Shown: positions 1 to 54,391 of the stretch, piece after piece
How the letters are laid out: every line of letters begins with the position of its first letter
Position numbering within the stretch: the first letter of the stretch is position 1
Assembly (NCBI GenBank): GCA_009922615.1
Contig: RFVF01000030.1
Location: forward strand, 1 to 54,391
Reading direction: 5' to 3'
DNA length: 54,391 nucleotides
From: Pseudomonadota bacterium
GTDB lineage: Bacteria; Verrucomicrobiota; Verrucomicrobiia; Limisphaerales; SXTU01
The notes under the pieces: generated by a model
What the model was told of the DNA's origin: nothing
Database searches by the model: none
What the model saw: only the letters and a program-made list of their open reading frames with translations
Made by a program: the position numbers and the translations under genes

Positions 1-210
1 GGCGACCGTGCCGGGAGTCACAGCATCCGGATCAATGATCAATGGCGCGTCTGTTTTGTCTGGCGTCAGGGCGATGCCCACCGCGCCCGCCTCCGCCAGG
101 CCTGCCTCGAATTCAACGCCGACTACCGCGCAGTCGTCACCGACCAACCCGCCGGCCAAGTGCTCGCCGACTTCCTCACCGAGCGCGCACACCAAGTCGG
201 CGCACACTAA
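1..210 (+). CDS. Chimeric fragment: HigB/RelE-like toxin remnant joined to DUF58 C-terminus
   Basis: An open frame enters from the left edge and ends at TAA 208-210. Its first 27 residues read like the C-terminal half of a HigB/RelE-type plasmid-maintenance toxin (SIRINDQWRVCFVW followed by GDA). From about residue 28 the text changes to the closing segment of a DUF58 protein: LRQACLEFNADYRAVVTDQP, then QVLADFLTER. The second DUF58 protein in this window (14537-15436) ends in a similar way. A BatA-domain gene follows 12 nt downstream, the usual partner of DUF58, so the DUF58 identity of the second part fits the neighbourhood. The toxin part does not fit. A true HigB would end shortly after GDAY with an EIVDYH-like tail, which is missing. 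The join lies at about nt 79-87. It could be a real recombination scar or an assembly join close to the edge of the source sequence. The upstream start is not visible. Confidence 0.6.
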   Translation, partial: GDRAGSHSIRINDQWRVCFVWRQGDAHRARLRQACLEFNADYRAVVTDQPAGQVLADFLTERAHQVGAH

Positions 211-222
211 GCGCACCGAGCG

Positions 223-2214
223 ATGACCTTCCTCCAACCCTTCCTCCTCTGGGGCCTGCCGCTGGTCTTGGTGCCGGTCATCATCCACCTCATCAACCGC
301 CTGCGCCACAAGCCGCAGCCGTGGGCGGCGATGATGTTCCTGCTTCAGGCCACGCGCGCCTCCACCAGCCACGCCAAGCTCCGCCAGTGGCTCGTCCTCC
401 TCTTCCGCACGCTCGCCGTCCTCGCGCTCATCCTCTTCATCGCGCGACCGCTCGCCGGTGGCTGGCTCGGCTGGACGCTCTCGCCCGCGCCCGATGTCAT
501 CGTCATCGTGCTCGACCGCTCGGCCAGCATGGAGTCGCGCCTCGCCGGGCAGACCGTGACCAAACGCGAGCAGGCCGTGAAACTCCTTGCCGAGGCCGCG
601 CGTGAATTCCAAGACAAGTCTCACCTCGTCCTGCTCGACTCCGCCACGCGCATCCCGCAGCAGCTCGCCAGCGCAAAATCCCTCCTCGAACCCACGCTCA
701 CCGGCCCCACCGATACGGCCGCTGATTTGCCAACGCTGCTCCAACTCGCGCACAACTGGCTTGTCGAGAACCGCGCCGGGGCCGCCGAACTCTGGCTCGC
801 CTCGGACCTTCAGCGCAGCAACTGGCTCCCCGACGACGAGCGCTGGAAGACCGTCACTGCCCAGCTCGGCCAGCTCCCCCAAGGCATCCGCGTGCGCCTG
901 CTCGCCTTCGACGGCGACCGCGAGCCGAACACCTCCGCCACGCTCGCCGAGGTCTTCCGTCGCGCCCGGCCCGACGGCGCGGAGCTGAACCTCGCGCTCG
1001 ACCTCGCCCGCAACGCCCCCGCTGGCAGCAGCCCCGCGCACTTCCCGCTCGCCCTTACCCTCAACGGCGTGAAGTCGCAGACCGAACTCGACATGGACGG
1101 CGTAGCGCTCCGTTGGCGGCACAAGGTGGACCTCGGCGCGGCGAAGGGCCTGGGCTGGGGCGCACTCGAACTTCCCGCAGACGCCAACGCCCGCGACAAC
1201 GCCGCTTACTTCGTCTTCGGCTCCGACTCCGCGCTCCGCGCCAATGTCGTGAGCGACCAGCCCGCGCTCATTCGCAACGCCCAACTTGCCGCGCTCTCGC
1301 CCGCCACGCGCCAGCCCGCCGAGGTCCTTACGCCCGTCGCCTTCGCCGAACGCACCGGTTCCGACGCCACGCTCCTTGTCTGGCACGCGCCGCTACCCGA
1401 CGCCGCCGGGGAGAAACGCCTGCGCGGCTTCATCGAGGAGGGCGGTGCCGTGCTCTTCCTCCCGCCCGGCCGCACCGACACGGGAAAATTCCTCGGCTTC
1501 GGCTGGGCCGACGCGCAGCCCGCGCCCGCCGACAAGCCGTTCAAGGTCACCAAGTGGGAGCAACAGGAAGGCCCGCTCGCCAAGACCGACGAAGGGCTAA
1601 GCCTCCCGCTCGGCGACATCGAAGTGATGCGCCGCCAGGCCATCACCGGCGAACCCACCGCGCTTGCATCCTTCGCCGACGGCTCGCCGCTCCTGACCCG
1701 CCGCGCGCTGGGCAAGGGCCAGTTCTTCTTCTGCGCCACCGTCCCGCACGACGACTGGTCAACTCTCGGCGACGGCCCCGTCCTCGTGCCGATGTTGCAG
1801 CGCCTCCTCCAGACCGGTGCGCGCCGACTGAATCAGGAGACCATGGTCGCGTGCGGCGAACTCAGCGCCCTCGACCGCGCAAAGCAATGGACCTCCGCCG
1901 ACAGTTCCACCGGCAAAAGCATTCTCCTCCACGCCGGTGTGTATCGCTCCGGCGAACGCCTCCTCGCTGTGAACCGCCCGAGCGCCGAAGACGACCGCAC
2001 GCTGCTCGAACCCGCCGCTGCGAAGAAACTTCTCGGGATGCTCCCGCTGCAACTCCTCCAAGAGCGCACCGCCCGCAGCGACGCGCTCCAAGGAGAAATC
2101 TGGCGCCTCTTCCTCATCGGCATGCTGGCCTTCCTCTTCCTCGAGGCGTGGCTCGTGCTGCCACCGAAACGCGCCGCCGGCACAAACGATCCGCTGGCTG
2201 CTGAAGCCGCGTGA
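223..2214 (+). CDS. BatA-domain membrane protein with von Willebrand factor A domain
   Basis: 663-residue inner-membrane protein. The N-terminus is the BatA/aerotolerance N-terminal domain: a hydrophobic helix at about residues 4-24, the motif IIHLINRLR, a conserved PW near residue 34, and a second helix at about 57-75. A vWA domain follows, with MIDAS motif DRSAS at D98 (VIVIVLDRSASM). A class I amidotransferase-like stretch (FIEEGGAVLFLPPGR) lies around residue 400, and a single C-terminal helix at about 627-647 ends in PPKR. Proteins of this type are encoded beside DUF58 and MoxR ATPases and probably assemble with them at the membrane; their exact role is unknown. It starts 12 nt after the DUF58 stop, so the two are likely co-transcribed. 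A second, longer paralogue lies at 15839-18004. No Shine-Dalgarno sequence is evident; the start is fixed by the conserved MTFL-type N-terminus shared with the paralogue. Confidence 0.85.
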   Translation: MTFLQPFLLWGLPLVLVPVIIHLINRLRHKPQPWAAMMFLLQATRASTSHAKLRQWLVLLFRTLAVLALILFIARPLAGGWLGWTLSPAPDVIVIVLDRSASMESRLAGQTVTKREQAVKLLAEAAREFQDKSHLVLLDSATRIPQQLASAKSLLEPTLTGPTDTAADLPTLLQLAHNWLVENRAGAAELWLASDLQRSNWLPDDERWKTVTAQLGQLPQGIRVRLLAFDGDREPNTSATLAEVFRRARPDGAELNLALDLARNAPAGSSPAHFPLALTLNGVKSQTELDMDGVALRWRHKVDLGAAKGLGWGALELPADANARDNAAYFVFGSDSALRANVVSDQPALIRNAQLAALSPATRQPAEVLTPVAFAERTGSDATLLVWHAPLPDAAGEKRLRGFIEEGGAVLFLPPGRTDTGKFLGFGWADAQPAPADKPFKVTKWEQQEGPLAKTDEGLSLPLGDIEVMRRQAITGEPTALASFADGSPLLTRRALGKGQFFFCATVPHDDWSTLGDGPVLVPMLQRLLQTGARRLNQETMVACGELSALDRAKQWTSADSSTGKSILLHAGVYRSGERLLAVNRPSAEDDRTLLEPAAAKKLLGMLPLQLLQERTARSDALQGEIWRLFLIGMLAFLFLEAWLVLPPKRAAGTNDPLAAEAA

Positions 2215-2253
2215 AGTGCCCCGCTTGACTGCGCGTCTGCTGCCAACGCGACC

Positions 2254-4623
2254 ATGTCCTCCGATTTCTTGAAAACCGCACTCGGTTGTTGCGCCTTGCT
2301 GCTGGCGCTGCATTCCACGCTCGCGAGTCCGCTCGATGCCTCGACCATCAAGTTCATCAACGATCATTGCCTCCGCTGCCACGGACCGGAGAAGGCGAAG
2401 GGCGATTTGCGGCTCGACCAGTTGGAGACGGATTTGTCCAAGCCCAGCGTGTTCGAGCGCTGGCGAGAGGTCGTCGCACGCACGCAATCGGGCGAGATGC
2501 CGCCGAAGAAGGAGCCGCGTCCGCCGGCGGCGCAGGCGCAGACGTTCGTGCGGCAGTTGAACGCGAAGCTTGACGAAGCCTCGGCGAAGCAGCGCGCCGC
2601 CGGCCGCGTCGTGTTGCGCCGGCTCAACCGCGTGGAATACGAGAACACGGTCAGCGACCTCTTCGCCGTGGACGTGCGCGTGAAGGAGATGTTGCCGGAG
2701 GACGCCGTGGCGCAGGGCTTCGACAACGTCGGCGCAGCGCTGAACATTTCGCCGGTCTTGATGGAGCGTTATCTCGACGCGGCGGACGCGGTCATCACCG
2801 CTGCTCTCGCGCCGGTGCACAAGCTGGAGAGCAAGTCCGAGCGATTCAACCTCTACGACTCGCTGCCGACGTGGTTCGTCGCAGGCGTGTGGAAGCTGGA
2901 CGACGGTGTGATTCTGTTTCGCAGCAGCGGCGATTCTGCGAGCGACCTGCGGCAGTTCAAGGCGCCCGCTCCGGGCCGTTACCGTTTCCGCATCGCCGCC
3001 TCGGCGCACAACTCGGAGACGCCGCTGCCGATGTCCGTGTGGCTCGGCAACTTCGTCGTGAGCGGCAACTTTTCGCGGCACGTGGGCTACTTCGACGCGC
3101 CGCCGGGCGAGCCGAAGGTCGTCGAGTTCGAGGAGCGGCTCGGCGCGAAGAACGACACCATCAAGGTCACGCCCGTCGCGCTGCCGTTCGTGTATCTCAA
3201 CCACAAAAACATGCCGGAGTATCCCGGGCCGGGGCTGAAGATTCACTGGATGGAAGTCGAGGGGCCGTTCCCCGAGGCGTGGCCGACGGAGAGTTTTCGC
3301 CGTGTGTTTGGCGAGGCGGACCCGAAGCAAGGCACGCTCGCCGACGCGGAGAAGTTGCTCCGCGCACTGCTGCCGCGCGCGTTCCGCCGCCCCGTGACGG
3401 AGGAGGAAGTGAAGCCATTCGTTGCGCTCGTCGCCAAGTCGCTCGAGATGGGCCAGCCGTTCGAGGCCTCGCTGCGTGCAGGCTACAAGGCGGTGCTGTC
3501 GTCGCCGAAATTCCTCTACCTCCGCGAGCCCGCCGGTCCGCTCGACGACCACGCGCTGGCGTCGCGGCTGTCGTATTTCCTCTGGAGCACGATGCCGGAC
3601 GAGCCACTGCTCGCGCTGGCGGACAAGGGCGAGTTGCGCAAGCCTGATGTGTTGCGCGCGCAGGTGGAGCGCATGCTGAAGCACGCGAAGGCACGGGCTT
3701 TCACGGAGAACTTCACCGGCCAGTGGTTGAGCCTGCGCGACATCGCCGCCACCACGCCGGACAAGATGCTTTACCCCGAGTGGGAAGAGCATTTGCAGTG
3801 GTCGGCCGTGCGCGAGACGCACTTGTTCTTCGAGGAGTTGCTGAAGCAAAACCTCAGCGTGCGGAACTTCGTGGACTCGGACTTCGCGATGCTCAACGGG
3901 CGGCTCGCCAAGCATTACGGTATCCCGGACGTGCATGGGGTGGCCTTCCGCAAGGTCGCGCTCAAGCCCGAGTGGCACCGCGGCGGTGTGCTGACTCATG
4001 CCAGCGTGCTGAAGGTCACGGCGAATGGCACGACCACCTCGCCCGTGCTGCGCGGCGTGTGGCTGCTCGACCGCATTCTTGGCCGACCCGCGCCCCCGCC
4101 GCCACCCAACGTGCCGGCCATCGAGCCGGACATTCGCGGCGCCAAGACCATTCGGGATCAGCTTGCGAAACATCGCGCGACAGAGAATTGCGCGGGCTGC
4201 CACGCGCGCATTGATCCGCCGGGCTTTGCCTTGGAGAACTACGATGTCATCGGCGGCTGGCGGGAGAAGTATCGCATCGTCGCCGAGCGCAAGAACTGGG
4301 TGAACAACCGCACCGGCCCGCTGGGCAAGTATCTCAAGGCCTACGAATTCGCCCTCGGCCTGCCCGCGGACGCGGGTGACGCGCTGCCGGATGGACGCAA
4401 GTTCGCGACCGTGGAGGAGTTCAAGCAACTGCTGCTCGCCGACCCGGAGCAAATCGCGCGTTGCCTGACCGAGAAGCTCGTGACCTACGCCACCGGCCAG
4501 CCGGTGGGCTTTGGCGACCACGCGGCGGTGAACCGAATTCTCACCGAGGCAAAGGCGACCGATTACGGCCTGCGTTCGCTCGTCCACGCGGTGGTGGCGA
4601 GTGAATTGTTTCGCACCAAGTGA
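2254..4623 (+). CDS. Planctomycete-type cytochrome c protein (DUF1587/1595/1592/1588/1585)
   Basis: 789-residue secreted protein. A signal peptide covers about residues 1-25 (TALGCCALLLALHSTLA, then ASP). A PSCyt1-like haem site follows: CLRCH with C39, C42 and H43. The rest shows the standard order for the family: DUF1587 (RRLNRVEYENTVSDLF), DUF1595 (LPRAFRRPVTEEEV), DUF1592 (RLSYFLWSTMPDEPLLALA), DUF1588 with a second CXXCH (NCAGCHARIDPPGFALENYD), and DUF1585 at the end (LVTYATGQPVG, LVHAVVASELF). Such proteins are thought to be periplasmic c-type cytochromes. They are abundant in Planctomycetes and Verrucomicrobia, and their reaction has not been settled. They are usually encoded next to a DUF1552 or DUF1501 partner; none is adjacent here, and the only DUF1501 gene lies 36 kb away. 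The start gives a good signal peptide. A TTGACT at 2225-2230 may be a -35 box, but no convincing -10 follows it. Confidence 0.9.
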   Translation: MSSDFLKTALGCCALLLALHSTLASPLDASTIKFINDHCLRCHGPEKAKGDLRLDQLETDLSKPSVFERWREVVARTQSGEMPPKKEPRPPAAQAQTFVRQLNAKLDEASAKQRAAGRVVLRRLNRVEYENTVSDLFAVDVRVKEMLPEDAVAQGFDNVGAALNISPVLMERYLDAADAVITAALAPVHKLESKSERFNLYDSLPTWFVAGVWKLDDGVILFRSSGDSASDLRQFKAPAPGRYRFRIAASAHNSETPLPMSVWLGNFVVSGNFSRHVGYFDAPPGEPKVVEFEERLGAKNDTIKVTPVALPFVYLNHKNMPEYPGPGLKIHWMEVEGPFPEAWPTESFRRVFGEADPKQGTLADAEKLLRALLPRAFRRPVTEEEVKPFVALVAKSLEMGQPFEASLRAGYKAVLSSPKFLYLREPAGPLDDHALASRLSYFLWSTMPDEPLLALADKGELRKPDVLRAQVERMLKHAKARAFTENFTGQWLSLRDIAATTPDKMLYPEWEEHLQWSAVRETHLFFEELLKQNLSVRNFVDSDFAMLNGRLAKHYGIPDVHGVAFRKVALKPEWHRGGVLTHASVLKVTANGTTTSPVLRGVWLLDRILGRPAPPPPPNVPAIEPDIRGAKTIRDQLAKHRATENCAGCHARIDPPGFALENYDVIGGWREKYRIVAERKNWVNNRTGPLGKYLKAYEFALGLPADAGDALPDGRKFATVEEFKQLLLADPEQIARCLTEKLVTYATGQPVGFGDHAAVNRILTEAKATDYGLRSLVHAVVASELFRTK

Positions 4624-4656
4624 CCAGGCAACTGCCTCCCGCACGACCTTCGCGAC

Positions 4657-4686
4657 TTGCCTGATCGGCGGACCTTTGCCTACTGT
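4657..4686 (+). promoter_or_regulatory. Predicted promoter of lpxC-fabZ, leaderless layout
   Basis: TTGCCT (4657-4662), an 18-nt spacer and TACTGT (4681-4686). The -10 box ends 6 nt before GTG 4693, so transcription would begin at or next to the start codon. This supports GTG 4693 as the start and argues against the in-frame TTG at 4657, which is part of the -35 box. The same layout recurs at lpxI, nfeD and other genes in the window. Confidence 0.5.
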
Positions 4687-4692
4687 CCCGCC

Positions 4693-6027
4693 GTGTCACA
4701 GCAGCAGACGCTTCGGGAGTCAGTCTCCTTTTCCGGCATCGGCCTCCACAGCGGGAGCCGGGTGAACCTGACGTTTTTGCCCGCGCCTTCGGGAGTGGGC
4801 ATCCGGTTTCGCCGCGTGGACCTCGACGGCAAGCCCGAGATCGAGGCGCGGGTCGAGCACGTGATCGACACGAACCGCTCCACCACGCTCGGCAAGGGCA
4901 ACGTGAAGATCCACACCGTCGAGCATGTTCTCGCAGCCCTCGCCGGAGCAGGCGTGGACAACGCCTTTATCGAGCTCGATGCCAGCGAACCGCCCATCGC
5001 CGATGGCAGCTCGCGCGAGTTCGTCCGGATGATCGAGAAGGCCGGCCTCGTTCCGCAGGCCGAGGCACGCACACCGTATCGCGTCACCGAGCCGCTGGAA
5101 ATCCAGGTAGGCGAGACCATCATGCAGGTCTTCCCGCACGACCGGCTCAAGATCTCCTGCACCAGCTCCGGGAGCGGCGGGCGCTTCACGCAATTCTTCA
5201 GCCTCGAAGTGACGCCGGAGACGTGGCCCAAGGAACTGGCCCACGCGCGGACCTTCTGCTTCTTCGAGGAGCTGGAGCAGCTCTACAAACACGGCCTCAT
5301 CAAAGGCGGCAGCCTCGAGAATGCCGTGGTCATCCGCGACGACGCGGTGCTCACGACGGAGCCGCTGCGTTACGAAGAGGAGTTCGTGCGGCACAAGATG
5401 CTCGACATCCTCGGCGACCTCTCGCTGCTGGGTCGGCCCTTCCTCGGCCATATCGTCGCCATCCGCCCCAGCCACACGGGGAACTGTGAGCTGACCAAGC
5501 AGATCGCCGCGCAGATGCGCAAGCCCGAGAAGGCCGTGCAAACCTTCTCCCCGCCGCCCGCCAAGTCTGCCGACGACAATCCCGTGCGCGACGGTGCGAC
5601 GCTCGACGTCATGCAGGTGATGAAGATCCTCCCGCACCGGCCGCCCTTCCTGATGGTGGACCTCGTGACGAAGATCGAAGGCAACCGCATCGTGGCGCAG
5701 AAGAACGTCACGATGGCCGAGCCGGTCTTCGAGGGCCACTTCCCCGGCCATCCCATCTTGCCCGGCGTCCTCCAGCTCGAAGCCATGGCGCAGGTCGCCG
5801 GCATCCTGATGATGCGGCAGGCGGAGAATGCAGGAAAACTCGCTTACTTTATGTCCGCTGAGGAAGTGAAGTGGCGCAAGCCCGTCCGCCCCGGCGACGT
5901 CCTCGTCATCGATGTCACCATGACCAAGATGCGCGGGAAGATCGGCAAGGCGCGCGGCGAGTGCTCCGTCAATGGCGAACTCGTCAGCGAAGCCAACGTG
6001 ACCTTCATGCTCATGGACAAAGAGTGA
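4693..6027 (+). CDS. lpxC-fabZ: Bifunctional LpxC (UDP-3-O-acyl-GlcNAc deacetylase)/FabZ dehydratase
   Basis: 444-residue fusion of the committed lipid A deacetylase with (3R)-hydroxyacyl-ACP dehydratase. The LpxC half spans about residues 1-290. It shows SGIGLHSG, zinc ligand H78 in HTVEHVLAAL, the second ligand pair in VRHKMLDILGDL (His and Asp) and the catalytic His of RPSHTGN. The FabZ half starts near residue 300: ILPHRPPFLMVD with the catalytic His, then GHFPGHPILPG and LQLEAMAQ with the catalytic Glu. The fusion is known from Bacteroidetes and relatives. It links hydroxyacyl-ACP supply to lipid A synthesis in the cytoplasm. I chose GTG 4693 because the protein then begins right before the LpxC domain and the predicted promoter ends 6 nt upstream. 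An extension to TTG 4657 is possible but would start inside the -35 box. lpxA follows after 3 nt, so the two form an operon. Confidence 0.95.
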   Translation: MSQQQTLRESVSFSGIGLHSGSRVNLTFLPAPSGVGIRFRRVDLDGKPEIEARVEHVIDTNRSTTLGKGNVKIHTVEHVLAALAGAGVDNAFIELDASEPPIADGSSREFVRMIEKAGLVPQAEARTPYRVTEPLEIQVGETIMQVFPHDRLKISCTSSGSGGRFTQFFSLEVTPETWPKELAHARTFCFFEELEQLYKHGLIKGGSLENAVVIRDDAVLTTEPLRYEEEFVRHKMLDILGDLSLLGRPFLGHIVAIRPSHTGNCELTKQIAAQMRKPEKAVQTFSPPPAKSADDNPVRDGATLDVMQVMKILPHRPPFLMVDLVTKIEGNRIVAQKNVTMAEPVFEGHFPGHPILPGVLQLEAMAQVAGILMMRQAENAGKLAYFMSAEEVKWRKPVRPGDVLVIDVTMTKMRGKIGKARGECSVNGELVSEANVTFMLMDKE

Positions 6028-6030
6028 GGG

Positions 6031-6810
6031 ATGAGCAACACCAACATCCACTCATCGGCGGTGATTCACCCCGACGCCCAGATCGGCTCCAACTGCCACA
6101 TCGGGCCGTTCTGTGTCATCGGCGAGCACGTCACGCTGGGACCGGACTGCCGGCTGCATTCGCACGTCGTGGTGGACGGGCACACCACTCTGGGCACGGG
6201 CAATGAACTCTTTCCGTTCGCCGCCATCGGGCTGAAGACGCAGGACTTGAAGTGGAAGGGCGGCATCACGCGCACGGTCATCGGCGACCATAATGTCTTC
6301 CGCGAGAACACCACTGTCCACAGCGCCACCAGCGACGGCGACGCCACCGTCATCGGTTCGCACAACCACTTCCTCGCCTACACGCACATCGCGCACGACT
6401 GTCGCCTGGGCAGCCACATCGTCATGTCCAACGTGGGCACGCTCGCCGGCCATGTCATCGTGGAGGACCACGCCATCATCGGCGGGCTGGCGGCGGTGCA
6501 CCAGTTCTGCCGCATCGGGCGCATGGCCATCATCGGCGGCTGCGCGAAGGTGGTGCAAGACGTGCCGCCCTTCATGCTCGCCGATGGCAACCCCGCCGAG
6601 ACCCGGGCGCTCAACAAGGTGGGCATGGAACGCAACGGCGTATCCGAGGCCGCGCAGGCCGCCCTCAAGAAGGCGCACAAGCTCCTCTTCCGCGACGGGC
6701 TGACCATCTCGAATGCGCTGGCCAAGATCGAAGCCGAGCTGCCGCCGCTGCCCGAGCTGCTGCACCTCATCGCCTTCGTGAGGGCCAGCGAGCGGGGAAT
6801 CAGCAAGTAA
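6031..6810 (+). CDS. lpxA: Acyl-ACP:UDP-GlcNAc O-acyltransferase
   Basis: 259 residues, the normal length for LpxA, the first enzyme of lipid A synthesis in the cytoplasm. It forms UDP-3-O-acyl-GlcNAc from UDP-GlcNAc and hydroxyacyl-ACP. The N-terminal two thirds are left-handed parallel beta-helix hexapeptide repeats (for example VIHPDAQIGSNCHIGPFCVIG). H119 and H122 in YTHIAHDC correspond to the E. coli H122/H125 pair, of which the second is catalytic. The C-terminal helical part begins near residue 190 (DGNPAETRALNKVGMER). The gene starts 3 nt after lpxC-fabZ and its substrate chemistry is tied to FabZ, so co-expression makes sense. lpxD and lpxB are not in the window. Confidence 0.95.
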   Translation: MSNTNIHSSAVIHPDAQIGSNCHIGPFCVIGEHVTLGPDCRLHSHVVVDGHTTLGTGNELFPFAAIGLKTQDLKWKGGITRTVIGDHNVFRENTTVHSATSDGDATVIGSHNHFLAYTHIAHDCRLGSHIVMSNVGTLAGHVIVEDHAIIGGLAAVHQFCRIGRMAIIGGCAKVVQDVPPFMLADGNPAETRALNKVGMERNGVSEAAQAALKKAHKLLFRDGLTISNALAKIEAELPPLPELLHLIAFVRASERGISK

Positions 6811-6910
6811 CGTCCACCTCCGCACCGCCAGCCAGGCCCAGAGGCCAGCTCATGGATGCCAACGGATTTGCTGTTGCCAGCAACGACTGAACTGGCAGGC
6901 TGCACCGGTC

Positions 6911-7477
6911 ATGAGCGATGAGGATAAGCCGAGTGTGATCGGCCGCATATTGGGCTGGGGTGGAGGGATTTCCTTGACTACTTTTGTTTGTCTCCGGCTG
7001 ATCTCACTGGCCGTGAAACAACAGGCTGCCCGACAGGAAGAAGCCCGCTTGGCAAAAGAATCGGCCCCGCCCGTGGTCAGTCCAGCACAGCAGGCTGAAC
7101 AGGAGGCCCGCCAGGCAGACTTGCGCCCGTTGGCGGACTTGATGAACCAACTGGAACAGAGCCATAAAGCGAATGCCGACGCATTCAACGCGGCCCCCAA
7201 AGCGCCGGCGCAACTGGCGGTGGTCCGAGATCGAATCGTTCCCGGTCTGCGGACACAGAAATCTCAACTCGAACAAATTACTCCCAAAACCGCGCCGGGA
7301 AAGCAGGCGCACCAGCATATGACGGAGATGGTGCAAGCTGAGTTCTCCGCTTGGATCGCGATCAACAACGCCATGACGGCGCGAGACTGGAACCGGGCGA
7401 CGCAGGTGTTCGGACAGTTGGACTCCGACTGGCGTGGGAAGGCTCGACAGATCAAGCCGCTGCTGACCAGTCCCTAG
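6911..7477 (+). CDS. Membrane-anchored hypothetical protein
   Basis: 188 residues, no family recognised. Residues 1-13 are polar, followed by one hydrophobic helix (about 14-34: WGGGISLTTFVCLRLISLAV), then a Gln/Glu/Ala-rich stretch with coiled-coil character (about 35-80). The C-terminal helical domain (about 85-185) contains KTAPGKQAHQHMTEMVQAEF and ARDWNRATQVFGQLD. The arrangement suggests a single-pass anchor with the bulk of the protein on one side of the membrane. It begins 100 nt after lpxA with no clear promoter or Shine-Dalgarno sequence. Its composition is less GC-skewed and more Gln-rich than the neighbours. A link to lipid A synthesis cannot be claimed. Confidence 0.6.
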   Translation: MSDEDKPSVIGRILGWGGGISLTTFVCLRLISLAVKQQAARQEEARLAKESAPPVVSPAQQAEQEARQADLRPLADLMNQLEQSHKANADAFNAAPKAPAQLAVVRDRIVPGLRTQKSQLEQITPKTAPGKQAHQHMTEMVQAEFSAWIAINNAMTARDWNRATQVFGQLDSDWRGKARQIKPLLTSP

Positions 7478-7575
7478 CGATTGCTCGCTACGTCCAGCCT
7501 GCCATCCGCCCTACGCCGTTGGAGAAGCCGCCGGACCCGCTTGCCGCCCGCTGGCGCTAACGGCAGTTTCCTCCC

Positions 7576-7751
7576 ATGGAAGACTCGGTGAGTGGAGGTT
7601 GCCCCTTCTGCGGTCGGGCATGGAACTGGTGCCCGACACCAGCGTCGCGTCGCAGCGGTTCGTGACCGACTGCGAAGTCTGCCGCTGACCGTTTGAAGTC
7701 ACTGCCGAGCGCGAACTCGGCAAGGTCTTGGGCGTCACGGTCAACAGTTGA
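7576..7751 (+). pseudogene. Decayed CPXCG-motif cysteine-rich small protein gene
   Basis: ATG 7576 opens a frame with MEDSVSGGCPFCG, the start of the small zinc-ribbon-like CPXCG family (usually about 60 residues). After CGR the family text continues in another frame from 7620: MELVPDTSVASQRFVTDCEV, then C and R. It meets TGA at 7686-7688, exactly where a further residue (probably Arg) is expected, and resumes in the same frame with PFEVTAERELGKVLGVTVN before a stop at 7749-7751. So one net frameshift (a 1-nt loss near 7615-7619) and one nonsense codon (likely CGA to TGA) interrupt an otherwise complete gene. The rest of the family text, including the second Cys pair (CEVC), is well kept, so the loss looks recent. 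The bases between the lpxA-side hypothetical and this gene (7478-7575) hold nothing else I can identify. Confidence 0.7.
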
Positions 7752-7895
7752 AGGGCAGAGTTCCCGCTCGACACTCCCTGGCAGCCTCCGCCCCGCTGTA
7801 GCGACCCACCAGCTTCTAAAACCGCATGACGAACGCATCATCTTTCACCGCCTGCCCCGTCGCCTCCGCGCGTTCATTGAACGCGGCGGCTGATC
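7752..7895. other. Intergenic stretch without a recognisable gene
   Basis: These 144 nt lie between the decayed CPXCG gene and the converging glycosidase-like gene. A frame ending at 7893 reads HDERIIFHRLPRRLRAFIER, which may be another gene fragment or chance. I see no promoter, hairpin with a T-run, or repeat. Together with 7478-7575 this makes a 418-nt region whose only supported content is the pseudogene. Confidence 0.4.
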
Positions 7896-10481
7896 TTATT
7901 TTTTCGGCGGCACCGGAGCAGGCGGCGGGACCGGACGCACGTCGATGAGCGGCTGGCCTTTGGGCGCGGTTCCCGGCGGGAGCGCGGCCTTGGGCGCGGA
8001 CACAGGTGCAGCCGCCGGAGGAACTGGAGCAACCGGGGCGGCCACGGAGTTCGTGGGCGGCGGCGCGTGGGGACGCGGCGCGGCGGGGAAGGCGAGGTAG
8101 GATTTGTTGCCGATCAAGTCCATCGGCCCGGTGAAGTTGGGTCCACCGGCGGCCACGGGTCCCAAGCTGCGCCCCAATTGACCGGGGCCGATCCAGAAGG
8201 AGTAAAGACTCGCGTTCTTCACATGGAAACGGAGCTTCACGGGCCGGCCAAAGAGGCCCGCCTTCTGAAGATCCTGGATGCCATTCTGCCAGCTCACGCC
8301 CATCAGCGTTTGGTCGCCGGTGGCGGGATTGAAATTCTCCTTGGAGAACGCTTGGAAGGGTTCCTTCTTGCCGTCGTTGGGCGTCACCGTGATCGGGCGG
8401 CCGTCCGGGTGCAGGATTTCGACGCGGATTTCACCATCCGGCGCGTTGGTCTTCATGTTGAGGAACATGAAGCGGGAGTTGAACTTCACCACGCGCGTGG
8501 TGAGCACGCCACCTTCGGGTCCGGCATCCATGGAGGCGAAGCCGTCGCGGCGCAGAAAGGCCAAACCTGTCGCCCCGCCCGCGTCGCGCTTGTCGCCCGT
8601 GCCCGAGCGGCCACTGAAGTAAAACCACAGGTTGCGCGCACTGACTTGGAAGCCGCCGGCGACGGACTGCACGTTGCCCCAGTTCCAATCGCCCTGTTTT
8701 TCGGACACATCCAGAAACGGCTGGCGATTGGGCCGGTCCCAGTGGTAACCGTCGCGGCTGAACCCCAGCCAGATGGAGTTGGGCTTGGGCCGGCCGGCGG
8801 GAATGTTTTTGTCGCCGCGCCAGATGGTGAAGAGGCCGACCATGAGGCTTTCGTAACCGACGGCATCGAGGTTGTAGAGTTGCGGCGCGACCTTGAGATC
8901 ATCGCGCATCGGATCGAGCCGGTCCGCGCCGACCCACATCGGCGGCTCGGCGGGGTCATTCCAGTAAGGTCCGGCCAGCACGTCCTTCACTTCCCAGTAA
9001 CGGCGCGCGCGGTCGCCTTCCCAGCCGTGGCGCAGGCTATAAACCCAGACATTGCGGAAGGGATTCCGGAACACCGTGCTGCGGTCACCCACGGAAGCGG
9101 TGCGCAGCACGCGCGGGCCCCAGTGGATGCCGTCTTCCGAGAAGTGCAGCGAGAGGCCCCACTGCTTGTTCTCGCCGTGGGAGCGCCACAGTTTGTAACG
9201 GCGCTTGGGATCGGAATCATTCGCATCCAGCCACACGGTTGCGGAATCGCGCGGTTCGGGATGCACGATGTTGCTGCCGGGCACGATGCCGAAGTCGGGC
9301 TTTTCCCAATCGAGACCGTTGGAAGAAACGGCCAGCGCCGTGCCGCGACCGTAGCCCGCCATGTAGTAGCAGGCAAACACCGGCTGCATTCGGAAGAGCT
9401 CGCGCGGGAATGCATCTTCGAGCAGCCAGCGGTTGAGGCGCTTGAGCTTGTCCCCTTGCGGCTGCTGCGGCAGCAGGACCATCGACCGGTCGGAAAGCTG
9501 CACGTTGGCGAAACGCGTCGGCTCATGCAGCAGCGGTCCGGCGATGAGCCGGTTGAACTCGGCGGCGAGCAGTTGCTGCATCGCGACGATGGCCGGCATG
9601 TCCGTGCCTTTGAAGTCCTTGATCTTCGCTTTGGCCTCGGCGGAAAGGCTTTCGCCGAGGAAATTGCCGAGGGCATTCGTGCCGGGTTTGAGTCGTTCGA
9701 GGATGCCGAAGACATCCTGCACCTCCTCCGGCTTGAAGTTCGGCGAGGAAATCCAGTTCATCGGATCGAGCCACACGCCATCGCTGAAGGGCATGGCCAT
9801 GGGGCCGCCGGTTTTCTCCCACTCCTTGTCCGGCCGAAGCACGGGGTTGTTCGAGTAAATCGTGGGCGAATGCCAGACGCGCTTGAGCGTGGTGCTGTCG
9901 ATGAGGAAATCATCCACGAACAACTGTCGGCCGGCCGAGATATCGATGACCGGCGGCGGATTGCTCAAGTAGGGCACGGGCATCGGCTCGCCGGGCTTGT
10001 AGGTGTCCTTCGGCGGCCAGACGGCAGGCAAAACGATGCCGTTGAAAAGCGTTTCGCCGACCGGCGTCGGCGCGACCGGGGCCGAGGGAACCAAGGGATT
10101 CTGAGCGGTCAGCAAGGCGGGCGGGGCCGCGTTCGTGGTGACCGCCACGCGGTTGGTCATCTGGAAAATCGCGTTCGATTGGGCTGGCGTCAGCGCCGCA
10201 CTGGGCGGCAGCGGGGGCTTGGCCGCCGGCGGGTTACTCAAAGCCGTCAGCAACGACGGCTTGCCGGGCTCCTTGCTGGCAGGGGCGGCGGCGTGATCAC
10301 TCTTGGTGGAGAATCCACCATTGCCCACGGCCCAGCCAACGAGACCTCCAGCGAGCACCGCCAGCCCGAGCCAGTGCCACGGAATGCCTCCGGCGGAAGG
10401 GAGCGGGGCAGCACTCGGCGGAGTGGGCGGCGGAGTGGGCGTCACGGGTTGCGACTGCGGGCGTTGCTTCTTTTTCGACAT
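7896..10481 (-). CDS. Membrane-anchored beta-propeller glycosidase-like protein
   Basis: 861 residues. A short basic start (SKKKQRPQSQ) and a Pro-rich segment precede one transmembrane helix (about residues 33-53). A Pro/Ala-rich linker runs to about 165, followed by a large domain (about 170-770) and a Pro/Ala-rich tail (about 780-861). The domain contains LFVDDFLIDSTTLKRVWHSP, LFRMQPVFACYYMAGYGRGT, SSNGLDWEKPDFGIV, KLWRSHGENKQWGLSLHFSE and VWVYSLRHGWEGDRARRYWE. These are blade-like repeats seen in uncharacterised PVC proteins related to five-bladed propeller glycosidases (GH32/43/130 type). An extracytoplasmic sugar-processing or sugar-binding role is likely, but the substrate is unknown. 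Both Pro-rich ends are typical linkers and unusually long here. It converges with the region after 7477. A long opposite-strand frame (8067-10556) is a shadow. Confidence 0.7.
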   Translation of the reverse strand: MSKKKQRPQSQPVTPTPPPTPPSAAPLPSAGGIPWHWLGLAVLAGGLVGWAVGNGGFSTKSDHAAAPASKEPGKPSLLTALSNPPAAKPPLPPSAALTPAQSNAIFQMTNRVAVTTNAAPPALLTAQNPLVPSAPVAPTPVGETLFNGIVLPAVWPPKDTYKPGEPMPVPYLSNPPPVIDISAGRQLFVDDFLIDSTTLKRVWHSPTIYSNNPVLRPDKEWEKTGGPMAMPFSDGVWLDPMNWISSPNFKPEEVQDVFGILERLKPGTNALGNFLGESLSAEAKAKIKDFKGTDMPAIVAMQQLLAAEFNRLIAGPLLHEPTRFANVQLSDRSMVLLPQQPQGDKLKRLNRWLLEDAFPRELFRMQPVFACYYMAGYGRGTALAVSSNGLDWEKPDFGIVPGSNIVHPEPRDSATVWLDANDSDPKRRYKLWRSHGENKQWGLSLHFSEDGIHWGPRVLRTASVGDRSTVFRNPFRNVWVYSLRHGWEGDRARRYWEVKDVLAGPYWNDPAEPPMWVGADRLDPMRDDLKVAPQLYNLDAVGYESLMVGLFTIWRGDKNIPAGRPKPNSIWLGFSRDGYHWDRPNRQPFLDVSEKQGDWNWGNVQSVAGGFQVSARNLWFYFSGRSGTGDKRDAGGATGLAFLRRDGFASMDAGPEGGVLTTRVVKFNSRFMFLNMKTNAPDGEIRVEILHPDGRPITVTPNDGKKEPFQAFSKENFNPATGDQTLMGVSWQNGIQDLQKAGLFGRPVKLRFHVKNASLYSFWIGPGQLGRSLGPVAAGGPNFTGPMDLIGNKSYLAFPAAPRPHAPPPTNSVAAPVAPVPPAAAPVSAPKAALPPGTAPKGQPLIDVRPVPPPAPVPPKK

Positions 10482-10552
10482 GGGACGATTAAGCCAAAGA
10501 TGGTGCGCGAAGCCATCCGTTTTTCTACTGAGCGCCGCACGCCGCTGGCCAG

Positions 10553-10948
10553 CTAATCACTACGCACGGTATCGCCGACGCGGACTTCGCCCTGCGTCAG
10601 ATCAGCGGCGAAATTCGCACCGCGCGACTGGCTGGAGACGACAACTACGCCGACCTTCTGCCCCTCTCGATAGACGTTGAGCATCTGGTCGGCCGCTGGC
10701 ACGCGCCCGAGCGTGCCTTCCACCACGATGTATTTCAGCGGCGCATTGACGAGCACGACCCGCCCGGAAAACGCGGAGACGGGCTCAATGACGGGCGCGG
10801 AATTCGTCTGGCCCGGAGCGGACTTGGGCGGGGCTGATTTGGATTTCCCCGATGGTGGCGTGGTGGCGTCCTTCGCCCCGGGCGGATGGACGCAGCCCAC
10901 GCCACCCAGGATCAGGGCGAGGAGCAACCACATTGCGGGCCAGTGCAT
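10553..10948 (-). CDS. Small secreted lipoprotein of unknown function
   Basis: 131 residues. A signal peptide with lipobox LGGVGC gives lipidated Cys19. A Pro/Ser/Lys-rich linker runs to about residue 50. The compact C-terminal domain (about 55-131) has small-beta-barrel-like text: AFSGRVVLVNAPLKYIVVEG, EGQKVGVVVVSSQSRGANFA and GEVRVGDTVRS. This resembles domains that track a reset or version value in other PVC lipoproteins, but I cannot name a family. It lies 71 nt upstream of the glycosidase-like gene on the same strand, so it may be the first gene of that pair. Its promoter (TTGACC, 18 nt, TAATGC) ends 6 nt before the ATG, which fixes the start. Confidence 0.65.
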   Translation of the reverse strand: MHWPAMWLLLALILGGVGCVHPPGAKDATTPPSGKSKSAPPKSAPGQTNSAPVIEPVSAFSGRVVLVNAPLKYIVVEGTLGRVPAADQMLNVYREGQKVGVVVVSSQSRGANFAADLTQGEVRVGDTVRSD

Positions 10949-10954
10949 GACGGC

Positions 10955-10984
10955 GCATTAGCGCACGCCGTTCCGCCCGGTCAA
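10955..10984 (-). promoter_or_regulatory. Predicted promoter of the lipoprotein gene, leaderless layout
   Basis: On the minus strand: TTGACC (10984-10979), 18-nt spacer, TAATGC (10960-10955), then 6 nt to the ATG at 10948. The first five -35 positions match the consensus. The distance predicts a transcript starting at or next to the A of ATG. Confidence 0.5.
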
Positions 10985-11102
10985 CAGGTAATTCACGCAC
11001 TCGCCGATGCCGGAAAAAGAATTCCTCGCCCCACGCCGGTCCGCTGCTACTTTGCGCTCGGCCTGCGCCGCATGAAGCGACGGAGCCAAAAACCCAGAAC
11101 TT

Positions 11103-11519
11103 ATGCAAACCGCTGTTGCCCCGACTGCCGTGGACGGAAAAATCCTCGAACTCTGCCAGGCCCTCCTGGACCGTCCGGATTTCCCCGAGCTGCGCCGCCG
11201 CATCGATGCCTTCATGGCCGACGAGAAGGTGAAATACGAATACCAGATGCTCAACGACTCCGGCTCACTCCTCCAGCAGAAGCAGCAGCACGGCGTGCAG
11301 ATCAGCGAAGAGGAGATCGGCCGCTTCGAGGCCTTGCGCGACAGCTTCCTGAAAAACCCCGTGGCCACCGAGTTCCTCGACGCGCAGCAGGAGATGTCCC
11401 GCATTCAGGACAGCATCATGAAGCACATCCAGAAAACCGTGGAGCTGGGCCGCGTGCCCACCGTCGAGGACATGAACGACGGTGGTTGCTGCAACAACCA
11501 CGGCTGCGGGTGCGAGTGA
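11103..11519 (+). CDS. YlbF/YmcA-family regulator with cysteine-rich tail
   Basis: 138 residues. Residues 12-118 are helical and match the YlbF/YmcA family: KILELCQALLDRPDFPELRR, LQQKQQHGVQISEEEI, LRDSFLKNPVATEFLDAQQE. In Bacillus, YlbF, YmcA and YaaT form a complex, shown to carry [4Fe-4S] clusters, that acts on RNase Y-dependent RNA processing and on development. The end of this protein (residues 126-138) carries four Cys and one His (GGCCNNHGCGCE), which could bind a metal or cluster. No YaaT or RNase Y gene is in the window. The gene is isolated, converging with the metallophosphatase 15 nt downstream. A possible -10 box (TACTTT, 11049-11054) lies about 50 nt upstream, without a good -35. 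Confidence 0.75.
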   Translation: MQTAVAPTAVDGKILELCQALLDRPDFPELRRRIDAFMADEKVKYEYQMLNDSGSLLQQKQQHGVQISEEEIGRFEALRDSFLKNPVATEFLDAQQEMSRIQDSIMKHIQKTVELGRVPTVEDMNDGGCCNNHGCGCE

Positions 11520-11534
11520 GCGTCGGCCACGAGG

Positions 11535-12428
11535 CTAAGAACGCCACTTTAGCTCCACCGGCTTTCCGTGCGCGGGGTGCTGCGCGTTGTGGGCGTGCAG
11601 TTCGAGCGTCGTGCTGCTGGCCGTGAGCCGGCAATCCACCCAGCCAGTCGGCTGGTCCTTCGCAAACGGGTAGGCCACGGCGGGCAGGTTCACGAGGTGC
11701 AGGCCGTCGCGTTCCTTCAAGTCCCATTTGTGCGAATGGCCGAAGAAGAGGGCTTTGACATGCTTGCGCGGGAGCAGGATTTCCAACAACTCGGCGGTGT
11801 CCTGAAGCGCGCCGTTGGGCTTGGCGGGATCGAGGTGCGGGTTGTGATGCACCATGACGAGCGCGGGCTTGTCTTTGTGTTCGTCGAGGGACTTCGCGAG
11901 CCAGTCGCGCTGGGCGGCCTCGAGTTTGCCGGGGGCCTTGTCCACCACGTCGAGGGAGTCGAGGAGGAACCAGTTCGCCAGCGGGGATTTCACCACGGAG
12001 ACGTGCTTGCCGGGCACCGGGCGCGCGGCCTCGGCAGCCACTTGCAGCGCCTGCCAGAAGTGGGCGCGATCATCGTGATTGCCAAGGGTGAAGTGCAGCG
12101 GCAGGCCGGCGGCGACGAGCGGTTGCACGAGCGCGGTGAAAGTGGCGTATTCCTCCAGCAGGCCGGCCTTGAGCGCGCAGTCGCCGTTGACGAAGACGCC
12201 GGCGAGCGAGGACTTGAGGGCGAGGACCTCCTGCACCGAGGTGCGCAGGTGATCGGCCATGTTCGTCTCCCGCGCCAGGGTGTCTGGCTTCGGGCCGATG
12301 TGGGTGTCGGAAAGCAGTGCCCACCGTGAGGATTCGGCCGCGAACAGCGGTCGCGCGGCGAGCAGGCTGGTGCCGGCGAGCAAGGCACGCCGGAGGAATG
12401 CACGACGGGGGAGGAGATGCAAAGGCAT
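11535..12428 (-). CDS. Tat-exported metallophosphoesterase
   Basis: 297 residues. The N-terminus carries a twin-arginine signal (PRRAFLRRALLAGTSLLAA, cleavage near FAAES). The mature part holds the calcineurin-like metallophosphoesterase motifs in order: SDTHIG, NGDCAL, GNHDDR, VHHNPH and GHSHKWD. These give the two-metal phosphoesterase site; the GDC variant replaces the usual GDL/GDN. Proteins of this type hydrolyse phosphomonoesters or phosphodiesters outside the cytoplasm, and the substrate cannot be read from sequence. Folding before export is expected for Tat substrates. The gene stands alone on this strand, with its 3' end 15 nt from the convergent ylbF-like gene. A weak A/T-rich TGATTT sits 6 nt before the ATG. 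Confidence 0.85.
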   Translation of the reverse strand: MPLHLLPRRAFLRRALLAGTSLLAARPLFAAESSRWALLSDTHIGPKPDTLARETNMADHLRTSVQEVLALKSSLAGVFVNGDCALKAGLLEEYATFTALVQPLVAAGLPLHFTLGNHDDRAHFWQALQVAAEAARPVPGKHVSVVKSPLANWFLLDSLDVVDKAPGKLEAAQRDWLAKSLDEHKDKPALVMVHHNPHLDPAKPNGALQDTAELLEILLPRKHVKALFFGHSHKWDLKERDGLHLVNLPAVAYPFAKDQPTGWVDCRLTASSTTLELHAHNAQHPAHGKPVELKWRS

Positions 12429-12503
12429 GCGGCTAAATCAGGTGGGCAATTGAGAACGATCTGGTGAAGCTGGCCCGTGCTTGTGCACATCGGCTCCGCT
12501 GAC

Positions 12504-13208
12504 TCACGGATGAATCACGATTTGCGGCGGCGGCGGCGGGAGCGCAATACCTTCGGCGGGCACCGTGGGCGCAGCCGGTGCTCCGGGCACAGGCGGCATC
12601 GCGCTGGCGGCGGGTCCGGGCGCTTGAGCGGGCGCACCAATTTTCTGGCTGGTCTGCTTGATGGAGGCGCTGACCCACTTGAAGAACTGCTTGAAGGCGT
12701 CCGGGGTCATTTCCTTCATCACCAAGACGGTCTCGGTGCATTGCTTGAGGACGGCGGGGTCGGCCTTTTCACCGCAGGCCACGGCGATGAGGTTGCCGGG
12801 GCGGCGTTGCTTGACGGTGGCGGCGTGGGCTTCCCAATCGTCGGTGGGCTCGCCATCGGTGAAGATGAAGATGAGCGGTTTCCAGTCGCCCTTCTTCTCG
12901 GGCGTGGTCTTCTGCACCTCACGGTCCACGCAGTCCATGAGGAGTTTCAGCGCCGCGCCGAAGGAGGTGGTGCCGCCGGCGCGGATGTCGGGCGGGGTGA
13001 AGCTGCACAGCTCGGTCAAGGGGACGACCTGCTGGGCGTTGGCGTCGAAGGTGATGACGCTGAGGTAAGCGCACTCCACAGCGGAAGGATCACCCATGAG
13101 TTCGCTGTGAAGGGAGCGGATGCCGGACTTCACGGACTCGATGGGCGCGCCGTTCATGGAACCGGAGCAGTCGGCGAGGATGTAAACGGGCAGACGACGG
13201 ACGGACAT
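12504..13208 (-). CDS. TerY-like von Willebrand factor A protein
   Basis: 234 residues, cytoplasmic by sequence. It begins directly with a vWA domain: LPVYILADCSGSMNGAPIES with MIDAS DCSGS, then TTSFGAAL and FIFTDGEPTDDW. This matches TerY-type proteins, many of which sit in tellurium-resistance or kinase-linked clusters. The C-terminus (about 185-234) is a Pro/Ala-rich tail ending in PPPPPQIVIHP and is likely flexible. I set the start at ATG 13208 rather than at an upstream in-frame ATG (13328) because the family begins at this point and AAAGG lies 6 nt before it. No ter genes or partner kinase or phosphatase are adjacent. What it binds is unknown. Confidence 0.8.
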   Translation of the reverse strand: MSVRRLPVYILADCSGSMNGAPIESVKSGIRSLHSELMGDPSAVECAYLSVITFDANAQQVVPLTELCSFTPPDIRAGGTTSFGAALKLLMDCVDREVQKTTPEKKGDWKPLIFIFTDGEPTDDWEAHAATVKQRRPGNLIAVACGEKADPAVLKQCTETVLVMKEMTPDAFKQFFKWVSASIKQTSQKIGAPAQAPGPAASAMPPVPGAPAAPTVPAEGIALPPPPPQIVIHP

Positions 13209-13365
13209 GGTGTGGCCTTTCGGTTGAGTGGTTGTTTGCTGGCGCGGAGTGTCGGGAGAAAGGCGCGGGAGAGGCAAGGAAAATGGGGCATGCGTGAGGC
13301 ACACGAAAGGCGCATCGGAGGAATACATTTCGCGACTTCAACCAGAGCCGGCTGCCCGCTGCGAG

Positions 13366-13395
13366 TTGACGCCGTTGCCGGCTCTTGGCTACGGT
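13366..13395 (+). promoter_or_regulatory. Predicted promoter of the DUF1080 gene
   Basis: TTGACG (13366-13371), 18-nt spacer, TACGGT (13390-13395). The expected start of transcription, near 13402, leaves about a 29-nt leader before ATG 13431, unlike the leaderless layout elsewhere in the window. Confidence 0.45.
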
Positions 13396-13430
13396 GCGGC
13401 GTCGCTCAACACATCCCGACACACTGCACC

Positions 13431-14057
13431 ATGAAGAAGCTATTGTTCACGCTTGCGCTTGCTCTCGCCTGTTCCATCTCTGCCGCTGACAAAAGCGATG
13501 GCTGGATTTCCCTCTTCGACGGCAAGTCGCTTGCCGGCTGGAAGGCCAACGAAGTGCCGGACACCTTCAAGGTCGTGGACGGCGAACTCGTGGTAAAAGG
13601 CCCGCGCGCACACCTCTTCTACGTGGGCGAAGTGCAGGGAGCGAAGTTCAAGAACTTCGAGCTGAAGCTGGACATCAAGACCTTCCCGAAGGCGAACTCC
13701 GGCGTGTATTTCCACACCGAGTTTCAAGGCCCCGGCTGGCCGGCCAAGGGCTACGAGGTGCAGGTCAACAACACCCACGGCGACCCGAAGAAAACCGCCG
13801 GCCTCTACAACGTGAAGGACAACTTTGAGGCTCCCGCCAAGGACGGCGAATGGTTCACGATGCACATCAAGGTCGAGGGCAAGCACGTCGTCACCAGCGT
13901 CAATGGCAAGGTCATCGTGGACTACACCGAGGAGGAGAATCCCCCGCGCAAAGCCAACCCCGGCCGGCTCATCGGCAGCGGCACCTTCGCCTTGCAAGGC
14001 CACGACCCCGGCAGCGAGGTCCACTACAAGAACATCTTCGTCAAGCCGTTGCCGTGA
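13431..14057 (+). CDS. Secreted 3-keto-disaccharide hydrolase domain (DUF1080) protein
   Basis: 208 residues. A signal peptide covers residues 1-18 (KKLLFTLALALACSISA). The rest is a single DUF1080 domain, a concanavalin-like beta-sandwich: WISLFDGKSLAGWKANEVPD, FELKLDIKTFPKANSGVYFH, KGYEVQVNNTHGD, KTAGLYNVKDN and FALQGHDPGSEVHYKNIFV. The family is now named 3-keto-disaccharide hydrolase and is greatly expanded in PVC bacteria, where members are thought to cleave oxidised glycosides in the periplasm. It is a stand-alone single-domain copy with its own promoter. Confidence 0.9.
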   Translation: MKKLLFTLALALACSISAADKSDGWISLFDGKSLAGWKANEVPDTFKVVDGELVVKGPRAHLFYVGEVQGAKFKNFELKLDIKTFPKANSGVYFHTEFQGPGWPAKGYEVQVNNTHGDPKKTAGLYNVKDNFEAPAKDGEWFTMHIKVEGKHVVTSVNGKVIVDYTEEENPPRKANPGRLIGSGTFALQGHDPGSEVHYKNIFVKPLP

Positions 14058-14088
14058 GCGGCGCATAGCGCTACGGCGTGGACTGTAA

Positions 14089-14117
14089 TTGCGGCGAGGT
14101 CGGCGGCGTGAGACAGT
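14089..14117 (+). promoter_or_regulatory. Predicted promoter upstream of the DUF58-BatA cluster
   Basis: TTGCGG (14089-14094), 17-nt spacer, GACAGT (14112-14117), then 7 nt to ATG 14125. The TTG of the -35 box is also the first possible in-frame start of the next gene, so ATG 14125 is the better start. It could drive the whole cluster to 20760. Confidence 0.4.
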
Positions 14118-14124
14118 CACGCCG

Positions 14125-14532
14125 ATGAAGCCAATCGGAGACAACCAGGCCAGAGCGTCCCTGCTCGTCGTTGGACATGGCTTGAGCCTTGCCTTTTTTT
14201 GCTTCGCGCTGCACCTCACTGCTGCGGGATGCCGAGTTTTTCACGATGAAATGGGACTGTTCCTCGAAATGCCCGGCTACGGACTCTTGCTCATGAACAC
14301 CGACCGGGTGATGCAGTCATGGTGGTTTCTTCTGGTTCCCTTGGCTGCGTTCGCCTTGTGGTTGGATTGGTGGATTGGGCTACGCCTGCTTGCGTTGCCA
14401 AAGGCTTTCTTCGCCAATTTTTGGGTCCGCTCAATTTTCGTTGTAGCCTTCATCGCTACGGCTTGTTGTGTCGGGTGGTTTGCCTGGTGGATGTCGTGGG
14501 TAGGCAGACTAGGTCTGCGCTCGCCCCCCTGA
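14125..14532 (+). CDS. Small polytopic membrane protein, function unknown
   Basis: 135 residues from ATG 14125. Three hydrophobic segments are visible: about residues 14-36 ([19 protein letters not shown]), 67-86 ([20 protein letters not shown]) and 100-122 ([20 protein letters not shown]). Trp and Phe are frequent, and no motif of a known family was recognised. It ends 4 nt before the DUF58 gene and so appears to lead that cluster. It may be membrane partner to the vWA proteins or a passenger. A palindrome (GCAGAC/GTCTGC, 14504-14518) sits in its last codons. It is less GC-rich than the genes after it. Confidence 0.6.
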
Positions 14533-14536
14533 AGCG

Positions 14537-15436
14537 ATGTCCCACGTCTCCGACTTCCTTACGCCGGCCGAGTTGCAGAAGGTCGCGAACCTGCAAGTCG
14601 TCGCGCGGCTGGTGGTCGAGGGCTTTTTCTCCGGCCTGCACAAGTCGCCGCACAAGGGCTTCAGCGTCGAGTTCGCCCAGCACCGGCAGTATGTGCAAGG
14701 CGATGAAATCCGCCGGCTCGACTGGAAGGTCTTCGGCAAGACCGACCGCTACTACGTCCGCGAATACGAGGAGGAAACCAATCTCCGCGCCACGCTCCTG
14801 CTCGACCTCAGCGGCTCCATGAGCTACGCGGGCGCGGGTTGCGCGTCGAAAGCCGACTACGCCATCCGCCTCGCCGCCGCGCTCGCCTACCTCATGCTCC
14901 AACAGCGCGACAGCGTGGGCCTCGTCACCTTCGACACGAAAATCCGCCGCTACATCCCGCCGCGCTCCAGCGTCCCGCACCTGCGTGTGTTGCTCGACGA
15001 ACTCCAGACCGCGAAGCCCGGCGGTGAGACCGCACTCGGTGGCGTCTTCCACGACCTCGTCCCGCGCATCCAACGGCGCGGCCTGCTCATCGTGCTGTCC
15101 GACTGCTTCGGCGATTCAAAGGAGCTGTTGAAGGCCCTCGCACACTTTCGCCACGCGCGCCACGAGATTCTCATCTTCCAAATCCTCGACCGCGACGAGC
15201 TCGAGTTCCCCTTCACGCACTGGACGCGCTTCGAGTCGCTGGAGACAGCCGGCGCACACCGGATGATTGACCCCGCGCAATTCCGCGCCGCCTACCTCGA
15301 CAACCTGAAGAAGTTCCAGGACGAGCTGACCCAAGGCTGCCACCGCCACCACATTGACCTCGTGCAAATGGTGACGGATCAACCCTACGCCGAGGCGCTG
15401 GCGCAATACCTGACAAGGAGGATGGCGCGTGGCTAA
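14537..15436 (+). CDS. DUF58 family protein
   Basis: 299 residues, full length for the DUF58 family. The N-terminal signature is present ([20 protein letters not shown], then [20 protein letters not shown] and [19 protein letters not shown]). A vWA-like core follows with MIDAS DLSGS ([13 protein letters not shown]). The C-terminus reads [22 protein letters not shown]58 proteins act with a MoxR-type AAA ATPase and BatA/BatB membrane proteins, and probably present partners to the ATPase. Here BatA and vWA genes follow, but no MoxR gene is visible anywhere in the window, so an unlinked ATPase would be needed. The downstream lipoprotein gene starts inside its last codons (8-nt overlap), indicating translational coupling. 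Confidence 0.9.
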
Positions 15437-15842
15437 ACGGTCGAAATTGGTCGTTTTCTCGGTGACACTCGTCGCAGCCGTGCTCGCCGGCTGCACTGCT
15501 ATCAAGACTTGGCAAGCATCAGAGGATCACGGCGACAAACCAGGCACCGGCTTCAAGCTCAAGGTTGCAAACGGCCGAGTCGTTTCTGGACGTTTCTACT
15601 TACTTGACCCGGAGCATCCCCAAGATTTTCAACGCAAGTGGTCAGTGCCCATCCGTATCACCGCGAGCGATTCAAAATCTGTCCAGTTTGAGTTCGACCT
15701 CGGTCCGGCGCAGAAAAAGCGGCTGTCTCTGCGCTTCCTCAAATCGCTTGAGCAAGAGCCAGTCGAAGCCGACCTGCGCGATGAGAGTGGAACTAGCATC
15801 CCCACTCGGTTGAAGTTCACGCCCGCAGGAAGTTCGCCATGA
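15429..15842 (+). CDS. Lipoprotein inserted in the DUF58-BatA operon
   Basis: 137 residues from GTG 15429, which overlaps the DUF58 stop by 8 nt. A basic start (AKRSK) and hydrophobic helix end in a lipobox (VLAGC, Cys22), so it should be a lipoprotein. The mature domain (about 40-137) is beta-rich: [40 protein letters not shown] and [20 protein letters not shown]. No family recognised. Its stop overlaps the next ATG (ATGA at 15839-15842), so it is locked into the operon between DUF58 and BatA. The coding stretch is clearly poorer in GC than its neighbours, hinting at later insertion into the cluster. Confidence 0.65.
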
Positions 15843-18004
15843 CCTTCCTCAACTTCCTCCTCCTCGGCGGCACGGCGGCGGCGGCGATTCCCGTCCTGCT
15901 GCACTTCTTCAACCGCTCCCGCCCGCGCGTCGTGCCGTGGGGCGCCATGCACCTGCTGGACGCCGCGTTTCAAGCGCACACGCGGCGGCTCAAGTTTGAG
16001 CAACTCCTCCTGCTCCTCGTGCGCTGCCTCATCCCTGTGCTGCTCGCGCTCTGCATGGCGCGGCCCGTCCTCACCGGGATGCGCGCGTTGCTCGGCGGCG
16101 CGAAGACCTCGCTCGTCATCTTGCTCGATGACTCCTACTCCATGTCCGCCGGCGCCGGCGCGGCCTCGAACTTCGCGCAGGCCAAAGAAGCCGCCGCGAA
16201 GCTCATCGAGCAGGCCGGCTCCGGCTCCGATGTCGCGGTCATCCTCATGGGCGGCACGCCGCGGCAACTGCTCGAAGCCCCGACGCTCGATACCGTCCGC
16301 GTCACGAAGGCGCTCGCGCAACTCGAAGCCAACTTCGGCGCAGCCAACTTCCCCGAGTCGCTCGAACTCGCCGCCAACGTCGCCGCGCAGATGCAGCACG
16401 GGTTGAAGGAATTCGTCGTCCTCAGCGACTTTCAGAAAAACAGCTTCAGCGACGGCGAGGCGGCGGCGCGCGGGCGCGCCTTGCAGACCTTGAAGCGCCT
16501 GCCCGTCCCGCCGCGTGTCACGTTCCTCCACGTCGGCACCGAGTCGCGCGACAACGTCGCCGTCGAGTCGCTCGACCTGCCCAAGCTCGCGCTCGGCGTG
16601 AACCAGCCGCTCCAAGTCCGCGCCACGCTCCGCAACTTCGGGGAGCGCGCATGGCCCGACCTCCGCGTGTATTTCCGCGCCGATGGCCGCGAGCGCGGCG
16701 CGCAGCAGATTGCCCTCGCGCCCGGTGAGCAGCGGCAGGTGCTCTTCACGCACACCTTCGATGCCGCTGGTTTCCATACGCTCGAAGTCAACGCCGACGC
16801 CGACGCGCTCAAGGCCGACAACTCCCTCGCCGCCGTCGTCACCGTTTGGGAAAAACTCCCCGCGCTCCTCGTCAACGGCGACCCCAGCCCCGAGCCGCTC
16901 AAAGGCGAGACCGATTACCTCGACATCGCGCTCTCGCCCGCGATGAAGGCCGCCACCGGCGGCAGCGACCTCATCCTCACTCGCGTCATCGCGCCCGGCG
17001 ACCTCACGCCCGATGCGCTCTCGAAATCCCGCGTCGTCGTGATCGCGAACGTCCGCCAGCTCGCCGATTCGCAAGTCGCCGCGCTCGCCAGCTTCGTCGC
17101 CAGCGGCGGCGGCCTGCTCGTCTTCCCCGGCAACCGCATCAACACGGACTGGTATCATCGCACGCTCCGCGCCGCCGGTTTGCTCCCGCTGCCCTTCACC
17201 GCGCTCGCCGGCGGCCTCGAAGACGGCAAGCCGCGCGCGAAGATTGTCGTCCAGCCCTTCACCCATCCGGCGATGGAACTCTTCAACGACGCGCGCAACG
17301 GCAACCTCGCCGACGCCGAGATGAAGCTCTGGTTCCAGCTCGGCACGCGCCAGGAGCAGGCCGACCCCGGCCTCGCCATTCTCGCGCAACTCAGCACTGC
17401 CGACCCGTTCCTCGTGGAGAAGAAGAACGGCGAAGGCCGCGTCATCCAATGCGCCGTCCCGTGCGATGCCGACTGGGGCAACCTCCCCGTGCGCCCGGTT
17501 TTCGTGCCGCTAATGCAACGGCTCGTCATCTACCTCGCCTCGCAGGCGCAGCCGCCGCGCAACGTCGAGGTCGGCAAGCCGCTCGCCGCGTTCGTGTCGC
17601 GCGCGCACGTCGGACGTAAGGCACACGTCACTGCGCCCGACGGCGAGCGCCACGAGGTGGACATCACCGGTCGCGGCGCGCTCGGCTACGTCGAGTTCAC
17701 GAAGACCAGCCGCCCCGGCACCTACTCCCTCGCCGCGCCCGATGGCGGCCCTACGCCGTTCGTCGTCAGCACCGCTCGCGCCGAGTCCGACCTCCGCCAG
17801 CTCACCGAGCCGGAACGCAAAGCGCTGGCAGAATCGCTTCAAGCCACTCTGCTCGGCTCCGTGGCTGACTACCAGCAGATGGACAAAGATCGCCGCTTCG
17901 GCCGCGAAGTCTGGAAGCCGCTGCTCTGGGCCGTGCTGGCGCTGTGCTTCAGCGAGCTGCTGTTGGTGCAGTGGTTCACCAGCCGGAAAGGAGGGAAGCC
18001 GTGA
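15839..18004 (+). CDS. BatA-domain membrane protein with von Willebrand factor A domain (second copy)
   Basis: 721 residues, homologous in layout to the protein at 223-2214. A BatA N-terminal domain ([20 protein letters not shown], then LLHFFNRSRPRVVPW) and two N-terminal helices precede a vWA domain with MIDAS DDSYS (SLVILLDDSYSM, about residue 99). A middle CARDB-like segment follows (NQPLQVRATLRNFGERAWPD), then an amidotransferase-like fold (LASFVASGGGLLVFPGNRI) and a C-terminal helix at about 695-713. ATGA overlap at the start and GTGA overlap at the end couple it to both neighbours. Membrane location is clear; the process it serves is not. The extra CARDB-like part, absent from the first copy, explains most of the length difference. 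Confidence 0.85.
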   Translation: MTFLNFLLLGGTAAAAIPVLLHFFNRSRPRVVPWGAMHLLDAAFQAHTRRLKFEQLLLLLVRCLIPVLLALCMARPVLTGMRALLGGAKTSLVILLDDSYSMSAGAGAASNFAQAKEAAAKLIEQAGSGSDVAVILMGGTPRQLLEAPTLDTVRVTKALAQLEANFGAANFPESLELAANVAAQMQHGLKEFVVLSDFQKNSFSDGEAAARGRALQTLKRLPVPPRVTFLHVGTESRDNVAVESLDLPKLALGVNQPLQVRATLRNFGERAWPDLRVYFRADGRERGAQQIALAPGEQRQVLFTHTFDAAGFHTLEVNADADALKADNSLAAVVTVWEKLPALLVNGDPSPEPLKGETDYLDIALSPAMKAATGGSDLILTRVIAPGDLTPDALSKSRVVVIANVRQLADSQVAALASFVASGGGLLVFPGNRINTDWYHRTLRAAGLLPLPFTALAGGLEDGKPRAKIVVQPFTHPAMELFNDARNGNLADAEMKLWFQLGTRQEQADPGLAILAQLSTADPFLVEKKNGEGRVIQCAVPCDADWGNLPVRPVFVPLMQRLVIYLASQAQPPRNVEVGKPLAAFVSRAHVGRKAHVTAPDGERHEVDITGRGALGYVEFTKTSRPGTYSLAAPDGGPTPFVVSTARAESDLRQLTEPERKALAESLQATLLGSVADYQQMDKDRRFGREVWKPLLWAVLALCFSELLLVQWFTSRKGGKP

Positions 18005-20760
18005 CTGACCTGCGCTTCATCGGGGACTGGCGGTTGTGGGGCGGCCTGGTGGTCGGCCTCGCGCTGGCGGTCGCGGCGTGGCTGCTTTACTGGCGCGAGA
18101 CGCGGACGCGCGCGGGTGCGGTGCGGTGGGTGTTGCCGACGTTGCGGGCGCTGGCCGTGCTGCTTCTCGTGCTGATGCTCACGGGGCCAGTGCTGCACCA
18201 TCGCAACATCATCGGCGAGGTCGCTCGCATCCTGCTCTTCGTGGATGCCTCGGCGAGCATGGGCATCACGGACCAAGAGATGGAGCTGCCGCGCAAGCTC
18301 TTCATCGCCCAGCAACTCGGCTGGCTGGGGACGAACAAGTTCGACCCCGACCTCCGCGCCGCCGCTGCCGCACTGGCCAACGCGCAGGAGACCGCCGCCC
18401 GTGCGAAGCCGAATCTTCCCGCGCCGCAGTTCCACGGGTTCGTGCGCGGCTTCGCGACGAACACAGCGAGCGCCACGGAATCGCTCGGCAAGGTCGGCAC
18501 CGCGACGTGGCCGCAAATCACCGGACAGGTCGGCAAGCTGAACACGGAACTCGCCGTGCCGGCGCGCAAGCTCGCGGACACCGCCGTGGGCCGCGATCCG
18601 AACGTCACCGAACGCGAGCTGGCGAAGCTCGCTGCCGTGGCCGCGCGCTTCGAGGCGGAGTTGCGAACGGCGTTCACCAACCACGTCCTCGCTGTCGCGG
18701 AGAAGCGCGACGCGGACATTCTCGCGGCCATCCAGAAGTTCGACGCGCAGACGCGTTGGCAGCGGTTGGAGGCGGCCTTGCTCGGCAGCTCAGAGGGCGT
18801 CGCGAAGCGGCTGGCGGCGCAGCACAACTTGGAAGTGATTGCACTCACGGGCAAGAAAGCCGAGGCGGTCTGGTTGCCCGGCGAGCGCAAACGTGGCGAC
18901 GCGCCGAAACCACCGGCGGCCTTCACGCTCGCGGCGACGAACTTGAACACGGATTTGTCCGAGCCAGTGAAGACGCGCGCGTTGGCGCTGCGCGAGGGCG
19001 AGCGCACGGCGGTGATTCTCCTGAGCGACGGCCAGCACAACGCCGGCGAGCCGCCCGCCGAGCTGGCGCGGTTGCTCGGCGCACGCGGCGTGCCGGTGTT
19101 CCCGGTCGGCATCGGGATGCAACAGCGTCCGCCGGACCTCGCAGTGCTCGCGGTCAAAGGTCCCGACACCGTCGCAGCGGACGGGCGCGTGTGCGGCACG
19201 GTGGAGCTGAAGGACGACATGCCGGCAGGCAAGCCGTTCACGCTACGCGTCGCGCACGGCGAGCGGGTCATGTGGGAGAAAGAGCTGACCACCGAGGCGA
19301 AACACCTGCGCACGGTCGAGTTTGATTTTCCGGTGAAGGAGTTGGTCGCTGACGAGCTGAAGCGGCAGGACAAGGATTTGCGATTTGCCAACCTGCCGCT
19401 GCATTTCACCGCAAGTGCGACGGTGCTCGACGGCGAGAAGGACAAGTCGAACAACGAGGGCGCGCTCTGGGTGAACGCGACGACGCAGCGGCCCAAGGTG
19501 CTCGTGCTCGACGGACGGCCGCGCTGGGAGTTCCGCTACCTACGGAACCTGCTGGAGCGCGACGACCGCTGGGAGGTCAACGCGTTACTCGCGGGCGCGG
19601 GCGGCGAGCAGAAAAATTGGGCGCGCGGCAAGCAGATCGGGCAGTTCCCCGGCGACCTCGAGACGTTGTTCACCTACCAACTCGTGATCTTCGGCGATTT
19701 GCCGGCGAACCAGTTGCGGCCGCAGGAATTGGAGTGGCTGCGTGATTTCGTGGGGCAACGCGGCGGGGGCGTCATCTTCGTGGACGGGCGGCAGGAGCGG
19801 CTGGCGTCGCTCGCGCAGTCCGCGCTCGCGCCGTTGTTTCCGGTGAGCTTCGAGGGCCGGCCGCTCGATGGTGTGACGATGATTTTCCGGCTTGCCGCCA
19901 CGGGCAGTTCGCTCACGCCGCTCACGCTCGTGGCGGACCCGCTGGAGAACGAGCGCGTGTGGTCGTTCATGCCAGCCCCGCACTGGCTTGCGCCCGCGCG
20001 TGCGCTGCCGGGCGCGGAGACTTGGCTGGAGGCCATCGCGGGCGAAACACGCAACGCGGCGGCGGTCTTCCGCCGCTACGGCGCGGGCAAGACGCTCTAC
20101 CTCGCGTTCGACGAGTCGTGGCGCTGGCGGCTCAAGGTCGGCGACCTTTACCACCAGAAGTTCTGGAACCAGACGGCGAAGTTCGTGATGGAGTCGCCAT
20201 TCGCTGTGCAGGACAAATTCGTCTCGCTCGACAGCGGCGCGCTGAACTACGAGCCGGGCGCAACCGCCGAAATCCGCACGCGCATTCTCGACGCACAAGG
20301 CCGCGCCTTGTCGCGTGCCCGGGCCGAGGCGTGGCTGATGCGCGAAGGCCGCAAGGTCGCGACTATCGCGCTCACGGCCGACGAGAACGAGACGGGCATC
20401 TACCGTGGCCGCACCGCGCCGCTGACGGACGGCGACTACGAAGTGCGTGTGCGCGTGGACGGCTTGCCGGAGATGGAGATGAAAGCCCGCACGGGTTTCG
20501 CCGTCCGCCGAAGCGCGACGGGCGAAATGGTGGAACTGAACTGCAACGAACCGTTGCTCCGCGAACTCGCGGCGAATTCCGGCGGGCGCTACTTCCGCGA
20601 GGAGGAACTCGGCGCGCTCATCGAGCGGCTCAGACCCTTGAGCCAAGGCCGCGTCGTCGAGACCGAGACGGTGCTGTGGCAGAGCTGGTGGTGGTTCGGC
20701 ACGGTCATTCTCCTGCTGGCGCTGGAGTGGAGTTTGCGCAAGCGGGCAGGGATGCTGTGA
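18001..20760 (+). CDS. Large membrane vWA protein of the BatA cluster
   Basis: 919 residues from GTG 18001, which overlaps the BatA stop (GTGA). An N-terminal membrane hairpin (about residues 12-30 and 42-60) is followed by a vWA core with MIDAS DASAS (ILLFVDASASMGI) into which about 180 helical residues are inserted (about 95-280). The vWA fold resumes at TAVILLSDGQHNAGEPPAEL and PVFPVGIGM. A class I amidotransferase-like domain follows (RPKVLVLDGRPRWEFRYLRN, then FVGQRGGGVIFVDGRQERL), and a C-terminal helix (about 895-915) precedes RKRAGML. The catalytic Cys triad of true amidotransferases is not evident. This is a standard companion of DUF58/BatA in PVC genomes. An in-frame ATG at 17944 is rejected because it lies deep inside batA. 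Confidence 0.85.
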   Translation: MTDLRFIGDWRLWGGLVVGLALAVAAWLLYWRETRTRAGAVRWVLPTLRALAVLLLVLMLTGPVLHHRNIIGEVARILLFVDASASMGITDQEMELPRKLFIAQQLGWLGTNKFDPDLRAAAAALANAQETAARAKPNLPAPQFHGFVRGFATNTASATESLGKVGTATWPQITGQVGKLNTELAVPARKLADTAVGRDPNVTERELAKLAAVAARFEAELRTAFTNHVLAVAEKRDADILAAIQKFDAQTRWQRLEAALLGSSEGVAKRLAAQHNLEVIALTGKKAEAVWLPGERKRGDAPKPPAAFTLAATNLNTDLSEPVKTRALALREGERTAVILLSDGQHNAGEPPAELARLLGARGVPVFPVGIGMQQRPPDLAVLAVKGPDTVAADGRVCGTVELKDDMPAGKPFTLRVAHGERVMWEKELTTEAKHLRTVEFDFPVKELVADELKRQDKDLRFANLPLHFTASATVLDGEKDKSNNEGALWVNATTQRPKVLVLDGRPRWEFRYLRNLLERDDRWEVNALLAGAGGEQKNWARGKQIGQFPGDLETLFTYQLVIFGDLPANQLRPQELEWLRDFVGQRGGGVIFVDGRQERLASLAQSALAPLFPVSFEGRPLDGVTMIFRLAATGSSLTPLTLVADPLENERVWSFMPAPHWLAPARALPGAETWLEAIAGETRNAAAVFRRYGAGKTLYLAFDESWRWRLKVGDLYHQKFWNQTAKFVMESPFAVQDKFVSLDSGALNYEPGATAEIRTRILDAQGRALSRARAEAWLMREGRKVATIALTADENETGIYRGRTAPLTDGDYEVRVRVDGLPEMEMKARTGFAVRRSATGEMVELNCNEPLLRELAANSGGRYFREEELGALIERLRPLSQGRVVETETVLWQSWWWFGTVILLLALEWSLRKRAGML

Positions 20761-20767
20761 CGCTTGC

Positions 20768-21886
20768 TCACTGTTTCATCTTCCCCGCCTCGCGCTGAAA
20801 GAACTCCAGCCAGCCGAGCATGATGGCGTCGCCGATGGTGTTCGCCTTGCGCAGCTCGGCGGGCGTCTTGCCCCAGTAGAAACCAACCCAACCTGAGGCA
20901 ACGGTGCGCGACTCGGTGATGAACTGTCCGAACTCGGGCAACCCGGCTTGCAGCGGGAAAGTTTCCTCGATGACCACGGGCTTTCCGACGGCGAATCCGC
21001 GCAGCGTCTCAATGGCTTTTGGCACTTCACCCTTCTTCGGGTAGAGGTGGACGCAAATGAAGTCGAGGTCGGCGGCGATCTTGTCCGGCACAAAGCCGCT
21101 GCGCAGGCCGGGCCGGTCGAGGCTCCAGTCCACGAGGCCGACGGTGACGAGGTGCCGCGCGTCGTGCTGGCGGATGGCCTTGGTGAGCGTGCGAATCCAT
21201 TCGCTCGCGACGGTGTGCGGGACGCGACCGGCGGCATCAAGCGTGATGAACTGGACGAAGTGTTTCCCGGCGAACGCGCCGCCGAGCCACTCGCCGGGCT
21301 TCCGCTTTCCGCTCGCGACGACCGGCTCGTTCATCAAGTCGTAGCAGAAAACGGCGGAGCTGTCCTTGCACTGCTTCGCGATGGCGGCCCAAAAGTTCGC
21401 CTGCGCGGCCCAACGCGACGGCTCGTCGAGCGCGTCATACCACGCCGGCACGTCGGCCTTGTGGTAGCAGCCGAGGCCGGTGAGATCCAAGTAGAGACCA
21501 GTGCGTTCGGCAAGGGTGAGGAGCTTGGTGAGTTGCTTTAGCGAGATTTCGTTTGGCTTGTCCGCCGTCTCCATGAACTTGCCGAACTGGAGGTGAATGC
21601 GCACGACGTTCGCGCCCAGCTCCTTCATCTCGCGGAAATCCTCCTCCACCTTCGGCCACTCGGTGAGCCAGTAGTCTTCGAGCAGGCGGCCCGGCTCGTC
21701 ATGGTCGTAGTTGAAGCCCCACGGGACGAAGGGCCTGCCCGATGCAGCGAGCGCAAAGCCTTTGCTATCTGGGCCGACCTTGACCGTCTCCATGCGCGGG
21801 GCCGCGGCGAGGAGGACGTGTGCCAGCAGACAAAGCGCGGTGGTCAAACGCGCCATGGGGAACTGCCGCTGCCGATTGGAGATCAT
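20768..21886 (-). CDS. Secreted GH5-like glycoside hydrolase (cellulase/mannanase clan)
   Basis: 372 residues from ATG 21886. A signal peptide ends around LLAAAP. The catalytic domain is a TIM barrel of the GH5 type: PFVPWGFNYDHDE, WPKVEEDFREMKELGANVVR, YDLMNEPVV with the acid/base Glu in NEP, and KPVVIEETFPLQ with the likely nucleophile. Such enzymes cut beta-mannans, glucans or related glycans outside the cell; the substrate is not predictable here. The start rests on a promoter (TTGACT, 18 nt, GATTCT) ending 6 nt before ATG 21886. ATG 21856 would also give a good signal peptide (MARLTTALCLLAHVLLAAA). The gene is divergent from the sulfatase at 21981, suggesting both serve polysaccharide use. 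Confidence 0.8.
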   Translation of the reverse strand: MISNRQRQFPMARLTTALCLLAHVLLAAAPRMETVKVGPDSKGFALAASGRPFVPWGFNYDHDEPGRLLEDYWLTEWPKVEEDFREMKELGANVVRIHLQFGKFMETADKPNEISLKQLTKLLTLAERTGLYLDLTGLGCYHKADVPAWYDALDEPSRWAAQANFWAAIAKQCKDSSAVFCYDLMNEPVVASGKRKPGEWLGGAFAGKHFVQFITLDAAGRVPHTVASEWIRTLTKAIRQHDARHLVTVGLVDWSLDRPGLRSGFVPDKIAADLDFICVHLYPKKGEVPKAIETLRGFAVGKPVVIEETFPLQAGLPEFGQFITESRTVASGWVGFYWGKTPAELRKANTIGDAIMLGWLEFFQREAGKMKQ

Positions 21887-21892
21887 GCCGGA

Positions 21893-21922
21893 AGAATCGC
21901 GGGCGCGGGCAAGCGGAGTCAA
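21893..21922 (-). promoter_or_regulatory. Predicted promoter of the GH5-like gene, leaderless layout
   Basis: Minus strand TTGACT (21922-21917), 18-nt spacer, GATTCT (21898-21893), 6 nt, ATG 21886. The -35 box is strong. It lies in the 94-nt gap between the divergent GH5 and sulfatase genes. Confidence 0.45.
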
Positions 21923-21980
21923 GGCAGCGGCTCGTTGCGCTGGCTTGTGCGGCGCGCGGGATTGTGGCGAACTCGCACGC

Positions 21981-23573
21981 ATGGTTCCGTTGCGCCAGCT
22001 CGCCCTCTTCACACTGCTCGGTTTGGTTTGCGGCTCAGCCAGCGCCGCCCCGCGCAACATCCTCTTCATTCTCGCGGACGACCATCGCTTCGACACGTTT
22101 TCGTTCATGGGGCATCCCTACGTCGAGACGCCGCATCTGGACCGGCTCGCGCGCGGCGGAGCGCATTGCCGGAACGCATTCGTCACCACGTCGCTGTGTT
22201 CGCCGAGCCGCGCGAGCATCCTCACCGGGCTTTACGCGCACGCGCATGGCGTGGTGGACAACTACAATCCCGTCCGAGCCGATCTCGTGTTCTTCCCGCA
22301 GCTTCTCCAACGCGCGGGCTACGAGACGGCGTTCTTCGGCAAGTGGCACATGGGCGAGACGGACGCGCCGCAACGCGGGTTCGACCACTGGGTCGCGTTC
22401 AAAGGCCAGGGCAACTACTGGGCCGACGGACACGGCACGACGCGCGTGGTGCCGCAGTCCAGCAGCGAGGGCTACAACGTCAATGGCCAGCGATTTCCGC
22501 AGCGTGGCTACATCACGGACGAGCTGACAGACTTCACACTCGACTGGCTGAAGGCGCGCAAGTCGGAAAAGCCCTTCTTCGCCTACCTGTCGCACAAGGC
22601 CGTCCACTCGGACTTCGTCGCGGCAGATCGGCATCAACACCGTTACGCGGGGAAAACTTTCTCGCCGCCGAAGACCTTTGCCGACACGCCGGAGAATTAC
22701 CTCAACAAGCCGATGTGGGTGCGCAACCAGCGCAATAGCCGGCACGGCGTGGACTTCGGCTACAACCTGCCGGACTTCGACCTCCAAACGCACCACCGCC
22801 GCTACTGCGAGACGTTGCTGGCCGTGGACGATAGCGTGGGCCGACTCACGCAATGGCTCGCCGAGCGCAAGTTGCTCGACTCGACGCTGGTGGTTTACAT
22901 GGGCGACAACGGCTTCCACTTCGGCGAGCACGGGCTGATAGACAAACGCACGGCCTACGAGGCGTCCATGCGCGTGCCGCTGCTGTTGCACTGTCCAGAG
23001 ATGTTCAAGGCGGGCACGGTCGTGACGCAGATGGTGGCGAACATCGACATTGCGCCAACGCTGCTCGACGCGGCAGGCGCATCGGTGCCGACGAACATGC
23101 ACGGACGGAGCTTCCTCAAAGCAGGACAGGCTTCCCGCCTGTCATCCATTGTCCCAGTTCCCACGTCAGCGGCGAAAGCAGCGCAACAGAAGAGTCAGAA
23201 GTCAGGCAAGATGCCTGACCTGCTTTGGCGTGACGCACTGCTCTACGAATATTACTGGGAGCGCAATTACCCCTACACGCCCACCATGCACGCCGTCCGC
23301 ACGGACCGCTGGAAATACATCCGCTACCACGGCGTCTGGGATGTGGACGAACTCTACGACCTCGCCGCCGACCCCGACGAATCGCGCAACCTCATCCACG
23401 AACCTGCGCACGCCGCGACGGTGAAGCAGCTCAACGCGCGGCTCTTCGAACTGCTCACCGAGACGCAAGGCCAAGCCATGCCGCTCCTGCGCGACCTCGG
23501 TGAGGCTTACCCTACGCGCAAGCAAGGCAAGGCCAAGCCGGCGGAGTTTCCTGCGCCGTTCATGAGGCCGTGA
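21981..23573 (+). CDS. Secreted sulfatase with in-frame palindromic repeat insertion
   Basis: 530 residues from ATG 21981. A signal peptide ends near GSASAAP. The alkaline-phosphatase-fold sulfatase follows: calcium ligands D33/D34 in FILADDHRFD, and active site CSPSR with C73 as the formylglycine precursor, so an FGE or anSME maturase is needed elsewhere. Further motifs are FFGKWHMGE, YLSHKAVHSD, VVYMGDNGFHFGEHG and TDRWKYIRYHG. Between residue 379 and about 416 the family text (HGRSFL, then LLWRDALLYEYYWER) is split by a repeat-derived segment (KAGQASRLSS to KSGKMPD), described separately. The frame stays open across it. Likely acts in the periplasm on sulfated glycans, alongside the divergent GH5 gene and the downstream sugar kinase. 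Confidence 0.9.
   Translation: MVPLRQLALFTLLGLVCGSASAAPRNILFILADDHRFDTFSFMGHPYVETPHLDRLARGGAHCRNAFVTTSLCSPSRASILTGLYAHAHGVVDNYNPVRADLVFFPQLLQRAGYETAFFGKWHMGETDAPQRGFDHWVAFKGQGNYWADGHGTTRVVPQSSSEGYNVNGQRFPQRGYITDELTDFTLDWLKARKSEKPFFAYLSHKAVHSDFVAADRHQHRYAGKTFSPPKTFADTPENYLNKPMWVRNQRNSRHGVDFGYNLPDFDLQTHHRRYCETLLAVDDSVGRLTQWLAERKLLDSTLVVYMGDNGFHFGEHGLIDKRTAYEASMRVPLLLHCPEMFKAGTVVTQMVANIDIAPTLLDAAGASVPTNMHGRSFLKAGQASRLSSIVPVPTSAAKAAQQKSQKSGKMPDLLWRDALLYEYYWERNYPYTPTMHAVRTDRWKYIRYHGVWDVDELYDLAADPDESRNLIHEPAHAATVKQLNARLFELLTETQGQAMPLLRDLGEAYPTRKQGKAKPAEFPAPFMRP
23118..23226 (+). repeat. Palindrome-pair (BIME-like) element inside the sulfatase gene
   Basis: 109 nt bounded by perfect 8-bp inverted ends AAAGCAGG (23118-23125) and CCTGCTTT (23219-23226). 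Inside are two perfect palindromes: GACAGGC-TTCCC-GCCTGTC (23125-23143) and GTCAGGCA-AGA-TGCCTGAC (23201-23219). The DNA between them is unstructured. The layout matches bacterial REP/BIME pairs, which in other bacteria are moved by RAYT (Y1) transposases. It keeps the sulfatase frame open and adds about 36 residues in a region where related enzymes are shorter. Confidence 0.75.
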
Positions 23574-23617
23574 TTTCGTGTCGGCCGTTTCCAACCGCCG
23601 GCACGGGGAAAGCAAAG

Positions 23618-23637
23618 GCCCGGCACTGCTGCCGGGC
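23618..23637 (-). terminator. Hairpin between the sulfatase and sugar kinase genes
   Basis: A perfect 8-bp stem with a 4-nt loop, GCCCGGCA-CTGC-TGCCGGGC. It lies 27 nt beyond the stop of the minus-strand sugar kinase and 44 nt beyond the plus-strand sulfatase. On the minus strand it is followed by CTTTGCTTTCC, a modest T-rich tail, so it suits the kinase better; it may serve both convergent genes. A degenerate REP-type palindrome (23582-23600) lies just beside it. Confidence 0.5.
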
Positions 23638-23664
23638 ATTGCGTGATTAAGTTGAGCAAACGCT

Positions 23665-24747
23665 TCAGCGCTGGATGCGTGCGGAACCGCCCTTGGCAAA
23701 CGCCTTCACCTGCTCGACCGTCGCCATCGTGGTGTCACCGGGGAACGTGGTAAGCAGCGCGCCATGCGACCAGCCGAGGTTGACGGCCTCCTGTTCGGAC
23801 GCGCCAGAGAGCAAGCCGTAGAAGAAGCCCGCCGCGTAGCCGTCGCCGCCGCCCACGCGATCCACGACGTCGAGTTCGCACATCGGGGACTGGTAGGTCT
23901 TGCCGTTGACCCACGCGACTGCGCCCCAAGTGTGGCGGTTGGTGGAGTGAACTTCCCGCAGCGTGGTGGCGACAGCCTTCACGTTCGGGAACTTTTTCGT
24001 CGCCTTCTCGATGACGGCGTAGAAGGCGGAGGGGTCGAGCTTCGAGGAGCTTTCCACGTCCTGACCTTCGATGCCGAGGCCCTTCTGGAGGTCCTCTTCG
24101 TTGCCGACGAGCACGTCCACGTGCTTAACGATACGCCCGAGCACATCGACCGCTTTGTCCTGGCCACCCCAGATGTCCCAGAGCTTCTGGCGGTAGTTCA
24201 GGTCGAAGGAGGTGATCGCGCCGTTCTTCTTCGCGGTCTTCATCGCCTCAATGATGAGTTCGCCGGTCGTCTCGGAAAGCGCCGCGAAGATGCCGCCGCT
24301 ATGAAACCAACGCACGCCGTTGCCGAAAATTTCCTTCCAGTTGAAGTCTCCGGGCTTGAGCTGGCCGGCGGCTTCGTTGCAGCGGTTGTAGAAGACGACC
24401 GGCGCGCGCACGCCCTGGCCGCGGTCGCTGTAAACGGTCGCCATGTTCGGGCCGCGCACGCCGTCGTGCTTGAAGCGCTTGTAGAACGGCTTCACGCCCA
24501 TCGCGCGAACGCGCTCGGCGATGAGGTCACCGATGGGATAGTCCACCATCGCGCTGGCGACGCCGGTGTTCAGGCGGAAGCAGTCGGAGAGATTCGCCGA
24601 GACGTTGAACTCGCCGCCGCTGACGTGGATGTCGCAGTGCGACGCCTTACGGAACGGGATGATGCCGGGGTCGAGGCGATGGACCAGGGCGCCGAGGGAA
24701 AGGAAATCCAACGCGCCGTCTTTCTTGATGTTCAAACCAGTGCTCAT
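23665..24747 (-). CDS. PfkB-family sugar kinase (2-keto-3-deoxygluconate kinase-like)
   Basis: 360 residues. PfkB (ribokinase) fold: an N-terminal substrate part (CDIHVSGGEFNVSANLSDCF), then ITSFDLNYRQKLWD, VDVLVGNEEDLQKGLG and the catalytic anion-hole/base motif near the end (VVDRVGGGDGYAAGFFYGL, with the Asp base in GGGD). The FDLNYR and GNEED text is typical of KDG and fructose-type kinases. It would phosphorylate a sugar acid or ketose in the cytoplasm with ATP, consistent with the neighbouring sulfatase and GH5 genes. ATG 24747 is chosen over an upstream ATG (24801) because the protein then begins with the short polar start common to the family. No Shine-Dalgarno sequence; a hairpin terminator follows the gene. 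Confidence 0.85.
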   Translation of the reverse strand: MSTGLNIKKDGALDFLSLGALVHRLDPGIIPFRKASHCDIHVSGGEFNVSANLSDCFRLNTGVASAMVDYPIGDLIAERVRAMGVKPFYKRFKHDGVRGPNMATVYSDRGQGVRAPVVFYNRCNEAAGQLKPGDFNWKEIFGNGVRWFHSGGIFAALSETTGELIIEAMKTAKKNGAITSFDLNYRQKLWDIWGGQDKAVDVLGRIVKHVDVLVGNEEDLQKGLGIEGQDVESSSKLDPSAFYAVIEKATKKFPNVKAVATTLREVHSTNRHTWGAVAWVNGKTYQSPMCELDVVDRVGGGDGYAAGFFYGLLSGASEQEAVNLGWSHGALLTTFPGDTTMATVEQVKAFAKGGSARIQR

Positions 24748-24852
24748 GTTGTTTGGGAGAAGGCCGCCGCGAAGCAACACGCCTGCGGAGCGGTCATTCA
24801 AAGCCGGGAGTGTGGGCGAATTACCGCGCGCTTGGCAACTGGCTTTGCAGGG

Positions 24853-25806
24853 TCACGCGGACTTGCGCCGCCACTCAACCTTCGGCGGTTCGGGCAGGCC
24901 CTGCGCCCGCAGCGCCGTGCGGAAGTGCATCTTGCCCACGCGCGCCAGTGTCGCGACGCCGTGCTGCTCGACGATCTGCTTCGCGACCTTGTCCACGGCA
25001 GCGGACGCGCCTTTCGGCAGTTCGACGCCGAGTTCGCGACCCATCGCGGCGAGCTTCGTCACGAATTCGTGCCGCGCCAAAATTGACGCCGCCGCCACCG
25101 CCAAGTCCGCCTCGGCCTTGTGGCGTTGCACGATTTTCAACTTCAGCCCCCGCGCTTTCGCCTCGCGCGCGACCGTCGTTTCCGTCGCGGCAAACTGGTC
25201 GATAATGGCGTGCGCCGGCGGCGGGTTCAGGTGATGGGCGGGATCGAGCAGCGCCAGGATGGAGCTGACGTGGCCCTTGGCGAGCAGCGGGTTCAAGCTG
25301 CGTTCCTGGCGGTAGCGTTGGTTGTAATTCACGCCGCCGAGCGAGAGCACTTCACTGTGGCAGCCGGGCGTTTCGCGAATCACCTTCGCGAGATCCGCGA
25401 TGCGCCGGTCGCTGCCGATGTTCTTCGAGTCTTGAATGCCCGCGTCCTGCCAGGCGCGCACCACCGACTCGTTGACATACACCGCCGCCACGCACAGCGG
25501 CCCGAAGAAATCGCCCTTGCCCGATTCGTCCACGCCGATGCGTGCGACAAACATCTCCGGGTGCAAGACCGCTTCATACCCCAGCTCCGCGCGCTGTAAA
25601 ATCTCCGGCTCCAGCACAAACTCGACGAACTCCTGAGTGCCCTTGCCCTGCACGACGAGCTTGCCGCTCTCGTAGAAGACGACGTTGAGCTTGTCCTTCT
25701 CTCCGGCGAACCGCGCATAAGGCACCGCGCGCGGCTTGAACCCGTGCTCACGCAAGTGCGCGTCCAGCTTCGCAGCCTGCGCGTCGTCAAGCTTGCACGT
25801 GTGCAT
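24853..25806 (-). CDS. rnhC: Ribonuclease HIII
   Basis: 317 residues, normal for RNase HIII, which cuts the RNA strand of RNA-DNA hybrids. The N-terminal TBP-like substrate-binding domain (about residues 1-90) is present (FYESGKLVVQGKGTQEFVEF), which separates it from RNase HII. The catalytic domain begins with GVDESGKGDFFGPLCVAAVY, holding the Asp-Glu pair, followed by IQDSKNIGSDRRI, HAIIDQFAA and ADLAVAAASILAR. ATG 25806 is the start: the upstream frame to 25914 reads through a heptamer repeat (WTLDF, ESRNSKLETA) and is repeat translation rather than protein. The gene is divergent from mutY, and the repeat lies between them where promoters should be. Confidence 0.95.
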   Translation of the reverse strand: MHTCKLDDAQAAKLDAHLREHGFKPRAVPYARFAGEKDKLNVVFYESGKLVVQGKGTQEFVEFVLEPEILQRAELGYEAVLHPEMFVARIGVDESGKGDFFGPLCVAAVYVNESVVRAWQDAGIQDSKNIGSDRRIADLAKVIRETPGCHSEVLSLGGVNYNQRYRQERSLNPLLAKGHVSSILALLDPAHHLNPPPAHAIIDQFAATETTVAREAKARGLKLKIVQRHKAEADLAVAAASILARHEFVTKLAAMGRELGVELPKGASAAVDKVAKQIVEQHGVATLARVGKMHFRTALRAQGLPEPPKVEWRRKSA

Positions 25807-25828
25807 TGTCAGCGGTTTCACCGGGGCA

Positions 25829-25926
25829 GTTTCGAGTTTGGAGTTTCGACTTTCGAGTGCAAACTTCTGCGCGTGCCGCGCGCAAAAGTCCAAAGTCCAA
25901 GGTCCAGGGTCCAAGGCCCAAGGCCT
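25829..25926. repeat. Heptamer-repeat inverted element between rnhC and mutY
   Basis: The left arm (25829-25863) is five 7-bp units: GTTTCGA, GTTTGGA, GTTTCGA, CTTTCGA, GTGCAAA. After 21 nt of GC-rich spacer, the right arm (25885-25926) is six units: AAAGTCC twice, AAGGTCC, AGGGTCC, AAGGCCC, AAGGCCT. The arms are roughly complementary (GGACTTT on the opposite strand of the right arm against GGAGTTT/CGACTTT). It fills the space upstream of both divergent genes. Confidence 0.8.
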
Positions 25927-27027
25927 GGCCGCGAATGCGCATCATCGGCCATTCCGCAGCTGCTCCTCAAGTGGTTCGCCGCGAACGCGCGCGACTTGCC
26001 GTGGCGGCGCACGCTCGATCCTTACGCCATCTGGGTCAGCGAAATCATGCTCCAGCAAACGCAGGTGAGGACGGTCATCCCATATTGGGAACGCTGGTTG
26101 CGTGAGCTGCCAGATGTTGCCGCGCTCGCCACTGCGCCGGAGCAGCGCGTGCTGAAACTCTGGGAAGGCCTCGGCTACTACACCCGTGCGCGCAACTTGC
26201 AAAAGGCCGCGCAGCAGATCATGCGCGACCACGCCGGCCAGTTCCCGTGCGACTTTGAGGCCATTCTCGCGCTGCCCGGCGTGGGTCGCTACACCGCCGG
26301 TGCGATTGCCAGTATCGCCTTCAACCAGCCCACCTCCATCCTCGACGGTAATGTCATCCGCGTGCTCACCCGCCTCTTCGCCATCGCCGGTAATCCGCGC
26401 GACAAGGCGACGAACGAACGGTTGTGGCAACTCGCCGACCAGCTCGTTCAAGTTGCATCCAGCATCCAGCATCCAGCATCCAACATCCAGCATCTGGTCT
26501 TCGCTGGCAGTTGCTCCGTTCTAAACCAGTCGCTCATGGAACTCGGCGCGACCGTCTGCACGCCGCAGAATCCGCAGTGTGCGGCGTGTCCCCTGCGTGA
26601 CCACTGCGTCGCGCACCACACGGGCCGCGTGGCTGAATTGCCGGCGCTCCCGCCGCGCGCCGCCGCCACGCGCCGAGAGTTTTACACCTTCGTCATCGAA
26701 CACGATGGGGAATTTCTCGTCACTCAACGGCCCAGTGGTGGCGTGAACGCAGGCCTGTGGGAATTTCCGAATCTCGAAGTCACCGGCAGACATCGGACAC
26801 CGACGGCCACGTTGAAGGAATTGCTCGGCCTCACCGCCGCGTGCGCAGCGTTTGCATCCCTCACACACTCCATCACCCGCTACCGCATCACCCAGCGGGC
26901 GTTCCGCACGCGTGTCCGTCGCCGCCCCGCGCTAACGCCTGCGAGCCGTTGGCTACCGCTTGAAGAACTTCATCGGCTGCCGTTCACCAGCGCGCATCAG
27001 CGATTGCTCGCTCAACTCGCGGCGTGA
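25873..27027 (+). CDS. mutY: A/G-specific adenine glycosylase MutY (start uncertain)
   Basis: 384 residues if GTG 25873 is used. MutY removes adenine mispaired with 8-oxoguanine. Visible: NARDLPWRR, SEIMLQQTQV with the catalytic Glu, helix-hairpin-helix LPGVGRYTAGAIASIAF, catalytic Asp in ILDGNVIRV, the [4Fe-4S] cluster motif CTPQNPQCAACPLRDHC, and the C-terminal NUDIX-like domain (EFLVTQRPSGGVNAGLWEFP). Two things are odd. First, no ATG lies in frame near the conserved start; GTG 25873 would add repeat-coded residues, while ATT 25951 would give a normal-length N-terminus. Second, residues from the CATCCAG heptamer array (26456-26497) are inserted just before the SLMELGATVC segment, where family members have a short loop. 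Both may be tolerated, as all catalytic residues remain. Confidence 0.9.
   Translation: MPRAKVQSPRSRVQGPRPGRECASSAIPQLLLKWFAANARDLPWRRTLDPYAIWVSEIMLQQTQVRTVIPYWERWLRELPDVAALATAPEQRVLKLWEGLGYYTRARNLQKAAQQIMRDHAGQFPCDFEAILALPGVGRYTAGAIASIAFNQPTSILDGNVIRVLTRLFAIAGNPRDKATNERLWQLADQLVQVASSIQHPASNIQHLVFAGSCSVLNQSLMELGATVCTPQNPQCAACPLRDHCVAHHTGRVAELPALPPRAAATRREFYTFVIEHDGEFLVTQRPSGGVNAGLWEFPNLEVTGRHRTPTATLKELLGLTAACAAFASLTHSITRYRITQRAFRTRVRRRPALTPASRWLPLEELHRLPFTSAHQRLLAQLAA
26456..26497 (+). repeat. CATCCAG heptamer array inside mutY
   Basis: Six consecutive 7-bp units: CATCCAG three times, CATCCAA, CATCCAG, CATCTGG. The 42 nt equal 14 codons, so the array leaves the reading frame unchanged and encodes an Ile-Gln-His-Pro/Asn-Ala-Ser type stretch between the LADQLV helix and SLMELGATVC. 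There is no second, inverted arm, unlike the other elements. Confidence 0.8.
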
Positions 27028-27031
27028 CGGT

Positions 27032-28153
27032 TTAAGCGGCCGCCCGGATCACCGCCTCGACCACCCGCTCCGCAGTCAGACTTTTCATGCAGCGGAAATC
27101 CACCGGACACTCGCGCAGGAAGCACGGCGCGCAGGGCACTTTGCCGCTCAGGAGAACGTGACGTGCGTCTCCGGGCAGGCCGGGACCGGTCAGCTCTGCC
27201 GAGGTGCTGCCGAACAGCGCGACGACGCGCGTGCCGGCCGCCGCCGCCACGTGCATCGGGCCGGTGTCGTTGGTGAGCACCACGCGGCAGGCCCGGAAGA
27301 CAGCGCACAGTTCGCGAAGCGAAGTGCGGCCGGCGAGGTTGGTGATGATGCTGGATGACGGTGCGAACACGGAGGCGATGTCCGCCGCGAGCCTTGCGTC
27401 AGCCGGGCCGCCAAAGATGACAAAGGAACAGTTGAGCCGCGCTTGGAGCGCCTTCGCAGTCGCGATGAAGCGCTCGGCGGGCCAGCGCTTCGCCGGGCCG
27501 TATTCCGCGCCCGCGTTGAGGCCGATGAGCAGGCTGTCAGGCAGATTGAACTTCGCCTTCACCGCTGCGACCTCGGCATTGGTGACAGTGACGAGCGGCG
27601 CGATCGGCACGAGCTTCGCGCCCAGCGTCGCGACGAGGTGCAGGTAGTGAAAGAGATGGTGACTTTCCGGCGACGGAGTGGCGACCTCTGAGGCAGCGAG
27701 GCTTGAGTCGGCTGTTAGTTGCCGCACTTCCGCCACGCTGCGCTTGCGCATCCGCGTGACGTTGGTGCGCCACGGCACGGCTTGCGTGAGCAGCCAGCCG
27801 CGCCAGCCGCCCGCGTAACCGATGCGCCGGGGAATCCCCGCAAGCCGCACTTCCAAGCCGGACCGCAGCGAGTTTGGCAGCACCAGCGCGGTGTCGAACG
27901 ACTTTGCGCGTAACCGACGCGTAACGGTAAACACGCCTTCCTTCGCCGCGAAGGTGATGACTTCGTCCACGGCCGTATGCCCGACCCACAAGTCCGCCAA
28001 CTTCTCGTGCGTGAGCAGCGCGAGATGCGTGTCGGGCAAGGCCTCGCGCAACTGCAGTAGCGCGGGCGTGGTCATCACGGCGTCGCCGAGCCAGTTCACG
28101 CCGCGCACGAGGAGCCGGCGCGGGGCAGCGGGAGTTGAAGTGGGTGCGGTCAC
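27032..28153 (-). CDS. waaF: ADP-heptose:LPS heptosyltransferase II type (GT9)
   Basis: 373 residues from GTG 28153. GT9 family glycosyltransferase adding heptose to the LPS inner core at the cytoplasmic face. Motifs: VRGVNWLGDAVMTTPALLQL at the start, VLPNSLRSGLEVRLAGIPRR, GLNAGAEYGPAKRWPAERF, TNDTGPMHVAAAAGTRVVAL with FGST, and the Cys cluster CAPCFLRECPVDFRC typical of WaaF-type proteins. A short Ser/Ala-rich insertion (TADSSLAASEVATPSPES) sits in the middle loop, near residue 150. It lies next to lpxL-type and lpxK genes on the same strand, across a hexamer-repeat element. mutY converges from the other side, with 4 nt between stops. Confidence 0.9.
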   Translation of the reverse strand: MTAPTSTPAAPRRLLVRGVNWLGDAVMTTPALLQLREALPDTHLALLTHEKLADLWVGHTAVDEVITFAAKEGVFTVTRRLRAKSFDTALVLPNSLRSGLEVRLAGIPRRIGYAGGWRGWLLTQAVPWRTNVTRMRKRSVAEVRQLTADSSLAASEVATPSPESHHLFHYLHLVATLGAKLVPIAPLVTVTNAEVAAVKAKFNLPDSLLIGLNAGAEYGPAKRWPAERFIATAKALQARLNCSFVIFGGPADARLAADIASVFAPSSSIITNLAGRTSLRELCAVFRACRVVLTNDTGPMHVAAAAGTRVVALFGSTSAELTGPGLPGDARHVLLSGKVPCAPCFLRECPVDFRCMKSLTAERVVEAVIRAAA

Positions 28154-28169
28154 GGCGCAGCAACGATGC

Positions 28170-28272
28170 GAAGAGGATTAAGAGCACGAGCAAGATTCCT
28201 GCATCGCGCGGAGCTGGGTCGGCTTCGACTCGGGCATGTAATTGAAATCTTAATCCTGATCCTCATGCTTCT
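28170..28272. repeat. Hexamer-repeat inverted element between waaF and the acyltransferase gene
   Basis: The left arm (28170-28199) reads as 6-bp units GAAGAG, GATTAA, GAGCAC, GAGCAA, GATTCC. The right arm (28247-28272), read on the minus strand, is AAGCAT, GAGGAT, CAGGAT, TAAGAT. The arms are imperfect inverted copies about 47 nt apart. The right arm contains the last codons and stop of the acyltransferase gene, which therefore ends in His-Glu-Asp-Gln-Asp. Confidence 0.65.
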
Positions 28273-29164
28273 TTTCCACCCGCCACTTGCCTTCCTTCCA
28301 GCGGTTATGCACCCAAAACCAGTTCGCCGGGTCGCGACGGATGGCAGCTTCGTAGGCGCGGTTCATGTCGCGGGCGATGTCCTCCGTCGCGCGTGGTTTA
28401 CCGGCCTGGTGCGTGGGAATCTCGTCACCCACCTCGATCCGCCATCGTCCTGGCGCGGTGCGAAAACAAATCACCGGAAAGAGCGGGCAGCCATACCGCA
28501 GCGCCAGCACGCCGGCTGCGACGCTCGTGGAGCAGTCGCGCCCAAAGAATGGCAGTCGCGCGCCGCGATCGCCCGCGTGCTGGTCGGTGAAGAGGCCGAG
28601 CATCATGCCTGGACGATGCATCGCGGCCTTGAGTGCTTCGGCATCCGTGCGGCGTTCGAAGTAGAGGGTGCCGGACTGCTCGCGCAGGCTTTGCATCACA
28701 CGCGTGAGCCCCGCCTGGCGCAGCCCGCGATACGTGGTGGCCGTCTGATACCCCGGCACGAACAAGCCCGTCCGACCGAGCAGTTCGAAATTCGCAAAGT
28801 GTCCGAGCGCACACACAACACTGCGCCGCGGCTCACCCGCACCTGTCTGGGGAAACTTTTCCGCGCCCACAAACTCCGTCACGGCCCGAATGCCCGCGGC
28901 GTCAAAGCTCGCGGTTTTGACCGCGCAGGCGAAGCTCTCGCCGATGCGCCGGAAATTTTCGCGTGCCAGAGCGCGAACCTCGACAGCGGACTTCTCTGGG
29001 AAACACATCGCGAGGTTCTGCGCCGCCATCTTCCGATGCCGCGCATCCAGCAGATAAGCCAGCCCGCCAAACGTCCGCCCCAGCCACGCCACAGCTCCAA
29101 GCGGCAGCGCCTGCAGGAATGCGATGACGACACGCGCCAGAGTGGTGAGTAGAAAGTCCGTCAC
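28250..29164 (-). CDS. LpxL/HtrB-type lipid A late acyltransferase
   Basis: 304 residues from GTG 29164. Lysophospholipid/lipid A acyltransferase family: an N-terminal membrane helix (about 4-30), the HX4E catalytic motif in GHFANFELLG, and further family text (YRGLRQAGLTRVM, GLFTDQHAG, FFGRDCSTSVAAGVLALRYG, NWFWVHNRWKEGKW). It transfers a secondary acyl chain onto the Kdo-lipid A precursor at the inner membrane. The start is chosen because GTG 29164 overlaps the lpxK stop (GTGA), a coupling signal; TTG 29173 is three codons upstream. The last residues (HEDQD) and the stop come from the adjoining hexamer repeat. Which acyl position it serves is open, as only one such gene is present here. Confidence 0.85.
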   Translation of the reverse strand: MTDFLLTTLARVVIAFLQALPLGAVAWLGRTFGGLAYLLDARHRKMAAQNLAMCFPEKSAVEVRALARENFRRIGESFACAVKTASFDAAGIRAVTEFVGAEKFPQTGAGEPRRSVVCALGHFANFELLGRTGLFVPGYQTATTYRGLRQAGLTRVMQSLREQSGTLYFERRTDAEALKAAMHRPGMMLGLFTDQHAGDRGARLPFFGRDCSTSVAAGVLALRYGCPLFPVICFRTAPGRWRIEVGDEIPTHQAGKPRATEDIARDMNRAYEAAIRRDPANWFWVHNRWKEGKWRVEKKHEDQD

Positions 29165-30249
29165 TTGAAACAAATCTGCCGCACGCAGTCCTGAAAGTCT
29201 TTTGCGCCAGCGAGGATTTTGATCTCCACGCGCATGAAGCAGATGGGCAGGTCGCGCCGGTCAATCTTCGGGAAGCGCACGGCGTCCTTCTGCGTGGTGA
29301 CGATGATTTCGGCCTGACGCTTCTTGGCGCGGTTGATCGCGTTGAGCACCTCCTGCTGCGTGAAGCGGTGGTGGTCGGCGAAGCGCTTCGAGTAAACCAG
29401 CTCCGCGCCTTGCTTCACCAGACTGCTCTCGAAGCTCTCCGGCTGCGCGATGCCGCTGAAGCTCGCCACCTTCTTGCCCTTGAGGAAGCTCAGGTCCATC
29501 CGCTCGCCCGTGAACACGTCCTCGAAGTAGAGCGGGTGGTGAACGCACTCGACGACGCTGGCCTTCGGGTTGTGCTTGGCAATGCGGGCGCGGAGCCGCG
29601 CGGTGTCGCCATCGCTCTTGGTGAGGAAGATGACGCTCGCGCGGTCGAGGTGGGATGGCGGCTCGCGCAACGTGCCGCGCGGGAGCAGGTGCTCGTTGCC
29701 GAAGGGCTGCTGACAATCCACCAGCACGATGTCCTTCCGGCGACCGCGCAGGTTCCAATACTGGTAGCCATCGTCGAGCAGCAGGGTGTCGCAGCCGAAC
29801 TTCGCGATGGCGTAGCGGCCGGCCTTCACGCGATCCTTGTCCACGAGCACGACGACGTCCTTCAAGTTGCTCGCGAGCATGTAGGGTTCGTCGCCGGCGG
29901 TCTCGGAGTTGAGGAGCAGATTCTTGCCGTCAGATACAATGCGCGGGGGCGTGGTGTCCTCGCGGAGGAGCAGCTTGTTCAACAAACGTGGCGCGAGCGG
30001 GCCAGGGTTGGAGCGGTAGCCACGCGAAAGGATCGCAACTTTGCGTCCGGCATCGGTCAGCTCACGCGCGAACTTCTCGACGACGGGTGTCTTGCCCGTG
30101 CCGCCGACCGTCACGTTGCCCACAGCAATAACCTGCACGCCGAGCGTGGCGTCGCGCAGCGCGGCGCGCTTGCCCTTGCGTTGCTCGAAGATGACTTCGA
30201 GCACGAAGGTTTCGGCGTCTTCGGTCCAGTTGCGGAGCGTCTCGCGCAT
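29161..30249 (-). CDS. lpxK: Tetraacyldisaccharide 4'-kinase
   Basis: 362 residues. LpxK phosphorylates the 4' position of the lipid A disaccharide at the inner membrane. The P-loop [20 protein letters not shown] is intact, followed by [41 protein letters not shown] (DDGxQ motif, catalytic Asp) and [14 protein letters not shown]. The N-terminus is somewhat short and less hydrophobic than in proteobacterial LpxK, which carries a membrane helix. The ATG at 30249 is the only good start. It overlaps the downstream acyltransferase gene by 4 nt. The upstream space to lpxI carries a heptamer-repeat element. Confidence 0.93.
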
Positions 30250-30282
30250 GGTGCGCGGAGTGTGCCTGCGGGGAGGATGAGG

Positions 30283-30380
30283 GGAAAGTGATTAGTAATT
30301 AGTGATTCGTCTGAAGCCGCTGATTTGGATGTTCAGCAGTGCTCGCTCCAGCACCAAATACTAATCACTAATTACTTTCC
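30283..30380. repeat. ATTAGTG-type heptamer inverted element between lpxK and lpxI
   Basis: The left arm 30283-30307 contains GTGATTA, GTAATTA, GTGATT after GGAAA. The right arm 30357-30380, read on the other strand, gives GGAAA followed by GTAATTA, GTGATTA, GTATT. The arms differ by two substitutions and one gap, and are about 50 nt apart. It is strikingly A/T-rich in a high-GC setting. The lpxI stop codon (30374-30372) lies in the right arm. Confidence 0.8.
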
Positions 30381-31202
30381 GTCTCCGACCGTGACCAGCG
30401 AAAGGCCATGCTGGCGCACAAGTTTCTCCATCACGTCCTGCTCCAGCAGCAGCGTGCGCCCGGACTCGAAGGCGAGCACGCGGACGCCGCTGGCAGCGCA
30501 GACTTCGAGCGTCTGCGGGCCGACGCAAGGGATGTCGAAGCGGAGGTCGTGTTGTTCCTTGGCCACTTTCACCGCGACCGCTCCGCCGCTTTTGCCGGCG
30601 AGTTCACCGCCGCGTGCGAGGGCTTTGTCCGTGCCCTCGAAACCCTCGACGGCCAGCACGGTGCCACCTTTGACCACCACGGTCTGGCCGATCTCGAGCC
30701 GGGAAACTTCCTTCGCGATGCGGAAGCCAAAGCGCACGTCAGCGGCTTCGTCGTCGCTCAACTGCTTGCCCAACGCGAAGCCGGGCCCGGCCATGAGCGG
30801 TTGCAACCATGGCACAGCGGAGATGAGTTCCACGCCGTCCTTCTTTAACTCGTCAGCGATGCCGCCAAAAAGGGTGTGGGCGTTCTTCTCCTTCAACCGC
30901 AGCAGCAGCGCGACCGCACGCAGATCGGGCCGGAGGTCGAAGAGGTTTTTCGGCGCGATCTGCCCGGCCATGACGCAGTGCTGCACACCGCGCTCGGTGA
31001 AGGCGGAGATCAACTTGCCAAGCTGGCCCACGCGCAGCCAGACGAGATCATCCACCAATTGCGCCAGCGCGGGATCAGTCTCGCCCTCGAAGGCGACGGC
31101 GACGAGGCGGTTGACGCCCATCGCGCGGGCTTGCTTGGCAAGCAGGAGCGGCAGCGTGCGGTTGCCGGCTATGAGGCCCAGCGTCTGAATGGCAGCGGAC
31201 AC
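30372..31202 (-). CDS. lpxI: UDP-2,3-diacylglucosamine pyrophosphatase LpxI (DUF1009)
   Basis: 276 residues from GTG 31202. LpxI hydrolyses UDP-2,3-diacyl-GlcN to lipid X and UMP in bacteria lacking LpxH. Family text: LGLIAGNRTLPLLLAKQARA, VGQLGKLISAFTERGVQHCV, MAGQIAPKNLFDLRPD, ELISAVPWLQPLMAGPG, VKGGTVLAVEGFEGTDKALA, DIPCVGPQTLEVCAASGVRV and LAFESGRTLLLEQD. GTG 31202 fits both the family start and a promoter (CTGACA, 17 nt, TACGCT) ending 6 nt upstream. Longer upstream frames run through the hexamer palindrome. Same strand and pathway as lpxK, but with its own promoter and a repeat element between them. Confidence 0.93.
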   Translation of the reverse strand: MSAAIQTLGLIAGNRTLPLLLAKQARAMGVNRLVAVAFEGETDPALAQLVDDLVWLRVGQLGKLISAFTERGVQHCVMAGQIAPKNLFDLRPDLRAVALLLRLKEKNAHTLFGGIADELKKDGVELISAVPWLQPLMAGPGFALGKQLSDDEAADVRFGFRIAKEVSRLEIGQTVVVKGGTVLAVEGFEGTDKALARGGELAGKSGGAVAVKVAKEQHDLRFDIPCVGPQTLEVCAASGVRVLAFESGRTLLLEQDVMEKLVRQHGLSLVTVGDGK

Positions 31203-31208
31203 GGGAGG

Positions 31209-31237
31209 AGCGTAGCGGGTGGCCGGGCGGTTGTCAG
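31209..31237 (-). promoter_or_regulatory. Predicted promoter of lpxI, leaderless layout
   Basis: Minus strand CTGACA (31237-31232), 17-nt spacer, TACGCT (31214-31209), 6 nt, GTG 31202. One of the best matches in the window, with the -35 box matching 5 of 6 consensus bases. Confidence 0.55.
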
Positions 31238-31250
31238 GGAGGGAAAGTGG

Positions 31251-31332
31251 GAGGAGCAGGATTAGGATCAGGATCACGAGCACGAGGAACGCCGCGCTCC
31301 TGCTCGTGATCCTGATCCTAATCCTGCTCCTC
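31251..31332. repeat. Perfect 32-bp inverted repeat of hexamers between lpxI and the ThuA gene
   Basis: Arms 31251-31282 and 31301-31332 are exact reverse complements, separated by 18 nt. The left arm reads in 6-bp steps: GAGGAG, CAGGAT, TAGGAT, CAGGAT, CACGAG, CA. It lies between two divergent promoters (31209-31237 and 31348-31376) and would form a very strong cruciform or hairpin. Confidence 0.9.
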
Positions 31333-31347
31333 GGCTCGCCTTGCCGC

Positions 31348-31376
31348 TCGACAGTCCGCCTTCCCGCGCCTATCAA
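31348..31376 (+). promoter_or_regulatory. Predicted promoter of the ThuA-rhodanese gene
   Basis: TCGACA (31348-31353), 17-nt spacer, TATCAA (31371-31376), then 9 nt to ATG 31386. It predicts a leader of only a few nucleotides. Confidence 0.4.
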
Positions 31377-31385
31377 ATCGCCACC

Positions 31386-32492
31386 ATGAAAGCCGCCTTT
31401 TGCTCCGCCCTCCACTTGTTCCTCATTGGCCTCGGGTGCTGGAACGCCCGCGCGGCCGCGCCGGCCAAGCCGCCGACGATTGTCCTCATCAGCGGTGAGT
31501 TCGAATACAAGTCCGCCGAAACGCTGCCACTGCTCAAGACGCAGTTGGAGTCAAAGCTCGGCGCGAAGTGCATTTACCTCCAGCGCAAGCCAGGCACAAA
31601 CGTGCATGACATTCCCGGCCTGGAGGCGTTGGAGCAGGCGGATCTCGCGATCTTGTTCATTCGGCGGATGGTGCTGCCGGAGGAGCAGCTCGCTCGGTTC
31701 AAACGTTACGCTGCGTCAGGCCGGCCCATTATCGGGTTGCGCACGGCGAGTCATGCGTTTGAGAACTGGAAGGAATGGGATCATGACGTGCTCGGCGGCA
31801 ATTATCACATGCATCACGACAACAAGCTGGCGACGACGGTCCAGACGGTGCCAGCGGCGGCGACGCATCCGATACTGGCGGGGTTGCCGAAGGAGTTCAT
31901 CAGCCCGGGCTCGCTCTACAAAAACAGCCCGTTGCCGGAGGGCTCGCAGGTGTTGCTGACCGGCTCGGTCCCGGGCCAGCCGGCCGAGCCGATTGCCTGG
32001 ACGCACAAGTATGGCACCACGCCGGTCTTCTACACTTCGCTCGGCCACCCGAAGGATTTCGCGCTGGAGCCGTTCAATCGACTGATGCTGAATGCCGTGC
32101 AATGGGCGCTAGCCCAACCGGTGATGACCGCGCCGCCGGCCACGGCCACTGCCGCCGCCGTCGGTGGGCCGACGGGCTACCGACGCGTCGGGGTCGCGGA
32201 GTTTGAGCAATTGTGGCGGGAGAAGAAAGCCACCGTGCTGGATGTGCGCACGGCAGGAGAATTTCAGGCCGGGCACATTCCCGGCGCGGTGAATTTGGAC
32301 ATGCTGGATGCGGGTTTCGAGCAGAAACTGGCCGGGCTCAACAAAACACAAACCTTTCTGGTGCATTGCGCCTCCGGCCGACGCAGCGCCAACGCCGCTC
32401 AACAAATGAAGGACCTCGGTTTCCGGTCGTTGGTGGAACTGGCACCGGGCTTCAATGCCTGGCAGGCCGCCGGCAAGCCGGTCGAGAAATAG
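31386..32492 (+). CDS. Secreted ThuA-like domain fused to rhodanese domain
   Basis: 368 residues. A signal peptide (KAAFCSALHLFLIGLGCWNA) is cleaved near AAAP. Residues about 25-235 form a ThuA-like, amidotransferase-fold domain: PTIVLISGEFEYKSAETLPL, ADLAILFIRRMVLPEEQLAR, GRPIIGLRTASHAFENW, PVFYTSLGHPKDF. Such domains in PVC bacteria accompany carbohydrate-active proteins. After a Pro/Ala/Thr linker (about 240-260) comes a complete rhodanese domain: VLDVRTAGEFQAGHIPGAVN and VHCASGRRSANAAQQMKDLG, with the catalytic Cys in HCASGRR. The combination suggests a periplasmic protein handling sulfur or an oxyanion as well as a sugar-like ligand, but this is inference. It converges with the kinase gene, 3 nt between stops. 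Confidence 0.85.
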   Translation: MKAAFCSALHLFLIGLGCWNARAAAPAKPPTIVLISGEFEYKSAETLPLLKTQLESKLGAKCIYLQRKPGTNVHDIPGLEALEQADLAILFIRRMVLPEEQLARFKRYAASGRPIIGLRTASHAFENWKEWDHDVLGGNYHMHHDNKLATTVQTVPAAATHPILAGLPKEFISPGSLYKNSPLPEGSQVLLTGSVPGQPAEPIAWTHKYGTTPVFYTSLGHPKDFALEPFNRLMLNAVQWALAQPVMTAPPATATAAAVGGPTGYRRVGVAEFEQLWREKKATVLDVRTAGEFQAGHIPGAVNLDMLDAGFEQKLAGLNKTQTFLVHCASGRRSANAAQQMKDLGFRSLVELAPGFNAWQAAGKPVEK

Positions 32493-32495
32493 CCG

Positions 32496-33470
32496 TCACT
32501 CCTCAGAACTGTTGTATTTCTGAATGAGCAGATGGCTGCGGGCGGCGGTCAGCTCCATGATGAACTGGTCGTAGCTCTGGAACCGATCGTCGGGATTCTT
32601 CGCCATCGCGGTGCAGATCGCCTCGTTCGTCTTGGCCTGGATATCTGGCAGTTCTTCGATAGGTGGCCTGAGCGGCTGTTCGACATGCGCGAGGGCCACG
32701 TCGTTGACCGTCGGTGCCTCGAAGGGCACATGGCCCGTGAGCGCGTGATACAGCGTGCCGGCCAGGGAATACATGTCCGAGCGAAAATCTTCCGTGCCCA
32801 GCGAAATGCGTTCCGGAGCGATGTAATAGGGCGTGCCGAAGACGCCGGCGTTCGGATCGCGACCTTCGGAGGAACTTTGCGCGAGCCCAAAGTCCACGAG
32901 CTTGGGTTCGGGCGGCTCGTCGTTGTTGAAGAGGATGTTGCCCGGCTTGATGTCCAGATGCAGCAGGCCATGGCGATTCGCGCAGTCCAATGCGGAGGCG
33001 ATCTTGATGCCCACATCCAGCACAAGCAGTTCGTCCACTCGGCCCTGTGATTCGATACGGCCGTCGAAGGTGCCGTTGTCGGCCAGCTCCATGACGAGGT
33101 ATTTCTGCCCATCCAGCTCGTCGAAGGTGTAGATGTGGATGATGTTGCCGTGGTTGAGGCCAGCACAGGCGCGAGCTTCACGCTTGAACGCCTCGACTTG
33201 AATGGGATCCACAGCGATGTCCGGCTTCATCAGCTTGACGGCCACCTCGCGGTTGAGGTTGGTGTCGAACGAACGAAACACCGTGCCCATGCCGCCGGAC
33301 GCAATGACACCCCGCAACTCGAACTGGCGCAGCCGCACGGTGATCATCACCGGGCCGCCGCACTTGTTGCAGGCTTGGGTCTCGAACGGCGGCAGGTCGC
33401 TCGGAATAAAATTCTTCGCGGCACACCGGCCACACGCCACCATCTTCAGCGATCTCTTGCCTTCGCTCAT
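32496..33470 (-). CDS. Soluble Ser/Thr protein kinase with N-terminal zinc ribbon
   Basis: 324 residues. The N-terminus has two CXXC pairs (C13/C16 and C34/C37), a zinc-ribbon arrangement. The kinase domain (about 50-310) has IASGGMGTVF glycine loop, VAVKLMKPDI with the ATP-binding Lys, the catalytic loop HLDIKPGNILF, DFGLAQ, APERISLGTEDFRSDMYSLA and RFQSYDQF. The catalytic loop has Leu in place of the usual Arg of HRD, so it is a non-RD type kinase. There is no transmembrane segment or sensor domain, so it must be cytoplasmic. Substrates are unknown. A possible promoter (TTGAGC, 16 nt, TAGCGT at 33517-33490) lies upstream. Divergent from waaA. Confidence 0.9.
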   Translation of the reverse strand: MSEGKRSLKMVACGRCAAKNFIPSDLPPFETQACNKCGGPVMITVRLRQFELRGVIASGGMGTVFRSFDTNLNREVAVKLMKPDIAVDPIQVEAFKREARACAGLNHGNIIHIYTFDELDGQKYLVMELADNGTFDGRIESQGRVDELLVLDVGIKIASALDCANRHGLLHLDIKPGNILFNNDEPPEPKLVDFGLAQSSSEGRDPNAGVFGTPYYIAPERISLGTEDFRSDMYSLAGTLYHALTGHVPFEAPTVNDVALAHVEQPLRPPIEELPDIQAKTNEAICTAMAKNPDDRFQSYDQFIMELTAARSHLLIQKYNSSEE

Positions 33471-33604
33471 TTGTTTGGACTGCGCGCCAACGCTAACACC
33501 CGCAAAGTTTTGCTCAAGACTTGATTCAGCCGACGCGTGCCGTTCGTTACTCGTTGGCTTTTAAGCTTGGTAACGGGACGGCATTTTGATTCAACCAACG
33601 GCAC

Positions 33605-34909
33605 ATGCGGACGCTTTACCACCTGCTCTTCCCCGTTTTCTTCGGGTTGAGCGCGCCGTATTACTTCTGGAAAATGTGGCGGCGCGGTGGCTGGCGGCGC
33701 GGCTTTGGCGAACGCTTTGGCAGGATTGCAGATAGCAAACTCCATGCCCTCGCAGGCGGGCCGGTGCTTTGGCTCCATGCCGTCAGCGTCGGCGAGGTGA
33801 ATGTCTGCCTCCAGCTCATCGCGGCGTTGCGGGCACGGCTGACGGGCTGGAAGTTCGTCGTGTCCACCACCACCTCCACGGGCATGGGTGAACTGGAAAA
33901 GAAACTCCCGGCGGAGGTGGTCCGCCTTTATTACCCGGTCGATTTCCCATGGACGGTGCGTCGTTCGCTGGCCGCCGTGCGGCCCTCCGCCATCGTGCTC
34001 GTGGAGGCGGAACTCTGGCCGAACTTCCTCTGGCAGACGCAGGCGCTCAGGCTGCCCGTCTGCCTCGCCAACGCCCGCATCTCGGACCGTTCGTTCCCCC
34101 GCTACTTGCGCGCCAGGTTTCTCTTTCGCGATCTCTTCGCCAGCTTCGCCGCCGTCGGAGCGCAGAACGAAGCGGATGCCCAACGACTCGCCGCGCTGGG
34201 CTGCCGCGCCGCGGCCATCCACGTCACCGGCAATGCCAAGTTCGATGCCGCCGCCCCGTCCGGCGGTGCGACGCTCGATGTGCCTGCGCTCCTGCGCCAG
34301 CTCGGCGTGCCGGAAGATGCGTTGCTGCTCGTCGCCGGCAGCACGCACGCAGGTGAGGAAGTGTTGCTCGCGCAGATGTTTCTCCGCCTGCGGGCACAGT
34401 TCCCGAAACTCTTCCTCATCCTCGTCCCGCGCCACTTCGAGCGCACCAAGGCCGTGGTCGATGAACTGCGGCCCACGGGCGTCCGGCTCGTGCTGCGCAC
34501 GGAACTCGCCGGGGGAAAATCATTCGCGCCCGGCAGTGTGGATGTTTTGCTCGTCAATACGACGGGCGAACTACGTCACTTCTACCGCCATGCCACCCTC
34601 GTCTTCGTCGGCAAAAGCCTCACCGCCAAGGGCGGGCAAAATCCCATCGAGCCCGGCGCCCTGGGCAAGGCGATGCTCTTCGGCCCGCACATGGAAAACT
34701 TCCGGCCCATTGCCGCCGACTTCGTGGCCAGCGATGGCGCGGTGCAGGTGCGCGATGCGGCCGAATTGGAAACCGCGATGGCGGCGTTGCTGGGCGATGC
34801 CGCCCGGCGCGAACAGCTCGGGGCAAACGCGCTGCGCGTGGTGCAGCGGAATCAGGGGGCTTCCGAGCGGACGGCAGAAATGATCGTGGCGCAGTTGACC
34901 CGGCGCTAG
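33605..34909 (+). CDS. waaA: 3-deoxy-D-manno-octulosonic acid transferase
   Basis: 434 residues, normal length. WaaA (KdtA) transfers Kdo from CMP-Kdo to the lipid A precursor at the inner membrane. Residues 1-25 hold an amphipathic or membrane helix. Then come RRGFGERFGRI, LWLHAVSVGEVN with the catalytic Glu, STTTSTGMGELEKKL, YYPVDFPWTVRRSLAAVRPS, VLVEAELWPNFLWQT, LANARISDRSF, VTGNAKFDA, LLLVAGSTHAGEE, LILVPRHFER and FVGKSLTAKGGQNPIEPGAL. All family motifs are intact. It stands apart from lpxI and lpxK by two unrelated genes. It converges with purF, 7 nt between stops. Confidence 0.95.
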   Translation: MRTLYHLLFPVFFGLSAPYYFWKMWRRGGWRRGFGERFGRIADSKLHALAGGPVLWLHAVSVGEVNVCLQLIAALRARLTGWKFVVSTTTSTGMGELEKKLPAEVVRLYYPVDFPWTVRRSLAAVRPSAIVLVEAELWPNFLWQTQALRLPVCLANARISDRSFPRYLRARFLFRDLFASFAAVGAQNEADAQRLAALGCRAAAIHVTGNAKFDAAAPSGGATLDVPALLRQLGVPEDALLLVAGSTHAGEEVLLAQMFLRLRAQFPKLFLILVPRHFERTKAVVDELRPTGVRLVLRTELAGGKSFAPGSVDVLLVNTTGELRHFYRHATLVFVGKSLTAKGGQNPIEPGALGKAMLFGPHMENFRPIAADFVASDGAVQVRDAAELETAMAALLGDAARREQLGANALRVVQRNQGASERTAEMIVAQLTRR

Positions 34910-34916
34910 TCTCCGC

Positions 34917-36383
34917 TCACAGCAGCCGTGGCTGCTTCTCTTCCTTGGCCAGCGCTTCGCCCAGGCTTTCCACGCGGGCGCGGCGGCGTTCCATGATGTT
35001 CTTCTCCAGCTTGGGATCGTAGGCCACCGGGTAATCGCCGTCGTAGCACGCCATGCAGAAGCCAGTGCGCGGCAGGCCGGTAGCCTTCACCATGCCGTCC
35101 TGCGAGAGGTAGTGGAGCGAGTCGGCGTTCAGATACTGGCGAATCTCGTCGAGCGAATGGTTCGCTGCCATCAGCTTGTTGCGATCGGGGAAGTCGATGC
35201 CATACACGCAGGGGTTCATGTGCGGCGGGCAGGAGACGAGCACGTGGACTTCCTTGGCGCCAGCTTCCTTGAGGCTGTTGACGCGCGTCTTACACGTGGT
35301 GCCACGCACGATCGAGTCATCCACGATGATGACGCGCTGGCCGCGCACGAGGTCGCCGATCAAGTTCAGCTTCACGCGCACCGCGAAGTCACGGATGAGC
35401 TGCGAGGGCTGGAGAAAGCTGCGGCCAACGTAGTGGTTGCGGACGAAGGCCATCTCGTAAGGGATGCCGGACTCGAGCGAGTAGCCCAGCGCAGCAGAGT
35501 TGCCGCTGTCGGGCACGGGAATGACGAGGTCGGCCTTGATCGGATGTTCGCGCGCGAGCTGGCGGCCCATCTCCACGCGGGTGCGATAGACATTGCGGCC
35601 GTTGAGGTTGCTGTCCGGCCGCGCGAAGTAAACGTATTCGAAGATGCAGAACGCGCGGCGTTCGTGCGCCGGAAACGCCTGCACGCTCTTCAACCCGTGC
35701 TGGTTGATGATGACCACCTCGCCCGGCGCCACGTCGCGGACGAACTTGGCGTGGATCAAATCGAAAGCACAGGTCTCGCTCGACAGCACCCAGGCATCAC
35801 CGACCTTGCCGATGGAGAGCGGGCGGAAACCGTGCGGGTCGCGCACGCCGATGAGCTCGTGCTCGGTCATGATGACAAGCGAGAACGCGCCCTCGATACG
35901 ACGGACCGTGCTGATAATCGCGCTTTCACCGCGCGGGTCGCCGGGCTGGGCCAGGAGGTGGAGAATGATCTCGCTGTCCACCGTGGTCTGGAAGATGGAG
36001 CCCTTGGCCTCGAGCTCCTCGCGGAGTTGGGCGGCATTGGTGAGATTGCCGTTGTGCGCCACGGCGATCTGGCCGCGCGCACAATCCACCGTGAGCGGCT
36101 GCGCGTTACGGATGTGCGAGGAGCCAGTGGTGGAGTAGCGCGTGTGCCCGACGGCCATGGAGCCCACCAGCTTGTGCAAATCCGCGCCGTCGAAAACCTG
36201 TGGCACCAGGCCCATGCCTTTTTGCTCACGAAACTGTTTGCCATCGCAGGCCACAATGCCCGCGCTCTCCTGGCCGCGGTGCTGGAGCGCGTAAAGGCCG
36301 TAGTAAGCCAGCTCGGCGGCGTTGGGGTGGCCGTAAATGCCAAAGACGCCGCAATAATGTTTGGGATGGTCGGGTGATTGCAT
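34917..36383 (-). CDS. purF: Amidophosphoribosyltransferase
   Basis: 488 residues. First step of purine synthesis: PRPP and glutamine to phosphoribosylamine. A 10-residue propeptide (MQSPDHPKHY) precedes C11, the N-terminal nucleophile after processing. Glutaminase domain: CGVFGIYGHPNAAELAYYGL, LQHRGQESAGI, GHTRYSTTGSS. PRTase domain: PVPDSGNSAALGYS, FVRNHYVGRSF, VIIVDDSIVRGTTCKTRV. Cys residues in FCIFEYVYFARPDSN, SCPPHMNPC and GFCMACYDGDYPV match the four cluster ligands of the Bacillus-type enzyme, so an [4Fe-4S] cluster is expected. A possible promoter (TTGCCA, 17 nt, TTGAGT) lies about 25-55 nt upstream. Confidence 0.95.
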   Translation of the reverse strand: MQSPDHPKHYCGVFGIYGHPNAAELAYYGLYALQHRGQESAGIVACDGKQFREQKGMGLVPQVFDGADLHKLVGSMAVGHTRYSTTGSSHIRNAQPLTVDCARGQIAVAHNGNLTNAAQLREELEAKGSIFQTTVDSEIILHLLAQPGDPRGESAIISTVRRIEGAFSLVIMTEHELIGVRDPHGFRPLSIGKVGDAWVLSSETCAFDLIHAKFVRDVAPGEVVIINQHGLKSVQAFPAHERRAFCIFEYVYFARPDSNLNGRNVYRTRVEMGRQLAREHPIKADLVIPVPDSGNSAALGYSLESGIPYEMAFVRNHYVGRSFLQPSQLIRDFAVRVKLNLIGDLVRGQRVIIVDDSIVRGTTCKTRVNSLKEAGAKEVHVLVSCPPHMNPCVYGIDFPDRNKLMAANHSLDEIRQYLNADSLHYLSQDGMVKATGLPRTGFCMACYDGDYPVAYDPKLEKNIMERRRARVESLGEALAKEEKQPRLL

Positions 36384-36481
36384 CGGGCGCGCGGGCGAGA
36401 CTCAAGCGGACACCTCGCAGGTTGGCAAGAGGAGAGTGCACCGCAGTGGATGCGTGTCGCGAGCAAGTCCTGAAAAATCGA

Positions 36482-37792
36482 CTACCGCTTTCCGACCAAC
36501 TCCAGCACCGCCGCCGTCATCGCGGTCACGCCGGTCTTGAGCGTCGGCTCCGGGACGGGCGCGAACTTGCTCGAATGCAGCGAGGGCAGGGTTTTGCCGG
36601 TCTTGATGCTCTCGGCCACCGATTCCTTGGTGATCGTGCCCAGCCAGAACATGCAGATGGGAATCTTCGGCTCGACGCGGCCAAACAAACCGAAGTCTTC
36701 CGCGCCCATAACGGGTTTCTTCGCGACGACGTTGCCGTCGCCGACGGAGCGGCCAATCGCACTCATGATACGCTTCGTGAGCGCGGGGTCGTTGTAAGTG
36801 GATTTCGCGCCTTCCTCGGAAACCTCGACGATGGGCAGCAGTTTTTCCGGGATGCCAGCGGCCAGCGCCTGGCCGCGCACGATGCGCTTGAGCGCGGCAA
36901 TGGAATTATCCCGCACTTCATCCGAGTAGCTGCGGAGCGTGAGCTGGAGGCGGACTTCATCGGGAATGATGTTGTGCTTCGTGCCCCCCTGGATGGAGCC
37001 GACGGTGACGACCGCCGGGTCGGTGGGCGAAGTCTCGCGGCTCACGATGGTCTGGAGACCAAGGATAATTTGCGCGGCGAGAACGATGGGATCCTTCGTC
37101 AAGTGCGGCCAGGCACCGTGGCCGCTGACGCCGCGCACGAGGATGTCCACGGTGTCGGCGTTGGCCAGCGCGTAGCCCTCGGTGTGGCCGACGGTGCCGG
37201 CCGGCAGATCACTCGCGGCGTGCAAGGCGAGGCAGAAGTCCGGCCGCGGAAAGCGCGTGTAAAGCCCCTCAGCCAACATGGCCTTCGCGCCGCCTACGCG
37301 TTCTTCGGCGGGCTGGCCGATGAAGACGAGCGTGCCGCTCCACTGATCGCGCAACGTCGCCAGCACGCGCGCCGTGCCGATGAACGAGGTCATGTGGATG
37401 TCATGCGCACAGGCGTGCATCGTGGGCACGTCGTTGCCCTTGTCGTCCTTCGTGCGGGCCTTGCTCGCGTAGGGCAGGCCGGTTTCTTCCAGCACGGGCA
37501 GACCGTCGAGGTCGGTGCGGACCAGCACGGTGGGGCCGGGTCCGTTCTTGAGCACGCCCACGACGCCGTGACCACCGACCTTGGCCGTCACCTCGAAGCC
37601 GGCTTGGTTCAACTCCTCGGCGATGCGCGCGGCGGTCTGCACTTCTTGGAACGAGATTTCCGGGTGGGTGTGCAAGTGCTGGTAGAGAGCGAGCAGACGC
37701 GGATAGTCGGCGTCCAGCTTGGCGTGGAGGGCGGGTTGGAACTCGGCGGCGTGGACTGGCCAGGCCGCGCCACACGCCAGCGTTAGAAGCAC
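36482..37792 (-). CDS. Secreted M20 family amidohydrolase
   Basis: 436 residues from GTG 37792. M20D-type metallopeptidase/amidohydrolase (hippurate or indole-acetyl amino acid hydrolase type). Signal-like start LLTLACGAAWPVHA, then HLHTHPEISFQEVQTA, VLVRTDLDGLPV, HACAHDIHMTSFIG (Cys and His ligands), IGQPAEERVGGAKAMLAEG (Glu base and ligand), the dimerisation domain (VSGHGAWPHLTKDPI) and PVMGAEDFGLFG. It would cleave N-acyl amino acids outside the cytoplasm. The signal peptide lacks the usual basic residues: the codons upstream of GTG 37792 read GRRALLPV in frame, but no start codon is found before a stop, so the true start may be non-standard or altered. It lies 48 nt after nfeD on the same strand. 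Confidence 0.85.
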   Translation of the reverse strand: MLLTLACGAAWPVHAAEFQPALHAKLDADYPRLLALYQHLHTHPEISFQEVQTAARIAEELNQAGFEVTAKVGGHGVVGVLKNGPGPTVLVRTDLDGLPVLEETGLPYASKARTKDDKGNDVPTMHACAHDIHMTSFIGTARVLATLRDQWSGTLVFIGQPAEERVGGAKAMLAEGLYTRFPRPDFCLALHAASDLPAGTVGHTEGYALANADTVDILVRGVSGHGAWPHLTKDPIVLAAQIILGLQTIVSRETSPTDPAVVTVGSIQGGTKHNIIPDEVRLQLTLRSYSDEVRDNSIAALKRIVRGQALAAGIPEKLLPIVEVSEEGAKSTYNDPALTKRIMSAIGRSVGDGNVVAKKPVMGAEDFGLFGRVEPKIPICMFWLGTITKESVAESIKTGKTLPSLHSSKFAPVPEPTLKTGVTAMTAAVLELVGKR

Positions 37793-37840
37793 AGGGAGAA
37801 GTGCCCGGCGTCCCGGTTTCTGCCAGTGGGCCGCCGCCGT

Positions 37841-39256
37841 TCAGACGGCCTCGACCACTGCATCGTGCCCGCTGTTGCTGACGATGCGAACTGGCCGACC
37901 TTTTTCGATCAGATCACCGGCGGAAACGACATCCAGAACATCGTCGCCGAACTGGGCCTTGCCGCCGGGCCGCAGCGTGGACAGCGCCACGCCCACCTGG
38001 CCGAGCCGACGCGCTTGCGTGGCGGTCAGGGCTGCCTCCGTCTGCACACCGCTGGCCCCCTGCGAGACCATGAAGTGATAAGCGTTGGTCTTGGGCATCA
38101 CGCGGCTCAGGAGGAACACGACCACCAGCGAACCGAAGCCGGCGAGCGCAAGATCGTTCAACGGCAGCCGCAACTGCGGCAGCGTCGGCAGGCTGGGCAT
38201 GCCCGGATACATGTCCACCATGCCCATCACCAACGACACGAGGACCAGCCCGAACCCCGCCAGGCCGAGCACGATGGTGCCGGGGAAAAAGAACAACTCC
38301 AGCAACACCAGCGCGATGCCCACCACGAACACCGCCACCCACTCCAAGCCCGTCAAACCCGCGACGTAACCGCCAAAAAAATAAATCGCAAAGGCCGTGA
38401 TGCCGATGATGCCCGGCAGCCCAAAGCCCGGGGTCTTGAACTCGATGTAAATCCCCGCGATGCCGATGATGAGGAGCACCGGGCTGACGAGGTTGACCCA
38501 CGACGCGAGCTTCTCCACTCCGCTGGGCTCGACGCGCCTCACCGTGGCACTCGCGAAGTTGAGTTGCTTCAACAGCGCGTCGACGTTTTCCACCGTGCCA
38601 GCCGAGAGCAACGGTTTGGCCGGCTGCCCATAGGTGCGCGCCGCCTCCTGATCGGTCAATGTGAGAATCTGTCCCTTCTCGTTGATGATTTTGTCGTCCA
38701 GCTTGAGTTCCTTGGTCTTCTTCACCATCGCGTCGGCGACCTCGGGATTGTGACCGTATTTTTCCGCGTTGGCCCGGACCAGCGCACTGATGGCGGAGGA
38801 AGTTTTGACCTCCATCGTGCCGCCAATTTCCTGAACGCCGCCGCCGGGCGCGACCATCACGGGCGCCGCCGCGCCGATGACGCTCTGCGGAGCCATGTAA
38901 ATCTTGCTGGTGCCAAACGCGATGAACGCCCCGGCGCTGAAGGCCTTTTTGTTCACGAAGGTCACGGTCTGGCCAGGGAACTTGGCGATGATGCCAATGA
39001 TTTCCTCGGTCACGTCCACGCGGCCGCCGTTGGTTTCCATGTCCAGCACGAGCAAGTCCGCCTTCGCTTCCATCGCTTCCTTCACGCCACGCCGCACGAC
39101 GTAAACGAGCGGTGGCATGATGTCCTCGCGGACAGGCAGGATGAACACCTTTTTGGAACCCGGCTCGGCCACTGCCGGCCCGGCAACCGCGCGCCCACCG
39201 ACGAGCATCGCCAGCGTCATCACCCAACCGATCAAAATCTTCAGGCCTTTGGTCAT
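37841..39256 (-). CDS. NfeD family membrane serine protease
   Basis: 471 residues. The N-terminal signal helix (ILIGWVMTLAMLVGGRAVAG) is followed by a ClpP/crotonase-fold protease domain (about 35-240): ADLLVLDMETNGGRVDVTEE, FVNKKAFSAGAFIAFGTSKI with the nucleophile Ser in SAGA, and VIGAAAPVM. Four to five transmembrane helices follow (about 275-400), and the C-terminal OB-fold NfeD domain ends it (GKAQFGDDVLDVVSAGDLIE). NfeD proteins act in membrane protein quality control, often with a stomatin partner, which is not adjacent here. ATG 39256 is preferred over an upstream in-frame ATG (39325) because a good promoter ends 6 nt before it. Confidence 0.92.
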   Translation of the reverse strand: MTKGLKILIGWVMTLAMLVGGRAVAGPAVAEPGSKKVFILPVREDIMPPLVYVVRRGVKEAMEAKADLLVLDMETNGGRVDVTEEIIGIIAKFPGQTVTFVNKKAFSAGAFIAFGTSKIYMAPQSVIGAAAPVMVAPGGGVQEIGGTMEVKTSSAISALVRANAEKYGHNPEVADAMVKKTKELKLDDKIINEKGQILTLTDQEAARTYGQPAKPLLSAGTVENVDALLKQLNFASATVRRVEPSGVEKLASWVNLVSPVLLIIGIAGIYIEFKTPGFGLPGIIGITAFAIYFFGGYVAGLTGLEWVAVFVVGIALVLLELFFFPGTIVLGLAGFGLVLVSLVMGMVDMYPGMPSLPTLPQLRLPLNDLALAGFGSLVVVFLLSRVMPKTNAYHFMVSQGASGVQTEAALTATQARRLGQVGVALSTLRPGGKAQFGDDVLDVVSAGDLIEKGRPVRIVSNSGHDAVVEAV

Positions 39257-39262
39257 GATGAC

Positions 39263-39291
39263 AGCGTAGCCCGCTGCCCCACGGCTCGCAA
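39263..39291 (-). promoter_or_regulatory. Predicted promoter of the nfeD gene, leaderless layout
   Basis: Minus strand TTGCGA (39291-39286), 17-nt spacer, TACGCT (39268-39263), 6 nt, ATG 39256. The -10 box and the distance to the start codon are the same as at lpxI. Confidence 0.5.
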
Positions 39292-39318
39292 GATCGGCGC
39301 ATGCCGCCGGAGAATGGT

Positions 39319-39347
39319 TGGACACGCGAAATCACCTTCGCCATTCT
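39319..39347 (+). promoter_or_regulatory. Possible promoter of the xylulokinase gene
   Basis: TGGACA (39319-39324), 17-nt spacer, CATTCT (39342-39347). The predicted leader is about 13 nt. The -10 match is modest. Confidence 0.3.
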
Positions 39348-39366
39348 CGTCTCACTTTTTCGACCT

Positions 39367-40893
39367 ATGCGCACACTTCTCATCGGCATCGATTCCGGCA
39401 CCCAATCCACCAAGGCCCTCGTCGTGGACGCAAAATCCGGCAAGGTGCTCGGCAGCGCGGCTGCGGCTTACGATCTCCTTCCCAACCTCCCGCCCGGCGC
39501 GAAGGAACAACACCCGCACACGTGGCGCGATGCCACGGCCAAGGCCATCCAAGGCGCGCTCAAGCAGGCCAAGGGCAAGGCCAGCGAAGTCGTCGCCATC
39601 GGCGTCAGCGGCCAGCAGCACGGCTTCGTGCCGCTCGACAAGGCTGGTGATGTCATCCGGCCGGCTAAGCTTTGGTGCGACACCTCCACCATCGCCGAGT
39701 GCGAGGAACTCACCGCCAAGCTCGGTGGCCTCAAAGGTGCAAGCAAAGCGGTTGGCAACGCCATTCTCCCCGGTTTCACCGTGCCGAAGATTCTTTGGCT
39801 GAAAAACCATGAGCCGAAAAACTTTGCGAAGCTCGCGACCGTCCTGCTTCCGCACGACTACTTGAACTACTGGCTCACCGGCCAGGCCGTGATGGAATAC
39901 GGCGACGCCAGCGGCACCGCCATCCTCGACGTGCGCAAACGCAAGTGGTCCGAAGCCGTGCTCAAGGCCGTGGGTGGCGACCTCGCGGCGAAGCTCCCGC
40001 GCCTAATCTCCAGCGACCAACCCGCCGGCACGCTCCAAGCCAGCACCGCGCAGGCGCTTGGCCTCAACCCCGGCGTGCTCGTGAGTGCGGGCGGCGGCGA
40101 CAACATGATGGGTGCCATCGGCACCGGCAACACCCGCGCCGGCACCGTCACCGCGAGCTTCGGCACCAGCGGCACGATTTACGCCTGCGCGGACAAACCG
40201 GTCGTGGACCCGGCGGGTGAAATTGCCGCTTTCTGCGACAGCACGAACCATTGGCTCCCGCTCCTCTGCACGATGAACGTGACCGTCGCGACCGAGATGA
40301 TGCGAAAGGATTTTGGCTACTCGCACGAGCAGTTCGAGGCGAAAGCGGCAAAGGTTCCCGCTGGCTCGCGTGGCCTGTTGTTGTTGCCCTACCTTGAAGG
40401 CGAACGCACGCCGAACATCCCCGACGGCTGCGGCACGATGCTCGGCATCAACCCCGGCACGTTCACTGCGAGCCACTACTGCCGCGCGGCGTTCGAGGGT
40501 GTCACGCTCGGCATGAATTACGGCCTTCGCCGCCTCGCCGAACTCGGCCTCAAGGCGACGCAAATCCGCGCCACCGGCGGCGGTGCGAAGTCCAAACTCT
40601 GGCGACAGATCATGGCCGACGTCTTCAACGCTGAGGTTGTCACGCTCAAGGTCGGCGAAGGCGCAGCCTACGGCGCGGCGTTACAGGCGCTCTGGTGCTG
40701 GCGCCTGCAGAAAGGCGAGCGGGTCAACATCGCCGACCTCACCGACCAGTTCGTCACGCTGAACAAAGCCGAGACCGCCGAGCCAGACGCGAAAAACGTG
40801 GCCGTCTATCAGGAGCTGCAAGCTTTGCAGGACGCGGCGTCCAAGGCGCTGCGGGGCGTGTTCACGCAGCATCGGAAGTTCGTGCTGTGGTAG
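39367..40893 (+). CDS. xylB: Xylulokinase (FGGY family)
   Basis: 508 residues. FGGY carbohydrate kinase phosphorylating D-xylulose or a close ketose. Motifs: LIGIDSGTQSTKALVVDAKS, AIGVSGQQHGFVPLDKAG with RPAKLWCDTST, LPHDYLNYWLTG, GDASGTAILDVRKRKW, VSAGGGDNMMGAIGTGNTRA, TASFGTSGTIYACADKP, LLLLPYLEGERTPNIPDG and IRATGGGAKSKLWRQIMAD. The domain order is complete. ATG 39367 matches the family start; the upstream frame to 39301 has no support. Divergent from nfeD. No xylA or transporter is adjacent, so it may act alone in pentose or ketose use. A REP-like palindrome pair follows its stop. Confidence 0.92.
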   Translation: MRTLLIGIDSGTQSTKALVVDAKSGKVLGSAAAAYDLLPNLPPGAKEQHPHTWRDATAKAIQGALKQAKGKASEVVAIGVSGQQHGFVPLDKAGDVIRPAKLWCDTSTIAECEELTAKLGGLKGASKAVGNAILPGFTVPKILWLKNHEPKNFAKLATVLLPHDYLNYWLTGQAVMEYGDASGTAILDVRKRKWSEAVLKAVGGDLAAKLPRLISSDQPAGTLQASTAQALGLNPGVLVSAGGGDNMMGAIGTGNTRAGTVTASFGTSGTIYACADKPVVDPAGEIAAFCDSTNHWLPLLCTMNVTVATEMMRKDFGYSHEQFEAKAAKVPAGSRGLLLLPYLEGERTPNIPDGCGTMLGINPGTFTASHYCRAAFEGVTLGMNYGLRRLAELGLKATQIRATGGGAKSKLWRQIMADVFNAEVVTLKVGEGAAYGAALQALWCWRLQKGERVNIADLTDQFVTLNKAETAEPDAKNVAVYQELQALQDAASKALRGVFTQHRKFVLW

Positions 40894-40903
40894 CCATCAG
40901 CAC

Positions 40904-40986
40904 CGGCGGTTTCCAACCGCCGCGTTGCAGGTGGACTCGCTCGGTGCACGTTCGTTGCCCACCGACGGCGGCTGGGAGCCGCCGTC
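40904..40986. repeat. REP-like palindrome pair downstream of xylB
   Basis: Two perfect hairpins: CGGCGGTT-TCC-AACCGCCG (40904-40922) and GACGGCGGCT-GGG-AGCCGCCGTC (40964-40986). They are 41 nt apart and likely form one element. A near copy of the first (one substitution) lies at 23582-23600 behind the sulfatase gene. It may also act as the xylB transcript end, but there is no T-run. The rest of the gap to the next gene (40987-41172) shows no feature I can name. Confidence 0.75.
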
Positions 40987-41172
40987 ACGGGTTTTAGAGA
41001 ATCCACTTCAGTGCCACTCACGCGAACGGGAGGGCAGCCTGTGGTGAGATTTTGGCAAATTCCACAAAGCCACGCGGACACGAGGAGGAGAGGTTCGGCC
41101 AGCGTGTTCCCGAGTCTGGCACCGCTGGATGGTGCGCGGAGAACACGGATAAAGTCCGAACTTTTTACGCAT

Positions 41173-42597
41173 ATGTATCCGAACTGTGGCCCTGCTCACC
41201 TTGGCGCAAACCTCGAGGACGCCCGCTATTTCGGCAGCCGGCGCGAATTCCTCAACCGCATGGGCACTGGCTTCGGCGCGCTCGCGCTCGCCAGCCTGTT
41301 GAAGGATGAACTGGTGCCGAACGCCGGAGCGGCAGGCCTGCTGGAGCCCAAGCAACCGCATTATGCCGGCACGGCCTCGCGCGTGTGCCACATCTATCAA
41401 AGCGGGGGCCAAGCGCACCAAGATACTTGGGATCCCAAACCGGGTCTGACTGCGGCCGCTGAGCAGCAATCGGGCGGTCGCAAGCTGTTGGCCTCGCCAT
41501 TCAAATACACACCTCAGGGCAAGAGTGGTTTGGAGATGAGCGAGGTCTGGCCCGAGTTGAGCAAGATGGCCGATGAGCTGTGCGTGATCCGCTCGATGTG
41601 GACGGCAGCTCCCGCGCACGGACCGGCGACGCTGATCCAGACCTGCGGTGACTTCCGCCTGCCCAAGCCTTCGTTGGGCGCGTGGGTGGTTTACGGGCTG
41701 GGCAGCGTGAATCAAAACCTCCCGGCTTACGTGGCCATGAATCCCGGCGGCTATCCGGGCGAGGGCGCGTTGAACTGGCAGTCCGCGTTCATGCCTGGCG
41801 CCTACCAAGGCACGTATGTGGATCCCAACAAGGAAAACATCGACCAGATCATCGAGAACATCCGCTCCACCTTCACCACCAGCCCTGAGCAAAGGGCGCA
41901 GTTGGACTTGCTCAACAAGCTCAACGAAATCCACAAACAGAAGCGGCAGAACGAAGGGGCTCTCGACGCGCGCATCCAATCGTTTGAACTGGCCTATCGC
42001 ATGCAGACCGATGCGACCGAGGCGTTCGACGTGCAACGCGAGCCGGCCTACATGAAGGAAGCCTACGGATTGACTTCGCCGAACCGCGTCGTCGCGGCGC
42101 AGGGACGCCAATTTCTCCTCGCCCGCCGGTTGCTGGAGCGCGGCGTGCGCTTCGTGCAGGTCTGGAACGGTGGCTGGGACACGCACAACGACGTGAAGAA
42201 CGCGGTGGCCCGCAGCGCCGGCAACATCGACAAGCCGATTGCCGCCTTCCTCAAGGATTTGAAGGAGCGCGGCATGCTGAAGGACACGCTCGTGGCCTCG
42301 AGCACCGAGTTCGGGCGCAGTTCCTCCGAGGATGGCCCCGGCGGCCGCACGCATAACGCGCAGGCCTTTGCCTCCTGGCTCGCCGGCGGCGGCATCAAGG
42401 GCGGCATGGCCTACGGTTCCACCGATGAAGTCGGCGCGATGTCCGTGGAAAACAAGGTGAGCGTCCATGAGTTCCATTCCACGATCCTGCACGCGCTGGG
42501 CTTTGATTCGGAGAGGCTGACCTTCCGCAACAGTGGTCGCGACTTCCGCCTCACAGATATTTCAGGAGCGCAGCCGGTGAAGGCACTATTTGCCTGA
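41173..42597 (+). CDS. DUF1501 Tat-exported protein
   Basis: 474 residues. The N-terminus has a twin-arginine signal (GSRREFLNRMGTGFGALALA), indicating export of a folded protein. The mature domain matches DUF1501, a sulfatase/phosphatase-fold family frequent in Planctomycetes and Verrucomicrobia: VCHIYQSGGQAHQDTWDPKP, HGPATLIQTCGDFRLPKPSL, GAWVVYGLGSVNQNLPAYVA, QVWNGGWDTHND, STEFGRSSSEDGPGGRTHNA. The metal-site text (GGWDTH, EFGR, GRTHN) is intact. DUF1501 genes are normally paired with a DUF1549/DUF1553 or DUF1592-type cytochrome gene; here there is none on either side. ATG 41173 is the start; the longer frame to 41011 has no family support. Confidence 0.9.
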   Translation: MYPNCGPAHLGANLEDARYFGSRREFLNRMGTGFGALALASLLKDELVPNAGAAGLLEPKQPHYAGTASRVCHIYQSGGQAHQDTWDPKPGLTAAAEQQSGGRKLLASPFKYTPQGKSGLEMSEVWPELSKMADELCVIRSMWTAAPAHGPATLIQTCGDFRLPKPSLGAWVVYGLGSVNQNLPAYVAMNPGGYPGEGALNWQSAFMPGAYQGTYVDPNKENIDQIIENIRSTFTTSPEQRAQLDLLNKLNEIHKQKRQNEGALDARIQSFELAYRMQTDATEAFDVQREPAYMKEAYGLTSPNRVVAAQGRQFLLARRLLERGVRFVQVWNGGWDTHNDVKNAVARSAGNIDKPIAAFLKDLKERGMLKDTLVASSTEFGRSSSEDGPGGRTHNAQAFASWLAGGGIKGGMAYGSTDEVGAMSVENKVSVHEFHSTILHALGFDSERLTFRNSGRDFRLTDISGAQPVKALFA

Positions 42598-42647
42598 CCG
42601 GCGAAGAATCCCGTTTCCCTTTCTGGCCCTTGACCTATCGTCGCGGC

Positions 42648-45320
42648 GTGCCAGCCCACGAGGGTCAACTCGCCGAATCCACGGCCTTCAACCAAGTCAC
42701 GGTCCCGGACCTGTGGCAGCAACAGGCCGTGACCGCGTTGCGCGCGGGCAAGGATGTCGTCGTCCACGCGCCGACCGGTTCGGGCAAGACGCTGGTCTTC
42801 GAGTTGTGGTCCAACTACGGCAAGCCCCACGGCCAAGCCATCTACACCGTCCCCACCCGCGCTCTGGCCAATGACAAACTGGCCGAATGGCGAGCGCGTG
42901 GCTGGCACATCGGCATCGCGACCGGTGACCTCAGCGAAAATCTCGACGCGCCCGTCATCGTCGCCACGCTGGAGACACAGAAATACCGGCTCATCAGCGG
43001 CGACGGCCCGGCGTTGCTGGTGATCGACGAATATCAAATGCTCGCCGATCCGGACCGGGGCTTGAACTACGAGCTGGCCATCGCCATGGCCCCGCCGCAG
43101 ACGCGGCTGCTCCTGCTCAGCGGCAGCGTCGAGAACCCGCACCACATCGTGAAGTGGCTGGAGCGGCTCGGACGCAAGGCCCAGCTCGTGCGACATCTCC
43201 ACCGGCCCGTGCCCTTGGAGGAAGTTTCAGCGAACGAACTGAGCGTCCATGTGCCCAGCGAGGTGAAGGGCTACTGGCCGCGTCTCGTGGCCAAAGCGCT
43301 CGCCGAGGACTTGGGGCCGATCCTGATTTTCGCGCCGCGCCGCAAAGAAACCGAAGCCCTGGCAGGTGAGCTCGCGCGCTTTCTCCCCAACCCGAACCCA
43401 CTCCACCTCAACGCGGAGCAGAAAACCCTCGTCGGCGAGAAGGTCGCCCGCATGTTGCGTTGCCGCGTAGCCTACCATCACAGCGGCATGAGCTACGGCG
43501 CGCGGGCCGGAGTGGTCGAGCCGTTGACGAAGGCCGGACAGTTGCGCGTCGTCGTGGCGACGATGGGCCTGGCCGCAGGTATCAATTTTTCCCTGCGCAG
43601 CGTGGCGCTTGCGGCGGACTCTTATCGCCGCGATGGCGTGGAGATTCCCATCCGGCCGGACGAAATTTTGCAAATGTTCGGGCGCGCGGGCCGGCGCGGC
43701 ATTGACGACGTTGGCTACGTGCTAGTCTCCGCCAACGGCGTGCGCTTGCTGGATGGTCGGCCCGCGTTCCTCGCGCGGTCGGGCCTTGTGGACTGGAGCG
43801 CGCTGCTGGGCATCATGGGCGTAGCGGCGGCCAATGGTTTGCACCCGTTCCGCGAAGCGGTGCGCGTGCAGGAACGGCTCTTCACGACCAAGCCCATTTT
43901 GCTCGGCGTCGAAGGCGCGTTGAAAAATCCCGAGACGCCCTGCGGCCTGCAAACCGATGGCGAGCGCGCCCGACACGTGCGCAAGATGGTGCGGCAGTTC
44001 CTCAACGGCCAGGGCGAATGGGAGCCGTGGCCCGTGCTGAAGGACGTGCCGGCCGGGCGCGTGCAGGTGATGGAGCCACTGGGTGAAGGCGTGCTGGCGA
44101 TGTTGAAGATGAGCGGGCCGGTGGCCACGCGCCGACGTGCGACGACGGCGGACATTCTGCCACAACTGGCGAGCGAAACTTCTGCCGGGTCGGAGACTGG
44201 CGCGCCATCCGTGTCGGCACCGACGCCCACAGCAATTCACCTCCGCTCCGCGCTCACGGTCGAATCGGCGATGGACAAACTGGGCGAAGGCGGAACGCTG
44301 GTGAAGTTGTCCGACGGCACCTTCGCGCGTTCACTCACGGTGGCGGATGTGCTCAACGGCCAGCAGGTTCTCCTCGCAAAGTGGGTGAGGAAATTCACGA
44401 ACTGGGGCGTGCGGCAGGTCTCGCTGGCGGGCTGGCGCGAACACGTCGTGCCGGTGTTGGAGCACCGATTCGCGGCCGAGAAAACGCCGGTGCTGGCGGT
44501 CGAATATCCGAAAGCCGTGCGGTTGAAGGACGAGTTTGCCGAGCACGTGCCGGAGGTCGGTCTGGGACAAATTCGTGCCGTGGTGGCGCTCGATCAACTG
44601 ACGCTCAAAGCGTGTGTGGATGCGCATGGCATCGCGCTGTGGCGGCCTCCGGAGCGCGAGGTGTTTCCGCAGGACTGCGCGCGCTGCGCGGGCGTGCCGG
44701 ATTGCAAACAGCTCCCCACCGGCGCGGGCGTGGCGACGATCTGGCGGCGGCTCGGACTTGTGGACGCAGGCGGTGTGCCGACGCGGCGAGGACGCATCGT
44801 GAGCTTTTTCCATTCCGGCGATGGGCTGGCCATCGCGGCGGCGCTGGAGGATGAGTCTTTGTCCATCGTGGATTTTTCCTACGAGCTGGCGAACCTCCAT
44901 GCGGGCCATCGCTTCGCCAAGGGCGACGCGCGGTGGGAGGGGCGAATCGCGCTGGCGTGCCAGCGGCTGTTTGGGCCGCAGACCATCACAGGTTATCTCG
45001 ACAACGGCGTGCCACCGGAATACGGCGCGGGCGCAGAGGAAATTGCGGCGGATGTGCATCGCGATCCGCTCGGTAAAAATGGCTGGGTGACGGAATTTCT
45101 CGGCGTGGGGGACATCGACCGGATGATCATCGAATGGCGCAGTGTGCTGCGCCAGGTGGCGCACGCACCGGACCTCGACTGGCCGCGTTGGCGGGACTTC
45201 CAGGCACGAGCGAAAGCGATCCTCCGCGAGACGGATTCGCCGACGTTGACTGATTTACCGCCCCTAGACTACGCGCAGACCAAGCGCGTGAACCATCAGC
45301 TATCGTTGCGCCGGCATTGA
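42648..45320 (+). CDS. Superfamily 2 Ski2-like DExH/D helicase
   Basis: 890 residues from GTG 42648. Helicase motifs in order: Q-like LWQQQAVTAL, motif I APTGSGKT, Ia TVPTRALANDK, II VIDEYQML (DEYQ instead of DEVH/DEAD), III LLLSGSVEN (SGS instead of SAT), IV FAPRRKETEALA, V TMGLAAGINFSL and VI QMFGRAGRRG. The C-terminal half (about 440-890) holds a large uncharacterised part with a possible metal-binding cluster (DCARCAGVPDCKQLP) and ends in a helical domain. It likely unwinds DNA or RNA with ATP; the target is unknown. GTG 42648 is favoured over TTG 42630 because a -10-like TATCGT (42636-42641) ends 6 nt before it, the same spacing as at lpxC-fabZ; no good -35 is seen. Confidence 0.88.
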   Translation: MPAHEGQLAESTAFNQVTVPDLWQQQAVTALRAGKDVVVHAPTGSGKTLVFELWSNYGKPHGQAIYTVPTRALANDKLAEWRARGWHIGIATGDLSENLDAPVIVATLETQKYRLISGDGPALLVIDEYQMLADPDRGLNYELAIAMAPPQTRLLLLSGSVENPHHIVKWLERLGRKAQLVRHLHRPVPLEEVSANELSVHVPSEVKGYWPRLVAKALAEDLGPILIFAPRRKETEALAGELARFLPNPNPLHLNAEQKTLVGEKVARMLRCRVAYHHSGMSYGARAGVVEPLTKAGQLRVVVATMGLAAGINFSLRSVALAADSYRRDGVEIPIRPDEILQMFGRAGRRGIDDVGYVLVSANGVRLLDGRPAFLARSGLVDWSALLGIMGVAAANGLHPFREAVRVQERLFTTKPILLGVEGALKNPETPCGLQTDGERARHVRKMVRQFLNGQGEWEPWPVLKDVPAGRVQVMEPLGEGVLAMLKMSGPVATRRRATTADILPQLASETSAGSETGAPSVSAPTPTAIHLRSALTVESAMDKLGEGGTLVKLSDGTFARSLTVADVLNGQQVLLAKWVRKFTNWGVRQVSLAGWREHVVPVLEHRFAAEKTPVLAVEYPKAVRLKDEFAEHVPEVGLGQIRAVVALDQLTLKACVDAHGIALWRPPEREVFPQDCARCAGVPDCKQLPTGAGVATIWRRLGLVDAGGVPTRRGRIVSFFHSGDGLAIAAALEDESLSIVDFSYELANLHAGHRFAKGDARWEGRIALACQRLFGPQTITGYLDNGVPPEYGAGAEEIAADVHRDPLGKNGWVTEFLGVGDIDRMIIEWRSVLRQVAHAPDLDWPRWRDFQARAKAILRETDSPTLTDLPPLDYAQTKRVNHQLSLRRH

Positions 45321-45335
45321 GGCGCGAACCGCAGC

Positions 45336-46064
45336 CTATTTGAATTCGGTGATGATCCCGTTGGTGCTCGTGCGAGAATAGTCGCCCACGTGGCCGTCCA
45401 TGAAACCCATGTTGGCACGGCCTTCAGGGTAACTCGAGCCGTGGCGAAACCCAACATAGTTGGTGGTCAGCAGGCCCAGCGCGGGGTGGTTGTTGCGCCA
45501 GCCCGTGTCCGTTACTAGGAAGGTATCAGCAGGCTGTCCCACCTGCGCCCGGCGGGCAGTGGCCACAAAATCCGCCGCGCTGGCCGGAGCTCCATTCACG
45601 TAGTTTAGGGAGTTGTGATAGTTCATGGCGTAGCTGATGCGCCAGGGGTTGGTGCCGGCCGGCACGGGGGAGGGCACCTCGACATAATTGACATCGTGCC
45701 GTTCTTTCAGGCGGTCGGCGCACTTAGAGAGGGAATTGGTCCAGCTTTGACCTTGGGCACCGGAGTTGAACGCCACCCCGCGGAAATACGGCGAGAGCAG
45801 ATAGTCGAAGCTGTTGTTTTGCGTGTTGTAGCGATCCCACGCGTAGGGCAAATGGTCATCCTGATCGTCTGAGTAGAGCATCGAGACGAGCGCCCACTGT
45901 TTCACGTTGTTGTTGCAAGCAGTCGTGTTCGCCTTGGCTTTCGCCTTGGACAATGCGGGCAGCAGCATACCGGCGAGGATGGCAATGATTGCGATGACGA
46001 CGAGCAGTTCGATCAGGGTGAAAGCGAGACGAAAGCGACTCGGCATTGAACTCATCTGGAACAT
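45336..46064 (-). CDS. Type II secretion/pilin-like secreted protein with prepilin signal
   Basis: 242 residues from ATG 46064 (two further Met codons lie at 46055 and 46046). A prepilin N-terminal cleavage/methylation signal is clear: [20 protein letters not shown], followed by [20 protein letters not shown]. This is the motif of type IV pilins and T2SS pseudopilins. The C-terminal part (about 60-242) is globular and ends with [20 protein letters not shown], the His-to-Asp-Gly motif of the abundant PVC family of stand-alone pseudopilins. No pilus or secretion machinery gene is near. Such copies are often numerous in these genomes and may be secreted or surface-bound proteins. An A/T-rich -10-like element is not obvious. 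Confidence 0.88.
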
Positions 46065-46133
46065 GGCGAACGGTCCAGTGCCGACGAATGTATCCGCCAA
46101 GTGATTCAGCCCACGCCGCCGCCGGAGCGGGCT

Positions 46134-47123
46134 TCAGGCGACCGAACGGGCGAGTTGGTCCAGCTCGGCCCGGGTCATTTCCTCGATCAACTGCTTGAAA
46201 CTGGTGGTCGGCTCCCAATTCAGTAAGCGGCGAGCTTTGGCGGGATTGCCGCAAAGGCGCTGCGGCTCGGCGGGGCGCAGGAGGCGGTTGTCTTTGCGGA
46301 CGTGCTCGCGCCAGTCAAGGCTGACGGTGGCGAAAGCCGTCTCCACCACATCTTGCACGCTGTGTAGCTTGCCGGTGGCGAAGATGTAGTCCTCGGCGGT
46401 GGCGTGCTGGAGCGAGAGCCACATGCCGCGGACGTAGTCCTTGGCGTAGCCCCAGTCGCGTTTCGCGGAGGTGTCGCCGAGCAGCAGTTCCTTTTGCTTG
46501 CCGAGTTTGATGGCGGCAGCAGCGCGGCAGATTTTGCGGGTCACGAAGTTTTCACCCCGGCGCGGCGACTCGTGGTTGAACATGATGCCGTTGACGGCGA
46601 AGTGGCCGAAGGTCTTGCGGTAAATGGTGACCATCTGCGTGGCGAAGGCCTTGGCGCAGCCGTAGGGGTTCACCGGCGCGTAAGGCGTGTTTTCGTCCTG
46701 CGGCTGCTGCGTGGGCTGGCCGAATATTTCCGATGAAGCGGCGTGGAAGAAACGCGGCTTCTTCCGCAGGTCCTGCACCATCTCCAGCAGGCGCAACGTG
46801 CCCATCGCCGTCAGGTCGCACGTGGACTCGGGGATTTCAAAGCTCAGGCCGACGTGCGATTGGCCGGCGAGGTGATAGAGCTCGTCCGGTTCCACGGTGG
46901 TGAGCACGCGCCGCATCGTGGTCGGGTCATCTAGGTCGGCGTAATGAAGGTGCAGGCGCTGGCCGTAGATCTTGGGATCGCGATAGAGGTGGACGAGGCG
47001 CGACCGCTCCAGCGAGCTGGTGCGCCGCACCATGCCGTGAACTTCGTAGCCTTTTTCGAGGAGCAACTCGGTGAGGTAGGAGCCGTCCTGGCCGGTGATG
47101 CCGGAGATGAGTGCGCGGGGCAT
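46134..47123 (-). CDS. GDP-mannose 4,6-dehydratase-like SDR (second copy)
   Basis: 329 residues. Extended SDR of the GDP-mannose 4,6-dehydratase type: [91 protein letters not shown] with the catalytic Tyr/Lys, and [20 protein letters not shown]. It shares this layout with the gene at 47174-48187, 50 nt upstream on the same strand, so the two form a tandem pair. GMD makes GDP-4-keto-6-deoxymannose, precursor of fucose, rhamnose-type or perosamine sugars. The sequence keeps GMD hallmarks rather than those of the reductase RMD. Whether both copies have the same product is open. Confidence 0.85.
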   Translation of the reverse strand: MPRALISGITGQDGSYLTELLLEKGYEVHGMVRRTSSLERSRLVHLYRDPKIYGQRLHLHYADLDDPTTMRRVLTTVEPDELYHLAGQSHVGLSFEIPESTCDLTAMGTLRLLEMVQDLRKKPRFFHAASSEIFGQPTQQPQDENTPYAPVNPYGCAKAFATQMVTIYRKTFGHFAVNGIMFNHESPRRGENFVTRKICRAAAAIKLGKQKELLLGDTSAKRDWGYAKDYVRGMWLSLQHATAEDYIFATGKLHSVQDVVETAFATVSLDWREHVRKDNRLLRPAEPQRLCGNPAKARRLLNWEPTTSFKQLIEEMTRAELDQLARSVA

Positions 47124-47173
47124 GGCTGGCGTGGTTGATTGTTCGCGGCCGCTGGCCCACCAAGGCCAGGCGG

Positions 47174-48187
47174 TTAATCAGCGTGTCTGACCTTGCCGGC
47201 AAGCTGGTCCTGCAAGGCCTTCAAATCGGCATCCACCATGAGCTTGGTGAGTTCGGCGAAGGTCGTCTTCGGCACCCAGCCCAGCTTCTTCTTCGCCTTG
47301 CTGGGATCACCGATGAGCAGGTCCACTTCCGCCGGACGGTAATAGCGGGGATCGATTTCAACGTGCTTTTTCCAGTCGAGCCCCGCATGGCCGAAGGCGA
47401 CTTCGAGGAACTCGCGCACCGAATGGGTCTCGCCGGTGGCGACCACGTAGTCATCGCCCTCGGGCTGTTGCAGCATGAGCCACATGGCCTCGACGTATTC
47501 CTTCGCATAGCCCCAGTCGCGCTTCGCATCCAGATTGCCGAGGAAGACCTTGTCCTGTCGGCCCAGCTTGATGGCGGCAACGGCGCGGGTGATTTTGCGG
47601 GTGACGAAGGTTTCGCCGCGGCGGGGGGACTCGTGGTTGAACAGGATGCCGTTGCTAGCGTGCATCCCATACGACTCGCGGTAGTTCACCGTGATCCAGT
47701 AGGAATATACCTTGGCGCAGGCGTAGGGACTGCGCGGGTAAAAGGGCGTGGTCTCCGTCTGCGGAACCTCGAGCACCTTGCCATACATTTCGGAGGATGA
47801 GGCTTGGTAAAACTTCGGCTTGATGCCCACTTCTCGAATGGCTTCGAGCAGGCGGATGGTGCCGGTGCCGACGATGTCCGCCGTGTATTCCGGCGCGTCA
47901 AAGCTCACGCGCACGTGGCTTTGCGCAGCTAGATTGTAAACCTCGTCCGGCTGAATCTTTCCGACGAGCCGGGCCAGGCCGCTGGCGTCGCTCAGGTCGC
48001 CGTAATGCAGGAAGAGCTTGTGCTTCGGCGCGTGCGGGTCCGAGTAAATGTGATCGAGCCGGTGAGTGTTAAAGGTGCTCGCTCGGCGGATGATTCCGTG
48101 GACTTCGTAACCTTTGCCGAGCAGCAGTTCCGCGAGGTAAGAACCGTCCTGGCCGGTGATGCCGGTGATGAGCGCTTTCTTGGACAT
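47174..48187 (-). CDS. gmd: GDP-mannose 4,6-dehydratase
   Basis: 337 residues from ATG 48187. NAD(P)-binding [98 protein letters not shown] with the active-site Tyr-Cys-Ala-Lys type triplet, [20 protein letters not shown] and [20 protein letters not shown]. These are the classic GMD sequences; it converts GDP-mannose to GDP-4-keto-6-deoxymannose in the cytoplasm for surface polysaccharides. An upstream frame to 48352 lacks family support. The GMD-like copy follows in the same direction, 50 nt downstream. No glycosyltransferase cluster lies next to it. Confidence 0.93.
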
Positions 48188-48246
48188 GTCAGGTGGGCGG
48201 ACGATGCGCCACCGGCGCGCGACGAGGCAAGCGCAGAATCGCCCGC

Positions 48247-49350
48247 TCAGACGTTGAACTTGAAGAGCAGCACGTCGCCGTCCTTCACCACGTATTCCTT
48301 GCCTTCCATGCGGTAAAGGCCTTTCTCGCGCGCGGCGGCGACGGACCCGCACTTCACCAAATCCTCGTAGGCGACGGTTTCGGCTTTGATGAAGCCACGC
48401 TCGAAATCGGAATGAATCACGCCCGCTGCCTTGGGCGCGGTGTCGCCGGCGTGGATGGTCCAGGCGCGGACTTCCTTCTCGCCGGCGGTGAAGTAGGTGC
48501 GCAGGCCGAGCAAATGGTAGGTGCCGCGAATCAGCGCGCCCACGCCACTCTCATCCACACCCAGCTCCTTCAGAAACGCCTTCGCCTCCTCCGGGGAAAG
48601 ATCAATGAGGTCACTCTCGATCTGCGCGCTGATGACCACGGCTTCGCAGGCGAGATGCGTCTTCGTATAATCGCGGACCTTCTGCACATAGGCGTTGGTC
48701 TCGGCGGTGGCCAGATCGGACTCTTTGACGTTGCAGGCAAAGATCGTGGGCTTGTCCGTCAGCAGCCAGAACGTGCGGGAAATGACCTTCTCCTCGGGCG
48801 TGAGCTGGACGGAAAGCGCGAGCTTGCCCTCGTTGAGCACGGGCTCGAACTTCGCGAGCACGGCGTCCTCGGCGATGGCGAGCTTCTCCCCGCGCTTCAC
48901 GTCGCGGGCGATTTTCTCGCGCCGCTTCTTCACCGAGTCGAGGTCGGCAAGGACGAGTTCGGTGTTGATGATCTCGATGTCGCGCACGGGGTCCACGCTG
49001 CCGGAGACGTGGTGAATGTCGGCGTCCTCGAAGCAGCGGACGACCTGCACAATGGCGTCCACCTCGCGGATATGCGTGAGGAATTTGTTGCCGAGACCTT
49101 CGCCTGCGCTGGCCCCCTTCACGAGGCCGGCGATGTCCACGAATTCAATGGCCGCCGGGATGACGACGCTGGTCTTGGCGATTTTTTGGAGCACATACAT
49201 CCGGTCGTCGGGGACGGTGACGACGCCGACGTTGGGATCAATCGTGCAGAAGGGGTAGTTCGCCGCCTCGGCCTTGCGGGTGCGGGTGACAGCGTTGAAG
49301 AGGGTGGACTTGCCGACATTGGGCAGACCGACGATTCCGGCTTTCAGCAT
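48247..49350 (-). CDS. ychF: Obg-family ATPase YchF
   Basis: 367 residues, normal length. Translation-associated P-loop ATPase. Motifs: [20 protein letters not shown] (Walker A), [33 protein letters not shown] (Walker B/G3), and the NVKE sequence in ACNVKESD in place of NKxD, which gives ATP preference. The C-terminal TGS domain ends in the conserved LLFKFNV. A helical coiled-coil region (about 125-200) is typical of YchF. ATG 49350 gives the family start [10 protein letters not shown]; an upstream in-frame ATG is rejected. Divergent from fabG across 113 nt with a promoter for the latter. Confidence 0.96.
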
Positions 49351-49425
49351 ATAAGGGCGCAGAGCGTGCGCGGCGGCGAGGGCTTTGCAAGCGCAAAGGC
49401 AGGGCTCGGCGGGCCGATTCACGAA

Positions 49426-49455
49426 TTGACTTCGCCCGCGCCGCCGCCGACAAAT
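49426..49455 (+). promoter_or_regulatory. Predicted promoter of fabG
   Basis: TTGACT (49426-49431), 18-nt spacer, ACAAAT (49450-49455), then 8 nt to ATG 49464. The leader would be only a couple of nucleotides. Confidence 0.5.
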
Positions 49456-49463
49456 CCCGCCAT

Positions 49464-50207
49464 ATGAGTTCACTGGCTGGACAGGTTGCGGTGGTCACGG
49501 GTGCGGGGCGCGGCATCGGTCGCGCCATCGCGTTGAAATTTGCAGCGGAAGGCGCGGACGTGGTTTGCGTATCGCGCACGGTGGAGAATTCCGAGAAGGT
49601 CGCCGTCGAGGTGCGCGCCCTTGGTCACCGTGCCTGGGCCGTGGCTTTGGATGTTGCGGACAGCGCTGCCGTAGCCGCCGCGGCTCAGACAATTCTCAAG
49701 GACGCGGGCAAGGTGGACATCCTCGTCAACAACGCCGGGGTCACGCGCGACGGCTTGCTCATGCGCATGAGCGATGCGGACTGGGACGCGGTCATCAACA
49801 CCAACCTCCGCGGCGCGTTCGCGTTCACCAAGGCGTTCACGCGCGCGTTTCTCAAGCAGCGCTCCGGCCGCATCATCAACGTCGCCAGCGTCATCGGCCT
49901 CATTGGCAACGCTGGCCAGGCGAACTACGCGGCGAGCAAGGCGGGCCTGATCGGCTTTACCAAGTCCGTCGCCAAGGAGCTCGCCTCGCGCGGCATCACC
50001 GCCAACGTGCTGGCGCCCGGCTTCATCGCGACGGACATGACTGCGGTGTTGAAGGAGGAGACCAAGGCCGAGGTGTTGAAGCAGATTCCCCTTGGTTCGC
50101 TCGGTCAGCCTGAGGACATCGCGAACGCCGCCGCCTTCCTCGCCAGCCCCGGCGCGCGTTACATCACCGGCCAAGTGCTTGCGGTGGACGGCGGGATGGT
50201 GATGTGA
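49464..50207 (+). CDS. fabG: 3-oxoacyl-ACP reductase FabG
   Basis: 247 residues, the standard length. Classical SDR: VVTGAGRGIGRAIALKFAAE (cofactor), DVADSAAV, LVNNAGVTRDGLLMRMSDAD, INVASVIGLIGNAGQANYAA with the catalytic Ser, YAASKAGLIGFTKSVAKELA with the Tyr and Lys, VLAPGFIATDMTA and the closing ITGQVLAVDGGMVM. The NAGVTRDGLLMRM text is typical of true FabG rather than other SDRs. It reduces 3-ketoacyl-ACP in fatty-acid elongation, working with FabZ (4693-6027). It is not grouped with acpP or fabD/fabF here, so regulation is likely separate. Confidence 0.93.
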   Translation: MSSLAGQVAVVTGAGRGIGRAIALKFAAEGADVVCVSRTVENSEKVAVEVRALGHRAWAVALDVADSAAVAAAAQTILKDAGKVDILVNNAGVTRDGLLMRMSDADWDAVINTNLRGAFAFTKAFTRAFLKQRSGRIINVASVIGLIGNAGQANYAASKAGLIGFTKSVAKELASRGITANVLAPGFIATDMTAVLKEETKAEVLKQIPLGSLGQPEDIANAAAFLASPGARYITGQVLAVDGGMVM

Positions 50208-50266
50208 TCGTGAAGGGAGGCCGGGCTTTCGCCACGCAGGCGGAGCATTCGCGCTCTCAGTAGCCG

Positions 50267-50325
50267 GTGGACTTCATGGCGCAACTCCACTAGAAACCCG
50301 TGGTCGCAATGCACTCACCGACCAC
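50267..50325 (+). other. Two successive hairpins between fabG and the ABC ATPase gene
   Basis: GTGGACTT (50267-50274) pairs with AACTCCAC (50283-50290) with one mismatch, and GTGGTCG (50300-50306) pairs with CGACCAC (50319-50325) perfectly. No T-run follows, so this is not a clear terminator. It may be a transcript end, a small regulatory RNA structure or a repeat remnant. Confidence 0.35.
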
Positions 50326-50349
50326 TGCCGCCGCCGAAGTCTGCCCAAC

Positions 50350-51348
50350 ATGAGCAGCACGCCCTTCTTGGAACTACGCGAAGTAAAGACGCACTTCCCC
50401 GTGGAGCACGGGCTGGTGTTCCGGCGGCGCGTGGGAACGGTGCGGGCGGTGGATGGGGTGTCGCTCGCACTGAAGCAGGGGGAGATTCTCGGGCTGGTGG
50501 GCGAGTCGGGCTGCGGGAAGTCCACGCTGGGACGGACGATCCTTCAACTCATCCCCGCAAGCGAGGGGACGGTCGTGCTGGGGGGGCGCAGCCTGACGGC
50601 GTTGCGCGGCGTGGAGCTGCGAGCGGCGCGTGCGGACTTCCAGATGATTTTCCAAGACCCGTATGCGTCGCTGAACCCGCGCATGACGGTGTTTGACACG
50701 CTGGCGGAGGCGATCCGGGCACACCATGCCGTGCCGGCCGGTGAGCTGCCCGCGCGGGTGGCGGCGTTGATGGAGCGAGTCGGCCTGGCACCGCGTTTCC
50801 AACGGAAGTATCCGCACGAGTTCAGCGGCGGGCAGCGGCAGCGCATCGCCATCGCCCGCGCGTTGGCGGTGGAGCCCAAGTTGATCGTCGCCGACGAGCC
50901 GGTGTCGGCGCTGGATGTTTCGATTCAAGCGCAGATCATCAACTTGCTGGCCAAGCTTTCGCGGGAGATGGGGCTCACGTTGATCTTCATCTCGCATGAC
51001 CTCTCGGTGGTGCGCCACATTTCAGACCGCATCGCAGTGATGTATTTGGGCAAGATCGTGGAGCTGGGGCCGGCGGCGGACGTCTTCGATCACCCGATGC
51101 ATCCCTACACGCAGGCGCTGGTCAGCGCGGTGGCCGTGCCCGATCCCGTGAAGGCGAAGTTGCGGCAACGTATCGTGCTGGCGGGCGATCCGCCGTCGCC
51201 GCTGAACCCGCCGGCCGGCTGCGCATTTCATCCGCGTTGCCAGTATGCGACCGAGGCGTGCCAGGCGACGGCCCCCGTGTTGGCCGAATCCTCAGCCGGA
51301 AGAATGGTGGCTTGTTTACGGACGGAAGAGCTGCGGACCCAGAGATGA
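50350..51348 (+). CDS. Oligopeptide/dipeptide ABC transporter ATP-binding protein (OppF/DppF type)
   Basis: 332 residues. Complete ABC ATPase: Walker [17 protein letters not shown]-loop [18 protein letters not shown], signature [20 protein letters not shown], Walker [17 protein letters not shown]-loop [11 protein letters not shown]. The C-terminus carries the oligopeptide/dipeptide transporter domain (PHPYTQAL-type [12 protein letters not shown], then [16 protein letters not shown]) with conserved Cys residues. It would energise peptide import with OppB/C/D and a binding protein, but no other transporter component is present in the window, so it is an orphan or the end of a split operon. ATG 50350 fits the family start. 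Confidence 0.92.
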
Positions 51349-51438
51349 GTTTCAATGCGGCCGCGCAATTTAAATTGGAAAATGTCCCTCCAACCGCTAT
51401 CCAGTGCTCGTTAAGCGCGCCAGACCAGACCAACAAAC

Positions 51439-53964
51439 ATGACCGGACCGATGCCGCCAACCAGGCCCGCCAGCCCGACGGGCAGCAACGCCACCGCTGC
51501 CGATTATTCGGTCATGGTGCTGTTGGTAGACGACCAGGTCATGGTCGCGGAGGCCATCCGCCGCTGCCTCGCCAACCAGCCGAACATTGATTTTCATTAC
51601 TGCATCGACCCCACCGAGGCCGTCCGGCTGGCGAACCAGATCAAGCCCACAGTCATCCTGCAGGATCTCGTGATGCCGGGCATTGATGGGCTCACCCTCG
51701 TCCGCCAATTTCGCGCCAATCCCGGCACGCAGGAGACACCGATAATCGTGCTTTCCACGAAGGAGGAGCCGACGATCAAGGCGCAGGCCTTCGCCGCCGG
51801 TGCCAACGATTATCTCGTCAAGCTGCCCGACAAGGTCGAGCTGATCGCACGCATCCGCTACCACTCGAAGGCCTACCAGAGCGCCGTGCAGCGTGACGAG
51901 GCCTACCGCGCCCTGCGCGAGAGCCAGCAACAGCTCGTGGACAGCAACACCGCGCTGATCGCGTTGAACCAGAAGCTTGAGGAAGCTACGCGCGCCAAGT
52001 CCGAGTTCCTCGCCAACACCAGCCACGAAATCCGCACGCCGATGAACGGCATCATCGGCATGACCTCGCTGCTGATGGACACCGAGCTTACCAACGAGCA
52101 GCGCGATTTCGTCGAGACCGTCCGCAGCTCCGCCGATGCGCTGCTGAACATCATCAATGACATCCTCGACTTCTCGAAGATCGAGGCCGGCAAGCTGGAT
52201 CTGGAGCGGCACCCGTTTGAACTGCGCACTTGCTTGGAAGAGGCGCTGGACCTGCTCACCCCGCGCGCCGCCGAGAAGAAAATCGACCTCATTTACTCCG
52301 TCGAGGACAACCTGCCCGCCATCGTCGAGGGCGACGTCACGCGCCTGCGGCAGATCGTGGTCAACCTGGTCAGCAATGCGGTGAAATTCACCACCAAGGG
52401 CGAGGTGGCCGTCGCTGTCAGCCGCGAGGACAACCCCGGTGACCTGGCCGGCAGCGAGGTTCCGCCTGACCCCGATTCGTTCTTTATCCGCATTTCCGTG
52501 CGCGACACTGGCATCGGCATTCCGGCCAACAAAATGGACCGGTTGTTCAAGTCGTTCACGCAAGTGGACAGCTCGACGACGCGGCAGTTTGGCGGCACCG
52601 GTTTGGGACTGGCGATTTGCAAGCGCCTGGCCGAATTGATGGGCGGCAAAATCTGGGCCGAGAGCGAAGCCGGCAAAGGCTCGACCTTCCACCTCATCCT
52701 GCGCACGCAAGCTTCCCGCACGGAACTGCCGGATGCCGTGTCCGCGCCCGGCGAAAAACTCAAGGGCAAGCGGATCCTCGTCGTGGAAGACAACGGCTCC
52801 AACCGGAAGGTCTTCGCCCAATACGGCCGCTGGGCCGGGGCCGACCTCCGCGCGGTGGCCTCCAGCAAGGAGGCGCTCGACCTGCTCTCCGGAGCCGAGC
52901 GCTTCGACGCCGTGGTGCTCGACCTACAACTGCCCGAGATGGACGGCCTCACCCTCGCGCAATTTGTCCGTCGCGTGCCCGGCTGCGAAGCAACACCCAT
53001 CCTGTTGCTGACCGACGTGCGGCTCCGCTCGGACGACAAGCGCCCGGCCACCGCAGGCATTTCCCTCTTCATCTACAAGCCACTACGCCCCGCCCAAATC
53101 TTCGACGCCCTCGTCCGCGCCGTCGAACACAAGCCCCGCACCGAGAAGGCCGCACCGGTCAGCTCAGAGTTTGATGCCACGATGGCCCAGCGCCTGCCGC
53201 TGCGCCTGATGCTGGCCGACGACAACATCATCAACCAAAAGGTGGGCGTCAAAATGCTGCAACGCCTCGGCTACCGGCCCGAGGTCGCCGCCAACGGCAT
53301 TGAGGTGCTCAAACTGCTGGAACAGCAACCCTTCGACCTCATCTTCCTCGACGTGCAGATGCCTGAGATGGACGGCTACGAGGCCGCCCGGCGGATTCAC
53401 GCGCAATGGCCGGACGCGGGCCGCCCAAGGTTGGTGGCGATGACCGGCAACGCCCTCGAAGGCGACCGCGAGCGCTGCCTCGAAGCCGGCATGGATGACT
53501 ACGTGGCCAAGCCGGTGCGCATCACCGAATTGCAGGCCGTGTTGGAGCGCTGGGGACAATGCCGGGCGGGCGGAGAGACCAATCCCGCCGTAAGCCCGGA
53601 CACCGCGCCCGACGCCGCCATTCTCGATGCCACCATCATCGCGGAGTTGACCGAGATGAAGTCCAAGGAAGGCGTGCCCTTGCTGCACGAACTGATCGAC
53701 CTCTTCCTCCAAAACGCCCCGCGTCATCTCGAGCAAATCAAAAACTCCGGCGACAACTTCCAGCAACTCGCCTTCGCCGCGCACGTCTTCCGTGGCATGA
53801 GCCTGAACCTCGGTGCCAACAACCTGGGCAACCTCTGCCAGGAATTGGAAACTCTGGCGACCGGCGGTAACACGGCCACCATCCCGGCGCTGATCCCAAA
53901 AATCGAAGCGGCGTTCCAGCAGACCTCGGTAGCGTTCGGACGCATCCGCTCCGGCCAGCAATGA
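51439..53964 (+). CDS. Hybrid histidine kinase (REC-HisKA-HATPase-REC-REC-HPt)
   Basis: 841 residues, no transmembrane helix, so a cytoplasmic hybrid kinase. REC1 (about 26-145) has phospho-acceptor D76 (LQDLVMPG) and YLVK. A coiled-coil linker (about 150-187) precedes HisKA with H196 ([19 protein letters not shown]). HATPase_c follows (about 300-415: [30 protein letters not shown]). REC2 (about 432-550: [12 protein letters not shown]) and REC3 (about 580-700: [18 protein letters not shown]) each keep an Asp and a Lys. The last domain is HPt (about 735-830) with its His in [13 protein letters not shown]. This is a complete phosphorelay in one chain whose output is unclear, as no DNA-binding regulator is adjacent. 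Its stop overlaps the start of a sulfatase gene. Confidence 0.92.
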
Positions 53965-54391
53965 TGTCGCGGTTCGTTCGTCTCCTGTTCCCCGCGCTGT
54001 GCGCCGCTCTACATTTTTGCACCGCCGCTGAACCGCGTCTCAACGTCCTCTTCATCGTCGCCGATGACTTCCGCGCGGAGCTTGCCAGCTACGGCTCGCC
54101 CGCGGTCACACCCAACCTGGATCGCCTCGCAAAACGCTCCGTGCAGTTCGACCGCGCCTATTGCCAGCAGGCCGTCTGCAACCCCTCGCGCTCCTCCTTC
54201 CTCACCGGCCTGCGCCCCGACACGCTGCGGATTTGGAACAATGGCACCCACTTCCGCGAGCTGAACCCCGACGTGATGACGCTGCCGCTTTGGTTCAAGC
54301 AAAACGGCTACACCACCCGCTGCGTCGGAAAGATCTTCCACAACTGGCACACGAAAGAAAAAGGCGACGCCCGCTCGTGGAGCGCGCCTGA
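53961..54391 (+). CDS. Secreted sulfatase, 3' end beyond the window
   Basis: 143 complete codons are visible before the window ends in an open frame. ATG 53961 overlaps the histidine kinase stop (ATGA); a second ATG follows at 53964. A signal peptide ends near FCTAAEP. Iduronate-2-sulfatase-like N-terminus: [20 protein letters not shown] (metal-binding DD), [20 protein letters not shown], and active site CNPSR in [18 protein letters not shown], with C73 as the formylglycine precursor. Then [20 protein letters not shown] and NWH. The overlap suggests translational coupling to the kinase. The substrate cannot be told from this part. Confidence 0.85.

Follow-up and report, generated by a model that had tools for sequence, protein, structure and literature searches.

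Within a 54,391-nt stretch of DNA (the window), several short elements around mutY and lpxI share one layout, namely two inverted arms of degenerate tandem 6- or 7-nt units around a spacer. They raise the question of how a layout can recur when the repeated word itself changes. An earlier note on this DNA had placed four elements of this plan within 5.5 kb, together with a one-armed array in mutY and with a different unit each time, and had proposed a common generating process rather than descent from one sequence.

Elements of the window and their orthologous sites

Element 1 (25828..25925; none of the four is assigned a strand) has a period of 7 and inverted degenerate-heptamer arms at 25828-25856 (AGTTTCG type) and 25885-25925 (AAAGTCC/AAGGTCC type), and sits between the starts of rnhC, encoding ribonuclease HIII (24853..25806, minus strand; TIGR00716, 228 bits, over cut-off), and mutY, encoding an A/G-specific adenine glycosylase (25942..27027, plus strand; TIGR01084, 324 bits, over cut-off). 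Its arm units are unlike, AGTTTCG as against GGACTTT, the reverse complement of AAAGTCC, with a best match score of only 10; folded as single-stranded DNA the element has a z of -3.98, and the same element, with arms CGAGTTT and AGTYCAA, lies upstream of mutY in G002, G008 and G009. Element 3 (30283..30380) is an ATTAGTR foldback whose arms (30283-30303 and 30360-30380) enclose a 56-nt loop and which folds with a z of -4.67; the stop codon of lpxI (30372..31202, minus strand; PF06230 and PF17930) falls inside its right arm. Element 4 (31251..31332), flanked like element 1 by divergent genes, is a hexamer foldback of period 6 with a 10-nt loop and 36-nt arms (31251-31286 and 31297-31332) that are complementary at 97%, and its z is -13.27. 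At this site upstream of lpxI, G007 and G004 also carry long near-perfect arms made of other hexamer strings (arm scores of 33.5 in the host genome, G000, 23.5 in G007 and 32 in G004).

While elements 1, 3 and 4 thus clearly follow the proposed plan, element 2 (28170..28272) does so weakly. This two-armed hexamer element lies over the 3' end of a lipid A acyltransferase-like gene (lpxL-like; 28250..29173, minus strand; PF03279, 137 bits), in a stretch that also holds a heptosyltransferase II-like gene (27032..28153, minus strand; TIGR02195, 193 bits, over cut-off) and lpxK (29161..30249, minus strand; TIGR00682, 181 bits, over cut-off). It contains a perfect inverted pair of 10 nt, AGGATTAAGA, was picked up by neither the repeat scan nor the two-armed scans of the window, and folds at shuffle level (z -0.79; 50 of 200 shuffles as good). 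We judge it real because of its orthologues: the corresponding site in other species holds GGATAGA, CCAATGM, AGTCAGG or GGATTA repeats. Matching arms have been lost at this lpxL-like site in G008 (score 7.5) and G009 (score 8.5). Read from sequence, elements 2 and 4 form one family of GATTAG/GATCAG/GAGCAC-type hexamers, and the claim that the unit differs each time therefore fails for this pair.

The one-armed array in mutY is confirmed as a single arm of 5.7 GCATCCA units (26455..26494, plus strand; period 7, TRF score 73), in frame within the gene. A period-7 array with a score of at least 11 occupies this position in seven of the ten same-genus genomes with a complete gene, the window's own included; the other six carry units other than GCATCCA, and units at the site, typed by eye, differ at up to 5 of 7 positions.

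Period-7 arrays and the CCAATGM family

The host genome is a MAG, 92.6% complete, of which 1,154,613 bp were scanned for arrays with a score of at least 13. Period 7 yielded 49 arrays with 34 units, whereas at the same threshold periods 4, 5, 8, 10 and 13 gave 0, 1, 0, 0 and 0 and periods 3, 6, 9, 11 and 12 gave 10, 9, 3, 4 and 10. A single Markov shuffle of the scanned sequence yielded one array over all periods from 3 to 24, so that the excess over shuffled sequence expected from the earlier proposal is present. Its expectation of inverted 6/7-nt partners is likewise borne out at period 7, where array pairs no more than 110 nt apart comprise 10 inverted and 0 direct; the inverted and direct counts are 3 and 3 at period 6, 3 and 0 at period 8, 2 and 2 at period 9, 3 and 0 at period 11, and 0 and 1 in shuffles. 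Arrays are intergenic in 14 of 49 cases against 6.15 expected, a count that we do not take as evidence because the gene calls over-extend starts.

Dispersal beyond the window is uneven. ATTAGTR has 86 overlapping matches at up to 3 mismatches in the host genome, against 41 for a reversed-pattern control that is nearly the same circular word. Among 387 Verrucomicrobiota genomes, only that of the window holds the exact two-armed pattern, and the family is therefore patchy; a direct-orientation control also matched one genome, in a long perfect array, and this pair of searches shows no inverted excess. Viral contigs gave one match to the two-armed ATTAGTR pattern and none to CCAATGM, a plasmid search with element 3 gave no match, and the 14 Rfam matches were all to generic microRNA models under their gathering scores.

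CCAATGM itself has 116 matches in G002 and none in G000, G001 or G003, and its copies have in common an arm layout of 7-7-7-4-7-7. Their arms do not covary (within-copy identity of 0.711 versus 0.739 when shuffled, with 2000 of 2000 shuffles at or above), in a set chosen by one good arm, which biases within-copy identity downward. The loops of 21 parsed copies have nothing long in common except a nested insertion, and copying of the whole element is therefore shown in Bacteroides only. The comparison of filled and empty sites foreseen in the earlier note succeeded in part: at 6 of 14 orthologous sites the host genome's gap is more than 100 bp shorter and holds neither an array nor an inverted pair with a score of at least 9, but the flanks are too diverged for target-site duplications to be read. 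Nor do these sites appear as hot spots, since a period 6-8 array occurs at 1 of the 14 against 0.93 expected, and inverted pairs (score at least 9) at 5 of the 14 against a background of 99 in 393 gaps.

One core with many arm units in Bacteroides

The recurrence of one layout with different units is clearest in Bacteroides, where a conserved 22-nt loop core has 113 matches (B. oleiciplenus YIT 12058 has 27 core matches). Inverted arms with a pair score of at least 12 surround the core in 69 of the 70 copies read, with a best-fitting arm period of 7 in 62 and 8 in 7, and one genome (G031) carries 25 core copies with nine arm units, grouped by hand. The arms of a copy resemble each other far more than those of different copies (mean match 24.6 within versus 10.6 between; reached by 0 of 5000 shuffles), and in many copies they are near-perfect complements. 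Furthermore, the unit differs while both flanks and the core are kept at three sites (L383/L364 versus L396, L363 versus L367, and L354 versus L404), two of the changes affecting 2 of 7 positions and one the unit length. The same is seen at four sites in the genus of the window, with the unit changed at an orthologous site. Exchange affects the unit and not the element.

The units form a network of single substitutions (mean nearest-neighbour distance of 1.11, compared with 1.46 when the letters are shuffled; a value as low came up in 7 of 500 shuffles), which is modest evidence for stepwise rewriting. Copies L376 and L369 have identical arms but loops in exactly opposite orientation, and differ over 522 bp by three further substitutions; since one of these genomes is a MAG, an assembly flip is possible. 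G exceeds C in the 5' arm on both strands in 65 of 70 copies and 15 of 19 units, and C exceeds G in three copies and two units. Neighbouring gene ends at 30 loci, some mutually orthologous, comprise 39 3' and 21 5' ends (12 convergent and 3 divergent arrangements), and the distance to the element edge is at most 33 nt for 35 of the 39 3' ends but for 10 of the 21 5' ends.

Origin of the elements and their relation to known repeats

The copies descend from common elements, as seen in the common Bacteroides core, the CCAATGM layout and the ATTAGTR matches. Template switching between arms, part of the earlier idea of a common process, has one direct trace, the flipped loop; the corollary that the process acts instead of descent is not supported. 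The best explanation, to which we give about an even chance, is that these are foldback elements, likely non-autonomous and mobile, in which slippage and template switching are predicted to rewrite the unit of both arms while the layout persists. Replication slippage, presumably in steps of about 7 nt, would alter the tandem unit; template switching from arm to arm would carry the changed unit into the other arm; and a putative trans-acting activity would mobilise the elements. Single arrays within genes, such as that in mutY, would represent the slippage half of the process with the second arm absent. Stepwise recopying of one arm from the other is probably why the two nearly always carry the same word, and the layout therefore seems to outlive the sequence. 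Multi-copy families, one core with many units, matching arms in nearly all core copies, different units at one site and the loop inversion are all observed and argue for rewriting, as do the dominance of period 7 and the inverted orientation of its array pairs; the unlike arm units of element 1, the mismatched arms at the lpxL-like site in G008 and G009, the CCAATGM arms and the large size of some same-site changes argue against it.

Other readings account for parts of these data. Selection of the hairpins as RNA or single-stranded DNA stem-loops at gene 3' ends, with stems drifting by compensatory change around a functional loop core, would suit the gene 3' ends that adjoin the Bacteroides copies and the near-perfect complementarity of many arms, but a fixed 7-nt period does not follow from pairing, the genes on either side of elements 1 and 4 are divergent and CCAATGM arms are not position-matched. 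U-tracts, moreover, mark only 20 of 138 ends of core copies, and a search of the window elements gave no terminator-like site; transcription terminators were rejected on these grounds, and we consider stem-loop selection rather unlikely. De novo writing of the arms by a copying activity whose built-in step is about 7 nt, the strong form of the earlier idea, would account for a period that stays constant in two phyla while the sequence is free, and for the G-over-C bias of the 5' arm; we nevertheless hold it very unlikely, since descent is evident from the common core and family architecture and the step is more simply supplied by ordinary slippage, and we know of no candidate enzyme, the search for one having covered PF01797. 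A new element class, in which the layout rather than the sequence is inherited and a dedicated copying activity, similar in effect to telomerase and advancing by about 7 nt at a time, would write any short word into one arm and its complement into the other and could replace the word at a standing site while the core is kept, is in our estimate quite improbable.

That the elements are REPINs moved by RAYT (Y1) transposases would fit their layout, since in REPINs too a variable spacer is bracketed by inverted ends (PMC3116915), the GTAG-type hairpins of the host genome, GTAG being a tag that marks REPs (PMC3733652), and the presence of Y1_Tnp in 8 of the 11 members of the genus and in 10 of the 16 genomes that bear elements. 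Searched with PF01797, our one profile for a mobilising enzyme, Y1_Tnp was not found in three of the 11, including the host genome, or in six of the 16, a set in which two genomes apparently duplicate G005 and G007 and several of those that lack the domain are incomplete MAGs. RAYT is accordingly not favoured as the mover, as the vicinity of Y1 genes also shows no enrichment of arrays (22 in 91 kb, compared with 216 in 1155 kb and with 89 in 395 kb); the arms, judged by eye, are tandem words rather than tagged palindromes, and we regard this reading as remote. Ordinary heptanucleotide repeats with chance inverted neighbours would be expected if, as a survey cited in PMC4679880 and PMC4692102 states, the long simple repeats of most genomes are most often heptanucleotides, for which polymerase contact length was suggested as a cause; PMC4692102 also describes inverted GGGAATC array pairs in Xanthomonas. 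The purely inverted period-7 pairs of the host genome contradict chance neighbours, and nearly all core copies are two-armed with matching units. This makes simple repeats a poor explanation overall, although they may account for single arrays that have no inverted partner.

If rewriting of both arms is correct, it would make concerted evolution visible within a single hairpin. Repeat families are usually recognised by common sequence; here copies that are kin by core or flanks differ in their arms, and would therefore probably be split up or overlooked by repeat finders that work from sequence. The Bacteroides core family also offers a natural assay both for the heptanucleotide preference of long simple repeats in bacteria and for how long inverted-repeat arms stay alike. 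Our literature search found no description of such elements, and the unit and core strings matched no paper.

Eukaryotic foldback elements, which are larger, resemble the present ones in having a loop between long inverted ends composed of short tandem repeats; to our knowledge, sister copies of these eukaryotic elements are not recorded to differ by an exchange of the unit in both arms. REPINs, as PMC3116915 describes them, are short, dispersed, mostly extragenic two-ended hairpins with conserved ends and a less conserved spacer; the present elements also fold into a hairpin through two inverted ends that flank a spacer, but the ends are tandem 6-8-nt words that vary among copies. BrickBuilt, a MITE of Porphyromonas gingivalis (PMC4596501), is non-coding, dispersed and intergenic, with tandem repeats and inverted ends, and the present elements too are short, multi-copy and terminally inverted; BrickBuilt has a fixed 23-nt repeat and small inverted-repeat ends, whereas here the repeats are the arms and the unit changes. 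The intergenic tandem 7-nt units of Calothrix, of Beggiatoaceae (TAACTGA) and of Xanthomonas (GGGAATC) resemble ours in unit length, and Microcystis is said to have a range of heptamers, often mixed; the sections consulted of PMC4679880 and PMC4692102 follow a single unit, or a few, in any one genome, in contrast to the dozens found here, many of them in one two-armed layout rather than in lone arrays, and to the one core that carries many units.

Period-7 arrays and inverted arms relative to chance

Flanked by rnhC, mutY, heptosyltransferase, lipid A acyltransferase, lpxK and lpxI genes, elements 1, 3 and 4 of the window (25828-25925, 30283-30380 and 31251-31332, respectively) each present a clear inverted pair of periodic arms and fold as single-stranded DNA better than their dinucleotide shuffles (z of -3.98, -4.67 and -13.27), whereas element 2 does not (z of -0.79). 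The two-armed plan that the earlier note had proposed for all four elements is clear in these three. Its further claim of a unit unlike in every element is contradicted by hexamers of the GATTAG/GATCAG/GAGCAC type, read directly in the sequence and common to elements 2 and 4. The units of the two arms of element 1 are now unlike by drift.

The excess over shuffled sequence is borne out in a sample of the window's own genome, G000 (the window and 60 further stretches; 1,154,613 bp of 5.52 Mb), where a score cut-off of ≥13 yields 49 arrays of period 7, compared with 10, 10 and 9 at periods 3, 12 and 6, one at period 5 and none at periods 4, 8, 10 or 13; a Markov shuffle gave a single array in total. 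Grouped by unit, the 49 arrays make up 34 classes; pairs of period-7 arrays within 110 nt are inverted in ten cases and direct in none. Long inverted repeats number 44 versus 4 in a shuffle, most of them from families other than the heptamer-arm elements. Five G000 stretches (L031, L067, L074, L087 and L091) also have a two-armed layout, with inverted repeats of ~8-11 nt units of the CACAGAG, CACAGATGAA and CACGGATGAA types.

The arm unit of element 3, ATTAGTR, has 86 overlapping matches in G000 versus 41 for the reversed pattern, a weak control that spells approximately the same circular word, and 2 to 122 matches across the 11 genomes of the genus (1 to 68 for the same weak control). In the G000 sample it occurs at 15 places, mostly two-armed, whose loops appear unrelated by eye. 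An uncontrolled scan of genome_contigs found the two-armed pattern in at least 119 stretches; among the matches listed, record titles for 80 of these name Verrucomicrobiota, Bacteroidota, Gemmatimonadota, Bacillota and Patescibacteria. The spread is nonetheless patchy, since among 387 evenly sampled Verrucomicrobiota genomes the exact two-armed form was found only in the window's own. One viral contig from IMG/VR (L298) also carries a two-armed ATTAGTR element.

Sites and units across the genus

A second arm unit, CCAATGM, has 116, 28 and 22 matches in the relatives G002, G005 and G010, 1 to 6 in five other genus genomes and none in G000, G001 or G003 (control, 0). Both arms of the G002 copies show a 7-7-7-4-7-7 spacing, which was seen by eye in an unfiltered listing and then served as the template for parsing 21 two-armed copies out of 36 stretches. 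Their loops are unrelated, except that in three elements (L141, L163 and L170) the loop contains a nested insertion from a second hairpin family, of the CCCTCTCCC...GGGAGAGGG type. Of 14 G002 CCAATGM sites with both flanks present in the G000 sample, six appear empty in G000 (gap >100 bp shorter, no array and no inverted pair scoring ≥9), and the inverted pairs scoring ≥9 at five are not above background.

Within mutY, a period-7 array (score ≥11) occupies one codon region in seven of the ten genomes with a complete gene, including G000, where it is a single, near-perfect array at 26455-26494. The units, typed by eye, include GCATCCA, TTACGCA, CGAATTA, CTCTCCA and TTCACTC among others, 1-2 of 7 positions apart in near relatives and up to 5 in others, and the reading frames remain open throughout. 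Single-unit slippage in the window's array would shift the frame, and a heptamer array inside this anti-mutator gene could make it switchable.

At the lpxL-like/heptosyltransferase junction, the 11 genomes, inspected by eye, divide into five with GGATAGA arms, two with GGATTA hexamers, one with CCAATGM, one with just one arm, of AGTCAGG, and two with mixed units. In the 10 genomes tested, the own-arm score (the match of the two arms inside one copy) averages 14.35 versus 9.3 between species. Upstream of lpxI, hexamer elements in five of 11 genomes have own-arm scores of 33.5, 11, 23.5, 11 and 32 (mean 22.2 versus 15.2 between species). Downstream of lpxI, again by eye, four genomes have ATTAGTR and two have ATTCAGT; G009 carries a hairpin of an unrelated family, G007 is ambiguous, and G001, G003 and G006 have no periodic element.

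One loop core with many arm units in Bacteroides

The decisive case is a family defined by a 22-nt core common to five loops with unrelated flanks, from Bacteroides wherever the record title is known. A core-only search tolerating ≤3 mismatches was positive in five of seven genomes (27, 25, 25, 6 and 30 matches; reversed control, 0). Among the 70 of 113 copies read, some of them orthologous between genomes, 69 have an inverted pair scoring ≥12; the arms fit a period of 7 best in 62 copies and a period of 8 in seven, with a clear 8-nt unit in five of the latter and a weak one in two. By hand grouping, the 25 copies of Bacteroides sp. C.10_2 carry nine units, and those of B. oleiciplenus YIT 12058 are of the ATTAGTG type (20), AAATTGA type (4), AGCTACA (1), AAGTATT-like (1) or none (1). 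In 65 of the 70 copies (L345-L414), G outnumbers C in the 5' arm, whichever strand is read.

Arms agree inside a copy with a mean score of 24.6, a value reached by none of 5000 shuffles, versus 10.6 between copies; in only 25 of 70 copies is an arm matched best, outright or in a tie, by its own partner, which we attribute to the sharing of units among many copies. At three orthologous sites both flanks and the core are kept and the unit has changed, twice at two of seven positions and once in length.

Proposed routes of unit change

Such rewriting would require a changed unit to travel along its arm and then to the opposite one: slippage could spread it along one arm, and its transfer to the other could come about by template switching or by inversion between the two. 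An event of the arm-to-arm type is shown by copies L376 and L369, which across 522 bp differ at three substitutions and in the loop, exactly inverted while the arms on either side are identical, a sign of recent exchange between arms unless one assembly is flipped there. Among eight pairings of orthologous Bacteroides sites whose flanks match on both sides, two (this one and L383/L364 versus L396) have the loop inverted relative to the flanks, in one case between perfect arms.

The main rival remains an RNA-level role of the core copies, because they adjoin gene 3' ends. The data are mostly metagenome-assembled genomes, one per species; the search for a possible mover covered PF01797 (Y1_Tnp, the RAYT transposase), of which none was found in G000, and our literature search found no paper on unit exchange in such hairpin elements. 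As for how units are rewritten, they form a one-substitution network (mean nearest-neighbour distance 1.11 versus 1.46 for shuffles, with 7 of 500 shuffles equally low), which modestly favours stepwise drift over random replacement.
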